Assembly (NCBI GenBank): GCA_013388425.1
Contig: JACADV010000023.1
Location: 1-64,000 of the forward strand
Source: Thermoanaerobaculaceae bacterium
GTDB taxonomy: Bacteria; Acidobacteriota; Thermoanaerobaculia; Thermoanaerobaculales; Thermoanaerobaculaceae
Direction: 5' to 3'
DNA length: 64,000 nt
The notes below the pieces were generated by a model that did no database searches, was not told the origin of the DNA, and was given only the letters and a program-made list of their open reading frames with translations. How positions within the stretch are numbered: position 1 is the first letter of the stretch; each line of letters begins with the position of its first letter. Shown piece by piece: positions 1-64,000 of the stretch. The translations under genes and the position numbers were made by a program.

Positions 1-1301
1 CGCCCAAGGTCTCCCTCCACCTCCTCCTCCAGCCGCGCCAGCACACCCTCAGCGGGGGCTTCGGGCAACCCCTCGGCCAACTCCGGCAGCTCCTGCGGAC
101 CGGCAGCGGCCACCCCCATGTGCGTCAGGAGTTCGGTCCGGGCCTGCAGAAAGGCCTGTCGGGCCCGAGCCAGGTTGGCCTCGGACTGGTCCAACCGCGC
201 CTCAAGCAGCGTCAGGTCTGCCCGCGGCAACTCTTCGGCTGCGACCAGAGCCTGAGCCACCTCGCCGAGCTGGCGCTCCCGCGCCACGGTCGCCGCCAGC
301 AGCTCCACGCGCGCCTTGGCCGCGGCGGCGTTGTAGTACGCCAAGGTGGTGCGCAGGGCCGCCGACTGGAGCGCTGCCGCTTCCTGGAAAGTGGCGGCCT
401 CCAGCTGCTTGGCGGCTGCCCGCTCGCCGGCCTGCGCCGAGACGATCCCGCCACCCCGGCCCAACGGTACGTCCAGTTCGAAGCCAAACTGGGACCGGTA
501 GGCGACCAACACTCCCTTGCCACCGAAAGTGGGGTCCAACGGCTTGCCGCGCCAAGTGTCCCGAACTGCCGAGAAATCCACCTTGGGCTGGAAGAAGATG
601 CCGTTGCGGTACAGCTTTGCGAGGCCCAGCGAGTAGGACAGCGTGTCCCGGTCCTCGATGGTCGGCGTGACCCCCTGCTGTCGCAGTAGCTGGCGGCCCA
701 CGTAGGCGATAAAGCGAGACGTGGCCAGGTAGGTTTCCAGCTGCCGCCGCCATGCGTCCCGCACTGCCTGCACGGCCTCGTCCAAACCCGCATCCTGAGA
801 GCCGCGCAGAATAGCGTCCAAATCGATAAAGACAGTGGGCGGGAGACAGTGGATTTCCGTCACCGTCGTGCCAATGGTGAGGGTCGTTTCGATGCAGTCG
901 GGCAGGGGACCGAAGATGCCGCTGTCCAGCTGCTGCTGAATGCTGTTGGCGAGCCCTTCGAAGGTAGTGGCCAACGCGCGCAGGAGTCTCTTGCGCCCTG
1001 CGTCGTTGTTCAGCACTCCGGTGGGGATGGGCATGGTTTCTCGGGCCAAGGAGGCACTGGCCGTGACCACGTCGTCAAAGGCTCCCCGCTGCTCCTGCAA
1101 GAGCCCGAGGTTGAAAGCCTTGACTGCCCGCGCCTGGGCCACCGCCGGGTCGTGGCGCAGCGCCAAGCTCACCGCACCCTCGAGGGTGAGCGGCTGAGCC
1201 ACTGGTCCGCCGGGCAGGTACGGCGGGGGAGGCGCCTGGGCCGGTACCGTCGCCGGCAGAACTGCCAGGCAAGCGAGTACGACTGCAGGTGTCTTGCTCA
1301 T
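1..1301 (-). CDS. TolC-like outer-membrane efflux protein, partial
   Basis: The frame starts at an ATG at 1301 (MSKTPAVVLACLAVLPAT, a signal peptide ending near PAQA) and stays open to the window edge, so the C-terminus is missing. About 430 residues are visible. They contain the family's amphipathic coiled-coil halves (LAEVAQALVAAEELPRADL and the Ala/Glu/Arg-rich stretch after it) and the phrase LTLEGAVSLALRHDPAV, typical of the TolC/OEP N-terminus. TolC proteins are trimeric outer-membrane ducts used by type I secretion and RND pumps. The gene lies 8 bp after the stop of a second TolC-like gene and shares motifs with it, including a G-R-G 'PLGRG' strand, so the two look like a tandem duplication. 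It ends the lanthipeptide operon as seen here, which suggests a role in peptide export; that is inference. Confidence 0.85.
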   Translation of the reverse strand, partial: MSKTPAVVLACLAVLPATVPAQAPPPPYLPGGPVAQPLTLEGAVSLALRHDPAVAQARAVKAFNLGLLQEQRGAFDDVVTASASLARETMPIPTGVLNNDAGRKRLLRALATTFEGLANSIQQQLDSGIFGPLPDCIETTLTIGTTVTEIHCLPPTVFIDLDAILRGSQDAGLDEAVQAVRDAWRRQLETYLATSRFIAYVGRQLLRQQGVTPTIEDRDTLSYSLGLAKLYRNGIFFQPKVDFSAVRDTWRGKPLDPTFGGKGVLVAYRSQFGFELDVPLGRGGGIVSAQAGERAAAKQLEAATFQEAAALQSAALRTTLAYYNAAAAKARVELLAATVARERQLGEVAQALVAAEELPRADLTLLEARLDQSEANLARARQAFLQARTELLTHMGVAAAGPQELPELAEGLPEAPAEGVLARLEEEVEGDLG

Positions 1302-1309
1302 GGTCCACC

Positions 1310-3250
1310 TCATCGCTCGACCCGCGGCACGCTCCACAGCGGCGTGGCCACCCGGAACTGTCCCTCCCCCTCCTCCTCCACCAACAGACCGGCATCGAAC
1401 CGCAGCTTGGACAGGGTTTGCGCCAGCGACACGTGGGTGGAAATCACGGCCAGCTCCGCCTCCACCGCGCGCTGCTCGGTGACGATCGTGTCGATGAGCG
1501 TGGAGCGACCGTAGCGGAACTTTTCCATTTCGTTTTCCACCGCTTGCCGGGCGGCAGCGGCAGACAGCTGCGCTGCCTGCCACTGGGGCAGGAGTTCCGC
1601 CAGCGTCAACGCTGTCTGCAAGACGTCCAGCCTGATGCGCCGCTCCAGGTCGGCAGCGGTGATCTGCTTCTGGGCCCATGCGGCAGCCCGCTGGGCCAGC
1701 TGCCCGCGCTGGACAGAGTTGTCCCAGGGTTTCTCCCAGTTGAAGCCCACCGAGGCCGAAGGCCCTGCCCAGTTCCCGAACAGTGCTTCGCCCAGGTTGT
1801 GACCCATGCTCCCCCCGGCGTCGGAAAGTCCAGCGTAGGAGAGTTTCACATCCACGTCTTTCTTGGCGGCCAGATTGACCAGGGCCGCGCGCCACAGGAC
1901 CAACCCGGATCGTTCGAGCGAGCGGGCCGCTGCCAGGTCCAGCCGCTTCTGGATGGCAAGCTCGGCCAGCGCGGCTGCCGGCAGGTCCTTCACCTCCTGC
2001 TCTTCGGGTACGGGCGGGAGCGCGTCACTTGCCACCGGGAGGCCGGCCTGCTCCGTGATCTCCACCCCCATGCCGGTAGCCAGGGCCGCTTGGGCTTGGG
2101 CGACGCCGGCCCTGGCGGCAGCCAGCTGCGAGCGAACCTCCGCCCTTCTGGCCTCCATGCGAGCCATTTCTACCCGCGGCAGTTCGTCCGCATCCACCAG
2201 AGCCTGGGTCAGGACTGCCAGTTGGTCCTGGAGCTCGCTGGAGCGTTGGTAGACGGCCACAGTTTCCTGGGCCCGGAGCAGATCCAGGTAGGCAAAGATG
2301 GTGGACAGCACGCTTTGGGAGGCGGCAAAACCGAGGGTCTTGCGGCTGGCTTCCCAGTCGATGCGGCTGGCCTGTTCACCGGCAGCCGCCGCCTCCACGC
2401 CCTTACCTCGCCCCAGTGGGATCGCCACGCTGAACCCCAGGCTGGCGTTGTACACGTCCTCCTGCCCGGGCCCCCCGAACGTATCGCTCTTGGGCTTGCC
2501 TTGCCAGCGGTAGCTCTCGCCCGAGAGCGAGAAGAACGGGGTCAGCGTGAGGCCGGTGCGGTAGTACTTGGAGAGCTGCAGATCGAAGCTGCCCCGCTGC
2601 GTCTGCTCCACGTCGGCAATAGGACCGAGCTGCCGCAGCTCTTGTCGATCGCCGATGGCCGTGGCCAGCTGCTCGTTCTTCGCGATGGTCAACTCCCCCA
2701 CGCGCGAATCGATCCAGTTGATGATGTCCTGGCGAATTCGAGCCTGCTCGGACGGTGAGGCGTTGCGGTACAGCGCCAGCAGGGCTTCCCACTGGGCCTG
2801 CGTCTGGGGATCCAGGAAGTTCACACCTACCGGAATGCGCCCTCCCTGCAAATCCGAGCGTGCCTGCAGCAACTGCTGCAGCAACTGATCGTACTGGGCC
2901 GCCTTGGCCTCGGCCGCAGCAATCTCCTTGCGCAGCTCGTTGCGCTTCTTCTGCTGCTCGAGCTGCTGCGTAGCCGTCAGGGGTCGTTGCGTGAACTCGT
3001 AAGAGAGCGTCCCCAACAACGTGAGGTCGAAGGCGCCGGCAGCCTCCAGGGCACGGCCTGCTCGTGCCTTCACATCTTCCCCCGCGACGAGCAGGTTTGG
3101 TTCGTGCGCCAGGGTGAGCCGCAGGGCCTCCTCGAGCGTAAGGGTTGGGGAGGAAAGTCGCCCCGGCACGTAGGGCTGCAGCTCCTGCCCCCAGCCCAGG
3201 GTCGCTGCCGCACTCAACGCAACTGCACACGCTATCCTCTTTCCTGGCAT
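1310..3250 (-). CDS. TolC-like outer-membrane efflux protein
   Basis: A 646-residue protein with a signal peptide (MPGKRIACAVALSAAATLGWG). The start at 3250 is chosen because an AGGAGGGG ribosome site sits just upstream; a longer frame to 3343 has no such support. The mature protein begins with SPTLTLEEALRLTLAHEPNL and carries two long helical segments (roughly residues 60-330 and 400-620) rich in Ala/Gln/Glu/Arg, as in OEP proteins. It is longer than E. coli TolC (about 470 mature residues) because of an inserted region around residues 100-250. The 5' end overlaps the stop of the GNAT gene by 19 bp and the 3' end is 8 bp from a second TolC-like gene, so all are co-transcribed with lanM. An outer-membrane duct for the peptide or its transporter is a reasonable guess. 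Confidence 0.85.
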   Translation of the reverse strand: MPGKRIACAVALSAAATLGWGQELQPYVPGRLSSPTLTLEEALRLTLAHEPNLLVAGEDVKARAGRALEAAGAFDLTLLGTLSYEFTQRPLTATQQLEQQKKRNELRKEIAAAEAKAAQYDQLLQQLLQARSDLQGGRIPVGVNFLDPQTQAQWEALLALYRNASPSEQARIRQDIINWIDSRVGELTIAKNEQLATAIGDRQELRQLGPIADVEQTQRGSFDLQLSKYYRTGLTLTPFFSLSGESYRWQGKPKSDTFGGPGQEDVYNASLGFSVAIPLGRGKGVEAAAAGEQASRIDWEASRKTLGFAASQSVLSTIFAYLDLLRAQETVAVYQRSSELQDQLAVLTQALVDADELPRVEMARMEARRAEVRSQLAAARAGVAQAQAALATGMGVEITEQAGLPVASDALPPVPEEQEVKDLPAAALAELAIQKRLDLAAARSLERSGLVLWRAALVNLAAKKDVDVKLSYAGLSDAGGSMGHNLGEALFGNWAGPSASVGFNWEKPWDNSVQRGQLAQRAAAWAQKQITAADLERRIRLDVLQTALTLAELLPQWQAAQLSAAAARQAVENEMEKFRYGRSTLIDTIVTEQRAVEAELAVISTHVSLAQTLSKLRFDAGLLVEEEGEGQFRVATPLWSVPRVER

Positions 3251-4206
3251 AGCCCCTCCTCGCCTGCGGTCCTGCCGCAAGCCTGGTCTTGGTGGGCGAA
3301 TTTCTTGCAACTCCCCAAGGTCCAGCGTGTGACGCTGACCCAAGGAGCAATGTGTTTGGCCACGAAGCGGACCATGGTGGGGTGGTGGACCGGGGCAACG
3401 AACGTGGCTCTGGTGAACCCTGCCTCCACCATCCGATGGAACGAGACCGAAAAGAGCGGCAAGATCCGCGCCCGACGACCCCAGTCCTTGCGAATGTAAC
3501 TACAGGTGAACCGCAACCACTCCTTCGTCACGCGGTGGTTGATGACCCAGCCTACGATCCCCTCCGGGCTGCGCAGTGCCACACTGGTGCGCTCCTCGAA
3601 CCCACCGGCCAGATAGCGCCACGGAAGAAGGTCCGGCGCAATCCAGGGACTTTGTTCCTGGGAGTGCTGCAGCGCAGCCAGCTCCTCCTGGGTCACCTCG
3701 ACAAAGGGTACGATCTCGCACCCCTCTCTCACCCGAAAGCGGTCCAGCCACGGCACGCGCAGTGCCTCCTCCGCCGTGAAGAACACAGACAGTGTCCGCC
3801 TTTCCGGTTCTTCCCAGCCCAGCACGCCAAGCTGGTGCTCCCACCACGCGGTACCGCTTGCGCCCTGGGTCCAGGTGGCCGCGAGGGCGGGAAAGCCTGC
3901 GGTCTGGGCGACGCGTTCGGCTGCCTTGGCCAGCTCCCGACCCAACCCCTGCCCCCGCGCCTCCGGCACCACGTACACCGACAGCAACTCCGGCGGCTCA
4001 CCCTCCACCAGCGGCAGCCCTGCCAGCATCAACCCCACCGGTTTGGGACCGGCCCACGCACCCACCGCCACTGGCTGGATGGGGGAGCTGGCCGGTTCGT
4101 GGAGCAGCTTGGGGGTGGGTTGGAGCTCCAGCAAATGGCGAAAGGCCGGGTAGGTCATGGGGTAGAAGGCGGGATCCACCGGCGGCTGCAGCAGCTTGAG
4201 CGTCAC
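3232..4206 (-). CDS. Tandem GNAT-fold acetyltransferase-like protein
   Basis: A 324-residue protein. Residues 76-90 (VYVVPEARGQGLGRE) are a clear GNAT motif A, the acetyl-CoA pyrophosphate loop (R/Q-x-x-G-x-G/A). The C-terminal half (about 170-300) has a second GNAT-like pattern, with a central GWVINHRVTKEWLRF strand and a helix with MVEAGFTRATFVAP, but no intact motif A. This suggests a tandem GNAT with one active and one degenerate lobe. The GTG start at 4206 overlaps the lanM stop (GTGA), with GGAGG 8 nt upstream; translational coupling is likely. GNAT genes in lanthipeptide loci can acetylate the modified peptide or confer self-protection. Which applies here cannot be read from sequence, and the substrate is unknown. 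Confidence 0.8.
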   Translation of the reverse strand: MTLKLLQPPVDPAFYPMTYPAFRHLLELQPTPKLLHEPASSPIQPVAVGAWAGPKPVGLMLAGLPLVEGEPPELLSVYVVPEARGQGLGRELAKAAERVAQTAGFPALAATWTQGASGTAWWEHQLGVLGWEEPERRTLSVFFTAEEALRVPWLDRFRVREGCEIVPFVEVTQEELAALQHSQEQSPWIAPDLLPWRYLAGGFEERTSVALRSPEGIVGWVINHRVTKEWLRFTCSYIRKDWGRRARILPLFSVSFHRMVEAGFTRATFVAPVHHPTMVRFVAKHIAPWVSVTRWTLGSCKKFAHQDQACGRTAGEEGLCQERG

Positions 4207-6938
4207 GGGGCTGGCCTCCACTGGACGTGTCCGGACAGCACCGAGCCAACCTGCTGTGGCGCCACCAGCCGGGAGAGGTGGAACAGCATACCCGGCAAGC
4301 CGGCAAAGAGGCCATCGGCAGGCGAAAGCACCCCCACCCACCCCTGGTGGCGGAGGAACAGCTCGGTGCGGGTCTGGGCCTGCTGCAAGAGGTCGTCCCT
4401 TCCTTTCAGCTGCGACCCAATCACGAGGATTTCGCTGCGGCCAATACTACCACAACAGAGGCTGGCGGTACCGAACAGCGGGGCGGTCAAAGTCACCTGG
4501 AGCGCCTGCTGTTCCTGGTGCCGAACGGCCGCTGGGGCATCCCCCGCCCCCGCCACTGCCCGCGCGAGAAAGGCGCCGGGTGCCCCGTGACACCATCCCT
4601 GGAGGACCGCAGGCACCTGGGCTCCGGTGGGGGTGGTTCCCTGGGCTACCCAGCGACCGGCCCCCGGTTCAGCGCGCAGCAGGTACCACGCGGCTTCCAC
4701 CATGCCGCGATTGCCCGTGGCCTTCCCCAGCACACCCAGAGCAGCAGCCACACCGGAAAGGCCGTGGGCAAAGCCAGGACGATGGACGCTGTCCACCCCC
4801 CCATCCGCTTGGGCCGGCAGCCGCGCCAACACGTCTCGGGCGAGCCGCTCCAACGTGCCGGCCAGTTCCGGGAACGGTTCCAGCAGCGACCAGGCGCCCA
4901 AGATGAAGCCCGCCACTCCCCCCTCCACATCCAGTTGCTCGCCCACCTCACAGCCGGGCACTCGCTCGGTCACGAGCCTTGCCGCCGTCTCTGCCCAGCG
5001 CGGTTCCTCCAGGAGAGCTGCCCCCGCCGCCAGAGCGTAAACGAGGCCGCCCCACCCGCGGCACAGCCCCACCGGCCAGACCCGACTCCCGTCACCCTGG
5101 GGCAGCAAGGCCAACAGGCGCTCGTACAGGAGCAGCGCCTGCCGCCGTGCACCCGCATCCCCGCTCACCCGCGCCCAAGCCGCCCAGGCCAGGGCGTGCC
5201 CCGCCAACCCCCGATCCAGAAACAACCCAGCTGGCTCTCCCGGGAGCCCGGCACTCGAGAGGTGCTGCGCCACTTCTCGGGCTTGCTCTCGAAACCAGTC
5301 ACCCGCCTTGCCCCGCGGGCTCACGGACAGGGCTTGAAGGGCCAGGTGTACTTGCTCCCCGATGCTTTCCGGGGTGAGGGTGGCCAGCCTCTGCCGGATG
5401 AGCCGCCGCCCGGTTTCGCGCACAACGCCTACCCGCCGCGCGGCGGGGAGCCGCAGCCGGGGCACCCAGAGGTGCAGCAGTGCCCGCTGCTCCTCCTGCG
5501 CCAGCTCCCAGCCAGGGGGCCTGTCGGAGTACACGGCCACGAGGGGGCGCAGCATGGCCTCGGTGAGCAGGTTGGCGTGCCATCCTTCCCGCACCTTGGG
5601 GCTTGCAAGCAGGTTGCTGAGCAGCTGTGCGTACGCCTCGCTGGGCCGTGCCACAAAGCGGACCTTTAGGCCATCCATGGCGGCACAGCACTGCCGGCCA
5701 AAACCGCTCTCGCGGGCAGCTCGAGCCAGGCGTTGGAGACTCTCCTCCAGCCCGGCAGCCACCTCCTGCACGAAATCCGCAGGGTCCGCTGGCCGGCCCC
5801 GCCAGAGCGGCAGACTCCTCGCGCGGGGGTCGATGCCACCCTTGAGGGCCCCGTCCTCCCGCAGGCCAGCACCCCCCATGGAGGGCATGGCGATGAGACC
5901 CGAGGACAGCACGGAGGGGATGGCACCCTCTCCGTCCAGTACCGTGAGCGGCTGCGCCCAGCTCTCCCCGTCCACCACCACGGGGCCTTCCCGGTCCGCC
6001 ACCACGTTGTCCCAATGGAGATCGCGAACCCCCAGAATCCACGCCACCGCCGCCAGGGCCCCCGCCGAGAAGAACCACGCCCGAACCTCGTTGCCGCCCT
6101 CGAGGCTCACCTGACCCACCTCGCGAACCCAGCCGTAACCCCGGCCTCGCACCATCGGCGGCATGGGGGCGAGGGGTATGCCTGCCTGCCGAAAGAGCGA
6201 AAACCACAGGGCAAGTACCTGCTCCGGCTGGAGCGAACGGGGCTTGTAGAAGAGCCGAGGCATGTCGGGGAACTCCAGCGCCACCACGCTCTCCCCCGCG
6301 TGCCGGTCGGAGAGCCCCCAGTGAACGCGCGCTGGCACCCCGTCCAGGCGATGCCAGCCGAACGCGTGGGCAATGGCTGAGCGGTCCCGCGCGAAGCGGT
6401 CACCGAGCCGCACCGCCGCCTGGGCCCACTCCCGCGCCCGCTGCACCAGCCAACGGCCAACGACGGGACGTTCCTGGAAAAGCTCCCATGCCCGCCACGT
6501 GCCGTCCGGCGATGCCACCTGCAGGAGGTCGACAAGCTGCTGTCTGCACGCAGCGTGGAGCCCTGCCCCCAACTGTTCCGACCACCCCCGCGGCCAGCGC
6601 CGCTCCACCGTCCCAGCGACCCAGCGACTCAACGCCTCTGCCGCCTCGCCAAGAGTTGCCTGGCGGGGCACACGGCGACTCAACAGTTCTTGCCAAGAGG
6701 CCGGACGCCTCGCCTGGGAGGACCACCCGCTGGCCAGCTGGCGAACGAGTCCCTCCCCCTGGGGCCATCCCTCCCAGGCAAGCCGTCGGCAAAAAACGCC
6801 TTCTTCCCCCCCGGCCACCGCCTGACGCCAGCGGTCAGCCACCACGCGTGCGAGCGCAACAACAGCTTCGGGCGCAACCTCTCCGCCCGCCGCCAGCAAT
6901 TCCCCGAGAAAGCACGCCTCGGCCGCTGCGAGGGTCAT
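4203..6938 (-). CDS. lanM: Class II lanthipeptide synthetase LanM (Cys-Cys-Gly type)
   Basis: A 911-residue bifunctional dehydratase/cyclase. The N-terminal lipid-kinase-like dehydratase (DUF4135) carries LFYKPRS near residue 229-235, HWDNVV at 308-313 and VVDGE near 321. These match the LanM motifs that phosphorylate and eliminate Ser/Thr hydroxyls. The LanC-like cyclase has GWCHGAPG (Cys783) and LCCGSIG (Cys828-Cys829). In most LanC/LanM enzymes the last zinc ligand is His (CHG); here it is Cys, as in the ProcM-type 'CCG' group known for relaxed substrate choice. The start is taken as ATG 6938; an in-frame GTG at 6962 falls inside a terminator stem and is less likely. The stop overlaps the GNAT start. 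The neighbouring precursor with a double-Gly leader is the likely substrate. Confidence 0.92.
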   Translation of the reverse strand: MTLAAAEACFLGELLAAGGEVAPEAVVALARVVADRWRQAVAGGEEGVFCRRLAWEGWPQGEGLVRQLASGWSSQARRPASWQELLSRRVPRQATLGEAAEALSRWVAGTVERRWPRGWSEQLGAGLHAACRQQLVDLLQVASPDGTWRAWELFQERPVVGRWLVQRAREWAQAAVRLGDRFARDRSAIAHAFGWHRLDGVPARVHWGLSDRHAGESVVALEFPDMPRLFYKPRSLQPEQVLALWFSLFRQAGIPLAPMPPMVRGRGYGWVREVGQVSLEGGNEVRAWFFSAGALAAVAWILGVRDLHWDNVVADREGPVVVDGESWAQPLTVLDGEGAIPSVLSSGLIAMPSMGGAGLREDGALKGGIDPRARSLPLWRGRPADPADFVQEVAAGLEESLQRLARAARESGFGRQCCAAMDGLKVRFVARPSEAYAQLLSNLLASPKVREGWHANLLTEAMLRPLVAVYSDRPPGWELAQEEQRALLHLWVPRLRLPAARRVGVVRETGRRLIRQRLATLTPESIGEQVHLALQALSVSPRGKAGDWFREQAREVAQHLSSAGLPGEPAGLFLDRGLAGHALAWAAWARVSGDAGARRQALLLYERLLALLPQGDGSRVWPVGLCRGWGGLVYALAAGAALLEEPRWAETAARLVTERVPGCEVGEQLDVEGGVAGFILGAWSLLEPFPELAGTLERLARDVLARLPAQADGGVDSVHRPGFAHGLSGVAAALGVLGKATGNRGMVEAAWYLLRAEPGAGRWVAQGTTPTGAQVPAVLQGWCHGAPGAFLARAVAGAGDAPAAVRHQEQQALQVTLTAPLFGTASLCCGSIGRSEILVIGSQLKGRDDLLQQAQTRTELFLRHQGWVGVLSPADGLFAGLPGMLFHLSRLVAPQQVGSVLSGHVQWRPAP

Positions 6939-6950
6939 GTCACCCAGACG

Positions 6951-6991
6951 AAAAGGGCCCACGGCCGCTCTGCGCGCCGAGCGGCCGTGGG
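6951..6991 (-). terminator. Intrinsic terminator/attenuator between precursor and lanM
   Basis: A perfect 12-bp inverted repeat (arms 6980-6991 and 6958-6969, 10-nt loop) is followed in the minus direction by CCCTTTT. It lies 13 bp after the precursor stop and upstream of the lanM start. A partial terminator here would give much more precursor transcript than enzyme transcript, a usual arrangement in peptide loci. Confidence 0.75.
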
Positions 6992-7004
6992 TCCAAGAGC
7001 AAAC

Positions 7005-7346
7005 TCAGAACAGCGAGGCGCTGACCTCGATGCGGGTACCCACCCCCATCGACGCCCTGATGTTGCATTTGTAGGTGTCCAGGAAGCCACCGGCCACCTG
7101 TTCCAGATCGGCGTCGGAGAGCTCCTGGCCTTCCTTGGCCACGTGGGGGATGATCACGTAGAACTCGTTGGGCTTCTCCTCGATCACCTTCACCTGCACC
7201 GAAGGCGGAATCGTGGTACCCAGCTGCGCCCCCACCACCTCCCGGGGCTTGGCCAACAGCGCCTTGCGGTACTCGGGATTCTTGGTCGCGAAGCCCGCAA
7301 GGAGGTCGTTCACCTCTCCTCTGGTGAGATTCACGGTTTCTTCCAT
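7005..7346 (-). CDS. lanA: Lanthipeptide precursor with nitrile-hydratase-like leader (NHLP)
   Basis: A 113-residue peptide, start ATG 7346 with AAGGGAGG ahead of it. Residues 1-87 form an NHLP-type leader (a degenerate nitrile hydratase alpha-subunit fold, TIGR03793-like): it includes NPEYRKALLAKPREVV and ends LSDADLEQVAGG, a double-Gly cleavage site. The 26-residue core after Gly87 begins FLDTYKC. It has one Cys (core position 7), two Thr (4, 17) and three Ser (12, 22, 24), so at most one thioether ring can form per peptide, with extra dehydrated residues possible. A GG leader is normally cut by a C39-peptidase ABC transporter; none is in the window, but the operon continues off its left edge. 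Expression probably depends on the sigma-54 promoter upstream. Confidence 0.93.
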   Translation of the reverse strand: MEETVNLTRGEVNDLLAGFATKNPEYRKALLAKPREVVGAQLGTTIPPSVQVKVIEEKPNEFYVIIPHVAKEGQELSDADLEQVAGGFLDTYKCNIRASMGVGTRIEVSASLF

Positions 7347-7403
7347 TTGATCCTCCCTTTCTCCCTTTCGGGGCGTTGTTCCTGCGCGCGCACCTCTCTT
7401 GAA

Positions 7404-7419
7404 AGCAACGCCCATGCCA
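7404..7419 (-). promoter_or_regulatory. Sigma-54 (-24/-12) promoter of the lanthipeptide operon
   Basis: On the minus strand the sequence reads TGGCATGGGCGTTGCT, against the consensus TGGCACG-N4-TTGCW. The GG and GC elements have the required 10-nt separation. The predicted transcript start is near 7393, about 47 nt before the precursor ATG. A sigma-54 activator gene lies immediately upstream, which makes the match credible. Confidence 0.8.
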
Positions 7420-7487
7420 ACTCCAGCCGATAGCACAAAGCATGACGGGTCAATAGGATGCAGATTCGCATTCCAACCGGCTATAGA

Positions 7488-7519
7488 GCTCCAGCTCCAT
7501 TGGTCGCGCTCCAGCTCCA
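7488..7519. promoter_or_regulatory. Tandem repeats, candidate activator-binding sites (UAS)
   Basis: The 12-mer GCTCCAGCTCCA occurs at 7488-7499 and again at 7508-7519, a 20-bp period or about two helical turns. The pair lies roughly 70-115 bp upstream of the sigma-54 promoter and just beyond the 3' end of the gene before it. Position and phasing fit an enhancer for the activator at 8224-9348. Binding is inferred. Confidence 0.5.
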
Positions 7520-7523
7520 CGAG

Positions 7524-8227
7524 CTACGCCTCTGCCACGAAGAGGGCCACCACCTCGTCCAGATCCTTCGACGGGCGCTCGCGCATCTCTGCCACGTCGA
7601 ATGGCGCCAGCGCTCGCCGAAACCGCCACGTTCCCACCCGCAGGAACGGTTCTTCCAGGAGCCGACGCGCAAGCTTCTCCAAAAGCTCCTCCCGCCGCTG
7701 ACAGATGGCACGCCAGCACTGGACAAATCCGTCACGGAAAGCCTCTTTGACCGCACCGGTTGCCTCGCGCCAGGAGAAGAACTCGTTCCTGGCGCGCAGA
7801 ATGGTCTTGGGAGTCAGAACCTGCCTGGCCGCCAGTATGCGAGCTTGCGACAGGCTCACCTCCGCGAGCCGGCGCGCATCGTCGGGAGCGGGCAGCCGCT
7901 CCAGGGGAATTGCCAAGTTCAAGAAGCAATGTTCGAAATCGATGAGCACCAGGCGCCGGCGGTGTCCCTGCAGGCATACAAAGGCGTTGCGGGGACGGAT
8001 GTCGGCGTTGGCAAAGGCGTAGGAAAAGCCGAGTGGCCGCCCAGGTCGAAGCTCGTGTCCACCAGGGCTCGCGACGAGGGAAAGGAGCGCTCGAGCCCCA
8101 CGTGCCGCACCGCCGCCAGCCACACCCGCGGGGAAATGCCGAGAGCGTGCGCCGTGCGTCGAAACAAGGGGTCCTCCACCCTTGCCAAGGTGCCAAAGAA
8201 ATCGAACGCAATTGCGCGCAGGCTCAT
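7524..8227 (-). pseudogene. Frameshifted gene: HAD-like start, kinase-like remainder
   Basis: An ATG at 8227 overlaps the activator stop (ATGA) and opens MSLRAIAFDFFGTLARVEDP, which resembles HAD motif I (DxxGT). Good high-GC3 coding continues in this frame for about 62 codons, to SFDLGG. Coding character then moves to the -1 frame around 8035-8045. That frame runs as PLGFSYAFANADIRPRNAFV and RRRLVLIDFEHCFLNL to a stop at 7524. The second part recalls the catalytic (D-x-x-x-x-N) and metal-binding (IDFEH) loops of HipA/APH-like kinases. The first frame ends at 7919 without family features. The joined product would be about 230 residues. It may be a true pseudogene, a programmed frameshift (no canonical slippery heptamer seen) or a single-base sequence error. 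It sits between activator and precursor. Confidence 0.5.
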
Positions 8228-9348
8228 GACGGCTTCAAGCGGTGGTGGCGCAGGAAATCCATGAAGCGTTGGTAGTCGGAGGCCGGAAGGCCAAGAAGCG
8301 CCAGGAGCCTCTTGTAAGACCCGCCGGCCTTGGCGAGCCCGGAACGGATGATGTGCTGCACCTGGGCGCGGTTCAACTCCCGATCCAGAAACGCATCGTG
8401 GACCAGCCTCCAGAAGTCGCCGCGCACCAACAGCTCCCGCAGTACTTCGTCCTCCCGCCGCTTGCCCACAAAGCTTTCCTCGCCCAGAAGTTCCACGAAG
8501 TGCTCCGGACGGATGACCGTACCTTCGGCCATGGCGTAGCCCATGGTCACTACGCTCCCCAGCTCCCGGACGTTGCCCGGCCAGGGGTGACGGGCCAACA
8601 CGTCCCAGGCTTCCTGGGAGAGGGTCTTCGTCACGCCGTGGCGACGCTCCAGGCAGTAGAGCAGGAACTCCACCAGGTCCCGCCAGTCGTCGCCACGTTC
8701 CCGCAAGGGTGGCACCCAGAGCCGGAAGAAGCGCAGGCGGAAGTACAGGTCCTCGCGGAAACGGTCGCCGAAGCGCAGAGCTTCCAAAGGCCGGTTGGTG
8801 GCCGCCACGACCCGCACGTTGGCCTTGCGCATCCTGGAGTCGCCCAGGGCCTGGAACTCGCCGGTGGCCAAAGCCCGCAGCAGGAGTACCTGGGCGCTGG
8901 CGTGCAGATCCGCCACCTCGTCGAGGAAGATGACCCCTCCGTCCGCCAACTCGAACGCCCCCCTCCGGTCGGCCACCGCCCCGGTGAAACTCCCCCGTCT
9001 GTGCCCGAAGAGCTCGCTGACCATCAGGTTGCCGTCCTGGAACTGGGGACAGTTCACGGGGATGAAGGGCCCGCTCCGCTGCGGGGAGAGGAGATAGAGG
9101 GCCTTGGCCAGGAGCTCCTTGCCGGTGCCCGACTCGCCCAGGAGCAGAACCGGTTCGGGGAAGGGTGCCGCTTTGGCCACCCTCTCCAGCAGCTCGGCCA
9201 AGTGCTCGGAACGCCCGACCAGGGCCAGGCCCCCCTCTGCACCCCAGACGCGTCGCGAGAGACGGTAAACGGTGCGAGCCATGGGCAGCATCCACCGTTC
9301 CGGTGAGCTCGTTACCGGCGGCAACAACACGGCAGACCGGCCCATCAT
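8224..9348 (-). CDS. Sigma-54-dependent transcriptional activator, no receiver domain
   Basis: A 374-residue bacterial enhancer-binding protein. Walker A GESGTGKE is at 71-78, the sigma-54 contact loop reads GSFTGA at 119-124 (consensus GAFTGA) and Walker B VIFLDE is at 139-144. There is an ATNRPLE sensor I region and a C-terminal helical region (about 310-374, with LNRAQVQHIIRSGLAKAGGS) in the place of a Fis-type HTH. The N-terminus is only about 40 residues, without response-regulator, GAF or FHA domain. Control must therefore come from a partner or from expression level, as with PspF. The start at 9348 is preceded by AAGGGGGA. It lies upstream of, and in the same direction as, a lanthipeptide operon with a sigma-54 promoter, which is its likely target. 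It is divergent from a cNMP-FHA gene. Confidence 0.9.
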   Translation of the reverse strand: MMGRSAVLLPPVTSSPERWMLPMARTVYRLSRRVWGAEGGLALVGRSEHLAELLERVAKAAPFPEPVLLLGESGTGKELLAKALYLLSPQRSGPFIPVNCPQFQDGNLMVSELFGHRRGSFTGAVADRRGAFELADGGVIFLDEVADLHASAQVLLLRALATGEFQALGDSRMRKANVRVVAATNRPLEALRFGDRFREDLYFRLRFFRLWVPPLRERGDDWRDLVEFLLYCLERRHGVTKTLSQEAWDVLARHPWPGNVRELGSVVTMGYAMAEGTVIRPEHFVELLGEESFVGKRREDEVLRELLVRGDFWRLVHDAFLDRELNRAQVQHIIRSGLAKAGGSYKRLLALLGLPASDYQRFMDFLRHHRLKPS

Positions 9349-9362
9349 TGCCCGCTTCCCCC

Positions 9363-9391
9363 TTGACGGCCGTACATTCCTACCGTAGCGT
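9363..9391 (+). promoter_or_regulatory. Sigma-70-type promoter of the cNMP-FHA gene
   Basis: TTGACG (9363-9368), a 17-bp spacer and TAGCGT (9386-9391). The -35 matches at five of six positions and the -10 at three. The implied start is about 30 nt before the ATG at 9429. Confidence 0.45.
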
Positions 9392-9428
9392 GAAGCGGAG
9401 GCAGAACGCCACGTGGGAAGGGGCGGCG

Positions 9429-10181
9429 ATGAACCAACACCAGAACGCTCCTGAACTTGCTGACGTGCTGGAGCGTGTGCAGGCCGGCCACTTCGTGTTT
9501 CGAGCAGGCGAAGCGGGGGAGTACATGTACATCGTCCAGGAGGGCGAGGTGGAAATCCTTGCCCCTGGCGAGCCTGACCCCGTGCGGTTGGCCCTTTTCT
9601 CCGAGGGGGATTTCTTCGGGGAAATGGCGGTCCTCGAAGAGCTTCCCCGCACCGCCTCGGCGCGGGCTGTGACGGACTGTGCGCTGCTGCGCATCGACCG
9701 GGAAACTTTCGACCAGCTCATCCGCCACAACCCGGAAATTGCCGTCCGCATGCTCCGCAAGCTCTGCCAACGCCTGCGTGCCGCCCACACGCAGCTGCCG
9801 GAGGCTCCGCCGGAACCACCTCCCACCCCCGAACCTCGCGAGCCAGTTGCCCCCGCAGCGGCTCCCTACTTGCTGCACGAGCCCACCGGCACCCGCTACG
9901 TGCTGGCCCCCAGCGAAACCAACACGGTGGGGCGAAAGGATCCTGTCACGGGGCTCACCCCCACCGTGGACCTCGGCAGCATCGACACAAAGAAAACCAC
10001 CAGCCGCCGGCACGCGGCCATCTTCTTTCGCGGCGACGGCTGGTACGTGCGCGAAGAGGTGGGCGTTGCCAACGGCACCTTCGTCAACGGCAAGCGATTG
10101 ACGCCGGGCGAGCCTCACCCCCTGGTCCCTGGCGACCTGGTGCGCTTCGGCCTGGTGGAACTGGCGTTCCATCCGTCCTAG
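9429..10181 (+). CDS. Cyclic-nucleotide-binding domain plus FHA domain protein
   Basis: A 250-residue cytoplasmic protein. Residues 10-125 form a CRP-type cNMP-binding barrel (GEAGEYMYIVQEGEVEIL, then FFGEMAVLEELPRTASARA, the phosphate-binding cassette region with its Arg). There is no HTH, so it is not a CRP regulator. A Pro-rich linker (about 128-150) leads to an FHA domain at about 160-245 with VGRKD, TSRRH and NGTFVNGKRL, the phosphothreonine-binding residues. It probably links cyclic nucleotide or other small-ligand sensing to Ser/Thr phosphorylation. The start ATG at 9429 follows AAGGGGCGGCG. It is divergent from the sigma-54 activator, and its 3' end overlaps the STAS gene by 4 bp on the opposite strand. 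A role in controlling the receiverless activator is possible but not shown. Confidence 0.85.
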   Translation: MNQHQNAPELADVLERVQAGHFVFRAGEAGEYMYIVQEGEVEILAPGEPDPVRLALFSEGDFFGEMAVLEELPRTASARAVTDCALLRIDRETFDQLIRHNPEIAVRMLRKLCQRLRAAHTQLPEAPPEPPPTPEPREPVAPAAAPYLLHEPTGTRYVLAPSETNTVGRKDPVTGLTPTVDLGSIDTKKTTSRRHAAIFFRGDGWYVREEVGVANGTFVNGKRLTPGEPHPLVPGDLVRFGLVELAFHPS

Positions 10182-10588
10182 CTGCCTCCCCGCCGCTCGG
10201 CGCGGGCGAGCAACTGGCGCACCACCTCCGCCAGGGTTGCCAGCCGATCCCGCTGCGCCGTCGCTTCGATCGCCTCCCGCACCGAGGGCAACACTTTCAC
10301 CAGCCGCGCCACCCCGGACAGTTCGAGCAGTCGTGCCACTTCGGCGGTGGGAGCCGCGAGAGCAAAGGCCCCCCGTTGGCTCTCCACCCGCCGGGCCACC
10401 TGCAGGAACAGGCGCAGGGCATTGCTGCTCACCTGGGGACAGCGAGACAGATCGAACACCAGCCGCAAGCGGCTCTCGGAAAACAACTCCTCCAGTTGCT
10501 CCACGAGCGCAGGCAGGGCTTCAGCGTCCAGCTCCCGAGCGAGCGGGATGACCCGAGCACCACCTACCTCTTGCACGATCCACGTCAC
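10178..10588 (-). CDS. STAS-domain anti-sigma-factor-antagonist-like protein
   Basis: A 136-residue STAS domain protein. The motif LVFDLSRCPQVSSNALRLFL carries the Asp and the Ser-Ser pair found at the phosphorylation site of SpoIIAA/RsbV relatives; one of these Ser (near residue 54-55) is the likely regulatory site. The C-terminal helix (about 100-136) extends past the usual 105-110 residues. The start is a GTG at 10588. No anti-sigma kinase lies alongside, so the partner is unknown. It is convergent with the cNMP-FHA gene, with overlapping stops, and is followed on the same strand by nothing but intergenic DNA. Confidence 0.75.
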   Translation of the reverse strand: MTWIVQEVGGARVIPLARELDAEALPALVEQLEELFSESRLRLVFDLSRCPQVSSNALRLFLQVARRVESQRGAFALAAPTAEVARLLELSGVARLVKVLPSVREAIEATAQRDRLATLAEVVRQLLARAERRGGS

Positions 10589-10633
10589 GGCGCACCCCCG
10601 GGGCTCGCTAGGAGAGCCCGATGACGGTGCTGG

Positions 10634-11308
10634 CTAGAAGCGGATGGCAAGGCCGGTGCTCAACCACGTTTGGGTGAAGCGATCCTGGTAGGCGAAGGTG
10701 TACGAGCACGGGTCGCGGCAGTCGGGATTGGCAAAGGTGTAGGTGGAGCGCAGGTTTTCGTCGGTGTTGGCGGTCAGGTAGCGGCTTTCGAACCGGATCC
10801 CCAAATGCTCGGAAAGCTCCAGCTGCACACCCGCCCCCAGCGAGTAGGACGAAACCCTGTCCGACGGGATGGGCAGGAGGAAGTTGGCGTGAGTCAACCC
10901 CAGGGCCGCTGCCAGATGCCAGCGGGCTGGACCGTGCTTGACGAACCACAGGAAACCCAACTGGGCGGTGGTGAACTCCGCGTCCAGAATGTGGGTGCTG
11001 CCCGGCACCACGAAGCCTCCCGGCGTCTCACCGAACAGCCCCTGATCGTCCTTGAGCTGCGTGTCCTGCCGCTGCAGCAAGAGTTCCACAGCCAGGGATT
11101 GCCCTACCGGCACGTCAAGCCTCAAGCCGTAGGTACCGCTGGACGAGATATCCACGTCCAAGTCCTTGAACTGGAACGCCCGTTCCTGGACGAGCATCTG
11201 CCCACCCCAGGCGTAGCCCAACGTGGGTACCAGCTCCACCCGCGACGACTGGGCGGCGCCGGATGCAGCAAGCCCCAAGATACCCACGAGTCCCAGAATG
11301 CACCGCAT
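10634..11308 (-). CDS. Outer-membrane beta-barrel protein (porin-like)
   Basis: A 224-residue protein with a signal peptide (MRCILGLVGILGLAASGAAQ). It then shows alternating polar/hydrophobic strands, aromatic-girdle residues and a C-terminal phenylalanine (WLSTGLAIRF), the classic OmpA/OmpW-type barrel ending. The start at 11308 has AAGGAGGG upstream. Two cysteines in a loop (DCRDPCS, about residue 192-197) may form a disulphide. The length fits an 8-stranded barrel such as OmpW or an OmpX-like protein. The ligand cannot be deduced. It lies downstream of the pseudokinase gene in the same direction, with an 82-bp gap. Confidence 0.7.
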   Translation of the reverse strand: MRCILGLVGILGLAASGAAQSSRVELVPTLGYAWGGQMLVQERAFQFKDLDVDISSSGTYGLRLDVPVGQSLAVELLLQRQDTQLKDDQGLFGETPGGFVVPGSTHILDAEFTTAQLGFLWFVKHGPARWHLAAALGLTHANFLLPIPSDRVSSYSLGAGVQLELSEHLGIRFESRYLTANTDENLRSTYTFANPDCRDPCSYTFAYQDRFTQTWLSTGLAIRF

Positions 11309-11390
11309 GCGACCCTCCTTTTCTCGGGAAAAGCGTGGAAGCTTTCCCATCCCTCCAGCACGTGTACCGTGCCCTCCCAAGAAGCGATGG

Positions 11391-13766
11391 TCAGAACCCA
11401 AAGAGACCTCGCTTCCGTTTGACTTCCAGAGGCCTCTGCGGGCTACCCAGACTGCTCTGGTGGCCCGAGTGGTCCTCCGCCACCACGTAGATCTCCAGAT
11501 CCTCGTTGCCGTGGGCGGCCGGAACCACCTCGCCCACGTACGTGCCAATCGAGCTCTTGCTCATGGACAGGGAGTGGAAAGCCGCCTCGTTCTTCTTCCG
11601 GAAAAAGAGCGTGACGCTTGCCACCCCGTGATCGTCACTCACCTTGACCTCAAGCTTGGCCACCTGTCCCTTGGCGTACTCCCACTTGTACTTGGCCGTG
11701 GGGGGTGCCACCGTGGGCGGGAGCGCGTCCACAGCGGCCAACTGCTGGCTCAACTCCTCGCGAACGCGCGCCACCTCTGGAGCCGAGAGCTGTTCCGCAG
11801 CAAGCTGGTTGAGCAGAGCCAGGCCCTGCTCGGGCTTCCCCTCCTGTCCCAGACGGGAAGCCTTGGCCAAGAGGTTTCGAAGCTGCTCCTGCTTCACCTG
11901 CGCCTGGCGCACCCGCGCGAGCTCCTGGGCGAGACCAGGCCGAGCCGGCAGGAAACGTTCGAGGACGTGCAGCGAGGCGAGGGCGCGCTCGAAGTCACCT
12001 TGGCTCTCGAAGAGGCGAGCTTGCCCCTCCAGCGCCTGCGCCGCTCGCGCCTGGGCTTGCGCCACCTCCCGCGTGCCGGGGAACTGCTGCTCCAGGTCGT
12101 GCGCCTCGGCCAATACCTGCTCCCACCTCCGCGCCTTCTCTTCCTGGCCCAGCCGAGCGGCAGCCTGCTGCACCTGTCGCGCCTGGGCCAGGAGCTCCCG
12201 ATCCGAGGCCGAAAGGTCCTCCTCCGGCAGCTTCGCGGCCTCCACCTCCCGCACCGCCCGTCGCACCCCGGCCAGATCCCGGGCGTTCCAGGCGGCCCGC
12301 AGGGCGGCCAGCGCCCGGTCCCGTTCTGCCAGCCGCAGCTGGCCCTCCAGTTGCCGTTGGGCGGCCTGTTGCTCCACGGTGAGCGTCTCTGCGGCAAGTG
12401 CGGAGAGGATCTCTCGGACCCGAGGCAGCTCCCCGGCACGCAGAGCGTCCTGGCCCTCCTGCACGAGCTTCTCCGCCGCCGAGGGAAGCGGCGGGCGGGT
12501 GGCTGCCGCGGGGGGGCCGGTGGTCGCCGGGGGCGGAGTTGGCACGACCCCTACGCGAGCTCTCGCCGACAAGGAAAGCAGCACCACACTCCCTGCGCCG
12601 AGCAACAACCCGGCCGCGACCAAGAACCAAACCCACCGCCGCCGTTTCGCAGCGCCGGGAACTGCCGCTGGCGCAGCGGCACGCGGCGCGGCTGGCCCAC
12701 TCGCTGCCGCTAAGGGGGGCGGTGGGGGCGCTGGAGCCACCTCGGGCGGTGGGGGTGGTGGGGTCGCGGGCGACACCGGCACCTCGGGAGGCTGGGCTTG
12801 TGGCACTGGCGGCTCCGCGACAACCGACTCCGGTGCTTCTGGTGGCACTTCGCCCCCTTCGCCCTGCCGGGCTTCCTCCGCCTCGGCTGGCGGGACTCCC
12901 TCGGGGACCGGTTCGCCGGCCCCCTCGGGCTCGAGCACCACCGTTTCCCCCTCCCCCTCGAACGCCCCTCGCCCTGGACTTTCCTTTGCCAGACTCTCTT
13001 CCGGCACCGCCGCCACCAGCGCCTGGACGAGTTCGGGCACGGCCGCCGGGCGCTCGAAGGGGTCCTCGTGGAGGCATCGGGCCAGCGTGGCTTCCAGAGC
13101 CGCCACGTTTTCCAACTGCTTCTGGAGAAGGGGCGGCAGGCGCACCTGCGCCTCTTCTTCTGCAAAGCTCACCTCGGCGTCGAGGATGGCAGTGACCACG
13201 GACGCAAAGGAAAACACATCGCAGCGCTGCGGCTCTGGCACGTCCACCGCCTTGCGCAGTTCCGGTGCGGCAAAGGCAGCCCCCGTACTGGGCATGCGCA
13301 GAAACCCCCAGCCGAGACCCGTGAGGATGACCTCCTCTCCGGCCACCAACAAGTTGTCGGGAGCCAGGTTCAGGTGCGCCACTCCAATCTCGTGCAGGGT
13401 CCGCAAGCTGAGGCCAGCCCGTGCCAGCAACGAGACGGCTCCCTCCGGCGTCACGGCTGTAAGCTGCGTGAAGCGGGTTCCAGGTACAGGCGCGAAGATC
13501 AGAACGGCATGCTCCCCAGTCCATGCGGCGTCCCTGAGGGGAGCGGTACCTGCCGGCGCAGCGCTAGAGAGCGCGCTCACCGCCTTGAGGAAACGCTGGC
13601 GGTGGAGGTCTCCGACCCCGCTCCCCGCCAGTCGCAGCACCTTGGCAACCACACCCTCTCCGGACACCCGCACGCGCCCCCGATACACCACCGTCGCTTC
13701 CCGCGCTTGCAGCACCTCTTCGAGCGCGTAGGCTTCAGCGAGTCTCTCGTCGGGAAGCTGGTGCAT
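11391..13766 (-). CDS. Membrane-anchored Ser/Thr pseudokinase with coiled-coil extracellular region
   Basis: A 791-residue protein. Residues 10-260 have a Ser/Thr kinase fold: the VAIK-type Lys is kept (VVAKVL, Lys42), but the catalytic loop reads HLNLAPDN at 131-138 (Asp replaced by Asn) and DFG is replaced by TGLGWG at 149-154. It should not transfer phosphate by the usual mechanism. A Pro/Glu-rich juxtamembrane segment (about 275-375) precedes one membrane helix (WVWFLVAAGLLLGAGSVVLL, about 385-405). The outer part (about 420-690) is Ala/Glu/Arg-rich coiled coil, followed by a beta-sandwich-like domain (about 700-791) with DDHGVASVTLFFR. It is divergent from an FHA-domain gene, which suggests a scaffold or ligand-sensing role in phospho-signalling. 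Confidence 0.85.
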   Translation of the reverse strand: MHQLPDERLAEAYALEEVLQAREATVVYRGRVRVSGEGVVAKVLRLAGSGVGDLHRQRFLKAVSALSSAAPAGTAPLRDAAWTGEHAVLIFAPVPGTRFTQLTAVTPEGAVSLLARAGLSLRTLHEIGVAHLNLAPDNLLVAGEEVILTGLGWGFLRMPSTGAAFAAPELRKAVDVPEPQRCDVFSFASVVTAILDAEVSFAEEEAQVRLPPLLQKQLENVAALEATLARCLHEDPFERPAAVPELVQALVAAVPEESLAKESPGRGAFEGEGETVVLEPEGAGEPVPEGVPPAEAEEARQGEGGEVPPEAPESVVAEPPVPQAQPPEVPVSPATPPPPPPEVAPAPPPPPLAAASGPAAPRAAAPAAVPGAAKRRRWVWFLVAAGLLLGAGSVVLLSLSARARVGVVPTPPPATTGPPAAATRPPLPSAAEKLVQEGQDALRAGELPRVREILSALAAETLTVEQQAAQRQLEGQLRLAERDRALAALRAAWNARDLAGVRRAVREVEAAKLPEEDLSASDRELLAQARQVQQAAARLGQEEKARRWEQVLAEAHDLEQQFPGTREVAQAQARAAQALEGQARLFESQGDFERALASLHVLERFLPARPGLAQELARVRQAQVKQEQLRNLLAKASRLGQEGKPEQGLALLNQLAAEQLSAPEVARVREELSQQLAAVDALPPTVAPPTAKYKWEYAKGQVAKLEVKVSDDHGVASVTLFFRKKNEAAFHSLSMSKSSIGTYVGEVVPAAHGNEDLEIYVVAEDHSGHQSSLGSPQRPLEVKRKRGLFGF

Positions 13767-13817
13767 GCCCCTCCCCTTTCCCGCACTATTTACGGTGAAA
13801 TTTTACCACGGTCCAGC

Positions 13818-13845
13818 TTGACCCCGGCGGGGGAACTGCTACGAT
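13818..13845 (+). promoter_or_regulatory. Sigma-70-type promoter of the FHA gene
   Basis: TTGACC (13818-13823), 16-bp spacer, TACGAT (13840-13845). It lies in the divergent gap between the pseudokinase and the FHA gene and is placed about 70 nt before the ATG at 13914. Confidence 0.45.
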
Positions 13846-13913
13846 GGTGGAAAGGTCCGGAACGATGGACTCGATCACCAATGACCGTCGAACCTTCCCA
13901 CGAGGAGGATGCC

Positions 13914-14792
13914 ATGCTCCGGGAGCTAGAGGCGATCGACACGTCACCCATTGAGGAGCTGCAGGCCATCAAGTCCGAGCAGCTTACCCTCCAGGACAGG
14001 CTGGAACGCATGAAGGCCATGGAAAACCAGGTTTCCACAGAGGTCTACACCCGGGTACGCAACGACTACGAAGCTCGCTTTCTGGCGCTGGAGCGCCAGG
14101 CCCGTCCTCTCCTGGACAAGGCCCGGCAGGAGTACGCACGGCTCAAGGGCGTGATGACCGAACTGGAGAAGCGGTTGCACAGCGCCCAGCTCGCCAAGGA
14201 AGAGGTGGAGTTCCGCAACGCGCTCGGGGAGTACACGGAGACGCAGTTCGCCGAGCTGCTGGCCCAGACGGAAGGCGAGGTGAAGGAGGTCGAAGCTCAT
14301 ATCCTCGATGCGGGCGCCCTTCGCGAACGCTTCCTCTCCGCTGTCCTCTCGGAAGCGGAGCTGGAGGGAGGGGCCCCACCACAGGCCGCCGTGCCGCCCT
14401 CGGCGGGAGTACCGGCCGCTGTTCCGGAGGTCACTGCCCCTCTCCCCACGCCCGAATCGCCCGTGGAAGAGGCAGGCGCCACCATTGCCTTGCCCATGCC
14501 GCGGCTGCTGGTGGAGACGCCGGAAGGAGTCGTCCAGGAGTTCCAGCTCAAAGCGCAGGTCACCAGCATCGGTCGTTCCCCTCGCAACGACATCTGCATA
14601 CCCGAAGCCTCCGTGTCCCGCCAACACGCCGAGGTTTTCCTCACCGCTGCCGGCTACACCATCCGCGATCTCGGCTCGAACAACGGCGTGTTCGTGAACG
14701 ACCAGAAGGTCCTGGAACACCTCCTGAACTCGGGCGACGTCATCGAACTGGGGGCTCCAGGGTGGAGACTCACCTTCCTCGCCCCGGAGTGA
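13914..14792 (+). CDS. Coiled-coil protein with C-terminal FHA domain
   Basis: A 292-residue soluble protein. Residues 1-140 are helical and charged, with heptad-like spacing (LQAIKSEQLTLQDRLERM and onward), so probably an oligomerising coiled coil. A Pro/Ala/Val-rich linker covers about 150-190. The FHA domain (about 200-290) has SIGRSPRNDICIP, SVSRQHAEVFL and DLGSNNGVFVNDQKV, with the conserved Gly-Arg, Ser-x-x-His and Asn-Gly residues that bind phosphothreonine. The ATG at 13914 follows GAGGAGG by 6 nt. It is divergent from a membrane pseudokinase, and a functional pairing through phosphorylated partners is plausible. It is followed by the aromatic-biosynthesis leader region. Confidence 0.85.
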   Translation: MLRELEAIDTSPIEELQAIKSEQLTLQDRLERMKAMENQVSTEVYTRVRNDYEARFLALERQARPLLDKARQEYARLKGVMTELEKRLHSAQLAKEEVEFRNALGEYTETQFAELLAQTEGEVKEVEAHILDAGALRERFLSAVLSEAELEGGAPPQAAVPPSAGVPAAVPEVTAPLPTPESPVEEAGATIALPMPRLLVETPEGVVQEFQLKAQVTSIGRSPRNDICIPEASVSRQHAEVFLTAAGYTIRDLGSNNGVFVNDQKVLEHLLNSGDVIELGAPGWRLTFLAPE

Positions 14793-14802
14793 GCCCTCAC
14801 AG

Positions 14803-14831
14803 TTGACAGCCGCGCGGCAGCGTGGCAGCAT
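14803..14831 (+). promoter_or_regulatory. Promoter of the aromatic-amino-acid leader transcript
   Basis: A perfect -35 TTGACA (14803-14808), a 17-bp spacer and CAGCAT (14826-14831; three of six -10 matches). The predicted start falls at about 14838-14839, on the first base of the leader ORF, so the leader would be translated from a leaderless mRNA. Confidence 0.5.
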
Positions 14832-14838
14832 CCCGCCG

Positions 14839-14916
14839 ATGCTGCGGGGAAGCGCGAGCCACCGCCTGTTTGGCGAGTTCACCTTTGCCGTCGGGGAGAG
14901 TCTGCCCGGCGGCTAA
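14839..14916 (+). CDS. Putative Phe-containing leader peptide
   Basis: A 25-codon ORF opening ATG CTG CGG and ending GGC GGC TAA. Phe codons occur at positions 11, 14 and 16 (the segment LFGEFTF). A strong terminator hairpin begins 23 nt after its stop, and the next gene makes prephenate and DAHP. Size, Phe cluster and position match a transcription attenuator of the pheA type, though the Phe density is lower than in enteric leaders. No ribosome site precedes it; translation from a leaderless start is assumed. It is too short for coding statistics to settle. Confidence 0.45.
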   Translation: MLRGSASHRLFGEFTFAVGESLPGG

Positions 14917-14939
14917 CGTTTGCAACTCCCGCAAGGGCA

Positions 14940-14978
14940 GGCCCTCCCCCACCACCGGGGGAGGGCCTTCGTGTTTTT
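14940..14978 (+). terminator. Hairpin plus T-tract, likely attenuator terminator
   Basis: A perfect 11-bp inverted repeat (arms 14940-14950 and 14957-14967, loop ACCACC) is followed by TTCGTGTTTTT. It lies 53 nt before the start of the aromatic fusion gene, so it must be read through for expression. The GGGGAG at 14893-14898 inside the leader ORF can pair with CTCCCC in the left arm (14944-14949), an alternative structure that would block the terminator. Confidence 0.7.
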
Positions 14979-15030
14979 CGGGCGGACTCGCAAGGCAACG
15001 ATCCCCACGCGGCACGAGGAGGGGAGTCCC

Positions 15031-17037
15031 ATGCAGGAGATCGCTGCGATTCGCAAGCACATCACGGCTGTGGACAAGCGGATTCTCGAGGCGCTTGCCC
15101 GCCGCCGCCGCCTCGTGGCACGGATCGTCGAGGCAAAGGATCGGACCGGCGCGCCGATTCGCGATACCCGGCGGGAGGAGCAACTCCTGGAGGAGCTCAT
15201 CGCCCAGGGGCGTCGCCTCGGGCTGGACGCGCACTTCATCTTGCGCGTCTTTGGCGAAATCCTCGAGGATTCCCTCCGCGCCCAAAAGCGCCACTTCCTG
15301 GCAGATCCCGACCCCGGCCCGCAGCGCGTCGCGTACCAAGGGATCCCAGGAGCCTACAGCGAGGCGGCGGCACGCCGCCACTTTGCCCCCTTCCTGGATC
15401 GTACCTCGTTCGTCGGGTTGGCCACCTTCCAGGAGGTGGTCGAGGCGGTAGAAGCGGGCGAAGCTGAGTACGGCATCCTGCCGCTGGAGAACACTACGGC
15501 TGGCAGCATCAACGAGGTGTACGACCTGCTGAGCTGCGCGCGGCTGACCATCGTCGGCGAGGTGATCTTCCAGGTAGACCACTGCCTCGTCAGCCTGCGC
15601 GAGGTCCCGCTCACCGAAATCGACTGTGTCCTGTCCCACCCGCAGGCCCTCTCGCAGTGCTTGAAGTTCCTCTCGCGTCTGCCGCACTGCGAGGTCCGGC
15701 CCTTCCCCGACACCGCCATGGCCGTGAAACGGATCAAGGAGGAAGCAAACCCCCGGCTCGCTGCCATTGCCAGTGAAGAGGCCGCGCGGCTGTACGGCGT
15801 CCACGTGCTGCGGCGCAACGTTCAGGACCAGCGGGAGAACTTCACCCGTTTCGTGATCGTGGGGAAGAAGAGCGTACCTGTGGATGCTCGCGTGCCGTGC
15901 ACCACATCCCTCGTGATGGCGGTACCTCACGAGGCCGGCGCCCTGCTCAAGGCCTTGAGCGTCTTGCACCAGCACGATATCAACCTGCTGAAACTGGAGA
16001 GCCGCCCCATCCCTGGCCTCCCCTTCCAGTACCGGTTCTACTTGGACATGGAGGGGAACACCCTCGAGACCAGAATTGCAACAGCTCTCGCCGAGTTGCG
16101 GCGCGTGACCACCTCCCTCACCGTGCTCGGCTGCTACCCCAGCCAGCACCACCCTCGCACCAGGCCGCCGGTGCCACCGCCACAGCCCGGAGCGGACGTG
16201 GCGGAGGCGACACCCTCGCCATCCCCTTCGACTGCCACCAGCAAACCGCCGTACCCCCTCGTCTGGCGGGGGAGCAAGCCCGAGGGCACGGTCGTGCTGG
16301 TGCGGGGCGTGCGCATTGGCGGTGAGGTGTGCATCGTGATGGCCGGTCCCTGCGCCGTCGAATCGCGAGAGCAGATCCGGCAGTGTGCCCAGCAGGTGCG
16401 GGAGTGCGGGGCGCACATGCTGCGCGGCGGGTGCTTCAAACCACGCACATCTCCGTACAGCTTTCAGGGGCTCGGCTTGGAGGGTCTGCAGCTGCTGGCG
16501 GAGGCTGGCGCAGAGTTCGATCTGCCCATCGTGACCGAGGTACTCTCCCCAGCCGACGTGGACACCGTCGCGCGCTATGCCGACCTGCTGCAGATTGGCG
16601 CACGCAACATGCAGAACTTCAGCCTGCTCGCTGCTGTCGGGCGGTGCCAGCGACCGGTCTTGCTCAAGCGCGGCATGATGTCGACCATCGACGAGTTCTT
16701 GGGCGCTGCCGAGTACATCCTGGCCCAGGGCAACCATCAGGTCGTCCTCTGCGAACGCGGGATCCGCACCTTCGAGACCATGACCCGCAACACCCTGGAC
16801 CTGGGCGCCATCCCTATCCTCAAGCGGCTGACCCACCTGCCGATTGTTGTGGACCCTTCCCACGCGGCGGGACGGCGAGATCTGGTCGCACCACTGGCGC
16901 TGGCAGCACGGGCCGTTGGTTGCCACGGCTTGCTGGTCGAGATCCACCCCAACCCGGAGACCGCACTGAGTGATGGGCCGCAGGCGCTTCCCTTTGCCGA
17001 GTTCGCTGCGCTGATGCGCGCGCTCCAGGGTGGCTAG
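15031..17037 (+). CDS. Chorismate mutase / prephenate dehydratase / ACT / DAHP synthase fusion
   Basis: A 668-residue cytoplasmic enzyme with three catalytic domains. (1) AroQ-type chorismate mutase, about 1-90 ([21 protein letters not shown]). (2) Prephenate dehydratase, about 95-275, with [17 protein letters not shown] and DQRENFTRF, followed by an ACT regulatory domain (about 285-365, with [10 protein letters not shown]). (3) After a Pro-rich linker (about 370-415), a class I-beta-type DAHP synthase (about 420-668) with [33 protein letters not shown] and [13 protein letters not shown]. It therefore joins the first step of the shikimate pathway to the two steps that turn chorismate into phenylpyruvate. 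P-proteins and DAHPS-CM fusions are known separately; having all three in one chain is uncommon. The start ATG 15031 follows GAGGAGGGG. An upstream attenuator-like leader suggests feedback by Phe at transcription, with the ACT domain giving it at the enzyme. Confidence 0.93.
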
Positions 17038-17198
17038 GGGGAGCCGGCTCTTGCTGCCGGGTGGCCGCCTGGTGCTGCGCGTTGGGCCTGGCCAGGCACC
17101 GCGGCGTGGGCCACGACGCGGCGAACACCAAGGCGAATACCAGGCCCTGGCTTGCGCCGCCGCGCCGTGGAGCCGCCGGCCTCACCCACGCTCGAAAC

Positions 17199-18815
17199 CT
17201 AGGACTCGCGAAGGCGCTCTTGGGCCAGAAGGGGGTGGCCCACGTCGCGCCACGCCCCAGGCACCACCTCGGCCAGTTCCTCCAGGAGTTCCTCCACGGG
17301 GCGCGAGCGATCGACGACCACCCGCTCGTCCCCCGCCAGTTCGTCGGGGGGTTCGAACTCGGCCACCTGCTGGCGGTAGATCTCCCACCGGCCGTCGGAG
17401 ACGGCGCTTGCCTTACGCGCCCGTTGCTCCAGACGCTGGCGAATCACCTCTTCGCTGGTCCGGCACTCGAGAACCAGCAACGGCACCCCCAGGCGACGCG
17501 CCAGCTCCAGGGCACCGGCACGCTGGCTGCGCTTGATGAAACAGCCGTCCAGCACGACACTGTTGCCCACCGCCAAGTGCTCGGCGGCCCGCTCCACCAT
17601 TGCCGCGTAGGTCCGCTCCGTCATCTCTGGGGCGTACTCCCCCTGGTTGAACGGCACGTGCCGCCGCGCCTCGGGGGCCAGCCCCAACAGTTCCTTGCGG
17701 GTCACGTCGGAACGGATCACCGTCAACCGGTACCGCTCCCCCAGGCGCCGGGCCAGGGTGGACTTGCCGCTGCCGGTGAGGCCGCAGGTGAGGATGAGGA
17801 GGCGCGGGTTGAACACCCCGGCGTAGCGGGCGGCCAGCTCGTAGTAGCGCCGTGCCGTCGCCCGGATCGCCTCGCGCTTTGCCGGCTCGACCGTGGCGTC
17901 CTCCGCCAGGAACGAGTTGACCTTGGCGCGAACGTAGGCGCGGTAGCACTTGTAAAAGGCCAGCAGCTCCACGAGCTCGGTATCGCCCGAGGCGCTCACG
18001 TAGGCGTCCACGAACACCCGGGCAAAGGGCGCATAGCCGTTGAACTCCAGATCCATGGCCAGAAACGCCACCTCCTCGGCCACGTCCTGGATGCGGAAGC
18101 GCTCGTTGAACTCGATACAGTCGAAGATGCGCGGCGGATCGCTGGCACATATCGAATCCAGGTGGAGGTCCCCGTGCCCGTCCACGATGCGCCCCGCCGC
18201 CACCCGGCGCGCGAAGAGCTCCGGGTGACGGTCGAAAAAGAGACGCGTGGAGTTGCGGATCAGCTCGAAATCCCCGCCTGTCACGAGGTCGCCAACGTAG
18301 CGCTCGGTCTGCGCGAAGTTCTCCTCGCAGTTGTAGCGCACGCCCTCCATGTCCTTCAACTGCGCCGCCTCCCCGCTCACGCCCGAGCGCTGGTGGAAGG
18401 CGGCGAGTGTGGTCGCGAGGCGGACGAACAGTTCGCCATCGCCCTCCCCACGCGCCAGCACCGCCCGCAGCATGCGCTCCTCGGGGAGGCGCACCATCTT
18501 GACCGCCACCTCCACCGCTTGGCCCCTCCCGCTCAGCGATAGCTTGCCGTCCTGTTCGGTGAGCTCCACCACGCCCAGGTAGGTGTCGGGGCAGAGCCGG
18601 CGGTTCAGGATTACCTCCCGTTCGCAGCAGGCCCGCCGCTTTTCCAGGGTGGTGTAGTCCAGGAAGCCAAAGTCGACGGGCTTCTTTACCTTGTACGCGT
18701 GCCGATCGGTGAGGAAGATCCACGAGATGTGGGTCTGCACCACCTCCACGCGAGTCGTCGGTTCCGGGTACACACTGGGGTCAGAGAGGTACGCGACGAC
18801 TCGTGCGCCGTCCAT
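17199..18815 (-). CDS. Fused APH-like kinase and AAA/zeta-toxin-type P-loop protein
   Basis: A 538-residue protein. Residues 1-330 form an aminoglycoside-phosphotransferase-like fold, with HAYKVKKPVDFGF (ATP Lys region), the catalytic loop GHGDLHLDSIC and the metal loop FDCIEFNERFR. Residues 345-520 form a P-loop kinase-like domain (GLTGSGKSTLARRLGERY, then RSDVTRKELLG). This two-domain architecture is widespread in bacteria and usually labelled as a bifunctional aminoglycoside phosphotransferase/ATP-binding protein. Resistance has not been the proven role, and the substrate is unknown. The ATG at 18815 follows GGAGG. It is divergent from the VKOR operon; a TATAAT on the minus strand at 18836-18841 fits its promoter. 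Confidence 0.85.
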   Translation of the reverse strand: MDGARVVAYLSDPSVYPEPTTRVEVVQTHISWIFLTDRHAYKVKKPVDFGFLDYTTLEKRRACCEREVILNRRLCPDTYLGVVELTEQDGKLSLSGRGQAVEVAVKMVRLPEERMLRAVLARGEGDGELFVRLATTLAAFHQRSGVSGEAAQLKDMEGVRYNCEENFAQTERYVGDLVTGGDFELIRNSTRLFFDRHPELFARRVAAGRIVDGHGDLHLDSICASDPPRIFDCIEFNERFRIQDVAEEVAFLAMDLEFNGYAPFARVFVDAYVSASGDTELVELLAFYKCYRAYVRAKVNSFLAEDATVEPAKREAIRATARRYYELAARYAGVFNPRLLILTCGLTGSGKSTLARRLGERYRLTVIRSDVTRKELLGLAPEARRHVPFNQGEYAPEMTERTYAAMVERAAEHLAVGNSVVLDGCFIKRSQRAGALELARRLGVPLLVLECRTSEEVIRQRLEQRARKASAVSDGRWEIYRQQVAEFEPPDELAGDERVVVDRSRPVEELLEELAEVVPGAWRDVGHPLLAQERLRES

Positions 18816-18835
18816 CGGCCATCCTCCGGTCGGGC

Positions 18836-18841
18836 ATTATA
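18836..18841 (-). promoter_or_regulatory. -10 element for the APH-AAA gene
   Basis: A perfect TATAAT on the minus strand, 21 bp before the ATG at 18815, so the transcript would start near 18829 with GGAGG just downstream. No good -35 is seen at the normal distance. Confidence 0.35.
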
Positions 18842-18919
18842 GGATCCCCTCCAGGGTACGGTGCTATGCTCGCACAAGCAGGCAACCACACCTGCCTGCC
18901 TCGACGGGAGGTGGCACCG

Positions 18920-20143
18920 GTGGGAAGCTCACAGCGAACCCCGCTTCTGGTCGTGGCGGTGGCGGCCCTTGCCGGGGCGTTCTTTGCCGGCGTGTTGACC
19001 TTCGACTTTGTGGCCCATCTGGATCGCCAGGTCCACGCCATTACCTGCTCGGTCACACCGGGTTTGAGCGCTCCGGACTCCTCGGGGTCCTCGGGCTGCC
19101 ACGCCGCCCTCATGAGCCCCTACTCTTCGGTGGCGCGCCGCTGGACCTGGGGCGGTATCCCCATCTCGTTGCCCGCTCTTGCGGTTTTTGCGTTCCTGCT
19201 CTTCCGCTCCCTCGACCTGCTCCTCGCCGGCGCAGCGCGACCTGCCCAGGCCACGGCGTTCCTCCTGGCTGCCACGCTCCTGCCGCTGTTCGCCTCGATC
19301 GTCTACTTCCTCCTCTCGGTGCTGCGGCTCAAAACGCTGTGTACGCTCTGCACGGCCCTCTACGTGGCGTCCATCGCCTGCTTTGCCGCCGCGCTGGTGG
19401 CCCACCGGCGGGCCGCTGCCGGCGGATCCCTGCGTCCTGTAGCGTGGGGGTGGCACATCGTGCAGTTCTGCGAAGGCGTCCTCTTCGTGGCCATCCCGGT
19501 CCTGGTGTACCTGCTCGTAAAGCCCGCCTACCCCGAGCAGGTTGCCCATTGTGGCGGGCTCCTCCACCCGGAGGACCGGTACCAGATGCGGCTGCCGCTC
19601 GCCCGCCAGGGTGGCGGGGTCCCCACCATCGAAGTTCTGGACCCGCTCTGCCCCGCCTGCCGGGCCTTGAGCCTTCGACTTGGCGCCAGTGGCCTGGCCC
19701 AGCAGCTCGATCGCGAAGTGGTGCTGTTCCCCCTGGACGCAACCTGCAACTGGATGGTGAGCGAGTCCCTCCACCCTGGCTCCTGCACCGTGAGCGAGGC
19801 CATCCTTGCCGCAGGTCCCCAGGCGGAAACAGTGCTCACCTGGGCGCTGGACCACCAGCCGGAGCTGCGCACCCTCGGTGCCCGCTCGGAGAAGGAGTTG
19901 TCAGCCCGCATCGTGAAGGAGTTTCCTCAGCTTGCCGGCGCCCTTGGCTCGCCGGCGGTCAAGTCCCGGCTCAACCGCTCGCTGCGCTGGGTGGTGGCCA
20001 ACTCCCTGCCCGTTCTCACCCCGCAGGTGTTCGTGGGGGGGCGCAAGGTTTGCGACGAGGATACCGACCTGGGCCTCGAGTACGTCCTCACCCGGCTCTT
20101 GCACGAGCGTTCGCTGGCTCCCAGCGGCGTGGGGGGGAGGTGA
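18920..20143 (+). CDS. Vitamin K epoxide reductase-family protein fused to thioredoxin-like domain
   Basis: A 407-residue membrane protein. The N-terminal half has four to five hydrophobic helices (from about residues 8-30, 70-90, 105-130 and 135-160). It carries the VKOR loop cysteines (ITCSVTP and SSGC) and the membrane CxxC in RLKTLCTLCTALY, which passes electrons to quinone. After another helix (about 185-210), residues 225-395 form a DsbA/thioredoxin-like periplasmic domain with DPLCPACRAL (CPAC active site) and a cis-Pro region near VLTPQVFVGG. Such fusions re-oxidise disulphides in secreted proteins, doing the work of DsbB plus DsbA. The GTG start at 18920 follows GGGAGG; earlier in-frame starts lack one. 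The stop overlaps the next gene (TGATG), so translation is coupled. Confidence 0.88.
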   Translation: MGSSQRTPLLVVAVAALAGAFFAGVLTFDFVAHLDRQVHAITCSVTPGLSAPDSSGSSGCHAALMSPYSSVARRWTWGGIPISLPALAVFAFLLFRSLDLLLAGAARPAQATAFLLAATLLPLFASIVYFLLSVLRLKTLCTLCTALYVASIACFAAALVAHRRAAAGGSLRPVAWGWHIVQFCEGVLFVAIPVLVYLLVKPAYPEQVAHCGGLLHPEDRYQMRLPLARQGGGVPTIEVLDPLCPACRALSLRLGASGLAQQLDREVVLFPLDATCNWMVSESLHPGSCTVSEAILAAGPQAETVLTWALDHQPELRTLGARSEKELSARIVKEFPQLAGALGSPAVKSRLNRSLRWVVANSLPVLTPQVFVGGRKVCDEDTDLGLEYVLTRLLHERSLAPSGVGGR

Positions 20144-20847
20144 TGCGGATGCGATCGGGCCTTCGTCATGTGGCACTGTTCCTGGGCACGCTCCTGGCCG
20201 TTACTGCGCTGGTGGCGGCTTGGGTGAGGGGAGCGGCTGTCCGCCTCGACCGCCTCGTGGCCGAGCAGAGCGGGGAACGCGCCGTGGCCGTGGCCAGCGC
20301 TGCCGACGAGGGGTACTGCACCGGCGAGCTCAAGCGGATCCTACGGCGGGTGCTGACCTCCTGCGGCCTCGTCCAGGGTGGCAGCCAGCGCGGCTGCCAG
20401 CCGCTCCAGGCGCGATCCGTGGCCGCCATGTCCGGAGCCGACTTCAACGCCCTCTTTGTGCCGCTGGCCGACCGTGCTGCCATCATCCAGTTCGACCAAG
20501 ACTCGGCCGACCTGGACGCCCAGGCCATCGAGCTGTTGGATCGGACCTTCGCCGACCAGCGCGGTGCCTCGTACTTCCTCGTGGTTTCGCGCGCGTCCCC
20601 CGAGGGTTCCGTGGCGTACAATCGCGAACTCTCGCGCCGGCGAGCCGAGTCCGTACTCCAGCACCTGGAGGAGCGCTTCCACGATCCCGACCTGGAGCGG
20701 GAGGTGGGCCTGCTCTGGCTGGGGGAAGAGTTTGCCCAGCTCGACCGCGAGTTCTGCCAATGGCAGCGCTCCCGCCCCACCGGCCCCTGTGGCGGCGCGG
20801 AACTCAACCGCTCCGCGTTCGTGGCATGGATCGATTGCCGGCTCTGA
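20143..20847 (+). CDS. Membrane-anchored OmpA-like domain protein
   Basis: A 234-residue protein. One N-terminal membrane segment (about 8-28) is followed by a periplasmic part with six cysteines, and then an OmpA/MotB-like domain (about 100-185) with IIQFDQDSADLDAQAIELL and VAYNRELSRRRAESVLQHL. That domain usually binds peptidoglycan diaminopimelate. The Asp and Arg expected for ligand binding are only partly recognisable. The Cys-rich character (EGYCTGELKRI, LTSCGL, RGCQPL, EFCQWQ, GPCGG, WIDCRL) suggests disulphides formed by the neighbouring VKOR system. Its end overlaps the thioredoxin-like lipoprotein gene by 22 bp, so the three form one operon. Confidence 0.75.
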   Translation: MRMRSGLRHVALFLGTLLAVTALVAAWVRGAAVRLDRLVAEQSGERAVAVASAADEGYCTGELKRILRRVLTSCGLVQGGSQRGCQPLQARSVAAMSGADFNALFVPLADRAAIIQFDQDSADLDAQAIELLDRTFADQRGASYFLVVSRASPEGSVAYNRELSRRRAESVLQHLEERFHDPDLEREVGLLWLGEEFAQLDREFCQWQRSRPTGPCGGAELNRSAFVAWIDCRL

Positions 20848-21434
20848 CCGTTGCCAGCTTGCTGCTGCTGGTCCTCCTAAGCTGTGGCGGCGAGCCGGCT
20901 CCCCCGCCGAGTCGTTTCGAGGCAGTCCCCGCCACCACCCGTCTCGACCCGGCACACTGGTGCGATGTATGGCGGGGGACCGACGGCCCCCGCCTCGTAC
21001 TCCCCGCGGTGGTACCCGCTCCCGGTGCGGCCCAACTGCCCAGCCTCGCCCTCGACCGCTGGGTGTGGCTCAACGTGTGGGCCACCTGGTGCGCCCCCTG
21101 CCGCCGCGAGATGCCCCTCTTGGAACAGTGGGTGACCCGCCTCGTGGAAGAGGGCGTACGCGTGGACCTCGTCTACCTCTCGGTGGACGTGGATAGCGAA
21201 GCCCTGGCGCGGTTCGTGGCCGCAACACCCGCACTCGCCCGCCGCGCCGGCTACCGGTTGCGTCGCCCGGACGACCTGGCAGGGTGGCTCGGCTCCCTCG
21301 GTTGCGCAGCGGATACGGCCATCCCCGTGCAGGTCATCGCCGCCCCGGGCGGAACCGTGCGCTGCGTGCGCACGGGCTCGCTGCGGGAAGGGGACTTCCC
21401 CCTGGTCCGCGCCACCTTCGGCCTGTCCCAGTAG
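20826..21434 (+). CDS. TlpA/ResA-type thioredoxin lipoprotein
   Basis: A 202-residue protein with a lipoprotein signal (LTVASLLLLVLLSCGG; lipid-modified Cys near residue 20) and a TlpA-like thioredoxin domain (about 75-195). WVWLNVWATWCAPCRREMPLL holds the WCAPC redox centre. TlpA/ResA proteins reduce or shuffle disulphides in the periplasm, often in cytochrome c or cell-envelope maturation. Its ATG lies inside the OmpA-like gene. With the VKOR-fusion upstream, the operon encodes an oxidising arm and a probable reducing arm. An extra Cys pair (GCAAD, RCVRT) lies in the C-terminal part. It is convergent with the Ser/Thr kinase gene, with a 4-bp gap. Confidence 0.85.
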   Translation: MDRLPALTVASLLLLVLLSCGGEPAPPPSRFEAVPATTRLDPAHWCDVWRGTDGPRLVLPAVVPAPGAAQLPSLALDRWVWLNVWATWCAPCRREMPLLEQWVTRLVEEGVRVDLVYLSVDVDSEALARFVAATPALARRAGYRLRRPDDLAGWLGSLGCAADTAIPVQVIAAPGGTVRCVRTGSLREGDFPLVRATFGLSQ

Positions 21435-21438
21435 GGTG

Positions 21439-24030
21439 CTAGCGGAGCCCGTCCACCGCGTACAGGTCCGAGAGGGTGCGCTGGTAGTGGTAAACGTAGT
21501 GACGGCCGTCAGCGGTGAGGAGCACGTCGGAGACGTTGGTCACACCCGCCACATCGGTGGGCCCCAATTCGAGCCAGTGTTCCGCCGTGCGGGTGCGCCC
21601 ATCGAAGCGCCAGATCCGCACCGGTAGCTCGGCGCGGGGACCGCGCAGGAACAGGTAGCGGCCGTCCCCGCTCCAGCGGATCGGCTGGCTCCCCGCCGGC
21701 AAACCAGAAAGCGGCCTGGCCGAGCCGTCGGCCACGGCAACCAGGCACAGCGCCGCTTCCACCCCCTTGGGGCAGCCCGCCACCAGGGCCGTGCCATCGG
21801 GGGTGATGGCGTTCCAGCGAAACAGGCTCACCCGCTCCGCACCGATGGGCTGCGGCATACCGTCGGGGATTGCCTGCACGTACATGCGCGGGCCGGAGGA
21901 CGGCTCGCTGGCGAGCACCAGCACCCTCGCGCCGTCGGGAAACCAGCACCCCCAGTGGTAGCGGGCAATGGGTCCCCGCGGCAGCACCACCGGTCGACCG
22001 GCGCCGGTGGGCAGGAGCACCAGCGCCTGCTCCTCCCCCACCCGGAGCGTCAACGCCCAGCGCCGGTCCGGGGACAGGCCCAGCGCCAGCCCCTCCCCCA
22101 GTCGCACGGGCGCGGAGCCATCCGCGCTTCGCAGGAACACCGAGTACCCCGGGCCACCGCCCTCTGCCGATTCCCCGAAGAGCATTGCCGAACCATCGGC
22201 GGCGAGGTAGGCCACGTAGGTGCCGTCGAGCCAGGTGAAGTCCCGCTCCCGCTCGCTACCCGGGAGCACCCCGCGCGCCTCCCGACGCGACACCGAGCGG
22301 GTGAGGAGGAGCGTGCCGGTGGGCGAGATGTCGTGCAAACCCAATCGTCCCGGCGCCTGCGTCACAATTCGCTCCCGACCGGCCAGGGTCATGGCGTAGA
22401 GCGCCCGATCGGCTCCCGTGGAGGTGGCGGTGAACCACACCTCGCGACCGTCCGCCGACCAGGCGAGCCCGCCGATGTCCTTCCACTCGCGGGACACCAC
22501 CTTGCGGCCCCGGCCGATTTCCACCACCACGACGAGCCCCCGGGTGTCCCCCCCCACGGGGTGGTGCACCACGGCCACGCGCTGTCGATCCGGCGCAATG
22601 CGGGGGTTCTGCATCCACCCGTCGGCGGTGAACAGGTCGCGACCGATGGGGTACTCCAGTCGGGCCCGGCCGTCCACCTCGTGGACGATGGCCAGTTCCC
22701 CCCCCGCAGGGTCCCAGTCCGCGTCGAACACCTCCTCGGCAACCGGGCGGGGCGCCAGCGTCCCGAGGGGTACGAGCGCCACCGTGCCCATGGGTCCGCC
22801 ACGGCCCGGCAGGAGAACCGCCAGCTCGCTGGCCGCCGCCGCCAGCACCCGTGCCGCGAGGCCACCCACCACCTGCGAGTCGCGGCTATCCAGCCGGGTG
22901 GCGTACACCTCCGCCGCCCGTCCCTCCCAGGAGGCGCTGTAGTACACGGTCGCACCGTCGGGGGCGAACCGGGCCGCCGTGACCACACCCCGGCGGAAGG
23001 TGAGCTGCCGGTACGTGGCCACCCCGCCGCCCTGGCCGGCACCGCCGGCGAGATAGCCGAGGAACGCCGTGCCGGCCAGCGTCACGGCCGCGGCCCCCGC
23101 CAGCAGCAAGGAGGAAGGGACGCGGCGGGAGGTGAGGCGGAAACCGCTGGGGCCGCTGGGCGCCGCCAGGCCCTCCAGGGCAAAGCCCACGTCGCGCGCC
23201 GACTGGAACCGTTCCGCCGGCTGCTTCTCGAGGCAGCGCCGCACGATCCGCTCCAGGCCGGGGGGGAGGTTGGGGCACAGTGCCGTGAGCTCCGGCGGGT
23301 CCTCCCGCAGGATCGCCGTGATGGTGTCGGCGGCGGTGTCTCCGGCAAAGGCGCGGCGGCCGGTGAGCATCTCGTAGAGCACGGCTCCAAAGGCAAAGAT
23401 GTCGGCCCGCTGGTCCACCGGCTGCCCCCGCAACTGCTCCGGCGCCATGTACCCCACGGTCCCCATCACCGTCCCCGGCGTCGTACCGGCGGGGGCAGTG
23501 GCGAGCTCGCTGCTCCCATCCTGTCCCTGGGCCTCCCGGGAGAGCTTGGCCAGCCCGAAATCCAGGAGCTTGACCTGCCCGTCGCTGGTCACGAAGATGT
23601 TTTCCGGTTTCAGGTCGCGGTGGATCAGCCCGCGGTCGTGCGCCGCCGCCAGACCGCGGGCCACCTGGATCCCCACCTCCAACGCCTTGCGGGGCGGGAG
23701 GGCACCCCCGCGGAGTCGAGCCCGCAGGGTCTCCCCCTCCAGGAGCTCGGTGACCAGGTAGGGGACGCCCTCGTGGGAGCCCACGTCGAACACCGCCAGC
23801 ACGTTCGGGTGGCTCAGCGCACCGATGGCCCGCGCCTCCTGTTCAAAGCGGCGCAGGAACTCCGCATCGCCCACCAGGGACGAGGGGAGGACCTTCACCG
23901 CCACCTGGCGCTGCAGGCGGGTATCGAGGGCTCGGTAGACTTCGCCCATCCCGCCCGCGCCGAGGGGCTCCAGCACCGTGTAGGGCCCGAGGGTCGCTCC
24001 TGCTTCCACCACCGTTGTGCCAGGAATCAT
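21439..24030 (-). CDS. Transmembrane Ser/Thr protein kinase with beta-propeller-like C-terminus
   Basis: An 863-residue protein. The Hanks-type kinase domain (about 15-285) is complete: [10 protein letters not shown] at 24-32, Lys46 in [14 protein letters not shown] at 137-144, DFG at 157-159 and [10 protein letters not shown] in the activation loop. A membrane helix follows at about 310-335 ([23 protein letters not shown]). The outer 500 residues are WD40/PD40-like repeats of the TolB type (for example [38 protein letters not shown]), probably a seven-bladed propeller that senses ligand or contacts envelope proteins. This architecture is very frequent in Acidobacteriota. The start is the ATG at 24030 ([11 protein letters not shown]); an upstream frame to 24138 has no ribosome site. 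Confidence 0.92.
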
Positions 24031-24158
24031 TCTAGCCCAGAAGAGCACGCCAGGAAGCCGTGGGCCGTAGGCGGGCTCCCCGCCGAGCTTGGGCGCCCTG
24101 GCCTCGCCCTCGCGCTCCCCATCGGCTACGATTCGCACGGCGTGGCGGGGGTTGACCC

Positions 24159-24512
24159 ATGCAGCAGGTCCTGTTCGTACTCGGTGGGTTGGTCGTTGGC
24201 GTGGCCGCTTCGTTCACCGGTCTCGGTGGCGGGTTCCTCATGGTGCCGCTCCTGCTGTTCTTGGGTTTCCAGGCCCAGAAAGCCGTGGGCACCTCGTTCC
24301 TCGCCATCCTGGTGATCTCCATATCTGCGCTCATCGCCCACAACAAGCTAGCCAACGTGGACTGGCGCGTCGGCGCCCTCTTGGGCCTGGGCGGCATCTT
24401 GGGCGCTCAGCTCGGGGCACGCCTGGTGGAACAGGTGAGCACCGACAGTTTCCGCAAGCTGTTTGCAGCGGTCCTGGTGGGGCTGGCCGCCTACCTCTTC
24501 CTGAAGCGCTAG
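24159..24512 (+). CDS. TSUP (TauE/SafE) family transporter, half-size
   Basis: A 117-residue, almost wholly hydrophobic protein with four predicted membrane helices. The [18 protein letters not shown] and [10 protein letters not shown] signatures and the second-helix [18 protein letters not shown] are typical of one TSUP repeat. Full-length TSUP sulfite/sulfonate/anion carriers have two such repeats (about 250 residues), so this one probably works as a dimer. The ATG at 24159 follows GGGGGTT. It is divergent from the Ser/Thr kinase gene. The substrate cannot be inferred. Confidence 0.8.
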
Positions 24513-24637
24513 CCACGCCCGCCAGGGGCGGTGCCCACCTTCTCCGCATCGGGTAGACTCTCGAGGATGCCAGCGACGTGGCTGCACCGTGCCTCTCTCT
24601 TGCGGAGCACTCGCCGCCCCACACCGGAGCGGGGCCA

Positions 24638-25519
24638 ATGAGAGCAACAGGGCTCCGCAGCCTGGGGGATGCCCGGACGCTCGCCCGGTTCGTTCACAAC
24701 CTCAAGGAAGGCGTGTACATCACCGATGCCTCGGGACGCATCCTCGACGCCAACCCTGCCTTCCTGGAGATGTTCGGCGTGCCGTCGCTGGCGGAGTTGA
24801 ACCGCTACACCGCCCTGGACCTCCTGGTGGACCCCACCCGCCGCACCGAAGAGCTTGCCATCCTCGCCCGGGAGGGGTCGGTGCGCGAGTTCGAGCTGGC
24901 GATCCGTACCCCAGCCGGCCGCGTGCGGGTGGTCCTCGACACGGCCTACCAGGTGACGGATCCGGGCAGCGACGAGGTGCTGTACCACGGCATCCTCGTC
25001 GACATCACCGAGCGCAAACTCCTGGAGGAGCAGCTACGCGAGATGGCCATCCACGACCCCCTGACCGGCTGCTACAACCGCTTCTTCCTGCGCCAGCTCC
25101 AGACGTCACCGGACGGCGAAGCGCACCGGTGGGGCGTGGTCGCCATCGACATCGACGGCTTCAAGGCATACAACGATCGCCACGGTCACGACACGGGCGA
25201 CCGGGTGCTGGTGGAGATGAGTCGGTTCCTCCACTCGCGGCTGCGCGAGGAGGATGTGGTGGTGCGCACCGGCGGGGACGAGTTCGTGGTCCTCCTGGCG
25301 AACCGGTCGTTGCGCGAGACGCAGGCGGCTGCCCGGCGGCTGCTGGCTGCCTCTGCCCGGGAAGGGGGGGCATCCATCTCGGTGGGGTGGGCCTCGCAGC
25401 AGCCGGGGGAACAGCTGGAGGAAACCATCCGCCGGGCGGACCACCACCTCATCGCCCGCCGCGTCGCAGCTGGCCACCCTCAGGCCGGTAGCACCACCGT
25501 CTCGCGCACCTCGCGGTAG
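24638..25519 (+). CDS. PAS-GGDEF diguanylate cyclase
   Basis: A 293-residue cytoplasmic protein. A PAS domain (about 15-130: VYITDASGRILDANPAFLEMFG and the PAC end DEVLYHGILVDITERK) is joined by a short helix to a GGDEF domain (about 135-275). The active loop is RTGGDEFVVLL, and an RxxD inhibitory site (REED) lies five residues ahead of it. It should make c-di-GMP and be product-inhibited. The start ATG at 24638 follows GGAGCGGGG; an upstream ATG at 24578 is less likely. The 3' end overlaps the convergent nitrilase gene by 40 bp. The PAS ligand is unknown. Confidence 0.9.
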   Translation: MRATGLRSLGDARTLARFVHNLKEGVYITDASGRILDANPAFLEMFGVPSLAELNRYTALDLLVDPTRRTEELAILAREGSVREFELAIRTPAGRVRVVLDTAYQVTDPGSDEVLYHGILVDITERKLLEEQLREMAIHDPLTGCYNRFFLRQLQTSPDGEAHRWGVVAIDIDGFKAYNDRHGHDTGDRVLVEMSRFLHSRLREEDVVVRTGGDEFVVLLANRSLRETQAAARRLLAASAREGGASISVGWASQQPGEQLEETIRRADHHLIARRVAAGHPQAGSTTVSRTSR

Positions 25520-26223
25520 TCCGCGATGGGGTCCACGAGGGGCGGAGCGATCCGCTCCAGGTCGAGGGTGTAGGTCCGGTCGTCGGCGGTCCGCACCGGC
25601 TCGCCGTGGGGGTCGAACACGTAGTTCCCGGCGCCCGCGAACATCTCGCCCTCCCAGTCGGAGGCCGCCACGCAGCAGCCCAAGCACCAGGCGGCGTTTT
25701 CGATGGCGCGGGCGGAAAGGAGCGTCCTCCACACGTGGTCGCGCCGCCACGGCCACCAGGCCACCGCCACGAAGAGCGTGCATTGGGCCTGCAGCTTCAA
25801 GGTGCGACACTGCTCGGGAAAGCGCAGGTCGTTGCAGTTCACCAGGCCCACGGTCACGCCCCCCCACTCTACCGCCACATACCGCTCCCCGGGCTGCCAC
25901 AGCTCGCGTGCGCCGTTGGGGGCGAACAGGTGCACCTTGTCGTACGCGGCCACCTCCAGGCCGCCGCGCCACACCGTCATCCGGTTGCGGCGCGCCTCCG
26001 AGAGGGAACCGAAGACGTACAGCACCGCCGGGTGAGCGGCGGACAGCTCAGCAAAGACCTGACGGGCGCGGAGAGGGTCCAGCTGGCGGGTGTAGCCGTG
26101 CAGGAAGCTCTCCGGGAAGACCACCAGGTCGCACTGCTCCCCCGCCTCGTCCCCCTCCGCCCGGAGCCGAGCCAGGTTCGTTTCCACGTCGCGACACACC
26201 CAGCGCGAGAGGTAGACACGCAT
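25480..26223 (-). CDS. Carbon-nitrogen hydrolase (nitrilase superfamily)
   Basis: A 247-residue enzyme with the nitrilase Glu-Lys-Cys triad in order: Glu38 (VVFPESFLHGY), Lys96 (AYDKVHLF) and Cys130 (LVNCNDLRFPE). Members hydrolyse amides, carbamoyl compounds or nitriles. The DLRFPE after the Cys is shared with omega-amidase (NIT2/YafV) and beta-alanine synthase-type branches. Start is ATG 26223 (MRVYLSRWVC); ATG 26238 is an alternative. Given the purine/pyrimidine degradation genes elsewhere in the window, an N-carbamoyl amino acid amidase role is possible, but it is 20 kb away and unlinked. The gene overlaps the diguanylate cyclase 3' end. Confidence 0.85.
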   Translation of the reverse strand: MRVYLSRWVCRDVETNLARLRAEGDEAGEQCDLVVFPESFLHGYTRQLDPLRARQVFAELSAAHPAVLYVFGSLSEARRNRMTVWRGGLEVAAYDKVHLFAPNGARELWQPGERYVAVEWGGVTVGLVNCNDLRFPEQCRTLKLQAQCTLFVAVAWWPWRRDHVWRTLLSARAIENAAWCLGCCVAASDWEGEMFAGAGNYVFDPHGEPVRTADDRTYTLDLERIAPPLVDPIADYREVRETVVLPA

Positions 26224-26289
26224 GGCCGAGCCTACCACGGCACCCAGGGCCGGCCCAGACCGACGCAGCCGGGGTCCAGTGGGAGGGCG

Positions 26290-26814
26290 CTAGAAGAAGA
26301 GCGAGAACCCCACGGTGGCGCCAAAGACCCGATCCCCGGTTACCCAGGGGCTCGAGATGTACTCCCGCTTCCAAAACACCGTCGTGTTGATGGAAGCGCG
26401 TTGCGTCACCAGCACCCGCAGACCGCTCTCCGTCTGCCACCCCCAGTCCACGGAGTCGCGCAGGTCGCCAAAGTAGGTGTAGGCAGCCACACCGAGAAAC
26501 GGCAGGACGGTGGCGTGGGTGGTGGCGAAGTTGTAGCGGTAGAACGCCCCGATCGACCCCGCCTTGATCGTCCCCTGGCCGTCCGGTCGCACGTACAGGA
26601 GCGAGAAGAGGGTCCCCACCTCGTGCGCCGTTGTCACCAGGTAGCCCACCCGGCCGGTCCCGTTGAAGTAGAACCCGGCATCCGACGTATCCTGGAGCAG
26701 CAGGCTCAGGTTGAGCTCCTTTGCCCCCTTGTCCAGCTCCGCGGCGACAACCTCTTGACTCGCCACCACGGCCAGCAGCACGAACAGCACCGCACCTCGA
26801 AACCCAAACCGCAT
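26290..26814 (-). CDS. Small outer-membrane beta-barrel protein
   Basis: A 174-residue protein with a signal peptide (MRFGFRGAVLFVLLAVVASQEVVA). Amphipathic strands follow (YFNGTGRVGYLVTT, GAFYRYNFATTHATVLPFLG, VFGATVGFSLFF) with a C-terminal Phe, so an eight-stranded barrel is likely. No family beyond 'outer-membrane barrel' can be named. The start ATG 26814 has GGGGAGGGGG upstream. It stands alone between the nitrilase-type gene and a small hypothetical gene, all on the minus strand. Confidence 0.65.
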   Translation of the reverse strand: MRFGFRGAVLFVLLAVVASQEVVAAELDKGAKELNLSLLLQDTSDAGFYFNGTGRVGYLVTTAHEVGTLFSLLYVRPDGQGTIKAGSIGAFYRYNFATTHATVLPFLGVAAYTYFGDLRDSVDWGWQTESGLRVLVTQRASINTTVFWKREYISSPWVTGDRVFGATVGFSLFF

Positions 26815-26858
26815 CCTCGTCCCCCTCCCCGCGTCGCCCTTCCGGCGGGATGTGGGAA

Positions 26859-27251
26859 CTATAGCCCGGGTGGGAGCCGGCTGCGACCTGCCGTGCGGCC
26901 CTCTCCCGGTGCCGTACCCCGCGCCCCGAGGGCGCTCCAGAGGATGTCGGGGAGCTGCAGGAGAAACTGGAGCCGCGGCAGCGCCACCGCCCCGGCACGG
27001 CGGGCCTCGCCGAGACGCTCCTCCCGTCCCGGCGCGGCAAACACCACCACGGCACAGCCCCTGCCGACGAGCTCCTGGATTTGGGCGTCGCTCACGCTTT
27101 CCCCGTCGGCGAGGAGCACAGCAGCGCCTTGCAGCGCACTGGCCGCTGCCAGGGGGACCACCTCGGCCCCCAGCGACCGCACCAGTTGCTCCACTGGCAG
27201 ACGGAGGAAGGCGTTGGGGATCAGCACGCCAACGCGGGGCGGCTCAGCCAC
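26859..27251 (-). CDS. Hypothetical protein, receiver-like or Rossmann-like fold
   Basis: A 130-residue protein that I cannot assign. It alternates beta strands and helices (VGVLIPNAFLRLPVEQLVRS, LQGAAVLLADGESVSDAQI, GCAVVVFAAPG, GAVALPRLQFLLQLPDIL), resembling a degenerate response-regulator receiver, but there is no clear acidic pocket. The basic, Gly/Arg-rich tail after residue 112 looks disordered. A GTG start at 27251 overlaps the stop of the GDPD gene by 8 bp, so the two are translationally coupled. That and its high-GC3 coding make it a real gene. Confidence 0.6.
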   Translation of the reverse strand: MAEPPRVGVLIPNAFLRLPVEQLVRSLGAEVVPLAAASALQGAAVLLADGESVSDAQIQELVGRGCAVVVFAAPGREERLGEARRAGAVALPRLQFLLQLPDILWSALGARGTAPGEGRTAGRSRLPPGL

Positions 27252-27885
27252 GCAGCACCTCCACCGCCCGGTCCGGCCGGTCCGTGGTGAGCGAGGCCAC
27301 GCCCAGGGCTACCAGCTCCCGCATCCGGCTTGCGGCGTTCACGGTCCAGGGGTGGAGCGCTCGCCCCGAGGCAAGCAGCGATTCCACCAGGGTGTGGCGG
27401 GGGGAAAGCTCCACCCCCACCGGGAGCCACTCGGGCAACGCGCCGAAGACCCAGGAGAGGGGAACGCGGGGGAGCAACTGCTCCATCTCGCCAAGGATGG
27501 GCAACGACGAGGAGATCACTCGCACCCGCCCCGTGCGCGGTGCCACGAGCGCCGCCAGCGCCTCCAGATGCTGGGCCCGCAGCACCCGGCCCAGGGGCTT
27601 GACCTCCACGAAGAGCCAGCGCCCAGGGTCCACTGCCGCGAGCACGTCGGCCAGTTCCGGCACACCAGCAGCGCCCAGCGCCCCCGCCTGCCACTGCTCG
27701 ATGGGTACCCCCCCGCGGCGGCGGTCGTGGTGGCACACCCACACGCCGTCGGCGGTGGGCCGCACGTCCACCTCCACGCCGTCGGCGCCCACCGCCAGGG
27801 CCGCCCGCACGCCGGCCACGCTGTTGTCGGGGAAACGCCCAGCGAACCCCCGGTGCCCGATGATGAGCGGGGTGTGCTCGGACAT
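27244..27885 (-). CDS. Glycerophosphodiester phosphodiesterase (UgpQ-like)
   Basis: A 213-residue TIM-barrel enzyme. HRGFAGRFPDNSVAG (catalytic His-Arg and the PxNT-like motif, here PDNS), GVEVDVRPTADGVWVCHHD (Glu, Asp, His of the metal and acid-base site) and FVEVKP are all present. It hydrolyses glycerophosphodiesters to glycerol-3-phosphate and alcohol. No signal peptide, so it is cytoplasmic like UgpQ. The ATG at 27885 has GGAGGGGAGAG upstream. It overlaps a small hypothetical gene downstream and follows FabL by 27 bp, so the set could be one transcript. Confidence 0.9.
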   Translation of the reverse strand: MSEHTPLIIGHRGFAGRFPDNSVAGVRAALAVGADGVEVDVRPTADGVWVCHHDRRRGGVPIEQWQAGALGAAGVPELADVLAAVDPGRWLFVEVKPLGRVLRAQHLEALAALVAPRTGRVRVISSSLPILGEMEQLLPRVPLSWVFGALPEWLPVGVELSPRHTLVESLLASGRALHPWTVNAASRMRELVALGVASLTTDRPDRAVEVLRG

Positions 27886-27912
27886 GTCGTTTTCCTCTCT
27901 CCCCTCCCCACC

Positions 27913-28671
27913 TCACGCCAGGATGGAATAGCCACCGTCCACCAAAATGGTCTGCCCGTGGATCATCGAAGCGAAATCCGTGCACAGGAAGACCACGGCG
28001 TTGGCCACGTCCTGAGGCGTCACCAGCCGCCCGGCGGGGGTGCGCCGCTGCGATTCTTCCACGAGCGCTTCGCGGTTTGGGAAGTGCTTGAGGGCGTCGG
28101 TTTCCACGGTGCCCGCCGAGACCGCGTTGATCCGCACCCCCTGCGGCGCCAGTTCCGCTGCCAGGTGGCGCACCATCGACTCCAGGGCCGCCTTGGAAGC
28201 CCCCACCGCCGTGTAGTTGGGGATGGCCCGCACCGCTCCCAGCGAGGACACGGCCACCACCGCACGCGGGCCCCTGGCGGGCAGGCGCAGGAACTGCTGC
28301 ACCAGGGGCAGCAGCGCCGCGGCGTTGATGTCCATGGTCCAGTGGAAGTGGTGCAGGTTGAGCTCTGTCACCGGCTTCAGGACGCCGGAAGCAGCGTTGG
28401 AGACGAGGATGTCCAAGCCGTTCCAGGCCGCGCGGATGTCGGCGAACATCCGCGCCACGTGCTCCTCGTTGGCCACGTTCCCTTTGAGCAGCAGGGCGCG
28501 AGCCCCGCGTGCCTCGATCTCCCGCGCCACCTCTTCCGCCGCCTGGCGGTTGCGGAAAAAGTTGATCGCCACGTCCACCTTGAAGTCCGCCAGCGACAGC
28601 GCAATCGCCCTACCGATCCCCCGCGACGCCCCGGTCACCAGGGCCCGCTTGCCCCGCAATTTGAGATCCAT
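27913..28671 (-). CDS. fabL: Enoyl-ACP reductase of the FabL type (SDR family)
   Basis: A 252-residue short-chain dehydrogenase with TGASRGIG (NADPH-binding) and the VSSLGAVRAIPNYTAVGASK active-site region (Ser and Tyr-x6-Lys). The DALKHFPNRE, TPAGR and GQTILVDGG stretches closely match Bacillus FabL rather than 3-ketoacyl-ACP reductase FabG, which has YxxxK. It would reduce enoyl-ACP in the last step of fatty-acid elongation. The ATG at 28671 with GGGGAGGGA 7 nt upstream is preferred over the GTG at 28677. It is divergent from the EF-P gene. Confidence 0.88.
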   Translation of the reverse strand: MDLKLRGKRALVTGASRGIGRAIALSLADFKVDVAINFFRNRQAAEEVAREIEARGARALLLKGNVANEEHVARMFADIRAAWNGLDILVSNAASGVLKPVTELNLHHFHWTMDINAAALLPLVQQFLRLPARGPRAVVAVSSLGAVRAIPNYTAVGASKAALESMVRHLAAELAPQGVRINAVSAGTVETDALKHFPNREALVEESQRRTPAGRLVTPQDVANAVVFLCTDFASMIHGQTILVDGGYSILA

Positions 28672-28791
28672 TCCCACTCCCTCCCCTTGGAAACGATACC
28701 CGTCTCGCGTCGCATGGGCAACATCCTGCCGCCGGCTTGGGAATGCTATACTTGCCTACCACGGCTCCGGCCGGAGGCGGAGGCACGTCAC

Positions 28792-29352
28792 ATGCAATTG
28801 GTGGCTACCGAACTTCGTCCAGGGAACATCATTCTCCACAACGGCCAGCTCCACCGCGTGCTGACCGTCACCCACATCACGCCCGGCAACTGGCGCGGCA
28901 TGGTCCAGTGCAAGCTGCGCAACATCAAGACGGGCAACCAGCTGGAGCACCGGTTCCGCTCCGAGGATCGGGTGGAGAAGGCCACCCTGGACACCCAGGA
29001 GATGCAGTACCTGTACTCCGATGGCTCCGGGCACCACTTCATGAACACGGAAACGTTTGACCAGCTAACCCTCACCGACGAGGTGCTGGGCGATGCCCTG
29101 GGCTACATGCTGCCGGACACGGTCATCACCGTGGACTTCTACGAGAGCCAGCCGGTGGGTATCGAGTTGCCCAACACCGTGGTGCTCGAAGTGGTGGAAA
29201 CCGAACCGGCACTGCGGGGCGCCACCGCGGCCGGCGGCTCCAAACCGGCAAAGCTCGAGACCGGCATCACCGTGCAGGTGCCCATGTTCGTGGAGTCGGG
29301 CACGAAGATTATCGTCGACACCCGCACCGGCGAGTACGTCTCGCGCGCGTAG
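28792..29352 (+). CDS. efp: Elongation factor P
   Basis: A 186-residue protein with the three beta-barrel domains of EF-P: a KOW-like N-domain, an OB domain with MQYLYSDGSGHHFMNTETFDQ, and a C-domain ending VPMFVESGTKIIVDTRTGEYVSRA. It promotes peptide-bond formation at Pro stretches on the ribosome. The domain I loop tip reads TPGNWRGMV (residues 30-38): Asn33 or Trp34 stands near where E. coli has the modified Lys34. The two classical modification systems (beta-lysylation on Lys, rhamnosylation on Arg) are therefore not obviously applicable, though Arg35 is next to the tip. Several Pro-rich proteins in this window would need EF-P. A TATACT at 28747-28752 is a possible -10. Confidence 0.93.
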   Translation: MQLVATELRPGNIILHNGQLHRVLTVTHITPGNWRGMVQCKLRNIKTGNQLEHRFRSEDRVEKATLDTQEMQYLYSDGSGHHFMNTETFDQLTLTDEVLGDALGYMLPDTVITVDFYESQPVGIELPNTVVLEVVETEPALRGATAAGGSKPAKLETGITVQVPMFVESGTKIIVDTRTGEYVSRA

Positions 29353-29369
29353 CTCGCTTGGGACCGCCG

Positions 29370-30923
29370 CTAGAAAATCGAACCCGACAGCAACAGGTAG
29401 ACCGGTCCCGAGCCGTCGTCCGGAAACCCCACTTCCAAACGGGTGAGCCGGAGGATCGAGGCCCGCGTGCTCTCGAACATCACCCCCACCCCCACGTCGG
29501 CGCGCCAGCCGCCGGTGCCGGCTCCCACCCGTGCCCCCCAGGTGCGGCCGGCATCGCCAAACAGGGTGAGGCCGAGCACGCCCACGTGCAGGATCTCCCC
29601 GCCTAGCTGCTGGCGCCACTCCACATTGACGACAGCCCGGGAGGTGCCATCGAAGGTGTCGGGATCCCACCCGCGCAACCCCGTGTCCGCTCCCAGGGTG
29701 AGCTGCCGGTCGGCGTCCAGGCGGTGGCCAGCATCGGCGGCGATGCGCGCCAGCAGGCCCCGCCTGCCGGTGGTCTTGAGGCCTGCCTCGGCGTGGAGTA
29801 TAAGGTTAGAGGGCCTTCGCTCCTCCAGGCGGCCGGAGAGGCCCAGATCCACCCAGCTGAAGGTACTCTCCGCAAACGCCCCCACCGCGAGGTGCCCGGC
29901 AAATCGGGCCGTGCCGGCGTCCCCCCCCAGGGCGGGGAGCGACACACCCACCGAAGCGCTCCACTTGGGGCCGAGGGGCACATCCTCCTGTCGCTGCCAG
30001 CCCCGCAGCCCCCGCACTACCACCCACCGATCCGTCTCCCGCTGCCACCCCACCTCCACCCCCACGAGCTTGCGGTTGGCGGGTGGTTCGAACACCCCCC
30101 CCGCCTCCCACGCCCACTCGCCGTAGCGCGCCTCCTCCCCGAACACCCCCACCGTGAGCCGATCCACGGCTTCCTCCACCAGCGGCACGCGCAGGCCACC
30201 CCAAATCCCATAGGTGCGCCGTTCCACACCCCCGGAGGCGACCCGCTTGCCCCCCGCGTAGAGGTGCTCCACGAGCTTGGCGTGCCGCCAATCGACGCCG
30301 CCCGCCAGGGTGGTGGCGAGGGAAAAGAACGGGTAGGCCACGGAAACGGCCTCGGTCTTGCCGTCGGAGGCGTCCTGATGGGCGAGGCTCACCTGCCAGC
30401 GCGTCGAGAGGAAGAGCGGGTCTCGGTAGATGGCGGTCCAGGAGCGGCGCTCCGGGTCGTGGCGGATGTCCAGCTCTAGGTGTTTGCCCCAACCGAGAAA
30501 GTTGCTCTCCGAGAGGGCCAGGCCGTAGCTGGTGCGGTTGCCGGTCTTGCCGTACCGCAGGCCGGGTCGCGTGGTCCACTGGTCCTGGGTCTCCACCACC
30601 ACCTCCACGCCGCCCTCGACGGGGTGAGCGGTGATGGTGACCGGGTTGAGCAGTCCGTTCTGCCGCAAGAGCCGCTCGCTCTCAACCAACTTGGCCGGGT
30701 CAAGCGGCTCCCCCTCGCGGAAGAGCAGCATGGAACGGATGAAGCCTTCGGTGGAGAGGACGTGCAGCGCGTCGGCCAGGCGGTACGGCCAGGAGGAGGT
30801 GGAGGGGTCTTCCAGCACGAAGATATCGTGGCGAATCACACGAATGGCTACGATGGTCGGGGCCGCCCCGGGCCCCTCCCGGAGCTCCCCAGCCAGCATC
30901 AGGCAGAGCGCCAGCGCCACCAT
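29370..30923 (-). CDS. Omp85/BamA-family outer-membrane protein with short POTRA region
   Basis: A 517-residue protein with a signal sequence and one POTRA-like domain (about 50-115: FIRSMLLFREGEPLDPAKLVESERLLRQ, then VTITAHPVEGGVEVVVETQDQW). A C-terminal 16-stranded barrel region follows, with the lid-loop motif GLRGWDPD (the VRGF/Y position of Omp85) and a final Phe. BamA has five POTRAs and TamA three, so this is a reduced paralogue. Such proteins may insert specific barrels or anchor lipoproteins. It is convergent with efp (17-bp gap) and divergent from the DinB gene. Confidence 0.8.
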   Translation of the reverse strand: MVALALCLMLAGELREGPGAAPTIVAIRVIRHDIFVLEDPSTSSWPYRLADALHVLSTEGFIRSMLLFREGEPLDPAKLVESERLLRQNGLLNPVTITAHPVEGGVEVVVETQDQWTTRPGLRYGKTGNRTSYGLALSESNFLGWGKHLELDIRHDPERRSWTAIYRDPLFLSTRWQVSLAHQDASDGKTEAVSVAYPFFSLATTLAGGVDWRHAKLVEHLYAGGKRVASGGVERRTYGIWGGLRVPLVEEAVDRLTVGVFGEEARYGEWAWEAGGVFEPPANRKLVGVEVGWQRETDRWVVVRGLRGWQRQEDVPLGPKWSASVGVSLPALGGDAGTARFAGHLAVGAFAESTFSWVDLGLSGRLEERRPSNLILHAEAGLKTTGRRGLLARIAADAGHRLDADRQLTLGADTGLRGWDPDTFDGTSRAVVNVEWRQQLGGEILHVGVLGLTLFGDAGRTWGARVGAGTGGWRADVGVGVMFESTRASILRLTRLEVGFPDDGSGPVYLLLSGSIF

Positions 30924-31024
30924 GCGTTGATTCTACGGGAGGGAAACGCCTCGGTGTTGGTGCGCCCGCCTCCCAGGCAGACCGGGAAGTGCTGCTAAGC
31001 TAGGGCTTGCTTGGAGGGACCACC

Positions 31025-31510
31025 ATGAACGACTACGTGACGCGCCTCCTGGCCCTGGTGGGGGACCGCGATCCGCTCGCGGTTCTCGAGGCCACGCCGT
31101 CCCGTCTCGAAGACCTGTTCTGGCAGCTGGGGGAGAAGGGGCTCGACCGCAGCTACGGGGAGGGGAAGTGGACGGCCCGGCAGATCTTCGTCCACCTGGC
31201 CGATGCGGAGATTGCCTACGCCTTTCGCCTGCGCCAAGTGCTGAGCCAGGAGGACCACCGCGTGCAGACCTTCGACGAGAGGCGGTGGATGGAGCTCCAC
31301 CGGGGGTTCGACGCTCCCCTGGCCCTCGAACTGTTCCGGGCCCTGCGTCTGTGGAACCTGCGCCTCTTGGGCTCCCTGGAGGCCGAGCAGTGGGCCCGCA
31401 CTGCCGTGCACCCGGAACGCGGTGCCGAGAGCCTCGAGCTGATGGTCAAGCTCCTGGCCGGCCACGACGGGAACCACATCCAGCAGCTCGAGCAGATTGC
31501 CCGAGGGTGA
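31025..31510 (+). CDS. DinB-family putative metal-dependent protein
   Basis: A 161-residue four-helix-bundle protein. The three spaced histidines of the DinB/YfiT metal site are visible: QIFVHLADAEIAY, and the pair in GHDGNHIQQLEQI near the C-terminus. Relatives are thiol transferases (bacillithiol-, mycothiol-linked) or stress proteins; the exact reaction is unknown. The ATG at 31025 is preceded by TTGGAGG. The M28 peptidase gene follows after 5 bp, so they are co-transcribed. Confidence 0.8.
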   Translation: MNDYVTRLLALVGDRDPLAVLEATPSRLEDLFWQLGEKGLDRSYGEGKWTARQIFVHLADAEIAYAFRLRQVLSQEDHRVQTFDERRWMELHRGFDAPLALELFRALRLWNLRLLGSLEAEQWARTAVHPERGAESLELMVKLLAGHDGNHIQQLEQIARG

Positions 31511-31515
31511 TTCCC

Positions 31516-32865
31516 ATGCCCAGCTCCCACCTCCGTGCCTGCGTCGCCCTCCTCGCCCTCGTGGCCGTGGCAGGACTCGCGCCCGCAGCCCCGCCCGAGG
31601 AAGTGCCGGGCGCCGATCTCCTCCCCACCCTCCAGGCAGCCGCCCGTTCCGACCCCTTTGCCTTCCAGCTCCTCGCCCACCTGGTGGACGAGATTGGCCC
31701 ACGCCTGGCCGGCTCTCCCGAGCTGGAGCGGGCGGTGGGCTGGGCCGAGGAGACTTTCAAGGGCCTGGGCCTGGAGCGGGTGTGGCGGGAGGAGGTGCTG
31801 GTGCCGCACTGGCAGCGCGGCGTGGAGCGGCTCGAGATGCTCGCCCCGGAGCACCGGCAACTCCCCCTGCTGGGGCTGGGCGGCTCGGTAGGAACGGCCG
31901 GTGTGGAAGCCCCCGTGGTGGTGGTCCGATCCTTCGCCGAGCTGGGGCCTGCAGTGCAAGGGAAGATCGTGCTCTTCAACGTGCCCATGGAACGCACCCG
32001 ACCGGCGCTGCGGGGCTACGGCGAAGCGGCCCGCTACCGCAGCGAAGGCCCGTCGCGGGCGGCAGCCTGCGGTGCCGTGGCAGCGCTGGTGCGCTCCCTC
32101 GCCACCACTTCCCTCGCCACGCCGCACACGGGCGGGACCCGCTACGCGGAGGGCGTCCCCCCCATCCCTGCGGCAGCCATCACGGTGGAAGATGCCGAGT
32201 GGATCGCGCGGCTGGTGGCGCGGGGCGTCACTGTCCGCCTCCGCCTGGAAATGGGGGCGCGCACGCTGCCGGAGGTCACCTCGCACAACGTGCTGGCCGA
32301 GATCCGCGGCTGCGAGTGGCCGGAGGAGATCGTCCTGGTGGGCGGCCACCTGGATTCCTGGGACGTGGGCCGCGGCGCCCAGGACAACGGCGCCGGCGTG
32401 GTCCAGGTCATGGCGGCGATGAAGCTCTTCCGCGCCCTCCCCCGCCCACCGCGGCGCACGATCCGCGCCGTGCTGTTCACCAACGAGGAGAACGGCCTGC
32501 GGGGCGGCAAGGACTATGCGGCCCGGCACGGGAGCGAGCTGCACGTGGCTGCCATCGAGACGGATCTGGGGGCCGGCAGGCCTCTTGCCTGGGCCGCCGA
32601 AGGCCAGCCCGAGGCGCTGGCGTGGTTGCGGCGAATTGCCGCGCCGGTGGGGCTGCCCGTCCAGGAGGGGGGGAGCGGTGCCGACACTTCGCCCCTGGCA
32701 GCGGCGGGGGTGCTTGGCGTCGGCCTGCGCCCGGAGGACGAGCAGTACTTTGCCGTGCACCACACCCACGCCGACACCCTGGACAAGATCGACCCGGCAG
32801 CCCTGGCCGAGGGCACCGCGGCGGTGGCCGGGCTTGTGTGGCTGGCGGCCAACGCCCCCCGCTGA
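31516..32865 (+). CDS. Secreted M28-family zinc aminopeptidase/carboxypeptidase Q-like
   Basis: A 449-residue protein with a signal peptide (to about residue 23). A PA-type insert (about 90-215) is followed by the M28 catalytic domain. Metal ligands can be read: His in GGHLDSWDVG, Asp in GAQDNGAG, Glu-Glu in FTNEENGLRGG, Asp in AIETDLGAG and His in HHTHADTLD. It should trim peptides in the periplasm or outside the cell, in line with a protein-degrading lifestyle. It follows DinB by 5 bp and precedes hpt by 28 bp. Confidence 0.9.
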   Translation: MPSSHLRACVALLALVAVAGLAPAAPPEEVPGADLLPTLQAAARSDPFAFQLLAHLVDEIGPRLAGSPELERAVGWAEETFKGLGLERVWREEVLVPHWQRGVERLEMLAPEHRQLPLLGLGGSVGTAGVEAPVVVVRSFAELGPAVQGKIVLFNVPMERTRPALRGYGEAARYRSEGPSRAAACGAVAALVRSLATTSLATPHTGGTRYAEGVPPIPAAAITVEDAEWIARLVARGVTVRLRLEMGARTLPEVTSHNVLAEIRGCEWPEEIVLVGGHLDSWDVGRGAQDNGAGVVQVMAAMKLFRALPRPPRRTIRAVLFTNEENGLRGGKDYAARHGSELHVAAIETDLGAGRPLAWAAEGQPEALAWLRRIAAPVGLPVQEGGSGADTSPLAAAGVLGVGLRPEDEQYFAVHHTHADTLDKIDPAALAEGTAAVAGLVWLAANAPR

Positions 32866-32893
32866 GTGTAACGGGGAAGGTCTGGGAGGGGAG

Positions 32894-33424
32894 ATGTCCG
32901 AGGTACGACCCACGGTTCTCATCGACGAGGCGACGATTGCCGCCAAGGTGGCCGAGCTCGCGGCCCAGATCGACCGCGACTACGCTGGCGTGGACGAGCT
33001 CATCCTCGTAGGCGTCCTCAAAGGGGCCTTCATCTTCCTCGCGGACCTCTCCCGCAAGCTCACCATCCCCCGCGCCGTGGACTTCATTGCCCTGTCCACC
33101 TACGCCAACTCCACCACCACCGGCGCCGTGCGCATGATCATGGACCTACGGCGCAACATTGAGGGGAAGCACGTGCTGGTGGTGGAGGACATCGTGGATA
33201 CCGGCCACACCCTCGCCTACCTCATGAAGAACCTGGCCACCCGCCAGCCCGCCTCTCTGGCCTGTTGCGCCCTGGTGCGCAAGGCGGAACGGACCGAGGT
33301 GGAGGTGCCGCTGCGCTACCTGGGGTTTGACATCCCCAACGTCTGGGTGGTGGGGTACGGCCTCGACTGGGCCGAGCGGTTCCGCACCCTGCCGTACATC
33401 GGGGTCGTCACCCCCGAGGCGTGA
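32894..33424 (+). CDS. hpt: Hypoxanthine phosphoribosyltransferase
   Basis: A 176-residue PRTase. The PRPP motif VLVVEDIVDTGHTL, the flexible loop STYANSTTTGAV and the C-terminal purine-contact region DIPNVWVVGYGLDWAERFRTLPYIGV are all present. It converts hypoxanthine (and usually guanine) plus PRPP to the nucleotide. ATG 32894 follows GGGAGGGGAG. It lies 63 bp upstream of a fused xanthine dehydrogenase on the same strand. Salvage and oxidation of the same base are therefore encoded side by side, suggesting shared control at a purine branch point. Confidence 0.93.
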   Translation: MSEVRPTVLIDEATIAAKVAELAAQIDRDYAGVDELILVGVLKGAFIFLADLSRKLTIPRAVDFIALSTYANSTTTGAVRMIMDLRRNIEGKHVLVVEDIVDTGHTLAYLMKNLATRQPASLACCALVRKAERTEVEVPLRYLGFDIPNVWVVGYGLDWAERFRTLPYIGVVTPEA

Positions 33425-33487
33425 CGGGCGGCGTACCATGAGCGTTGGGCGCCCCGAGCGAGCGGGTGAGCGCCGCGGGAGGGTTGC

Positions 33488-36178
33488 GTGGCCCAGGTTT
33501 CGTTCACCCTGAACGGCCAGGCGGTCACTGCCACCTACGAAGAGGGGATGCACTTGTTAGAAGTGCTGCGCCTCTCGTGCGGCATCACCTCGCCCAAGAA
33601 CGGCTGCAGTCAGGGGGTGTGCGGCAGCTGCACCGTGCTGCTCGACGGCCGGCCGGTGCTGGCGTGCCAGAAGCAACCCGCCGAGGTGGCGGGGCGCACC
33701 GTTACCACCCTGGAAGGGCTGCCCGCCGCCAAGCGGGAGCTGCTGGCGGCGGCGTTCGTGCGGGAGGGCGCCGTGCAGTGCGGCTTCTGCACCCCGGGCA
33801 TCATGCTCCGCGCCGCCTGCCTGCTCGATCGCGGCAAGGGGAAGGACCGCACGGCGGTGGCGCGGGCGCTCGCCGCGCACCTGTGCCGCTGCACCGGCTA
33901 CCTGCGCATCTTCGACGCCATTGCCACCGCCGCCGAGGTGTGGGAGAGCGGCGGGCCGCTTCCCCCCGGGGGCCCGCGGCGGGGTGACTTCTTCGGCGAA
34001 CGGTACGGCTTGCACCGCACCACGCCTCCTGTGGAGGTTGGCGTGGGCGCCAATGCCGCGCGCTACCGGGGGGTCGAACACGCCTGCGGCCGCCACCCCT
34101 ACGTGGCCGACCTGAAGGTGCCCGGCATGCTGCACGCCGCCGTGGTCCTGGCCCAGCACCCGCGCGCCCGTGTGCTGGCCATCGATGCCAGCGAGGCTCT
34201 GGCCCGCCCCGGCGTGGTGCGGGTGCTCACGGCCGCGGACGTGCCCGGCGACCGGTACGTGGGCATCGTGGTGAAGGACTGGCCGGTGTTCGTGGCGGTG
34301 GGTGAGGAAACGCGGTGCGTGGGGGACGTGGTGGCGCTGGTGGTGGCCGAGAGCCAGCTGCGGGCGCGGCGAGCGGCCGAGCTCGTGCACGTGGCGTACC
34401 AGGTGTTGCCGCCCATCACCTCGCCCGAGGAAGCGCTGGCGGAGGGCGCCCCGGCCCTGCATCCGGGCGGCAACCTCCTGGAGGTGTGCGCGTACCGGCG
34501 CGGCGACGTGGATGCTGCACTCGCCACCTCGGCGCACGTGGTCCGGCAACGCTTCACCACCCAGCGTATCGAGCACGCCTTCCTGGAACCGGAAGCCTGC
34601 CTGGCGGTACCGGCGGGGGATCGGCTCACGGTCTACTCCCAGGGGCAGGGGGTCCACGCCGACCAGGAACAGATTGCCGCGGTGCTGGGCCTCCCCACCG
34701 CCGCCATCACGGTGGAGGGCGTCGCCTGCGGCGGTGCTTTTGGCGGCAAGGAGGACCTTTCCATCCAGGCGCACACTGCCCTGGCAGCCCACCTCACGGG
34801 CCGGCCGGTGCGTTGCGTGCTGACGCGGGAGCAGTCCATCCTCCTCCACCCCAAGCGCCACCCCATGACCCTGGACTACGAGGCCGGCTGCGATCGCGAG
34901 GGGCACCTCACGTTCGTGCGTGCCCGCATCGTGGGCGATACCGGCGCCTACGCTTCCGTGGGGGGCAAGGTGCTGGAGCGGGCCGCAGGCCATGCCTGCG
35001 GGCCGTACCGCGTACGCGCCGTGGACGTGGAGGCACGGGCCGTGTACACCAACAACCCCCCCTGCGGTGCCATGCGCGGCTTTGGCGTCAACCAGGCCGC
35101 CTTTGCCATCGAAGGCATCCTCGACCTCCTCGCCCAGCGGGTGGGCCTCGATGGCTACGACATCCGCGAGCGCAACGTGCTGCGACCCGGGGACCGGTTT
35201 GCCACCGGCCAGATCATGAACGAGGGGTGCGCCATCCGGCAGACCCTGGAGGCGGTGCGGCACGTTTACAAGTCCTCGCCACGGGCCGGGATTGCCTGCG
35301 GCATCAAGAACACCGGCATCGGCAACGGCCTGGAGGACAGTGGCCGGGTGGTCATCCGCGTCCTGCCGGAAGGGCGCCTGGACGTGGTGGTGGGCTTTTC
35401 CGAGATGGGCCAGGGGTTGCTCACGGTGGTGCGGCAGGTCATCGTGGAGGAAACCGGCCTCGCCGAAGACGCCATCGACGTGCGCACGAGCAGCGACGAG
35501 CGGGCACGCTGCGGCATGACCACCGCCTCCCGAGCCACGGCGCTCCTCACCCGCGCCGGCCAGCGGGCTGCCCGCCAGCTGGCGGAGGCCCTGGGCACCG
35601 CGTCGCTCGCCGAGCTGGTTGGCCAGGAGTTTTGCGGCGAGTTCGTGTGCGACTTTACCACCGCTCCGGACACGGAAACCGAGGATCCCGTAACCCACAT
35701 GGCCTTCTCCTACGCCACCCAGGTGGTGATCCTGGACGAGGGGGGGAGGGTGGCCAAGGTGGTAGCCGCCCACGACGTGGGCCGGGCCGTCAACCCCCTC
35801 GCCTGCGTGGGTCAAATCGAGGGCGCCATCCACATGGGGCTGGGGTACGCCCTCACCGAGGAACTCCCCTGCGACGGCGGCCGGCCGCGCTCCCTCTCCC
35901 TGAAGGATCTGGGCATCCTTACCGCTGCTGACATGCCCGAGGTGGAGGTGATCCTCGTGGAGGTCCCCGATCCCGTGGGCGGCTACGGCAGCAAGGGCGT
36001 GGGCGAGATCGGCCTGGTGCCCACCGCCGCTGCCGTGGCTTCGGCCCTCGCCCGCTTCGACGGGATCCGCCGCACGAGCTTGCCGCTGCGCGACTCCCCC
36101 GCGGCCCGCGCCACCCAAGCCTCCCGGCGCCTGGGAGCTGCGCCAGCGCCTCCCAACCCTGGCGCGAGGGCGTGCTGA
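33488..36178 (+). CDS. Xanthine dehydrogenase, fused 2Fe-2S and molybdopterin domains
   Basis: An 896-residue protein without an FAD domain. Residues 1-150 carry two [2Fe-2S] clusters: Cys40, 45, 48, 60 (plant type) and Cys98, 101, 133, 135 (CGFCTPG ... CRCTGY). From about 180 onward is the molybdopterin subunit, with GGAFGGKEDL, GAMRGFGVNQ (the Arg that binds purine in xanthine oxidoreductases) and GSKGVGEIGL (catalytic Glu). The fusion order and lack of FAD match the family named 'selenium-dependent xanthine dehydrogenase' (TIGR03311), related to E. coli XdhD. The electron acceptor would have to be a separate protein. GTG start at 33488 after GGGAGGG. It follows hpt. Confidence 0.9.
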   Translation: MAQVSFTLNGQAVTATYEEGMHLLEVLRLSCGITSPKNGCSQGVCGSCTVLLDGRPVLACQKQPAEVAGRTVTTLEGLPAAKRELLAAAFVREGAVQCGFCTPGIMLRAACLLDRGKGKDRTAVARALAAHLCRCTGYLRIFDAIATAAEVWESGGPLPPGGPRRGDFFGERYGLHRTTPPVEVGVGANAARYRGVEHACGRHPYVADLKVPGMLHAAVVLAQHPRARVLAIDASEALARPGVVRVLTAADVPGDRYVGIVVKDWPVFVAVGEETRCVGDVVALVVAESQLRARRAAELVHVAYQVLPPITSPEEALAEGAPALHPGGNLLEVCAYRRGDVDAALATSAHVVRQRFTTQRIEHAFLEPEACLAVPAGDRLTVYSQGQGVHADQEQIAAVLGLPTAAITVEGVACGGAFGGKEDLSIQAHTALAAHLTGRPVRCVLTREQSILLHPKRHPMTLDYEAGCDREGHLTFVRARIVGDTGAYASVGGKVLERAAGHACGPYRVRAVDVEARAVYTNNPPCGAMRGFGVNQAAFAIEGILDLLAQRVGLDGYDIRERNVLRPGDRFATGQIMNEGCAIRQTLEAVRHVYKSSPRAGIACGIKNTGIGNGLEDSGRVVIRVLPEGRLDVVVGFSEMGQGLLTVVRQVIVEETGLAEDAIDVRTSSDERARCGMTTASRATALLTRAGQRAARQLAEALGTASLAELVGQEFCGEFVCDFTTAPDTETEDPVTHMAFSYATQVVILDEGGRVAKVVAAHDVGRAVNPLACVGQIEGAIHMGLGYALTEELPCDGGRPRSLSLKDLGILTAADMPEVEVILVEVPDPVGGYGSKGVGEIGLVPTAAAVASALARFDGIRRTSLPLRDSPAARATQASRRLGAAPAPPNPGARAC

Positions 36179-36302
36179 CAGCGATCCCCTCGCCCTGACC
36201 GCGCCACGCCGTTGACGAGCCTCTGCCTTGCTCGCCAGCACGCTGCAGCGCCGCAGTTGCCCAAGCGACAGTGATCTTCGATCGTTCGAAGGGTGTTGCG
36301 GA

Positions 36303-36325
36303 CATGGGAGCAGGGAGCTCCCATG
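36303..36325. repeat. Perfect 9-bp inverted repeat
   Basis: CATGGGAGC (36303-36311), 5-nt spacer, GCTCCCATG (36317-36325). It lies in the 587-bp gap (36179-36765) after the xanthine dehydrogenase, just before a possible transposase remnant. There is no T-run, so it is not an obvious terminator. It could be an operator or a mobile-element end. The rest of that gap holds no gene I can support apart from the upstream extension of the diguanylate cyclase frame. Confidence 0.45.
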
Positions 36326-36344
36326 CGTTCCGGACGTGGGCGAA

Positions 36345-36449
36345 GCCTTGCGCGTGAAACGTCGCGTCGGAGACGGTTACACCTGCGAGTACCTCGAGAT
36401 GGTCGAGTCCCGGCGGCGCCCAAGAGGCCTCGCGCGCGACGGCGCCCTG
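36345..36449 (+). pseudogene. Possible transposase N-terminal remnant (IS1634-like)
   Basis: About 35 codons read ALRVKRRVGDGYTCEYLEMV and then ESRRRPRG, which resembles the start of IS1634/IS4-group transposases (a short basic strand, a K-D-G turn, then Y-x-x-V-E-S/N-R-R). The frame stops at 36482 without any further transposase sequence, and no DDE motif follows. The match is short and made by eye only. Confidence 0.25.
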
Positions 36450-36765
36450 TCGTGCCAACGCCCCAACTCTGTCTTCCAATGAAGATCGGACAGACCTTAC
36501 CCCGCCACATCGCGCGCTCAATGGGTCCGGCGCCGCGCAACGATCGGGTATCCTCTGGGATACCATCATTCGACCCCCCGAGGGAGCTCGTGGGGTCGGG
36601 AAGGAGGAGCCTGTCGAGCAGCAAGCCTCGTGGGTCGAACTTTGGGACGCTTTCGGGGCGGGGATCTACCTGCTCTTCTGCGTTGTCCACCTCGACCTCT
36701 ACCTGCGTCGCCGCGAGCGCATAGCGCACCTCTTCCTGGCCCTTGCCAGTGCCGGGGCGCTGCTC

Positions 36766-37755
36766 GTGGACGTGACGGGAATGGCTCTGCGGAGAGTCGG
36801 GGCGCAGAGCCCGCCGTGGGTTACTTTCCTCAATTTCCTGGGAGTCTCCGTGGCCACGGTGGCTCTCTTCGAGCTGGTGGCAGCTCTGGGCCATCGTGTA
36901 CCCGGAAAGGTGGGCCGGACACTAGAGCTCTTGCTCTTCCTGGTGCCGGTGGTGTTGCCCTTCCTCCCCTCTGCTCTGATTCCCTTTTTCCTCCTCGTCT
37001 TTGGCATGCTGGTTGCCTGTAACGTCCGTGGCTTCCAGGCAGCCGCTCGGGGAGATCGCGAGTCGGGAACGGTGGCCCGCGCTTTCGTGATTCTCACGGC
37101 TTGCCTTGGGGCAGACGTTCTGAAGGAACTCAAGCTCCTCCCCGTCCCAGCGGGCTTGCCTATCCTGGGCTTCACTGTCCTCTTTCTCGCCTCGGCCCGT
37201 TCCCTCAACGACCGTTTTGATAGTGAGGAGAGAGCCTCGCGCACCGATCCCCTGACGGGGATCAAGAACCGCCGGGGGTTCTTGGAGGCTTGCGACGAGG
37301 CCCTGCGCCGTCACCGCCGCTCCGGACAGCCCGTCTCGATCATCCTCGCGGATCTGGACTGCTTCAAACGCGTCAACGACGCCCTGGGCCATGCAGCGGG
37401 GGACGGCGTGCTCAAGCAGATTGCCAAACAGCTGGTGGGCTCCCTTCGCGAGCAGGACACGGTGGGGCGCTGGGGCGGGGAAGAGTTCGTCGTTCTCCTG
37501 CCCGACACCGACCTGGCCGGTGCCTTTCAGGTGGCAGAGAAACTTCGCCAAACCGTGGCGAACCTTGGTATGCCGGCAGGCGCCGGAAGCTTGACCCTCT
37601 CCCTCGGAGTGGCACAGTACCGACCGGGGACCGACATCGAGGAAACCATTGCCCGGGCCGACCGGGCGCTCTACCGCGCCAAGGAGGAGGGACGTAACCG
37701 CTCGCTGGTCGACGATTCCTTGGCGAGACCCGTCCTCGATCTGACCGACAGCTAG
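36766..37755 (+). CDS. Membrane diguanylate cyclase (GGEEF)
   Basis: From the GTG at 36766, 329 residues. Five or more hydrophobic helices (about 15-150, e.g. LLLFLVPVVLPFLPSALIPF) are followed by a GGDEF-family domain (about 165-320): RTDPLTGIKNRRGF, an RxxD inhibitory site (REQD) and the active loop GRWGGEEFVVLL. It should synthesise c-di-GMP. The same frame is open and clearly coding upstream to about 36600 (an extra helix, GIYLLFCVVHLDLYLRRR). AAGGAGGAG at 36601 looks like its ribosome site, yet no ATG, GTG or TTG lies in frame between 36358 and 36766. The true start is therefore lost, non-standard or hidden by a frameshift. No operon partners. Confidence 0.8.
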   Translation: MDVTGMALRRVGAQSPPWVTFLNFLGVSVATVALFELVAALGHRVPGKVGRTLELLLFLVPVVLPFLPSALIPFFLLVFGMLVACNVRGFQAAARGDRESGTVARAFVILTACLGADVLKELKLLPVPAGLPILGFTVLFLASARSLNDRFDSEERASRTDPLTGIKNRRGFLEACDEALRRHRRSGQPVSIILADLDCFKRVNDALGHAAGDGVLKQIAKQLVGSLREQDTVGRWGGEEFVVLLPDTDLAGAFQVAEKLRQTVANLGMPAGAGSLTLSLGVAQYRPGTDIEETIARADRALYRAKEEGRNRSLVDDSLARPVLDLTDS

Positions 37756-37759
37756 CCTT

Positions 37760-38290
37760 CCGAGCTGCCACCGATCCCCCTCACCGGCAAGACAACAGCG
37801 GCGGGCACTACCCTCCAGCTCGCAGAGTCTGTCAACGGGTACCCCTTGGAGAAGTGGTGTGGCCCGGTGGAGTGAAACTGGGGGGTGAGCCTCACCGGGA
37901 CGTTGAGGCGCGTCTTGCCCTTGACGTGGGGCAGGTGCCAGATGGCCCCCAGCTTCTCGCAGGCGTTGGCGTGGTAGGAGGAGGGGTCGGGCACGAACAT
38001 GATGGAGTTCTTGATGAGTGTCCCCAGCCCCGACAAGTTGTGGGTACGCAGCGGCCGTACGTTCACGCCGCCCGGCCAGCGCCAGGCCTTCCCGGTTCGG
38101 CCCCAGCCGCCCACGCGGACGCCAGGTTTGGCCCAGCTCGGGCCCATTGCAGATCGGCACCCGCCGGCCCCGGCGGGACCACCGCCGCTTTACGAGCACG
38201 AGCGCCTCGGGCAGGCCGGAAAGCTCGGCAGCGACGAAAACGACGGCAGGGGAAAACCCGGCGGGAGCGTGCGGGTGGCGGTCGCTCGTC
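37760..38290 (-). pseudogene. Degenerate coding sequence, unidentified
   Basis: This 569-bp gap (37756-38324) has coding-like, high-GC3 sequence on the minus strand in two frames. One frame holds LPEALVLVKRRWSRRGRRVP around 38200, the other NLSGLGTLIKNSIMFVPDP and NACEKLGAIWHLPHVKGKTR around 37880-38030. There is no plausible start or full domain. It looks like the remains of a frameshifted gene. I do not recognise the family, and no function is offered. Confidence 0.3.
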
Positions 38291-38324
38291 AACCTGCGGC
38301 GGCAGTATCCGTCACAATGGGAGC

Positions 38325-39989
38325 GTGAGAAGACGACCACTCGCTCCGCTCCTGGCCGTGGGGGTGCTGTTGCTGGCGACCCGTGCCCTGGGCTTCTCGC
38401 ACCTGCGTTTCCCAGCCCAGATCCCGATGCGCGACGGCAAGAGCCTGGCAGCGGACATCTACCTCCCCGCGGTGGGTGGCCGCTGGCCCGCCATCTTGAT
38501 CCAGACACCCTACGACAAGCGGCAGTTCTGGGCGGTCTTCTCCACCGACGTTGGGGAAGATCCGCTGCTCAAGAGCCCCGAGTACGCCTTCGTGGTCCTG
38601 GACTGGCGCGGGTTCTTCGCCTCCGCCGGGGCAGCGGTCGCAGGCGCCGATCGGGGGCACGACGGCTACGACGCGGTGGAGTGGATTGCCGCCCAGAGCT
38701 GGTGCACCGGGGCCGTGGGCAGTTGGGGCGCCTCCGCCCTGGGCAAGGTGCAGTTCGACACTGCAGCCGCCGGCCCCCCTCACCTCGTGGCTTGCGTGCC
38801 CATCGTCGCCCACGCTGCCGAACTCTACGAGCTGTACTTCCCCGGTGGGGTCTACTTCCACAACCGCAACGAGTTCGTGGCCTCGCACTTCGGCTCGTCC
38901 AGCTTCGTGCGCCAGCACCCGCTCAAGGACGCCGCCTGGGAGGCGGCAGAGCGTTCCGGCCCGCAGCCCGAGGCCATGCACGTGCCAATGCTGCACATTT
39001 CCGGCTGGTACGACCACGAGACTGCCGCGAGCATGAGCGTGGCAGCAGCGATTCGCGAGCGCGGCGGCGAGGGGGCCCGCGGCCGCCAGTGGCTGCTCGT
39101 GGGTCCCTGGACCCACAGCGGCGCCTCCACCGCGCCGCCGCAACAGGGGGAACTCTCCTATCCCGCCGCCCACCAGGAGGCCACCCGCGAGGCCAAGGCC
39201 TTCTTCGACTTCTACCTGCGGGGCGTTGCCAACGGTTGGGAGGAACGCCCCTTCCTGCGGACCTTCCGCATCAACGAGGACCGCTGGGTCGAAAGTGACG
39301 CCTGGCCAGCCGCACCGGTGCGCACGCAGCGGCTCTTCCTCACTGCCGCGGGCGGACTCGACGCCCAGGCCCCCGCCGACAGCGGCAGCGCCCTCACTTT
39401 CCTAGCCAACCCGGCCAACCCTGTCCCTACCCTCTGGGGCGCCATCATCGTCGAGAACAACGGCAACCACCAGGGACCCGGCGACCTTGCCGCCATCGAG
39501 TCTCGCCCCGACGTGCTCACCTTCACCACGCCGCCCCTCCCGCGCCCCCTCCCCATCGAGGGGCGGCCCACCGTGACGGTGTGGCTCGCCTGCGACGCAA
39601 AAGACACCGACGTGGCCGTGCGCCTGAGCCAGGTCACCCCGGACGGGCGCTCGCTGCTCCTCGTGGACGGGATCCGCCGCGCCTCCCTGCGCGACTCCTT
39701 CTCCCAGCGCCAACTCCTCGCCCCGGGGGTAGCGGTGCGGGTGCCCGTGGAGCTCCCTCCGGTGGCGGTGACGATCCCTGCCGGGCACGCCCTGCGCGTG
39801 TCGGTGGCGCCGTCCAACTACGACCGCTTCGACGTCAACCTGCAGGATGGCTCCTCCTTCTCCGACGAACCCGGTGCCACCGCCACCCTGGCCACCGTGA
39901 CAATCCTCCTGGACGCCCAGCACCCCTCCTACCTGGACCTCCCGGTGGTGGAGGAGACCCGCGTGCGAGCCCGCCTGCGGCCGCGGTGA
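38325..39989 (+). CDS. CocE/NonD-type (S15-like) serine hydrolase, secreted
   Basis: A 554-residue protein starting at a GTG (38325), with a signal peptide (RRRPLAPLLAVGVLLLATRALG). The alpha/beta-hydrolase domain has a Ser in GSWGASALGKV (nucleophile elbow), Asp in ISGWYDHETAA and His in GPWTHSG, in the order of the CocE/Xaa-Pro dipeptidyl-peptidase family. The C-terminal 200 residues form the jelly-roll domain (PTVTVWLACDAKDTDVAVRL, LRVSVAPSNYDRFDVN). It hydrolyses esters, acyl groups or prolyl dipeptides; which cannot be said. It may belong with other secreted peptidases here. Confidence 0.85.
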   Translation: MRRRPLAPLLAVGVLLLATRALGFSHLRFPAQIPMRDGKSLAADIYLPAVGGRWPAILIQTPYDKRQFWAVFSTDVGEDPLLKSPEYAFVVLDWRGFFASAGAAVAGADRGHDGYDAVEWIAAQSWCTGAVGSWGASALGKVQFDTAAAGPPHLVACVPIVAHAAELYELYFPGGVYFHNRNEFVASHFGSSSFVRQHPLKDAAWEAAERSGPQPEAMHVPMLHISGWYDHETAASMSVAAAIRERGGEGARGRQWLLVGPWTHSGASTAPPQQGELSYPAAHQEATREAKAFFDFYLRGVANGWEERPFLRTFRINEDRWVESDAWPAAPVRTQRLFLTAAGGLDAQAPADSGSALTFLANPANPVPTLWGAIIVENNGNHQGPGDLAAIESRPDVLTFTTPPLPRPLPIEGRPTVTVWLACDAKDTDVAVRLSQVTPDGRSLLLVDGIRRASLRDSFSQRQLLAPGVAVRVPVELPPVAVTIPAGHALRVSVAPSNYDRFDVNLQDGSSFSDEPGATATLATVTILLDAQHPSYLDLPVVEETRVRARLRPR

Positions 39990-40035
39990 GGGTTACGCCC
40001 ACCTGCCGCCAGCGCGGGATCCTTCGCCTGCTGCG

Positions 40036-40100
40036 CCCTCCCCGTCACCCTGAGCCTGCGCCCCTCCCCGTCACCCTGAGCCGCGTCAGCGGCGAAGGGT
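40036..40100. repeat. REP-like repeat with stem-loop
   Basis: The 21-mer CCCTCCCCGTCACCCTGAGC + C occurs at 40036-40056 and 40062-40082. The second copy leads into an imperfect inverted repeat: ACCCTGAGCCGC (40073-40084), loop GTCA, GCGGCGAAGGGT (40089-40100), with two mismatches. The 'GTCA-CCCTGAGC ... GCGAAGGGTC' layout resembles the dispersed intergenic repeats of the GTCATTCTGAGC...GAAGAATC type seen in many bacterial genomes. Confidence 0.55.
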
Positions 40101-40174
40101 CCCGTCAATGCTGGCAGCGCAGACTCGCGGCAACGGCAGGAGCTGCGCTACGATAGGCCGCGTTGGAGGTGCCA

Positions 40175-41320
40175 ATGCGGGTTGTGGTGCTGGGTGCCGG
40201 CAGAGTGGGGTGGGCCATGGCTCGGGACTTGGCCGGGAGCGGTGAGTTCCAGGTACGTGCAGTGGATCGCTCGCCTGAAAGCCTCGCACGGCTTGCCGGA
40301 GTGGCCGGGGTGGAGACGGAGCGTGCCGAGCTGACCGACCCCGCCCAGGTGACCCGCGCCATCCGCGATGCCGATTTGGTGGTGGGGGCGGTCCCCGGTG
40401 ACCTGGGCTTTGCCACCGTGCGCACCGTGCTGGAGGCGGGCAAGCACATGGTGGATATTTCCTTCTTCCCCGAGGACCCGCTGCTCCTCGACGCGGTGGC
40501 CCGGGAACGGGGGGTAACCGCGGTGGTGGACTGCGGGGTGGCCCCGGGCTGCGATAACGTGATCCTCGGCCGATTGCTCGAGGAGATGGAGCGGGTGGAC
40601 CGCTTTGCCTGCTTCGTGGGCGGTCTGCCAGTGGAACGCCATCACCCTTGGGAGTACAAGGCGCCCTTCTCCCCCATGGACGTGCTCGCCGAGTACACCC
40701 GCCCGGCTCGCCTGCGGCGGTGCGGCCAGGACGTCTCGCTCCCCGCCTTAAGTGAAACTGAACTCCTGGATTTTCCCGGCGTCGGCACCCTGGAGGCATT
40801 CCTCACCGACGGGCTGCGCACCCTCCTCGCCACCACCCAGGTGCCCACCATGGTGGAGAAGACCCTCCGCTACCCGGGCCACGCCGAGAAGATCCGGCTG
40901 TTGCGCGACGCCGGATTCCTCTCCACCCAGACCGTGGAGCTGGACGGGGTGGGGGTGCGGCCCATCGATCTCACGGCTCGGCTCCTCTTCCCCGCCTGGC
41001 AGCTGGCCACCGGCGAAGAGGACCTCACCGTCCTGCGCGTGGAGGTGGAGGGGCTGGAGGGCGGTCGACCGGTCCGCCGCCGCTTCGACCTGCTGGACCG
41101 GTACGACCGGGCGAGCGGGACCACCTCCATGGCCCGCACCACCGGCTACACCTGCACGGCCGTGGCCAGGATGGTGGCGCGGGGGCTTTTCACCCGTCGG
41201 GGGGTCTCCCCCCCCGAGGTGGTGGGCCGCGATGCCGCCTGCTACGAGTTCCTCTTTGCCGAGCTTGCAGCCCGCGGGATCGTTTTCCGGCAAACCAAAG
41301 AGCCGCTGGCAGCGGGGTAA
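40175..41320 (+). CDS. Saccharopine dehydrogenase-family protein
   Basis: A 381-residue protein. An N-terminal Rossmann domain (VVLGAGRVGWAMARDL, GxGxxG) is followed by VVDCGVAPGCDNVI and the C-terminal domain typical of saccharopine dehydrogenase-like enzymes (ETELLDFPGVGTLEAFLTDGL, TLRYPGHAEKIRLLRD). True members act in lysine metabolism; others reduce homospermidine or unknown substrates. The start is the ATG at 40175, after TTGGAGG; an ATG at 40163 is less likely. It shares an operon with the following membrane protein (5-bp gap). Confidence 0.85.
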   Translation: MRVVVLGAGRVGWAMARDLAGSGEFQVRAVDRSPESLARLAGVAGVETERAELTDPAQVTRAIRDADLVVGAVPGDLGFATVRTVLEAGKHMVDISFFPEDPLLLDAVARERGVTAVVDCGVAPGCDNVILGRLLEEMERVDRFACFVGGLPVERHHPWEYKAPFSPMDVLAEYTRPARLRRCGQDVSLPALSETELLDFPGVGTLEAFLTDGLRTLLATTQVPTMVEKTLRYPGHAEKIRLLRDAGFLSTQTVELDGVGVRPIDLTARLLFPAWQLATGEEDLTVLRVEVEGLEGGRPVRRRFDLLDRYDRASGTTSMARTTGYTCTAVARMVARGLFTRRGVSPPEVVGRDAACYEFLFAELAARGIVFRQTKEPLAAG

Positions 41321-41325
41321 GCGCG

Positions 41326-42066
41326 GTGGCGCGGGTAGTGGGGGAGGTGCTCGAGGTAGCTCGCGAAGCTCTCTTCGCCTTCCTGGTCGCGACCTTTCCC
41401 GAGCACGCCAAGCAGGAGGGCCGCCTGGCCGCCTACAGCAGCACGAGCTGGCACGTGGTGTCGGGGGGAGTGGAGGTGCTGGCTGCTGTGTCGTTTTTCA
41501 TCGTCGGTCTGGTCGAGTACGTGTCGCACTTTTCCCGCACGGCGGGGTGGATCTACCTGACGCACCAGCGCACCCTGGACTACGGCAAGTTCTTTGGCGT
41601 TGGCACCCTTGGCTTCCTGTCCTACCTGATCCAGCCGCTCACCCTCTTCTTGGTGTACTGCTTCGCGGAAGGGATCCTGCGCGCCCTGGAGGCCTCCCTC
41701 ACCGGCCGCCACCTGGGGATGGCCGCCGTTTCCCTGCCGTGGCGAGCCGTCGAGGCCCTCGCGAGGGTGCACCAGCGGGCGCGCCTCGCCCGGCTCGTGG
41801 GTCCCTCCCGTCCCGACGAGGTGGTGGAGCCGGCTAACTCCCGCTTTGGCATGCTGGAGATCTACAGCAGCGAGGAGAAGCCATGGCGGGAGGAGCAGAT
41901 CGTTGCGTACGGTGACGGCTTCTTCCAGCTCACCGAGAAGAAGCTGGTCCCGCGCGGCCGCCACCACGCCTGGCGCTACCTCCTGCACGAACTGGAGGAG
42001 CGCGAGGTGCTGCGCGGCAGCATCGTCCGCTACGGGGACGAGCCGCACCCCGACACCGGCGAGTAG
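41326..42066 (+). CDS. Membrane protein of unknown function
   Basis: A 246-residue protein I do not recognise. Two strong hydrophobic segments (SGGVEVLAAVSFFIVGLVEYV, about 48-68, and FGVGTLGFLSYLIQPLTLFLVYCFAEG, about 92-118) and a weaker one form the membrane part. The C-terminal 100 residues are cytosolic-like, with charged beta strands (FGMLEIYSSEEKPWREEQIVAY, GFFQLTEKKLVPRGRHH, YLLHELEEREVLRGSIVRY). Start is a GTG at 41326, 5 bp after the saccharopine dehydrogenase-like gene. It may serve as a membrane accessory to that gene, which is inference from spacing alone. Confidence 0.65.
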   Translation: MARVVGEVLEVAREALFAFLVATFPEHAKQEGRLAAYSSTSWHVVSGGVEVLAAVSFFIVGLVEYVSHFSRTAGWIYLTHQRTLDYGKFFGVGTLGFLSYLIQPLTLFLVYCFAEGILRALEASLTGRHLGMAAVSLPWRAVEALARVHQRARLARLVGPSRPDEVVEPANSRFGMLEIYSSEEKPWREEQIVAYGDGFFQLTEKKLVPRGRHHAWRYLLHELEEREVLRGSIVRYGDEPHPDTGE

Positions 42067-42115
42067 CAGCGGATGGCGCTATCCTCTCCCGGGCCGCCAC
42101 GGCGACCCACGCGCC

Positions 42116-43435
42116 ATGCCCGCACCCACGACGCCGCCGCAGGGGGTGATCTTCCGCTTCTGGGCGCCCCTGGCCGCCACCTGGCTGATGATGGCGGCCG
42201 AGGGACCGTTCGTGGCGGCGCTCATTGCGCGCACATCGGAGCCCGAAGCCAACCTGGCTGCCTTTGGCGTGGCCTTTGCCCTGGCCATGATCGTGGAGGC
42301 GCCGGTGGTGATGTTGATGAGCGCCTCCAACGCCCTGGTGCGCGACCGCCGCTCCTTCCAGGCCGTGCGCCGCTTCACCCTGCTCCTGTGCGCCTCGCAG
42401 ACGGCACCGATGCTGTTGCTCACCGTACCCCCAGTGTTCCACCTTGCCGCAGACAGCATCCTGGGCTTGCCCGCCCACGTGGCACGCCCCAGCTACCTGG
42501 CCGTGGTGGCGCTCCTGCCGTGGCCTGCGGCCATCGGATACCGCCGCTTCTACCAGGGGATCCTGGTCCGCCAGGGGCTCACCCGGCGGGTGGCCTACGG
42601 CACAGCGGTACGCCTCACCTCCATGGCGACTGCCGGTCTGGCGCTCTACCACGCCCACGCCCTCCCCGGCGCCGTGGTGGGCACTGCTGCGCTCGCCACC
42701 GGCGTGGTCATGGAGGCGGTGGCGAGCCGGCTCATGGTGCGCCCCGCCCTGCGCTCCCTCCCGGCAGGAGGGGAGGGGGAGGACGTAGGTTTGCGCAGCT
42801 TGCTGCGCTTCTACCTGCCCCTGGCGCTCACCACCCTCCTGGCCTTCGGGACCAGCCCCCTGCTCACCTTCTTCGTGGCCCGCAGCCGCCTGGCCGTGGA
42901 GTCGCTGGCCATCCTGCCGGTTCTCCACGCGCTGCTCTTCCTCTTCCGCGCTCCTGGCGTGGCGTACCAGGAGATTGCCATTGCCCTGCTGGGCGACGAT
43001 GGCGCCGGACTGGGCGGTCTGCAGCGCTTTGCTCGCTCCCTGGCCGCCGCCCTTTCCCTTGCCCTGACAACGCTCGCCTTCACACCCCTCGCCCTCGCCT
43101 GGTACCAGCACGTGGCGGGGTTGTCCCCCACCCTCACCGCCCTGGCCGTGCCGCCGCTGCGCCTGCTGGTGGCGATGCCCGCCCTGGAGGTCTACCTGGC
43201 CCTGCTGCGCGCCCGCCTGGTCACCCAGCGGCGCACCGGCCAGGTGAGCCGTGCCTCGGCGGTGGAGATTGCTGTCATTGCCGGGGTGCTTGGCGTGGCG
43301 GTGTTCGCGCTGCACGCCACCGGGGTGGCAGCGGCGGCCTGGGCCCTCCTGGGGGGGAGAGTGGCGGCGGCTGCCTTCCTGCTGCGCGCCACCGGCCTCA
43401 AACCGCCGCTCCCACCAACCGACGCGCAGCAGTGA
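42116..43435 (+). CDS. Multi-span membrane exporter (MATE/ANKH-like)
   Basis: A 439-residue protein of about 12 hydrophobic helices, arranged as two similar halves as in the MOP (MATE, flippase) superfamily. The opening FWAPLAATWLMMAAEGPFVA and NLAAFGVAFALAMIVEAPVV with the acidic residues in helices 1 and 2 recalls bacterial members of the ANKH (progressive ankylosis) group rather than NorM. The substrate is unknown; ANKH exports pyrophosphate/ATP or organic anions in animals. ATG 42116 is 49 bp after the membrane gene upstream. Confidence 0.7.
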   Translation: MPAPTTPPQGVIFRFWAPLAATWLMMAAEGPFVAALIARTSEPEANLAAFGVAFALAMIVEAPVVMLMSASNALVRDRRSFQAVRRFTLLLCASQTAPMLLLTVPPVFHLAADSILGLPAHVARPSYLAVVALLPWPAAIGYRRFYQGILVRQGLTRRVAYGTAVRLTSMATAGLALYHAHALPGAVVGTAALATGVVMEAVASRLMVRPALRSLPAGGEGEDVGLRSLLRFYLPLALTTLLAFGTSPLLTFFVARSRLAVESLAILPVLHALLFLFRAPGVAYQEIAIALLGDDGAGLGGLQRFARSLAAALSLALTTLAFTPLALAWYQHVAGLSPTLTALAVPPLRLLVAMPALEVYLALLRARLVTQRRTGQVSRASAVEIAVIAGVLGVAVFALHATGVAAAAWALLGGRVAAAAFLLRATGLKPPLPPTDAQQ

Positions 43436-43557
43436 GGGCAACGAGCAGCAGACCCCAACCCTGCCCACCCCGTGGCGAGGGGGAAGCGAGGGGGATACCA
43501 TCCGGAGGGAGCGGTGGGCGCTGCCAGCGGCACGCCCCTGCACCGGTGGGGGGCAGC

Positions 43558-45081
43558 ATGGAACGCTTCGACCTGGTGGTGATCGGGTGCGGACCGGCCG
43601 GCGAACGCGCCGCCATTCACGCGGCTCGCGCTGGCAAGCGGGTGGTGGTGGTGGAGCGGGCGCACGTGGTGGGCGGCAACCGCGTGAACTGGGGCACCAT
43701 CCCCTCCAAGACGCTGCGCGAGAGCGCTCTCTTCTACCTTGCCGTGTCGCGCCAGAAGCTGCACGGGATCCGGGTGGAACTCGAGGGGGCGGTGAGCGTG
43801 GCCGACTTCATGCACCGAGAACGGCAGGTGGTCCAGCGCGAGCTGGAGTTTGCCAGCCGCTCCCTCTCCCGGTACGAGATCCAGGTGCTGCACGGGCACG
43901 GCCGGCTGCACGGCGCGGACCGGGTGGTCGTGGAGCTTGCCGGCTCCCGCGAGCAGCGGGAGCTCGTTGCCGATGTGATCGTCCTCGCCACCGGCTCCTC
44001 GCCCAACCGCCCCGCCGACGTCCCCTTCGACGGCAGCACCGTGTTCGACAGCGAGACCATCCTCTCCCTCCCCCGCCTGCCGCGCTCCCTCACCGTGCTC
44101 GGGGCCGGCGTCATTGGTGTGGAGTACGCCAGCATCTTTGCCGCCCTCGGCATCCCCGTCACCCTCGTGGACACCCGCCCGCAGCTCCTGCCGTACCTGG
44201 ACCGGGAAATCGTCACCGTTTTCGAGGCAGAGCTCTCCCGCCTCGGGGTCATCCTGCTGCGCAACGACCGCTACCGCACCATTGAGCGGGTGGAGGGGGA
44301 TCCCCCCACCGTGCGCTGCCACACGGTGGGCGGCCACCTCCTGGAGAGCGAGGCGTTGCTCTACTGCGTGGGCCGCGACGGCAACTCGCGCGATCTGGGT
44401 CTGGAAACCGTGGGGATCACCCCCGACGCCTACGGGCTCGTGCGTGTGGACGAGCACTACTGCACCGGCGTGGGCCGCATCTACGCCGTGGGCGACCTGA
44501 TTGGCTACCCCGCCCTGGCCTCCACCTCCATGGAGCAGGGGCGGCGGGCCGTGCGCCACGCGTTCGGGATTGCCGGCGCCTCCGGCCCCACCGTCGACAT
44601 GCCCTTTGCCATCTACGCCATCCCCGAGATCAGCTACGTGGGGGTTACCGAAGAGCAGGCACGGGCGAGGGGAGTTTCCCCCCTCATCGGGCTTGCCCAC
44701 TACGCCATGAACCCGCGCGGCCAGATTCTGGGCGACGAGGGGGGCTTGTTGAAATTGGTCTTCGACGCTGGCGACGGGCGGCTCCTGGGCGCCCACATCG
44801 TGGGCTCCAGCGCCAGCGAGCTGATCCATATCGGCCAGGCCTTCCTCCGCGGCCACGCTACCGCGGGGCAGATCGCCGACACCTTCTACAACTACCCAAC
44901 CCTCTCCGACCTCTACCGCCACGCGGCCCTGGTGGCTGCCACGGGCCGAGCCCGTTCACGAAGTTTCCCCCCTGGTCACCCATGGAAAGCTCCACCCGCA
45001 GCGGAACCACCCACCACCACGCCGCCCCGCAGCACCCAGCGCACATCGAGGGTGGAACTCCAGCCCGCAAAGGGGTCGTAG
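43558..45081 (+). CDS. sthA: Soluble pyridine nucleotide transhydrogenase (SthA-like)
   Basis: A 507-residue flavoprotein of the pyridine-nucleotide-disulphide family. FAD motif VVIGCGPAGERAA; then GGNRVNWGTIPSKTLRE, where the CxxxxC redox pair of lipoamide dehydrogenase is missing, as in SthA. NAD motif LGAGVIGVEYASIFAALG, YAVGDLIGYP and a dimer-interface SSASELIHIGQ, again as in SthA. It transfers hydride between NADPH and NAD+. The family core ends near residue 465 (LVAATGRARS); about 42 low-complexity Pro/Ser/Thr residues follow, and this tail overlaps the 3' end of the convergent hydantoinase-like gene by 106 bp. That suggests the natural stop was lost. Confidence 0.9.
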   Translation: MERFDLVVIGCGPAGERAAIHAARAGKRVVVVERAHVVGGNRVNWGTIPSKTLRESALFYLAVSRQKLHGIRVELEGAVSVADFMHRERQVVQRELEFASRSLSRYEIQVLHGHGRLHGADRVVVELAGSREQRELVADVIVLATGSSPNRPADVPFDGSTVFDSETILSLPRLPRSLTVLGAGVIGVEYASIFAALGIPVTLVDTRPQLLPYLDREIVTVFEAELSRLGVILLRNDRYRTIERVEGDPPTVRCHTVGGHLLESEALLYCVGRDGNSRDLGLETVGITPDAYGLVRVDEHYCTGVGRIYAVGDLIGYPALASTSMEQGRRAVRHAFGIAGASGPTVDMPFAIYAIPEISYVGVTEEQARARGVSPLIGLAHYAMNPRGQILGDEGGLLKLVFDAGDGRLLGAHIVGSSASELIHIGQAFLRGHATAGQIADTFYNYPTLSDLYRHAALVAATGRARSRSFPPGHPWKAPPAAEPPTTTPPRSTQRTSRVELQPAKGS

Positions 45082-46328
45082 CTGTCCGCCACCGTGGTAC
45101 GCACCGGTCGGGGGGTGGGGGAGGTGGTAAGCACCACCAGATCCGCGTCAGCGCCGGCACGGATGCACCCCTTGCGGGGGTAGAGTCCGGCCAGGCGTGC
45201 CGGCGCCGCCGCCAGTTTCTCGGCCAGCTCCCCCAGCGTCCACCGGTGCCGCACCACGAAGAGCTCGTAGCTCAACGGCACCAGCCCCCCCAGCCCAGGG
45301 AGGCCCTGGGGCACGGCGGCCAGCTCCCCACCAGCATCCTTGTCCTGGCGGGAGAAAGCGCAGTGATCGGTGGCGAACAGATCCACCGCCCCCGCAGCCG
45401 CCAGTTGCTCCAGCTCGTGCCGCGTAGCCTCGTCGCGCAACGGCGGGGTGCACAGGAAGCGGTGGCCCCCGGCCCCGCGCAGTCGCTCCTGGTCGAGGAG
45501 CAGGTAGTGGGGTGCCGTTTCGCAGGTCACCGGCGCCCCACTGGCGCGGGCGGCGGCCACCAGGCGCACCCCCGCAGCGGTGGAAACGTGCACCACGTGG
45601 GTGGGGCAACCCGTCTCGCGGGCGAGGGCGACGATGCGGCGAATCCCTTCCACCTCCGCCGCGGCGGGCCGCCGCCACGTGTGGGAGAAGGGGTCGCTGG
45701 GATCCACCGCACCAGTTGCGGCAGCGGCAAGCACGCCCTCGTCCTCGCAGTGCACCAGCAGACGCCCCCCCAGGCGGACCAGGCGCCGCATCACCACGGC
45801 AAAGCGCCGGTAGGGCGTGTAGAGCCCCGCTTCCCGGTAGGTGGTGTAGAGCTTGAAGGTGCGCACGCCTTGCGCCACCGTGGCAGCCACCTCCTCCCAG
45901 TCCCAGGGCCAGGTGGTGGGGGTCAGATGGAAACACACCTGGCACAAGGCACCTTCCGCCCGCCGCTGGCACCGCTTCAAGGTTTCCGAGAGGGTCTCGC
46001 CAGGGGCCTGGGTGGCGAAGCCAAAGAGGGTGGTGATGCCGGTGGCCACCGCCACCTGTGACGCGCTGCCCCATGAGTCGGCCAGCCCGAACCGGCCAAT
46101 GCGGTCGCCCGCGTGAACGTGCAGGTCAGCAAAGGCGGGCAGAACGTCCAGGCTGGAGACGTCGAGAACCTCGCCACCCGGCGGACAGCCGAGCCCCTCC
46201 CCCACGGCGGCGATGCGCCCCCCCTCCACCCGCACATCGGCCCGCACCGGACCCCCCTCCACCCACACTCGCCCCCCCTTGAGGAGCAGGGGCCCCCCCT
46301 GCCCGGGCTGCCCTGGCGAAGAAGTCAC
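44976..46328 (-). CDS. Dihydropyrimidinase/hydantoinase-like amidohydrolase
   Basis: A 450-residue cyclic amidohydrolase. DLHVHAGDR (HxH metal pair), FKLYTTYREAG (Lys that becomes carboxylated), LVHCEDEGV, HVVHVST, TCETAPHYLLLD and TDHCAFSRQDKD are in the order of hydantoinase/dihydroorotase family zinc enzymes. It should open a cyclic diamide such as a dihydropyrimidine or hydantoin, producing an N-carbamoyl acid. In the E. coli yge/ygf cluster the equivalent is HyuA/HydA. The GTG at 46328 overlaps the ssnA stop (TTGTGA); a GTG at 46340 is an alternative. It is the last gene of the minus operon 50222-44976. Confidence 0.88.
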   Translation of the reverse strand: MTSSPGQPGQGGPLLLKGGRVWVEGGPVRADVRVEGGRIAAVGEGLGCPPGGEVLDVSSLDVLPAFADLHVHAGDRIGRFGLADSWGSASQVAVATGITTLFGFATQAPGETLSETLKRCQRRAEGALCQVCFHLTPTTWPWDWEEVAATVAQGVRTFKLYTTYREAGLYTPYRRFAVVMRRLVRLGGRLLVHCEDEGVLAAAATGAVDPSDPFSHTWRRPAAAEVEGIRRIVALARETGCPTHVVHVSTAAGVRLVAAARASGAPVTCETAPHYLLLDQERLRGAGGHRFLCTPPLRDEATRHELEQLAAAGAVDLFATDHCAFSRQDKDAGGELAAVPQGLPGLGGLVPLSYELFVVRHRWTLGELAEKLAAAPARLAGLYPRKGCIRAGADADLVVLTTSPTPRPVRTTVADSYDPFAGWSSTLDVRWVLRGGVVVGGSAAGGAFHG

Positions 46329-47656
46329 AACCGCTCCCACAGTTGCCGCGCGCGCTCCCGCGCCTCGGCTGCCACCGCCGCCGCGTCGAGCTCCGCTGCC
46401 AGCTGCCCCTGCGCCATCACGACGCGCCCGCCCACGATGGTGGTGTCCACCCGCGCCCCGGCGAGACCGAACAGGAGGTGCCCGAGAAAGGTGGTGGCAT
46501 CGAAGGGGGTGGGGGGGTGGTAATCCAGCAGGATCAGGTCAGCCGCACCCCCCTCCACCAGTTGGCCCAGGTGCAGCCCCGGCCAGCAGCGCTCCGCGAT
46601 GAGGCGGTTGCCATCCAAGAGCAGCGAGCAGGTTTCCACGAACCCCGCCGAAGGGTCCTGCGCCGCCAGGTGGCGCAACCACAGCGCTGCCCGCAGCTCC
46701 TCCCGCATGTCGACGGTCACAGCGTCGGTGCCGAGCCCCACCAGCACCCCGGCGCGCGCAAGTGCCAAGACGTCGGCAATGCCCACAGCGTTGTTGGCGT
46801 TGGACTGCGGACAGTGCGCCACGGCAGTGTTGGAGGCGGCCAGAAGCTCCCGCTCGCGGGCGTCGATGTGCACGCAGTGGGCGGCCACCGACCGCGGTCC
46901 GAGAACACCGTGCCGGTGCAGCCGCTCCACCACCCGGCAGCCGTGTTCGGCGAGGCACTGCTCCTGATCGCAGGGGGCTTCCGCCACGTGCACGTGGAAA
47001 CCGGCACCCAGATCGGCTGCCAGTTGGGCCGCGCGCTGGAGGGTTTCGTCGGACAGGGTAAAGGAAGCGTGCAGGCCAAAGAGGGCCGCGAGCCGACTGT
47101 CCCCTGCGGCGCGGCACCACTCAAGGAAGGCGGCGTTCTCCTCCAGACCCGCCTCGGCCACCTCCCCACCGTCCCGGTCCGAGAGCTCGTAGCACAGCGA
47201 GGCACGCAGGCCCACCTCCTTGACCGCCCGGGCAATGGCGTGGAGCGAACCGGTCACGGCACCGGGCGAGGCGTGATGGTCGATGAGCGTGGTGGTCCCG
47301 TGCCGCACCGCCTCCAGCAGGGCCACCTTCGCCGAGATGTACACGTCCTCCAGCGAGAGAGCGCGGTCGAGACGCCACCAGAGGTGCGCCAGCACCTCGG
47401 AAAAACTTTTAGCCGGCACGGCCCGCGCAAAGCCCCGCACCAGCGTCGAGTAAAAGTGCATGTGGACGTTGATGAACCCCGGCAGGACGAGGAAGCCGCT
47501 GGCGTCCAGGCGGCGCGCCGGCCCAGCCTGAAAGGTGCCGTGCGGGGCGATCCGGGCCACGGTGTCGCCCTGCACCAGTACGTCGTGGCCCTCCAGGATG
47601 CGGTTGCGCTCACCCAAGGTGACGACGGTGCCGTTTTCGATGAGCAGTTGCTCCAC
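46325..47656 (-). CDS. ssnA: SsnA-family amidohydrolase
   Basis: A 443-residue amidohydrolase with GFINVHMHFYSTL (HxH), HVHVAEAPCDQE, AAHCVHIDARE and GLGTDAVTVDM in the order of the SsnA/chlorohydrolase group. SsnA is a marker gene of the selenium-linked molybdenum hydroxylase and purine-degradation loci, in which it is thought to deaminate or hydrolyse a purine-derived ring; its exact substrate is not settled. GTG start at 47656, after GAGGAGGG. It follows the flavoprotein gene by 10 bp and overlaps the hydantoinase-like gene. Confidence 0.88.
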   Translation of the reverse strand: MEQLLIENGTVVTLGERNRILEGHDVLVQGDTVARIAPHGTFQAGPARRLDASGFLVLPGFINVHMHFYSTLVRGFARAVPAKSFSEVLAHLWWRLDRALSLEDVYISAKVALLEAVRHGTTTLIDHHASPGAVTGSLHAIARAVKEVGLRASLCYELSDRDGGEVAEAGLEENAAFLEWCRAAGDSRLAALFGLHASFTLSDETLQRAAQLAADLGAGFHVHVAEAPCDQEQCLAEHGCRVVERLHRHGVLGPRSVAAHCVHIDARERELLAASNTAVAHCPQSNANNAVGIADVLALARAGVLVGLGTDAVTVDMREELRAALWLRHLAAQDPSAGFVETCSLLLDGNRLIAERCWPGLHLGQLVEGGAADLILLDYHPPTPFDATTFLGHLLFGLAGARVDTTIVGGRVVMAQGQLAAELDAAAVAAEARERARQLWERL

Positions 47657-47666
47657 GCTTCCCTCC

Positions 47667-50222
47667 TCATGCCTCGCGCAGCGCGCGGGCTTCTACCGCG
47701 GTGCGCGGCCGCATGCTGAGCGCCCCCGCGGGGCAGTTGAGGGTGCAGAAGCGGCACCCCACACAGCGGGCCGGGTCGGTCTGGGGCAGGGCGTCTTGGT
47801 CCAGCGCAATGGCCAGGTAGGGGCAGCGGGTGCAGTTGCCGCAGTGGAGGCAGCGGCTGCGATCCACGGTGGAGATGGCCTTCACCGGCGAGAGTCGCTC
47901 GAACGGCGTGACGGGCTCTGGGAGGGCACAGCCGATGAGCTCGGCCACGGAGTGCACCCCCTGTGCTTCCAAGAGGTAGGAAAGACCGGAGTGGAGCTCC
48001 TCGACGATGCCCACGCCGTACTTCATGACGGCGGAGCAAAACTGCACGGTGCGGCAGCCGAGGGCCAGGAAGTTGGCCGCGGCGCGGTACCCCATGGGCC
48101 CCGCGTTCCCCGACACCACCACACCCAACGGCGCCACGCGGGCCAGGGTGAAGTAGGAGATGGGCGTCACCCCTTCCCCGGACATGCCCACCACCACCCC
48201 CTCCTCCCACCGACGCCCCGGTGCCGGTCGGAAGGCCAGGGTGGGGAAGGTGTTGGCCAGCGTCACGCCAGCCTTGGCCAGGGGGTAGCGGGCAAAGACC
48301 TCGCGGATGGCGAGGACGATGGGGGCGATGGCGGTGACCGCCGCCGTAAGCTTGAACAGCTTCGGCACGGCAGGGTCGCCCCCCTCCAGCACCCAGCTCA
48401 CCACCTTGGCGGTGAGCTCCGCGTCCTGGGACACGATGTCCCCCTTGGTGCCATCCCCGCCCTGCGGGCAGGAGAGGGAGTACTCGATGCCGCACACCCC
48501 CGCAGCCTCGAGCTTGCGGGTGTTGGCGCGCCAGACGCGCGCATCCCGCTCGTCGTCGCCACTGAGGGGGCCGCCGGTGGAGGCCAGCGTCAAGCGATCC
48601 GGGTACTCGCGCCGCAACCGTTCCACCTCGGCGCACACGCGGTCCAAAGCGTGGCCGGATACGTTGTCGCAGTTGCCAAAGGTCCGCTCACCCAAGGAAA
48701 ACATGTACCCCGCCGGGATGTGGATCGGCACCCCGTCGAAGGCGGTCTTCATCACCCCCCCTGCCCACCCCGCCTCGAAGGCCCGCCGCATGGGCTCGTA
48801 CCCGTCGGTGCAGGGGGAGGCGGAGAGGAGGAAGGGTGAGCGGATGGGCGTGCCAAAGAACTCCGCATCCAGGGGCACAGGCAGCTTGCGCAAGGGGGAG
48901 AGCAGCAGGGTGCTCTTCACCCGTCCCCGCGCTGCCGCACCCCCGCCAGCCCGTACCCCCTGGGGGGCGGTGGCGGACCGGTCGGCAGTGCCGGGCGGGT
49001 CTTCCGGTGCCAGCCCCAGGTGGGCGAGTACCTCCCGGGCCGTGTTCTTCCCCGCCGCAACCGCTTCCACCACCGTGGTGGGGCCGTGACGGAGATCGCC
49101 CGCCAGAAAGACACCCCGTTGCGGCGCCACGGGCAGGGCAGGGCGCCCCCCGATGGCCACGATCACCGCCTGAAACTCCGAGCGCACCAGCTGCGAGCCC
49201 GGCACGTCCACCACCGCCTGCGGGTGGAAGCGCTGCCCCGGGGGCAGCGTCACCCGCACCGTCCGGATCCCCGCGACGCTGCCCTCGCTTGCGAGGATCT
49301 CGGCCACGCGCGTGCGCCCCGAGAGGTGGATGCCGGCGCGGAGGATCCCCTCCAGCTCCTTGCGGGTGAGGGGCAGCTCGCCCAGCGACTCGAGGGCAAA
49401 AAGCTCCACGGTGGCGGCCCCCAGGGCCACTGCCGTCTCGGCGCAGTCTGCCGCCACTGCTCCCCCTCCCACCACGGCCACGCGGCGGCCCGCAACCGGG
49501 AAACGCTCAGGGTTAGCCAGGTAGTCGAACGCCGCCCAGGCGTGCTCCTCGCCGGGCACCCCGAGCCGCAGCGGCAAGCTGAGCCCTGCCGCCACCACCA
49601 CTGCGTCGAAACCCTGCTCGAGGAGTGCCGCCGCATCCTCGACCTCCACGCCCCACCGCACCTCCACCCCCCGCACGGCTTCCACGAAGGCCGCATCCGC
49701 CGCCAGCACCTCCCGCTCCAGGCGCCAGGGCGGAATCAGGGCCGCCATGCCCCCCCCTCGCTGGGTGCGCTCGAACACCACCACCTCCACCCCCTGCGCT
49801 GCCAACGCGGCGGCCGACCCGTAGCCGGCCGGTCCCGCCCCCACCACCGCCACCCGCCGTCCCAGCGGCCGCGGAGCGTTCAGCTGCGGCATCACCCCCA
49901 GCTCCCGGGCCCGGGCAATGATCGCCGCCTGCACCGCTGGAATCTCGATGGGTCGGTCCAGCTGGGTTCTGGCGCAGGCCGCCATGCAGTGGGTGTCGGG
50001 ACAGACCACGCCGCACACCCCGCCGAAGGGGTTGGCGGCCATGATGAGGGCAGCCGCCCGTCGGTAGTCGGAGGGGTACCCCCCTCGAGCCGCCATGATG
50101 AAATCGGCCGGCGAGCAATCGGCCGGACAGGCGGTCTTGCAAGGCTTCTCCTCGCAGTACAGGCAACGCTCCAACTCTGCGGCCAACTGGGCTGGGGTAA
50201 GACCGGGTGTTCGAGCCTCCAT
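47667..50222 (-). CDS. Dihydropyrimidine-dehydrogenase-like Fe-S flavoprotein (PreT-PreA fusion type)
   Basis: An 851-residue enzyme. Order: N-terminal Fe-S domain (CLYCEEKPCKTACPADC, then CGVVCPDTHCMAAC), FAD/NAD(P)H domain (VVGAGPAGYGSAAAL; VVGGGAVAADCAETA), FMN TIM barrel (about 450-770: LLSASPCTDGYEP, ANTFPTLAF, VSGNAGPMGYRAAANFL), and two C-terminal [4Fe-4S] sites (CLHCGNCTRCP, CVGCRFCTLNCP). This is the domain order of mammalian DPYD and of bacterial PreT+PreA. The active-site loop reads SLSCPQGGDGTKGDIVSQDAE, where DPYD has ...LACGQDPEL: the proton-donor Cys671 position is Val here. Reduction of something other than uracil/thymine is therefore likely; by context a purine-derived ring. 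In E. coli's cluster the analogous oxidoreductase is YgfK, which has a different domain order. Confidence 0.88.
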   Translation of the reverse strand: MEARTPGLTPAQLAAELERCLYCEEKPCKTACPADCSPADFIMAARGGYPSDYRRAAALIMAANPFGGVCGVVCPDTHCMAACARTQLDRPIEIPAVQAAIIARARELGVMPQLNAPRPLGRRVAVVGAGPAGYGSAAALAAQGVEVVVFERTQRGGGMAALIPPWRLEREVLAADAAFVEAVRGVEVRWGVEVEDAAALLEQGFDAVVVAAGLSLPLRLGVPGEEHAWAAFDYLANPERFPVAGRRVAVVGGGAVAADCAETAVALGAATVELFALESLGELPLTRKELEGILRAGIHLSGRTRVAEILASEGSVAGIRTVRVTLPPGQRFHPQAVVDVPGSQLVRSEFQAVIVAIGGRPALPVAPQRGVFLAGDLRHGPTTVVEAVAAGKNTAREVLAHLGLAPEDPPGTADRSATAPQGVRAGGGAAARGRVKSTLLLSPLRKLPVPLDAEFFGTPIRSPFLLSASPCTDGYEPMRRAFEAGWAGGVMKTAFDGVPIHIPAGYMFSLGERTFGNCDNVSGHALDRVCAEVERLRREYPDRLTLASTGGPLSGDDERDARVWRANTRKLEAAGVCGIEYSLSCPQGGDGTKGDIVSQDAELTAKVVSWVLEGGDPAVPKLFKLTAAVTAIAPIVLAIREVFARYPLAKAGVTLANTFPTLAFRPAPGRRWEEGVVVGMSGEGVTPISYFTLARVAPLGVVVSGNAGPMGYRAAANFLALGCRTVQFCSAVMKYGVGIVEELHSGLSYLLEAQGVHSVAELIGCALPEPVTPFERLSPVKAISTVDRSRCLHCGNCTRCPYLAIALDQDALPQTDPARCVGCRFCTLNCPAGALSMRPRTAVEARALREA

Positions 50223-50300
50223 GGCGCCCCCTTTCAGGGAAGGCTAGCACTCTCGCCCCGAGCTGAAGCTGCCCGCGCTCCGTCGGGGTTGCAGCAGCCG

Positions 50301-50306
50301 TACAAT
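50301..50306 (+). promoter_or_regulatory. -10 element for the rightward purine operon
   Basis: TACAAT in the 103-bp divergent gap between the flavoprotein gene and the PLP gene, 20 bp before the GTG start. No convincing -35 is seen at the usual distance, so an activator may be needed. Confidence 0.35.
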
Positions 50307-50325
50307 GCACGCGGGAGGCGTTGCG

Positions 50326-51810
50326 GTGAGCGACGATCCACGGCGGCTTGCCCGCCACCATGCCATCGAGCGGTGTCGCGAACGCGGCATCCTCATCCCC
50401 ACCCTGGCCGAACAGCGCGACCCCACGCGCATCCCAGCCGCCGTGGCCGAGGCGCTGCGCGGTCTCGACATGCAGGCCGTCCACCCCGCCAATTTGTTCC
50501 GCATCACCTGGCACAACGACCCGGCCACGGGGGGGTTCGGCGCCGTCAATACCCTGGAAATCCCACCGGAACTTTCCGGCGTACCGGCGCGCATCGTGGG
50601 ACTGGTGGGCAAACACTTTCCCACCGGCGCCCACAAGGTGGGGGCGGCGTTCGGGTGCCTGGTACCCCGGCTGGTGGCGGGGGAGTTCGACCCCACCGTG
50701 CACAAGGCGGTGTGGCCATCCACCGGCAACTACTGCCGTGGTGGCGCCTTCGACTCGGCCCTCCTGGGGTGTGCGGCCATTGCCATCCTGCCCGAGGAAA
50801 TGAGCCAGGAACGCTTCCGCTGGCTGGAATCGCTGGGCGTCGAGATCATCGCCACGCCGGGGTGCGAGTCCAACGTCAAGGAGATCTTCGACGCCTGCTG
50901 GGAGATCCGTCGCACCCGAGCGGAAGCGGTAATCTTCAACCAGTTCGAGGAGTTCGGCAACTACCTGTGGCACTTTGGCGTCACCGGCCCAGCCGCCGAG
51001 GAGGCGTTTGCGGCCCTGGCGGGCCCGCGCCACCGGCTGGCCGGTTGGGTGGGCGCCACCGGCTCGGCGGGAACGCTGGGGGCGGGGGATTTCTTGAAGC
51101 AGCGCTTCCCCCACTGCACCGTCACCGTCGCCGAGGCGCTCCAGTGCCCCACCCTCCTGGCCTGCGGCTTCGGGGGTCACCGCATCGAGGGGATTGGCGA
51201 CAAGCACGTGCCCTGGATCCACAACGTGCGCACCACGGACCTGGTGGTGGCCATCGACGACGAGGCCACCGTGCGCCTGCTGCGGCTGTTCTGCGAGCCC
51301 GCTGGCCACGAGTTGCTCCTGCGCCGGCGTGTCCCCGAGGCGGTGGTGCGCCAGCTCCCCCTCCTCGGCCTGTCCTCGGCCTGCAACCTCCTGGCGGCCA
51401 TCAAGACTGCCCGCTACCTGGAGCTCGGCGAAGAAGACGTCCTCCTCACCACCTTCACCGACTCCTCCGAGCTGTACCGCACGCGGCTCGTGGAGTTGAC
51501 CGCGACCCGGGGGGCGTACGACGAGCGGCAAGCCGAGATCGACTTCGAGCGCTACCTCCTGGCCACCACCACCGACCACCTGCGGGATCTCTCCTACGCG
51601 GACCGCAAGGCCATCCACAACCTCAAGTACTTCACCTGGGTGGAGCAGCAGGGGAAGACCGTCCAGGAGCTCCAGGCGCTGTGGAGCCCCTCCTTCTGGA
51701 GCGACCTCCAGGCGCAGCTGCCAGCCTGGGACGAGGCCATTGCGGCGTTCAACGCGGCCACCGGCGTGCGGGTGCCGGGCGTGGGTGGGGGGAAGGGGTC
51801 CAGTCGATGA
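50326..51810 (+). CDS. PLP-dependent fold-type II enzyme of the purine cluster
   Basis: A 494-residue enzyme of the tryptophan synthase beta/cysteine synthase fold. The PLP lysine is probably that in FPTGAHKVGAAFG; the phosphate/substrate loop is WPSTGNYCRGG, and GATGSAGTLGAGDF is the Gly-rich phosphate cup. It occupies the place that YgeX/DpaL (2,3-diaminopropionate ammonia-lyase) has in other clusters, but it is about 100 residues longer and lacks YgeX's SFKALGG lysine motif. An elimination yielding pyruvate or another keto acid plus ammonia is the natural guess; it is not proven. GTG at 50326 follows GGGAGG by 8 nt (ATG 50305 lies in the likely -10). It overlaps ygeY (ATGA). Confidence 0.8.
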   Translation: MSDDPRRLARHHAIERCRERGILIPTLAEQRDPTRIPAAVAEALRGLDMQAVHPANLFRITWHNDPATGGFGAVNTLEIPPELSGVPARIVGLVGKHFPTGAHKVGAAFGCLVPRLVAGEFDPTVHKAVWPSTGNYCRGGAFDSALLGCAAIAILPEEMSQERFRWLESLGVEIIATPGCESNVKEIFDACWEIRRTRAEAVIFNQFEEFGNYLWHFGVTGPAAEEAFAALAGPRHRLAGWVGATGSAGTLGAGDFLKQRFPHCTVTVAEALQCPTLLACGFGGHRIEGIGDKHVPWIHNVRTTDLVVAIDDEATVRLLRLFCEPAGHELLLRRRVPEAVVRQLPLLGLSSACNLLAAIKTARYLELGEEDVLLTTFTDSSELYRTRLVELTATRGAYDERQAEIDFERYLLATTTDHLRDLSYADRKAIHNLKYFTWVEQQGKTVQELQALWSPSFWSDLQAQLPAWDEAIAAFNAATGVRVPGVGGGKGSSR

Positions 51811-53060
51811 ACTCAGGACAGGCGGCGTTGCAGGCGGCCCGTGCGCAGGAGCGGGAAATTGTCACCTTCCTGCGCGAGCTCATTGCCATCCCCGCCGAGA
51901 GCGGCCAGGAGCAGGCGCGCTGCCAGCGCGTCAAGGCCGAGTACGAGCGGCTCGGCTTTGCCGACGTGCGCTTCGACGCGCTCGGCTCGGTGGTGGCCCG
52001 GGTGGGTTCCGGGCCGCTTGTCGTCATGATGGACGGGCACATCGACTGCGTGGGCATCGGCGATCCCGCCGCCTGGCCCTTCGACCCCTTTGCGGGCAAG
52101 GTGGAGAGCGGCAGGGTGTACGGCCGCGGGGCGGTGGACGAGCTGCCTGCCATTGCGTGCATGGCGTACGGCGCCCGCATCGCCCAGGAGCGGGGGTGGT
52201 TGGAGGGGGTCACGCTCCTGTTGGTGGCGTCGGTGCTGGAGGAAGCCTGCGACGGCTTGCCCCTCTACCACCTCATCCAGGAGGAGGGGGTGCGGCCCGA
52301 CGTGGTGGTTCTGGGCGAGCCCACCGACCTGGCCGTCTTCCGCGGCCATCGCGGCCGCATGAGCGTGGAGATCCGTACCCGCGGGGTTTCGGCGCATGGA
52401 GCCCACTGCGAGCGCGGGGTGAACGCCGTCTACAAGCTCGCCCCCATCGTCAGCGACATCGAGGCCCTCGCCCCGCACCTGGCTAGCGACCCGTTCCTGG
52501 GCAAGGGCAGCATCACCGTAGCGTGGATCGACTGCACCTCCCCCTCCTTCAACGCGGTGCCGGACTCGGCTCGCCTCGTCCTGGATCGCCGCCTCACCCG
52601 TGGCGAGACGCCCGCCACCGCCCTGGCGCAACTCGAGGCACTGCCGCACCTGGGCGATGCCGAGATCCGCGTCCTGCACTGGGAGGGAACCGCCTGGACG
52701 GGCAAAGCGACGCAGCAGGAGCAGATCTTCCCCACCTGGGTGCTGGAGGAAGAGCACCCGGTCGTACAGGGGGTGGCCAACGCCGCCGCGGCCGTGCTGG
52801 GTCGGCGGCCAGCCATCTCCCGCTGGACCTTTTCCACCAACGGCGTGGCCACCATGGGGCGGCTGGGCATCCCCACGGTGGGCTTCGCCCCGGGCAAGGA
52901 GGAGCTCTCCCACTCCACCAACGAGTGGGTGGCCATCGAGGACTTGCTCCAGGCCACGGCGGTGTACGCCCTGATCCCCTCGGCGCTCAAGGCGACGGGG
53001 GGGGTTGTGGCAGCCGTGAGCCACGGCCGACGGGGCACGAGCGGGCGGCCCCAGGGGTAA
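51807..53060 (+). CDS. ygeY: YgeY-family M20 hydrolase
   Basis: A 417-residue M20/ArgE-type metallohydrolase. MMDGHIDCVGIGD (His, Asp), GRGAVDELPAIA (bridging Asp), LEEACDG (Glu pair), VVLGEPTDL and the late LSHSTNEW (His) are the metal ligands in the usual order, with a dimerisation domain between about 190 and 300 (HRGRMSVEIRTRGVSAHGAH). YgeY is a marker of selenium/purine loci and is thought to deacylate an amino-acid-like intermediate. The ATG overlaps the stop of the PLP gene; ygeW follows after 46 bp. Confidence 0.9.
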   Translation: MNSGQAALQAARAQEREIVTFLRELIAIPAESGQEQARCQRVKAEYERLGFADVRFDALGSVVARVGSGPLVVMMDGHIDCVGIGDPAAWPFDPFAGKVESGRVYGRGAVDELPAIACMAYGARIAQERGWLEGVTLLLVASVLEEACDGLPLYHLIQEEGVRPDVVVLGEPTDLAVFRGHRGRMSVEIRTRGVSAHGAHCERGVNAVYKLAPIVSDIEALAPHLASDPFLGKGSITVAWIDCTSPSFNAVPDSARLVLDRRLTRGETPATALAQLEALPHLGDAEIRVLHWEGTAWTGKATQQEQIFPTWVLEEEHPVVQGVANAAAAVLGRRPAISRWTFSTNGVATMGRLGIPTVGFAPGKEELSHSTNEWVAIEDLLQATAVYALIPSALKATGGVVAAVSHGRRGTSGRPQG

Positions 53061-53106
53061 GATGGGGCCGCAGCCATGCGCCGTGCGGCGACACTGAGGA
53101 GATAGG

Positions 53107-54084
53107 ATGCAGACCAACCTCAAAGGAAAAAACTTCATCACCACGCAGGAGTGGACGGTGGACGAGCTGGAGACCGTCTTCGCCCTGGCCAAGGAGTTGA
53201 AGCTGGCCCGCGCCACCGGCCGAGTAACACCGCTGTTGGCAGGGAAGACGCTGTACATGATCTTCTTCGACTCCTCGACCCGCACCCGCAACTCCTTCGA
53301 GACTGGCATGACGCAGCTGGGCGGCCACGCCATCTACCTCTCCCCCGACAAGATGCAGATTTCGCACGGGGAAAACGCCAAGGACACCGCCTCGGTGCTC
53401 TCCCGCTTTGGCGACGGCATCGCCATCCGCCACTGCGCCTTTGGCGAGGGCAACGCCTACCTGCGCGAGGTGGCCAGGTGGTCGCGGGTGCCGGTCATCA
53501 ACATGCAGTGCGACATCTACCACCCCTGCCAGATCCTCGCCGACTACTTCACCATTCGCGAGAAGTTTGGCGACACCACCCGCGGCCTGAAGCTGGGCAT
53601 GGCGTGGACCTCGGCCCCCAACTACGTGCGCCCCATCTCGGTGCCCCAGAGCGTCATCCTCATGATGCCCCGCTTTGGCATCGACGTGACGCTGGCCTAC
53701 CCCCCGGAGTTCCGGCTCATGCCGGAGATCGAAGCCCAGGCCCGCGCCAACGCGGCCGCCGCCGGGGCGAGGTTCGAAATCGTCCACGAGTTCGAGGAGG
53801 CGTTCCGGGATGCGGATGTGGTCATCCCCAAGTCCTGGGGCCCGCTCCTCCACACCCAGGACCGGGGGGAGGCCCTGGCCCTCATCGAGAAGTACCCCTC
53901 CTGGCGCTGCGAGGCCAAGCACATGGCCCTGGCGAAGCCCCACGCGCTCTACATGCACCCCCTCCCCGCCGACCGGGGTCGCGAGGTCACCGACGAAGTG
54001 ATCGACGGCCCGCACTCGGTGGTCTACGACGAGGCCGAGAACCGGCTGCACGTGCAGAAGGCGCTCATGGCGCTGACGATGTGA
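53107..54084 (+). CDS. ygeW: Carbamoyltransferase, YgeW-type
   Basis: A 325-residue member of the aspartate/ornithine carbamoyltransferase fold. The carbamoyl-phosphate motif is FFDSSTRTRNSFE (SxRTR), followed by QCDIYHPCQILADYF and MHPLPADRGREVTDEV. These resemble N-acetylornithine carbamoyltransferase and the knotted YgeW group more than anabolic OTCase. In the purine cluster YgeW is thought to remove a carbamoyl group from a ureido intermediate phosphorolytically, giving carbamoyl phosphate and thus ATP through carbamate kinase. The ATG follows GAGGAGATAGG. E. coli YgeW is longer (about 396 residues). Confidence 0.85.
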   Translation: MQTNLKGKNFITTQEWTVDELETVFALAKELKLARATGRVTPLLAGKTLYMIFFDSSTRTRNSFETGMTQLGGHAIYLSPDKMQISHGENAKDTASVLSRFGDGIAIRHCAFGEGNAYLREVARWSRVPVINMQCDIYHPCQILADYFTIREKFGDTTRGLKLGMAWTSAPNYVRPISVPQSVILMMPRFGIDVTLAYPPEFRLMPEIEAQARANAAAAGARFEIVHEFEEAFRDADVVIPKSWGPLLHTQDRGEALALIEKYPSWRCEAKHMALAKPHALYMHPLPADRGREVTDEVIDGPHSVVYDEAENRLHVQKALMALTM

Positions 54085-54170
54085 GCGCCCATGGGCGCCA
54101 CGTCCCCCGGCGGTAGGCAGGTCGCGCGGCAAGGCGTCGGGCAGCGCGGGGAGAAGGACGGGTAGGCTCG

Positions 54171-55409
54171 ATGGCCGCGTTCACCTTCCTGTGCAGCGAG
54201 TGCGGTGCCTCCTACCCGGAGGGCGCCGTCCGCTACGTGTGCCCCCGCTGCGCGCGCACTCAGGTGCGGGGCGGGGCCACCCGGGGGGTGCTCCAGCTGG
54301 AGCTGGCATCCCTCCCCACCACCTTCCCCGCCCCAGGGTTTGCCGAACCCTCGGCGCTGGGCGAGTGGCTGCCCCTGGCCTCCCCCGCCTCGCTGCCCCC
54401 CCTCCCGGTGGGCGGCACCCCCCTCCTGCCGGTGCCCCGCCTGCGGGCCGTGCTCCACATGCCGCACCTGTGGGTGAAGGACGATTCCCGTAACCCTTCG
54501 GGCTCCACCAAGGACCGGGCTTCCCTCTTGGTGGTCGCGAAGGCTCGCGAGTACGGGTTCGACACGGTGGCCTGCGCCTCCACCGGCAACGCCGCCTCTG
54601 CCCTCGCCTGCCTCGCCGCCGCCGCTGGTCTCGAGGCCGTCGTCTTCGTACCGGCAGCCGCCCCGCAGGCAAAGCTCGTGCAGATCGCCTCCCTGGGCGC
54701 CCGCCTCGTGCGCGTGGCGGGCAGCTACGACGATGCCTTCGAACTGTGCCTCGCCGCCTGCGAGCGGTTCGGCTGGTACAACCGCAACACTGCCTTCAAC
54801 CCCTTCACCATCGAGGGGAAGAAGACGGTGGCCCTGGAGGTGGCCCAGCAGTTGGCGCCGGAGCCACCCGAGGTGGTGGTAGTGCCGGTGGGCGACGGGG
54901 TGATCCTTGCCGGTCTTGCCAAAGGGTTCGCCGACCTGTGCCGCGCTGGCCTCCTCTCCCGCCACCCCCGCCTCGTGGCCGTGCAACCGGAAGGTTCGGC
55001 CGCCATAGCGCGGGCAGTGCGCAGCGGGGCGGCAAGCGTCGCCCCCCACCCGGGTGCCGCCAGCGTCGCCGACTCCCTGGTGGTGGCAACGCCCCGCAAC
55101 GGCGCCCTGGCCCTGGCCGCCCTACGCAGCTCCGGCGGGGGTGCCGTGACGGTGCGCGATGACGCCATCGTGGCCGCCATCGGCCGCCTCGCGGCGGCCA
55201 CCGGTGTGTTCGCCGAACCGGCGGCGGCGGCGGTGCTGGCGGGGCTGGAGGTGGCCCTCGCCGAGGGGCTGGTCCAGCCCAGCGAGCGCACCGTGCTCCT
55301 GGTCACCGGCTCGGGCCTCAAGGACGTACCGGCAGCAGCCCGCGGCCTGTGCTTGCCAGCGCCTATCCCGCCGGATCTCGAAGCGGTAGCCGCCCTGTTT
55401 GCGGTGTAG
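54171..55409 (+). CDS. Threonine synthase-like PLP enzyme with zinc-ribbon N-terminus
   Basis: A 412-residue protein. The first 25 residues form a small Cys4 zinc ribbon (FLCSECGASYPEGAVRYVCP + RC). The PLP fold-type II core follows with DDSRNPSGSTKDRA (PLP Lys), CASTGNAASALACLAAAAG and PVGDGVILAGLAKGF (Gly-rich cup). This is the architecture of ThrC-like proteins. No hom or thrB gene is near. It is the last gene of the rightward purine operon (86-bp gap after ygeW), so a second lyase or beta-replacing enzyme for a diamino acid intermediate is possible. It could also be the housekeeping ThrC. Confidence 0.82.
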   Translation: MAAFTFLCSECGASYPEGAVRYVCPRCARTQVRGGATRGVLQLELASLPTTFPAPGFAEPSALGEWLPLASPASLPPLPVGGTPLLPVPRLRAVLHMPHLWVKDDSRNPSGSTKDRASLLVVAKAREYGFDTVACASTGNAASALACLAAAAGLEAVVFVPAAAPQAKLVQIASLGARLVRVAGSYDDAFELCLAACERFGWYNRNTAFNPFTIEGKKTVALEVAQQLAPEPPEVVVVPVGDGVILAGLAKGFADLCRAGLLSRHPRLVAVQPEGSAAIARAVRSGAASVAPHPGAASVADSLVVATPRNGALALAALRSSGGGAVTVRDDAIVAAIGRLAAATGVFAEPAAAAVLAGLEVALAEGLVQPSERTVLLVTGSGLKDVPAAARGLCLPAPIPPDLEAVAALFAV

Positions 55410-55414
55410 GCAGG

Positions 55415-55431
55415 AGCAGCGGAGCGCTGCT
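55415..55431 (+). terminator. Short hairpin after the rightward purine operon
   Basis: AGCAGCG (55415-55421), loop GAG, CGCTGCT (55425-55431), 6 bp after the stop of the threonine synthase-like gene and followed by GCCCTTCTC. There is no proper T-run, so termination is uncertain. The remaining 137 bp before the next gene hold nothing I recognise. Confidence 0.4.
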
Positions 55432-55568
55432 GCCCTTCTCGTCCAGCCTACCGTGACAGCGGTGAACGCGGCAGATTGGCCGCGCTGACTCCTGGGCGCT
55501 GCCGGGCTGGCGCTGCGCTCGCCCCCGGCCCAGGGAGTGCCGGGCTCGTCGCTGTCCCACCCAAGCTG

Positions 55569-56498
55569 TCAGACGGACAGCTCGCCCTTGTCCACACTCG
55601 CCCCTTGCTCCGAGAGAGCGGCGAGGAAACTCGCGCCGTCGGCGGGGGTCACGAAGACGCGCTGCTGCCCCGCCACGAGCACACCCTCCCGCAACGAGGT
55701 GGCGTACACCTTGGTGGCGACCCCATCCAGGCGGAACGATCCCGTGTAGTAGCCGGGGAAGGCACTTCCCATCACCTTGAAACACCGCCCGGGCCGGATC
55801 GGGCGGGCCGTCGCCCCCGCCACGGCAACGCGCCGCCGTCCGAACACCGTGCGCACCTCGAGCCAACCTCCCCCCACTGCGTAGCGGAGCTTGGCCGGCG
55901 CCACCAAGAAGAGCAGCGGCAGCACCAAGAGCGCCGGTAGCGGCAGGAGGACCAGGAGCTTCAGCCCCAACCATACTCCGTCCGCCGGTACCGCTTTAGG
56001 GTGGAAGGAGGCGCTTTGACCCTCCGCCCACGCCGCCAGGAACTCGGCCCGGTCCTGGGGGGTGAGGACAACGCGCTCCGGCTCGCCGTGCTGGCGCAGC
56101 AGCACCGCCGAGCGGGAGCAGTTCCCCGCCTGCCACACACTGCCGAGGCCACGGTAGACGAACGTTCCCACGCAGTAGCCGGGCAGGTTCGTGCCCACCC
56201 GCTTGCTACCGGGCGGCAGCTCCACCGCCTCGATCCCCGCCACCTGCTCCCGGGAAAAGTGGCGCTCCCGCACCCACACTCCCCGATCCAGCACCACCGT
56301 CACCCCCTGGGGGCCGGTCCGGTAGGCCACGCGGTGCGGGAGCCACACCGCGGCGGCGCCGATCACCGCGGCCGGCAGGGTGAAGACGATGAGGAGCGTT
56401 CCCAGGAGGATGCGGCTCTTGGCCGGTTGCGGCGCCGGCAGGAACTGCTGCTCCAGCACGAACGACCCGTGGCCCACGGGCACCTCAGCGGACACCAA
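55569..56498 (-). CDS. Membrane protein with PH-like domains, unknown function
   Basis: A 309-residue protein with two hydrophobic regions (about 30-52: ILLGTLLIVFTLPAAVIGAAAVWL, and about 175-200: LKLLVLLPLPALLVLPLLFLV). Each is followed by about 90-110 residues of beta-rich sequence (AYRTGPQGVTVVLDRGVWV, LRYAVGGGWLEVRTVFGRRR) of the kind called 'bacterial PH domain'. Two matching parts (LPGYCVGTFVYRG and FPGYYTGSFRLDG; VVLTPQDRAEFLAAW and VFVTPADGASFLAAL) show an internal duplication. The start is a TTG/GTG at 56498/56495 inside the molybdenum-subunit gene, with a 14-bp overlap, so it is the distal gene of that operon. Function unknown. Confidence 0.65.
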   Translation of the reverse strand: MVSAEVPVGHGSFVLEQQFLPAPQPAKSRILLGTLLIVFTLPAAVIGAAAVWLPHRVAYRTGPQGVTVVLDRGVWVRERHFSREQVAGIEAVELPPGSKRVGTNLPGYCVGTFVYRGLGSVWQAGNCSRSAVLLRQHGEPERVVLTPQDRAEFLAAWAEGQSASFHPKAVPADGVWLGLKLLVLLPLPALLVLPLLFLVAPAKLRYAVGGGWLEVRTVFGRRRVAVAGATARPIRPGRCFKVMGSAFPGYYTGSFRLDGVATKVYATSLREGVLVAGQQRVFVTPADGASFLAALSEQGASVDKGELSV

Positions 56499-58842
56499 CC
56501 CCCTCGTCGGCTGGCTGCTCCCTCAGCCAAGCAAAGGGGTGGCGTTGACCCAGGGCCGCGACGATCACTGGCGGCACGAGCGGCAGCTCGAACAGCTCGA
56601 TGCCCAAGGCGTCGCACACCGCGTTGCGCACCGCGGCCGGCGTGGGGATCAGCGACGGCTCGCCAATCCCCTTACTCCCCCAGGGTCCGCGCCCCGCCGC
56701 CCCTTCGATGGCCTCGATCTCCACGACGGGTGCATCGCTCGCCGTGGGGATTACGTAGTCGGTGAAGCTCGGGTTCTCGAGGCGGCCCTCGCGCACAGCC
56801 AACCGCTCGGAGGTTGCCCACCCCATCCCCTGCACGATGCCGCCGTGGATCTGGCCCTCCAGCGCCGGGCGGTGCAGCACCCGCCCCACGTCGTGGACCG
56901 CCACCACGCGCGCCACCCGCACGAGCCCCAACTCGGCATCCACCACCACCTGCGCCAGGTGGCAGGCCACCGCGTAAAAGTCGTAGGCGCCGCCCTGGCC
57001 GCTCGCCGCATCGAAGCGACGGGGGCGCGAGCGGTACCATCCGGTGGCGATGGCCTCGATGCGCCGTGCCGCCATCTCCGCCGCCACCTGGGCGATCGGC
57101 ACGGCCCGTTCCGGCTCGCCCCGCACCCGGGCGTGCCCTCCCAATAGCTCCACCTGGCGCGGGGGGCAGTGGAGCAGTTCGGCCGCCACGGGATCGAGCC
57201 GGCGGCGCAGGCGCCGCACCGCGTCCAGCACGGCGCGACCCGCCGCCAGCGCCCCCCGCGAGGCCACCGTGGGACCCGAATCCGCCACCGTGGAGGTGTC
57301 CGGCAGGCACACCTCCACCGCCTCCGGGGGCACCCCCAGCGCCTGCGCGGCCACGGTTTGCACGGCCACCAGCAGCCCCTGGCCCATCTCGGTCAACCCC
57401 ACCCGCACCACCACTGAGCCGTCGGGCTGGAGGATGACCACCGCCGAGGAGCGGTCGAGGCGTTGCCCGCCGTGGTGCAAGTTGCAGCCGTACAGCACCA
57501 GGCCGACCCCAGTGCCTACCTTCTCACCGCGGCCAGCTGCCACAGGGGGGGTGGTGGCTGCCAGCTCCACCGCTCGCTCCAGGCACTGGCGGGCCAGTAC
57601 CGGGCGCTCCAGCCTCGTCCCGGTGCAGGTCGTGCGGCGTCGGTCGTCCAGCACGTTGCGCCGACGGAACTCCACCGGGTCGAGGCCCAGCCGGCGGGCG
57701 AGGGCGTCCATCGTGGCTTCGCCAGCCACGCTGACCTGGGGGGCACCGAAGCCGCGGAAAGCGCCACCGAACAGGTTGTTGGTGTACACCACGTGGGTGC
57801 GGACCCGGACCGCCGGCACGTGGTAGGGGCCGATCGCGGAAACGTTGGCGCGCTCCGCCACCACCGTGGAGAGGCCAACGTACGCGCCAGCGTCCATGAA
57901 CGTTTCCACTTCGGCAAAGCACAACTTGCCCGCGCCATTGGCGCCCCAGCGGTGGCGCACCACCATGGCGTGGCGCTTGCTGGAGAGCTGCATGTCCGTT
58001 TCGCGGGAGTACACGAGCCGCACCGGCAAACCCGTGTGCCACGCCAGCAGGGCAGCGCAGGCGGCCGGCTCGGAGGGGTAGTCCTCCTTGCCACCGAACC
58101 CACCCCCCGTGGGGGTCTGGATCACCCGCACCGCGGCCAGCGAAAGGCCCAGCACCCGCGCCACCGCCTGCTGCACGTAAAAGGGACATTGGCACGAGGC
58201 GTACACCGTGACGCGCTGCCTCCCCTCGGGCACGGCCAGGCAACCCTGCGGCTCCAGGTAGGCGTGCTCCTGACCGCCGATACGGTACTCGGCTTCGAAC
58301 ACCACCGTGGCGCGCCGAAAGTGGCGGGCCACGTCGCCGCGCACCACCTGGAACGTGCGGATCAGGTTCCCCCCCTCGTGGACCAGCGGCGCGCCGGGAG
58401 CCAGGGCCGCCACCGGGTCGTGCACGGAGGGGAGGGGATCCAGTTCGACCCGGACCGCCCCCACGGCGGCGGCTGCAGCCTCGCGCGACCGGGCTGCCAC
58501 CAGCGCCAGCCGTTCCCCCACCATGCGCACCCGATCCACGGCCAGGAGCGGCTGATCGGGGAAGATCACGCCGACGGAGTTGGCGCCGGGGACATCGGCA
58601 GCGGTGAGCACCGCCACCACCTCGGGGAGGGAACGGGCAGCGGAGAGCTCCAGCGCGCGCACCCGCGCCGAGGCCCGGTTGCTCGTCACCAGCGCCGCGT
58701 GCAGCATGCCGGGTAGCGACAGGTCCCCCACGTAGCGAGTCTGGCCCAGCACCTTCCCCCAGGCGTCGGGGCGGGGGTGGTGCCCCGTCGGCGGGAGCGC
58801 CTCAGCGCGAGGGAGCCCGGGAGCGCCCTCACTCGGCGCCAT
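56485..58842 (-). CDS. Molybdenum hydroxylase large subunit, purine-type
   Basis: A 785-residue molybdopterin subunit. Cofactor and active-site motifs: TGGGFGGKEDYPSEP, LFGGAFRGFGAPQ (Arg corresponding to the purine-binding Arg of xanthine oxidoreductase), VGLTEMGQGLLVAVQ and GSKGIGEPSLIP (catalytic Glu). The carbon monoxide dehydrogenase signature AYRCSFR is absent, so it is not CoxL despite the same subunit plan. With the two following genes it makes a three-subunit Mo-FeS-FAD hydroxylase for xanthine, hypoxanthine or a related heterocycle. ATG 58842 overlaps the 2Fe-2S gene end by 14 bp. It is unlike the fused enzyme at 33488, which lacks FAD. Confidence 0.88.
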   Translation of the reverse strand: MAPSEGAPGLPRAEALPPTGHHPRPDAWGKVLGQTRYVGDLSLPGMLHAALVTSNRASARVRALELSAARSLPEVVAVLTAADVPGANSVGVIFPDQPLLAVDRVRMVGERLALVAARSREAAAAAVGAVRVELDPLPSVHDPVAALAPGAPLVHEGGNLIRTFQVVRGDVARHFRRATVVFEAEYRIGGQEHAYLEPQGCLAVPEGRQRVTVYASCQCPFYVQQAVARVLGLSLAAVRVIQTPTGGGFGGKEDYPSEPAACAALLAWHTGLPVRLVYSRETDMQLSSKRHAMVVRHRWGANGAGKLCFAEVETFMDAGAYVGLSTVVAERANVSAIGPYHVPAVRVRTHVVYTNNLFGGAFRGFGAPQVSVAGEATMDALARRLGLDPVEFRRRNVLDDRRRTTCTGTRLERPVLARQCLERAVELAATTPPVAAGRGEKVGTGVGLVLYGCNLHHGGQRLDRSSAVVILQPDGSVVVRVGLTEMGQGLLVAVQTVAAQALGVPPEAVEVCLPDTSTVADSGPTVASRGALAAGRAVLDAVRRLRRRLDPVAAELLHCPPRQVELLGGHARVRGEPERAVPIAQVAAEMAARRIEAIATGWYRSRPRRFDAASGQGGAYDFYAVACHLAQVVVDAELGLVRVARVVAVHDVGRVLHRPALEGQIHGGIVQGMGWATSERLAVREGRLENPSFTDYVIPTASDAPVVEIEAIEGAAGRGPWGSKGIGEPSLIPTPAAVRNAVCDALGIELFELPLVPPVIVAALGQRHPFAWLREQPADEGVGVR

Positions 58843-59311
58843 CGGGCGCTCCTCCAGCCCGTTCCAAGGCTTCCAGCACCGTGAGGTAGCCCGTACAGCG
58901 GCAGAGGTTGCCGGAGATGAGGCGCGAGCGCTCCGGTGCTTTACCCACGCCGCGGGCGACAATGGCCGCGCCGGTCACTGCCAATCCCGGCGTGCAGAAA
59001 CCGCACTGCACTCCCCCCGCTTCCACGAGGGCCCGTTGCACGGGGTGGGGCTCGCCAGTGGCGGCCAGGAGACCCTCCACGGTGGTCACCTCGCACCCGT
59101 CGCAGGAGGCCGCCAGCACCAGGCACGAGGTAACCGGCCGACCGTTGAGGAGCACCGTGCAGGCGCCGCACTCCCCGGCCCCACACCCCTCCTTGGTGCC
59201 CGTCAGCCCCGCGTCCTCCCGCAGGAGATCCAGCAGGCGCCGCCCCGGCGGCACCGAGAATTCGCGCAGCTCGCCGTTGAGCCGCAGCCGCACGCGCACC
59301 GGTTCAGCCAC
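58829..59311 (-). CDS. Molybdenum hydroxylase 2Fe-2S subunit
   Basis: A 160-residue protein with two [2Fe-2S] sites: Cys43, 48, 51, 63 (GCGAGECGACT) and Cys103, 106, 137, 139 (QCGFCTPG ... CRCTGY). It carries electrons from the molybdenum centre to FAD. The start is taken as GTG 59311, which overlaps the stop of the FAD subunit by 8 bp; a much longer frame upstream to 59539 is a shadow of that gene. Confidence 0.92.
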   Translation of the reverse strand: MAEPVRVRLRLNGELREFSVPPGRRLLDLLREDAGLTGTKEGCGAGECGACTVLLNGRPVTSCLVLAASCDGCEVTTVEGLLAATGEPHPVQRALVEAGGVQCGFCTPGLAVTGAAIVARGVGKAPERSRLISGNLCRCTGYLTVLEALERAGGAPDGAE

Positions 59312-60173
59312 CTGCCACCTCGGCGAGGAACCGGTCCAGGAGCACAGCCGCCGCCACCCGCCGGTACCAGGCTGGGGCACGCACATCGTCGATGGGGGCC
59401 AACTCCTCCTGGAGGGCAGCGATGGCGTCCCGGCGCACGGGGCCGGTGAGGCGCCGCCCTGCCAGGACCGCCTCGGCTCGACGGGCGCGCCGGGGGGTTG
59501 GCGCCACCGCCCCCACGGCCAGCGCCACCTCGCCCACACTCCCGTCGCCTGCCACGACGAGGCGAGCGGCGAGGCTCACCACCGAGATGATCTGCTCCCG
59601 GCGCGGCCCCACCTTGGTGAAGCGCTCGTAGAGGGTGGCGTGGGCAGGCACCGTGCGCGGGGGGAGGGTGACCGAGAGGATGATTTCCTCTGGCGTCCGG
59701 ACGCTGCGCCCAGGGCCGAGGAAGAACTCCGCCAGGGGCACCAGGCGGGTGCCGCGAGACGAGAGCAGGCGTAGCTGCGCGTTGGCGATCAGCAGGGGCG
59801 GGGCGGTGTCGGCGGCCGGCGAGGCGTTGGCCAGGTTGCCGCCCAGGGTGGCGCGGCACTGGATCGGCCAGGCGCCCACCTGCGAGGCCGCCTGCGCCAG
59901 GGCGGGCCAGCCGGCGCGGATGCGGCCATCAGCAGCAATGGCGTCCATGGTGGTGGCGGCGCCAATCACCAACCCCTCCGCGCCCTCCGCGATCCCCTCG
60001 AGCCCCACCCCCCCAAGATCCACCAGCGTTTCGGCGGACACCTTGCCGCTGCGGAGTTGCACGACGAGATCGGTACCACCCGCCACGGGCAGCGCGCCAG
60101 GGTAGCGGGCGAGCAGTTCGACCGCCTCCTCCGGATCCCTGGGGCGCAGCAGCCGGCGGATGGGCAGGTCCAT
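59304..60173 (-). CDS. Molybdenum hydroxylase FAD subunit
   Basis: A 289-residue FAD-binding protein of the CoxM/XdhB family: VAGGTDLVVQLRSGK (FAD pyrophosphate contact), IGAATTMDAI, RATLGGNLANASPAADTAPP and a C-terminal CO_deh_flav_C-like domain. It passes electrons from the Fe-S clusters to NAD+ or another acceptor. E. coli's YgfM holds this role in the ygf cluster. It is the first gene of the operon 60173-55569; its start at 60173 is 51 bp downstream of a palindrome and -10 element. Confidence 0.92.
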   Translation of the reverse strand: MDLPIRRLLRPRDPEEAVELLARYPGALPVAGGTDLVVQLRSGKVSAETLVDLGGVGLEGIAEGAEGLVIGAATTMDAIAADGRIRAGWPALAQAASQVGAWPIQCRATLGGNLANASPAADTAPPLLIANAQLRLLSSRGTRLVPLAEFFLGPGRSVRTPEEIILSVTLPPRTVPAHATLYERFTKVGPRREQIISVVSLAARLVVAGDGSVGEVALAVGAVAPTPRRARRAEAVLAGRRLTGPVRRDAIAALQEELAPIDDVRAPAWYRRVAAAVLLDRFLAEVAGG

Positions 60174-60223
60174 ACACCCCTTTCGGCGTTGGCCGCACCG
60201 CAGCCTTCACCGCCGGCGACCAA

Positions 60224-60244
60224 CCGCCACCTGGCGGCACTATA
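60224..60244 (-). promoter_or_regulatory. Promoter -10 and palindromic operator of the hydroxylase operon
   Basis: On the minus strand a TATAGT (60244-60239) is followed immediately by the perfect palindrome CCGCCA-GG-TGGCGG (60237-60224), which would cover the transcript start. This is a typical place for a repressor operator. No good -35 is seen. The regulator is not in the window. Confidence 0.4.
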
Positions 60245-60272
60245 GCATTGCAGGGCGTCCCTGCCGTGTGCG

Positions 60273-61442
60273 TCAGTTGCGGCTCGCAGCGATCCTTCTC
60301 AGGGCCGTGACGGCGTGGTCGATGTCCGCCGTGGTGTTGAACGGTCCGATGGACAGCCGCACGGTCCCGCGCGGACTCGTGCCCAGGTGCTCGTGGATCA
60401 AGGGGGCACACTGCAGGCCGGTGCGCGTGAGGATGTTGTAGTCCACGTCCAGCATCGTACCCACGTCGGAAGGATCGTAGCCCGCCACGGTGAGGGAGCA
60501 GACCGCCACCCGCCGCTCGAAACGGGTCGTGCCGTGGATGGTGATCCCGCGCACCCCTCGGATCCCCTCCTGGAGCCGTTCCAGGAGGGCCAGCTCGTGG
60601 GCCAGGATTGCCTCTCGGCCGCGGGACTCGATGAAGTCCAGACCTGCCGCCAAGCCGGCAATACCCAGCAGGTTCAAGGTGCCAGCTTCCAGCCGGTACG
60701 GGTACTCCTCCAGGTGGTAGGGGTACGCCGAGCGAACGCCGGTGCCCCCGAAGACCGTGGCGGTGATCTCTGCATCATCCGCCACGCACAGCCCGCCCGT
60801 GCCGGTGGGGCCAAACAACCCCTTGTGGCCGGTGAAGGCCAGGAAGCTGATCCCCCACGCCGCCATGTCGATGGGCAGGACCCCGGCGGTCTGGGCCGCG
60901 TCCACGGCAAAGGGCACCCCCGCCTCCCGGCACACGGAGCCAATGGCTGGGAGGTCCTGCACCACGCCGATGACGTTGGAGGCGTGGTTGACCACCACGA
61001 GCCGGGTCCTGGGGGTGATGGCACGGCGGATGGCCTCCGGGTCCACGTACCCCTCGCCGTCTGGTTTCACGAAGGTGGCGGTCACCCCGCGACGGCCCAT
61101 GTGGTTGACGGGGCGGATGACGGAGTTGTGCTCGGTGGCGGTGGTGACCACGTGGTCGCCAGCCTGGAGCGTCCCCTGGATCACGAGGTTCAGCGCGTGG
61201 GTGGCGTTGGCCGTGAAGACGAGGCGGTTGGGGTCCTTCCGTGCGCCCCGCTGCACCAGGCTGGGGTTGAACAGGTCGGACAGGCGCCTGCGCGTGGAGT
61301 GGATCATCTCCTCGGCCTTGAGGGCCATGTCGCAGCCGGTTCGCCCCGGGTTCACGCCGTAGTGGCGGTAGAAGGAGTTCATGGATTCGTGCACCGAGTC
61401 GGGCTTGGGAAAGGTGGTGGCTGCGTTGTCCAGGTAGACCAT
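60273..61442 (-). CDS. Class V aminotransferase / cysteine desulfurase-like (EF2568 type)
   Basis: A 389-residue PLP enzyme: VYLDNAATTFPKPD at the start, TATEHNSVIRP, VDAAQTAGVLPIDM, the PLP-Lys in FTGHKGLFGPTGTGGL and a late Cys in TGLQCAPLIHEHLGT. That Cys loop is the sulfur/selenium acceptor site of desulfurases. The opening and Cys loop fit the TIGR01977 family, named for Enterococcus EF2568, which occurs in selenium-dependent molybdenum hydroxylase loci and is thought to mobilise S or Se for the labile cofactor. ATG 61442; an in-frame GTG at 61451 is an alternative. Its 3' end lies 100 bp from the hydroxylase operon start. Confidence 0.85.
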   Translation of the reverse strand: MVYLDNAATTFPKPDSVHESMNSFYRHYGVNPGRTGCDMALKAEEMIHSTRRRLSDLFNPSLVQRGARKDPNRLVFTANATHALNLVIQGTLQAGDHVVTTATEHNSVIRPVNHMGRRGVTATFVKPDGEGYVDPEAIRRAITPRTRLVVVNHASNVIGVVQDLPAIGSVCREAGVPFAVDAAQTAGVLPIDMAAWGISFLAFTGHKGLFGPTGTGGLCVADDAEITATVFGGTGVRSAYPYHLEEYPYRLEAGTLNLLGIAGLAAGLDFIESRGREAILAHELALLERLQEGIRGVRGITIHGTTRFERRVAVCSLTVAGYDPSDVGTMLDVDYNILTRTGLQCAPLIHEHLGTSPRGTVRLSIGPFNTTADIDHAVTALRRIAASRN

Positions 61443-61571
61443 GCGCTCCACGGAGACCTCCGCACCCGCCGGGAAGACCGGCAGGATGCCGGGCGCTGCG
61501 GTTGTGAAGTCTAGCACGAGCCTGCGGGACCCTAGGGTGGAAGGCTGCGGCACGGCAGCGGCAGCCGAGAT

Positions 61572-61600
61572 TTGGCGATGGACCCAAAGCCACCTACAAT
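61572..61600 (+). promoter_or_regulatory. Sigma-70-type promoter of the secreted PKD protein gene
   Basis: TTGGCG (61572-61577), 17-bp spacer, TACAAT (61595-61600), 38 bp before the ATG at 61638, with AGGAGGT between. Both hexamers are close to consensus. Confidence 0.5.
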
Positions 61601-61637
61601 CGGCGAGGGTAGGGAGGGGCGGAACAGGAGGTGAGGC

Positions 61638-62708
61638 ATGCGAGGCATGGCACGTTGGAGTTTGGTTCTGGGGTGCGCCCTGCTGCTGGGGGCGGGGACG
61701 GCCCGCGCCACGGCAGCAGCAGGGCTCACGATCACTCCCTCCAAGGCAACGGCCCTCGCGGGTGAGGTCATCGTCTTCACCTTCCGACCCGCGGTGTTCA
61801 ACCCTGGGGACTGGGTGACGTTCGATTTTGGCGATCGCACCACGGCCTCGGTGACGCACAGCAGTTACTGCGATCTCTTTGGCGGCTGCAGCGAGGTGGA
61901 GCACGCCTACGCCGCAGCTGGCACCTACCAGGTGAAGGGCCAGGGCAAGATCTCCGGGGCCGACGTCTCCGGAGAGGTAACCGTGACCATCAACGAGTTG
62001 CCCACGGAAAACCACCTCTACATTGCCACCGCCGCCCACCTCCAGGGGTACCAGGGGACGCAGTGGCGGACCGACGTGGAGGTGCACAACACCGGCCTGG
62101 ACAGCGCCGAATTTGCCATCCAGCTGTTGGCGCGCAACGAGGACAACTCCGAGCCGACCACCGTCACGCTCACCCTCGCTGCCCGCCGCACGGCCCGCTA
62201 CAACGACATCCTGGCAAGCCTCTTCTCCTTCACCGGCGCGGCTGCCCTGCGCATCATCCCCATCAGCGGTTCGCTCATCGCTGCCTCTCGCACGTACAAC
62301 CAGACCAGCCACGGGACCTACGGGCAGTACGTGCCGGCCGTGCAGCGGGCGCTGGCTATCCACGCGGGCTCCCACGCTCGCCTCATCCAGCTCGCCCACG
62401 ACCCCACCCTCGCGAGCGGCTACCGCACCAACCTGGGCCTGGTCAACGCCAGCCCAGCCACCATCACGATTGACGCCCTCTTCTACACCAGCACCGGCTT
62501 CCTCATGGGTGCCAAAACGTACGAATTGAAACCCTTCGAGTTCCGGCAGATCGACAGGGTCTTCGAAGAGGTGACGTCAAGCGCCGTGGAGGATGGCTAC
62601 ATCTCCCTCTCCACTACCACTTCGGGAGCGCGGTTCTTCGCCTACGCGTCGGTGGTGGACAACCTGACCGGCGATCCCGTGTTCCTGCCGGCGCAGGTCA
62701 TCGACTAG
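61638..62708 (+). CDS. Secreted PKD-domain protein
   Basis: A 356-residue protein with a signal peptide (WSLVLGCALLLGAGTARATA). A PKD-like Ig fold follows (about 30-118): WVTFDFGDRTTASVTHSSYC and VEHAYAAAGTYQVKGQG are the typical D-F-G-D and H-x-Y-x-x-x-G-x-Y motifs. Residues 125-356 form a beta-rich domain with two similar parts (WRTDVEVHNTGLDSAEFAIQL and YRTNLGLVNASPATITIDALF), found in many secreted acidobacterial-type proteins. There is no catalytic motif, so binding or adhesion is likely. Its end overlaps the convergent molybdenum-carrier gene by 11 bp. Confidence 0.8.
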   Translation: MRGMARWSLVLGCALLLGAGTARATAAAGLTITPSKATALAGEVIVFTFRPAVFNPGDWVTFDFGDRTTASVTHSSYCDLFGGCSEVEHAYAAAGTYQVKGQGKISGADVSGEVTVTINELPTENHLYIATAAHLQGYQGTQWRTDVEVHNTGLDSAEFAIQLLARNEDNSEPTTVTLTLAARRTARYNDILASLFSFTGAAALRIIPISGSLIAASRTYNQTSHGTYGQYVPAVQRALAIHAGSHARLIQLAHDPTLASGYRTNLGLVNASPATITIDALFYTSTGFLMGAKTYELKPFEFRQIDRVFEEVTSSAVEDGYISLSTTTSGARFFAYASVVDNLTGDPVFLPAQVID

Positions 62709-63198
62709 CTGCGCCAGCGGCCTGTGCCGGCTCCGCCTCCAGGAGCGCCAGGAGGAAGGCAAGAGCCTGCGCGCCAATACCGGGGTGTTGCGACTCGCGC
62801 GGCCCGGCTACGTTCAGGCGCTGGACCGCAAGCGCCGCAAGGGTGTGGCGGAGGGATGCGGCGGCGGCCAGATCGGCAGGATCCGCCACGAGACAGGGGC
62901 GTGCCAGGGAGCGGGCCATGCGCACGGTGAGCGCGGTGCCACCCCGGGGGGGACCGCTGCACAGCACCAGGGTGGCGTCGCTGTCCCGGACGTTCCACGC
63001 CGTCCGTTGCGCGTACCGAGAGGAGGGGGTCTCGGAAAGCTGGTACTGGGCTGGGATCGTCCCGTCCTCCGCCCGTCGCCCCCGCGGGCACCAACCCCCG
63101 TGCGGAATCCCCAGGTGCAGGGCCACGTCCAGGGCGGCACGATCCACGCCGGTCTGGCCGCCCGAAACGATCCGACTCGGCCGCCACGAGGAGCTCAC
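62698..63198 (-). CDS. Putative molybdenum carrier protein
   Basis: A 166-residue Rossmann-type protein: RIVSGGQTGVDRAALDVALH, GIPHGGWCPRGRRAEDGTIP, LSETPSSRYAQRTAWNVRDS and DATLVLCSGPPRGGTALTV. These are the signatures of the 'putative molybdenum carrier' family (PF12694, MoCP-like; molybdate storage or molybdenum-cofactor binding). GTG 63198 follows the stop of the exchanger gene by 2 bp. Its presence 1.3 kb from the aminotransferase and molybdenum hydroxylases is suggestive, but it shares an operon with the Ca2+/H+ exchanger instead. Confidence 0.8.
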   Translation of the reverse strand: MSSSWRPSRIVSGGQTGVDRAALDVALHLGIPHGGWCPRGRRAEDGTIPAQYQLSETPSSRYAQRTAWNVRDSDATLVLCSGPPRGGTALTVRMARSLARPCLVADPADLAAAASLRHTLAALAVQRLNVAGPRESQHPGIGAQALAFLLALLEAEPAQAAGAASR

Positions 63199-63200
63199 GG

Positions 63201-64000
63201 TTAGAAGGGCCGCAGCGCCTCGCCCGGCGGCAGGAGCGCCAGGCACACCGCAAGGATGACGTACAGGGCCAGCAGTTGCACGCCTTCGAGCCAGTTGCTC
63301 TCGCCGTTCAATATGACCAGACCCGCCAGCGCCACGGCCATGGCCACAGCCATCACCTCGACGGCGGAAAACACCAGGGTCATGGGGTGGCCGAGCGGCA
63401 GCGAGAGGAGCACGAGCACAGGTGTGACGAAGAGGGCCACCTGCAGCGACGAGGCCAGGCATACGGAGATGGCTGCGTCCATCTGCTCGCGCCACGCGAG
63501 AAAGACGGCCGCAGCGTGTTCCGCCGCGTTACCGAGCATGGCGACCACCACCACGCCCAAGAACACCGGCCCCAGGGAGAGGGCGTGCGCCGTCTCTTCC
63601 ACGCTCCCCACCAGCACCTCCGAAGCTGCCGCGGTGGCCCCACCGGCGAAAAGGAGCACCACCACCGCCCGGCGGGTGCTCCAGGTGAGGGTTCGCCCCC
63701 CCTCGCCGGCACCCACCAGGTGGCGGTGGGTTCGGAGGGAAAAGAGCAGCGCTGCCGCGTACACCGCCAGCAGCACCACCGCCACCCCCAGCGACAGCGG
63801 CCAGGCCAGCTCTTCGCGATGCGCCAGGCTCGCCAGGTGGAAGAACACAGCCGGCAGCAAGAGAGCAAACACGGCCAGCGCCAGCGAGCCCAACTGGCTT
63901 TCCGCCGCCAGGGCGGAGAAGCGCTGCACGGGGCGGCGGAGGCCACCCGCCAACAGCGCGGCCCCCAGCACCAACAGCAGGTTGGCAATAATCGAGCCGG
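63201..64000 (-). CDS. Ca2+/H+ (CaCA-family) exchanger, partial
   Basis: The frame is open through the window edge at 64000 (reading GSIIANLLLVLGAALLAGG there), so the N-terminus is missing; 266 residues are present. Eight or so hydrophobic helices remain. The second alpha repeat is clear: VVVVAMLGNAAEHAAAVFL (GN-x-x-E-H) followed by SSLQVALFVTPVLVL. The C-half matches VCX1/ChaA-like CAX proteins, which exchange calcium for protons across the membrane. It is followed at 2 bp by the molybdenum-carrier gene. The frame has no sign of damage. Confidence 0.88.
   Translation of the reverse strand, partial: GSIIANLLLVLGAALLAGGLRRPVQRFSALAAESQLGSLALAVFALLLPAVFFHLASLAHREELAWPLSLGVAVVLLAVYAAALLFSLRTHRHLVGAGEGGRTLTWSTRRAVVVLLFAGGATAAASEVLVGSVEETAHALSLGPVFLGVVVVAMLGNAAEHAAAVFLAWREQMDAAISVCLASSLQVALFVTPVLVLLSLPLGHPMTLVFSAVEVMAVAMAVALAGLVILNGESNWLEGVQLLALYVILAVCLALLPPGEALRPF

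Follow-up and report, generated by a model that had tools for sequence, protein, structure and literature searches.

Does a lanthipeptide operon of this bacterium have a sigma-54 switch of its own? The question is raised by the first kilobases of the window, that is, the whole stretch of 64,000 nucleotides analyzed here from a Thermoanaerobaculaceae bacterium, in which a gene for a sigma-54 activator, a -24/-12 element, a precursor peptide and its processing genes follow each other on the minus strand (table 1). A sequence-only reading had seen in this arrangement a single regulon. We find it very probable (about 0.88) that a class II lanthipeptide operon is here driven through sigma-54 by the dedicated activator encoded upstream, because four comparisons, namely of gene linkage, promoters, palindromes, and the covariation of operator and activator, point the same way and lend the proposed control strong support. 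All of this support is computational.

Table 1. Features of the lanthipeptide locus and their coordinates in the window
Feature	Position	Strand	Basis
TolC-family protein 2, truncated at contig start	1-1190	minus	tblastn, 30% identity to TolC 1 over 48-1190
TolC-family outer-membrane protein 1	1310-3343	minus	OEP PF02321, 70.4 bits
GNAT acyltransferase	3232-4341	minus	Acetyltransf_1, 33.6 bits; position conserved in relatives
LanM class II lanthipeptide synthetase	4203-6938	minus	DUF4135, LANC_like; ATG at 6938
Strong hairpin with T-rich tail, between precursor and LanM	6958-6991	minus	sequence
NHLP-leader (nitrile-hydratase-leader) precursor, 113 aa	7005-7346	minus	TIGR03793, 66.1 bits (cut-off 50.9)
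-24/-12 promoter TGGCATGGGCGTTGCT	7404-7419	minus	pattern match; conserved in 25 of 26 related promoters
Upstream activator site 1 (predicted) TGGAGCTGGAGCTCTA	7484-7499	minus	1 mismatch; 64 bp before the -24 box
Upstream activator site 2 (predicted) TGGAGCTGGAGCGCGA	7504-7519	minus	2 mismatches to TGGAGC-N4-GCTCCA; 84 bp before the -24 box
HAD-phosphatase and protein-kinase-like fusion remnant	7524-8231	minus	frames; HAD by Pfam; kinase fold by Foldseek, E 2.8e-5
Sigma-54 activator (bEBP): AAA+ domain with GSFTGA, C-terminal all-helical DNA-binding-like domain	8224-9348	minus	Pfam PF00158
Divergent FHA and cyclic-nucleotide-binding protein	9429-10181	plus	Pfam PF00027, PF00498

Genes of the Operon and Its Neighborhood

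The order activator, promoter, precursor, LanM, GNAT, TolC, TolC, as first read, is right except in one respect. The activator had been placed immediately upstream of the promoter, but a broken HAD/kinase-like gene (8231-7524) intervenes. In relatives this gene is intact and codes for about 495 aa; the copy of the window is frameshifted and has lost about 0.8 kb internally, a breakage which may be an assembly error.

LanM combines the dehydratase and cyclase domains of a class II cluster (DUF4135, 162.6 bits; LANC_like, 73 bits), with a TIGR03897 score of 267.8 bits that is below the cut-off of 304, and its kinase-like and zinc motifs (DLHWDN, CHG, and CCG) are readable. The listed ORF opens with GTG at 6962. 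The draft genome showed no second LanM. The GNAT, which is probably a tandem-domain protein, has an ORF that opens inside LanM, its start position being uncertain. Because base 1 of the window is also the start of contig C52 and falls within the second TolC gene, the exporter genes known from relatives are out of view here. In those relatives, HlyD (TIGR03794), a C39-peptidase ABC protein (TIGR03796), and a second ABC exporter (TIGR03797) come next in the operon, all over curated cut-offs. No TIGR03796 match over cut-off was found in the window's draft genome, which is 83% complete and has the contig end inside the operon. The second ABC exporter of relatives has an added N-terminal region (L144:4005-7424 and L146:8653-12348), in which Pfam recognizes an FHA domain in L144.

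The hairpin between precursor and LanM, which is strong and has a T-rich tail, is likely a partial terminator; equivalent hairpins with differing stems occupy the same position in L074, L075, and L076. The divergent gene with FHA and cyclic-nucleotide-binding domains adjoins the activator in most relatives, and its product is a possible partner or sensor of the activator. Together with the HAD/kinase-like protein and the FHA domains, it hints at possible control by phospho-signalling.

The Promoter Element and Its Background

The element TGGCATGGGCGTTGCT (7419-7404, minus strand) has one mismatch to TGGCACGN4TTGCW and carries the GG and GC boxes at the fixed spacing of sigma-54 promoters. Its end is 57 nt upstream of the ATG of the precursor (7346), and a transcript driven by it would be expected to start at about 7393. 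The claim of a near-consensus element ahead of a peptide precursor was thus borne out on both counts, the precursor scoring 66.1 bits with TIGR03793. A genome devoid of rpoN had been named as an outcome that would speak against the proposal; rpoN is present (Sigma54_DBD, 211.8 bits, G000:C60). For the alternative of a start with sigma-70 elements, no sigma-70-type match was found in 1000-10500 of the window.

The rank of the site in the genome, for which a scan had been proposed, was obtained by pattern search and not by weight matrix, and the outcome was mixed. The element is one of six sites in the draft genome fully fitting TGGCAYGN4TTGCW. On the other hand, the 2.14-Mb draft contains 26 sites at up to one mismatch against 18 with the reversed-pattern control, so that the element, taken alone, is weak evidence close to background. 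Matches with two mismatches occur within the window at chance level.

Other near-consensus elements of the same genome precede a DegP-like protease (L013) by 61 nt, a gene similar to TonB-type receptors (L007) by 21 nt, and a secreted VWFA-like protein (L002) by 27 nt, these tentative gene names being taken from reading the sequences.

The Activator and Its Linkage to Lanthipeptide Loci

The activator shows the features of a bEBP, that is, Walker A and B, GAFTGA-type, arginine-finger, and sensor II motifs (GESGTGKE, GSFTGA, FLDE, and PGNVREL), and it scores 184 bits with Sigma54_activat (PF00158). In an alignment of 22 activators, the AAA+ motifs are invariant, GSFTGA included. Only about 42 residues precede the AAA+ domain and no sensor domain is found, which leaves unsupported the earlier idea that production responds to nutrient or envelope conditions. 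The protein ends with DYQRFMDFLRHHRLKPS. Its C-terminal domain was modelled with a pLDDT of 85.8 and includes helices at 61-67 and 72-84. Foldseek returned no significant PDB fold match for this domain (the NtrC DNA-binding domain ranked third, with E 5.6), and no HTH was found in it with Pfam; we infer that it is of the HTH kind.

Twenty-three genomes of the class, the window's own among them, encode full-length orthologues, and a further orthologue is present in G484 from outside the class; identities are 52-75%. An NHLP precursor is found on the activator's contig in 21 of these 24 genomes (20 of the class and G484), G028 being counted as linked though a contig break splits its activator gene. 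The other three (G102, G120, and G145) have activator and precursor on separate contigs, those with the activator being under 8.2 kb long.

Fourteen LanM loci of the phylum (L130-L143), in which no activator homologue was detectable in the stretch examined, served as controls. In the activator loci, 25 of 26 precursor promoters have a best -24/-12 score of at least 20 of 22.5, at a similar place; the element of L084 is weak (18.0). TGG and TGC are found in every one of the 26 sites and TGGCA in 25, and the spacer varies freely. Within 2 kb upstream of LanM, an element scoring at least 20 is present in 17 of 18 activator loci versus 1 of 14 loci without the activator. The combined signature of palindrome and -24/-12 element separates them in the same way (16 of 18 versus 0 of 14). 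A contig search with LanM as query gave no matches.

Palindromes Upstream of the Promoter

The related promoters share a 16-bp palindrome, TGGAGC-N4-GCTCCA. In most cases it precedes the -24 box by 50-110 bp, and it is often doubled, with copy starts 20-21 or 32 bp apart. This palindrome is absent from the sequence-only reading. The first of the two predicted sites of the window is conserved at equivalent places in relatives, and the spacings of the pair match those of the doubles in L074 and L075 (63/83 and 64/84 bp).

The palindrome has a background of 0.004 per 200 nt. The exact combined signature was found in 7 of 149 genomes of the class, once in each and always at this locus. The reversed control on the same 149 genomes gave 0, as did the spacing control with the -24/-12 element shifted by one base (0 of 149). 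In L077 and L082, each tandem precursor copy has its own palindrome and its own -24/-12 element. In G484 the promoter is present and a clear palindrome was not found.

Two other searches were rejected. The combined pattern with one extra N gave 23 matches scattered over many unrelated phyla among the named genomes, which corresponds to chance, and the palindrome at up to two mismatches is too degenerate for a regulon finder (651 sites versus 565 in the control).

Covariation of Activator and Operator

The usual ending of the activator is Q-[RK]-[FL]-M-D-F-L-R-H-x-x-L-K. Four activators (G088, G124, G133, and G145) end with KRFMGFL..HRLQP instead. In three loci of these four, TGGAGC palindromes are missing and TCGCGC-N4-GCGCGA is found at the same place. 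Once this pattern had been noticed, the type of site in G145 was predicted before looking: its promoter, on a contig other than that of the activator, contains TCGCGCGGCGGCACGA together with TCGTGCTCCGGCACGA and lacks a TGGAGC site. In G102 and G120, whose activators have the usual ending, TGGAGC sites were found, as predicted.

Two of the altered residues are in the last predicted helix of the C-terminal domain (72-84), which is where a recognition helix would lie. Since the activator tree needs only one change of label for the four altered endings (support 68/51), the switch of operator may be a single evolutionary event and not four independent cases.

Alternative Explanations

It could be argued that the -24/-12 match is due to chance, that a sigma-70-type polymerase reads the operon and that the activator is merely a neighbor. 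The near-background counts in the genome (26 against 18) and in the window at two mismatches would agree with this. Other results would not: the element is kept in 25 of 26 promoters while the spacer bases vary freely, the LanM loci lacking the activator differ, and the region has no sigma-70-like match. We regard a chance match as highly improbable. Another explanation accepts that sigma-54 reads the promoter and takes the palindromes as terminator hairpins of the upstream gene or as sites of another regulator. Often they come just past the HAD/kinase stop codon, and their sequence would form short stems. Still, the letters of the half-sites are conserved and not their pairing alone, the copies recur 20-21 or 32 nt apart, palindromes are also present in L078, L088, L091, and L093, where tblastn found no intervening HAD/kinase gene, and their letters change together with the last helix of the activator. 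Such an origin of the palindromes therefore seems improbable to us.

A further possibility concerns the window genome only and is compatible with sigma-54 control in the family as a whole, namely that its system is decaying and its promoter maybe inactive or uncontrolled. The deletion and frameshift in 8231-7524 in comparison with intact relatives, the two mismatches of the second activator site and the failure of any draft gene to score above the TIGR03796 exporter cut-off fit with decay. Against it, activator, promoter, precursor, LanM, GNAT, and TolC are all open, the precursor is 85% identical to those of relatives, and the draft is 83% complete with the contig ending inside the operon. 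Decay is unlikely on balance, with a real chance of being true.

Proposed Mode of Control

Under dedicated sigma-54 control, sigma-54 RNA polymerase would read the precursor promoter, and the activator would bind the TGGAGC-N4-GCTCCA palindromes, usually two on about the same helix face, 50-110 bp upstream of the -24 box. By looping, it would contact the polymerase, and its GSFTGA loops would remodel the closed complex into an open promoter. The precursor would be made in excess, with only some transcripts reading past the hairpin into LanM, GNAT, and TolC and, in relatives, into the NHLM exporter as well; the hairpin probably sets the ratio of precursor to enzyme. Control of the activator would be exerted in trans, with the FHA-cNMP and HAD/kinase-like proteins as possible agents. 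We infer binding, activation, read-through, and control in trans, the first two because of the established biology of bEBPs.

Since sigma-54 promoters are silent without their activator, such control would keep a lanthipeptide tightly switched off by default, and at least one bacterial class would share this arrangement. Expression of the activator would then offer a route to waking such clusters in the laboratory. In addition, the activator/operator pair, with its natural change of specificity, would lend itself to testing how an uncharacterised bEBP C-terminal domain recognizes DNA.

Relation to Known Systems

Full-text literature searches, which covered journals other than subscription ones, turned up no account of a lanthipeptide operon controlled by sigma-54. 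One of the closest known cases is Myxococcus xanthus, where Nla28 acts through sigma-54 on polyketide and non-ribosomal peptide promoters (PMC7910581). Both systems join natural-product genes, sigma-54, an enhancer-binding protein, and upstream sites. However, Nla28 is one activator for several clusters and most of its promoters are intragenic (PMC7910581), whereas here the activator gene is inside the lanthipeptide cluster, the sites are intergenic, and the arrangement is conserved across many genera. Lanthipeptides are not mentioned in that paper (PMC7910581), nor are lanthipeptides or bacteriocins in a 2025 survey of sigma-54 regulons (PMC12316311). As far as the reference titles in PMC8183687 indicate, the link between rpoN and bacteriocins in Gram-positives concerns sensitivity and not production.

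The loci share the NHLP precursor and LanM with known NHLP/Nif11-leader LanM clusters with NHLM export (TIGR03793/03794/03796/03797), and those of relatives also HlyD, the C39-peptidase ABC protein, and the second ABC exporter. Unlike these clusters, they have a sigma-54 promoter, a dedicated activator with operator palindromes, an FHA domain on the second ABC protein, two TolC genes, and conserved one-Cys cores. PspF, the phage shock activator, is likewise a bEBP without an N-terminal regulatory domain and its AAA+ domain is related by sequence. In contrast to PspF, the activator has a different C-terminal domain and genetic context, and no PspA gene was seen beside it.

The Precursor and Its Product

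The precursor has the Gly-Gly of the NHLP family before its core, and its TIGR03793 score is over the cut-off. The core of the window, FLDTYKCNIRASMGVGTRIEVSASLF at 7005-7090, follows VAGG and has one Cys and several Ser/Thr. Exactly one Cys is present in 22 of 22 aligned cores, most of them with a similar ..TxVEINASLF-like tail. Judged from this alignment, a one-Cys core with a strongly conserved tail over many genera would be unusual for a diversifying antibiotic.

In nearly all loci that have the GNAT, a Lys is found early in the core; that of the window is at position 6. The two loci in which no GNAT was detected (L093 and L124) have no Lys in the first seven core residues. Nostolysamide offers an analogy, its Lys being acylated by a tandem GNAT (PMC13060382), and the pairing of Lys and GNAT fits such an acylation. 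As in selidamides/nostolysamides, the GNAT gene is beside precursor and LanM (PMC13060382), though here acylation of a Lys or Orn side chain, the mark of selidamides, is putative.

It is possible, and we suggest it only tentatively, that the product is not a diversifying antibiotic but a nearly invariant one-ring peptide, possibly fatty-acylated, whose role is physiological, as a signal or as part of the envelope, and that its making and export are coupled to the dedicated sigma-54 activator by phospho-signalling through the kinase/phosphatase fusion, the FHA-cNMP protein, and the FHA domain on the ABC exporter.

L077, L082, and L197 have two or three tandem precursor genes. Beside the operon, 10178-14792 of the window contains STAS, outer-membrane-like, protein-kinase-like, and FHA genes, which are partly conserved in close relatives.
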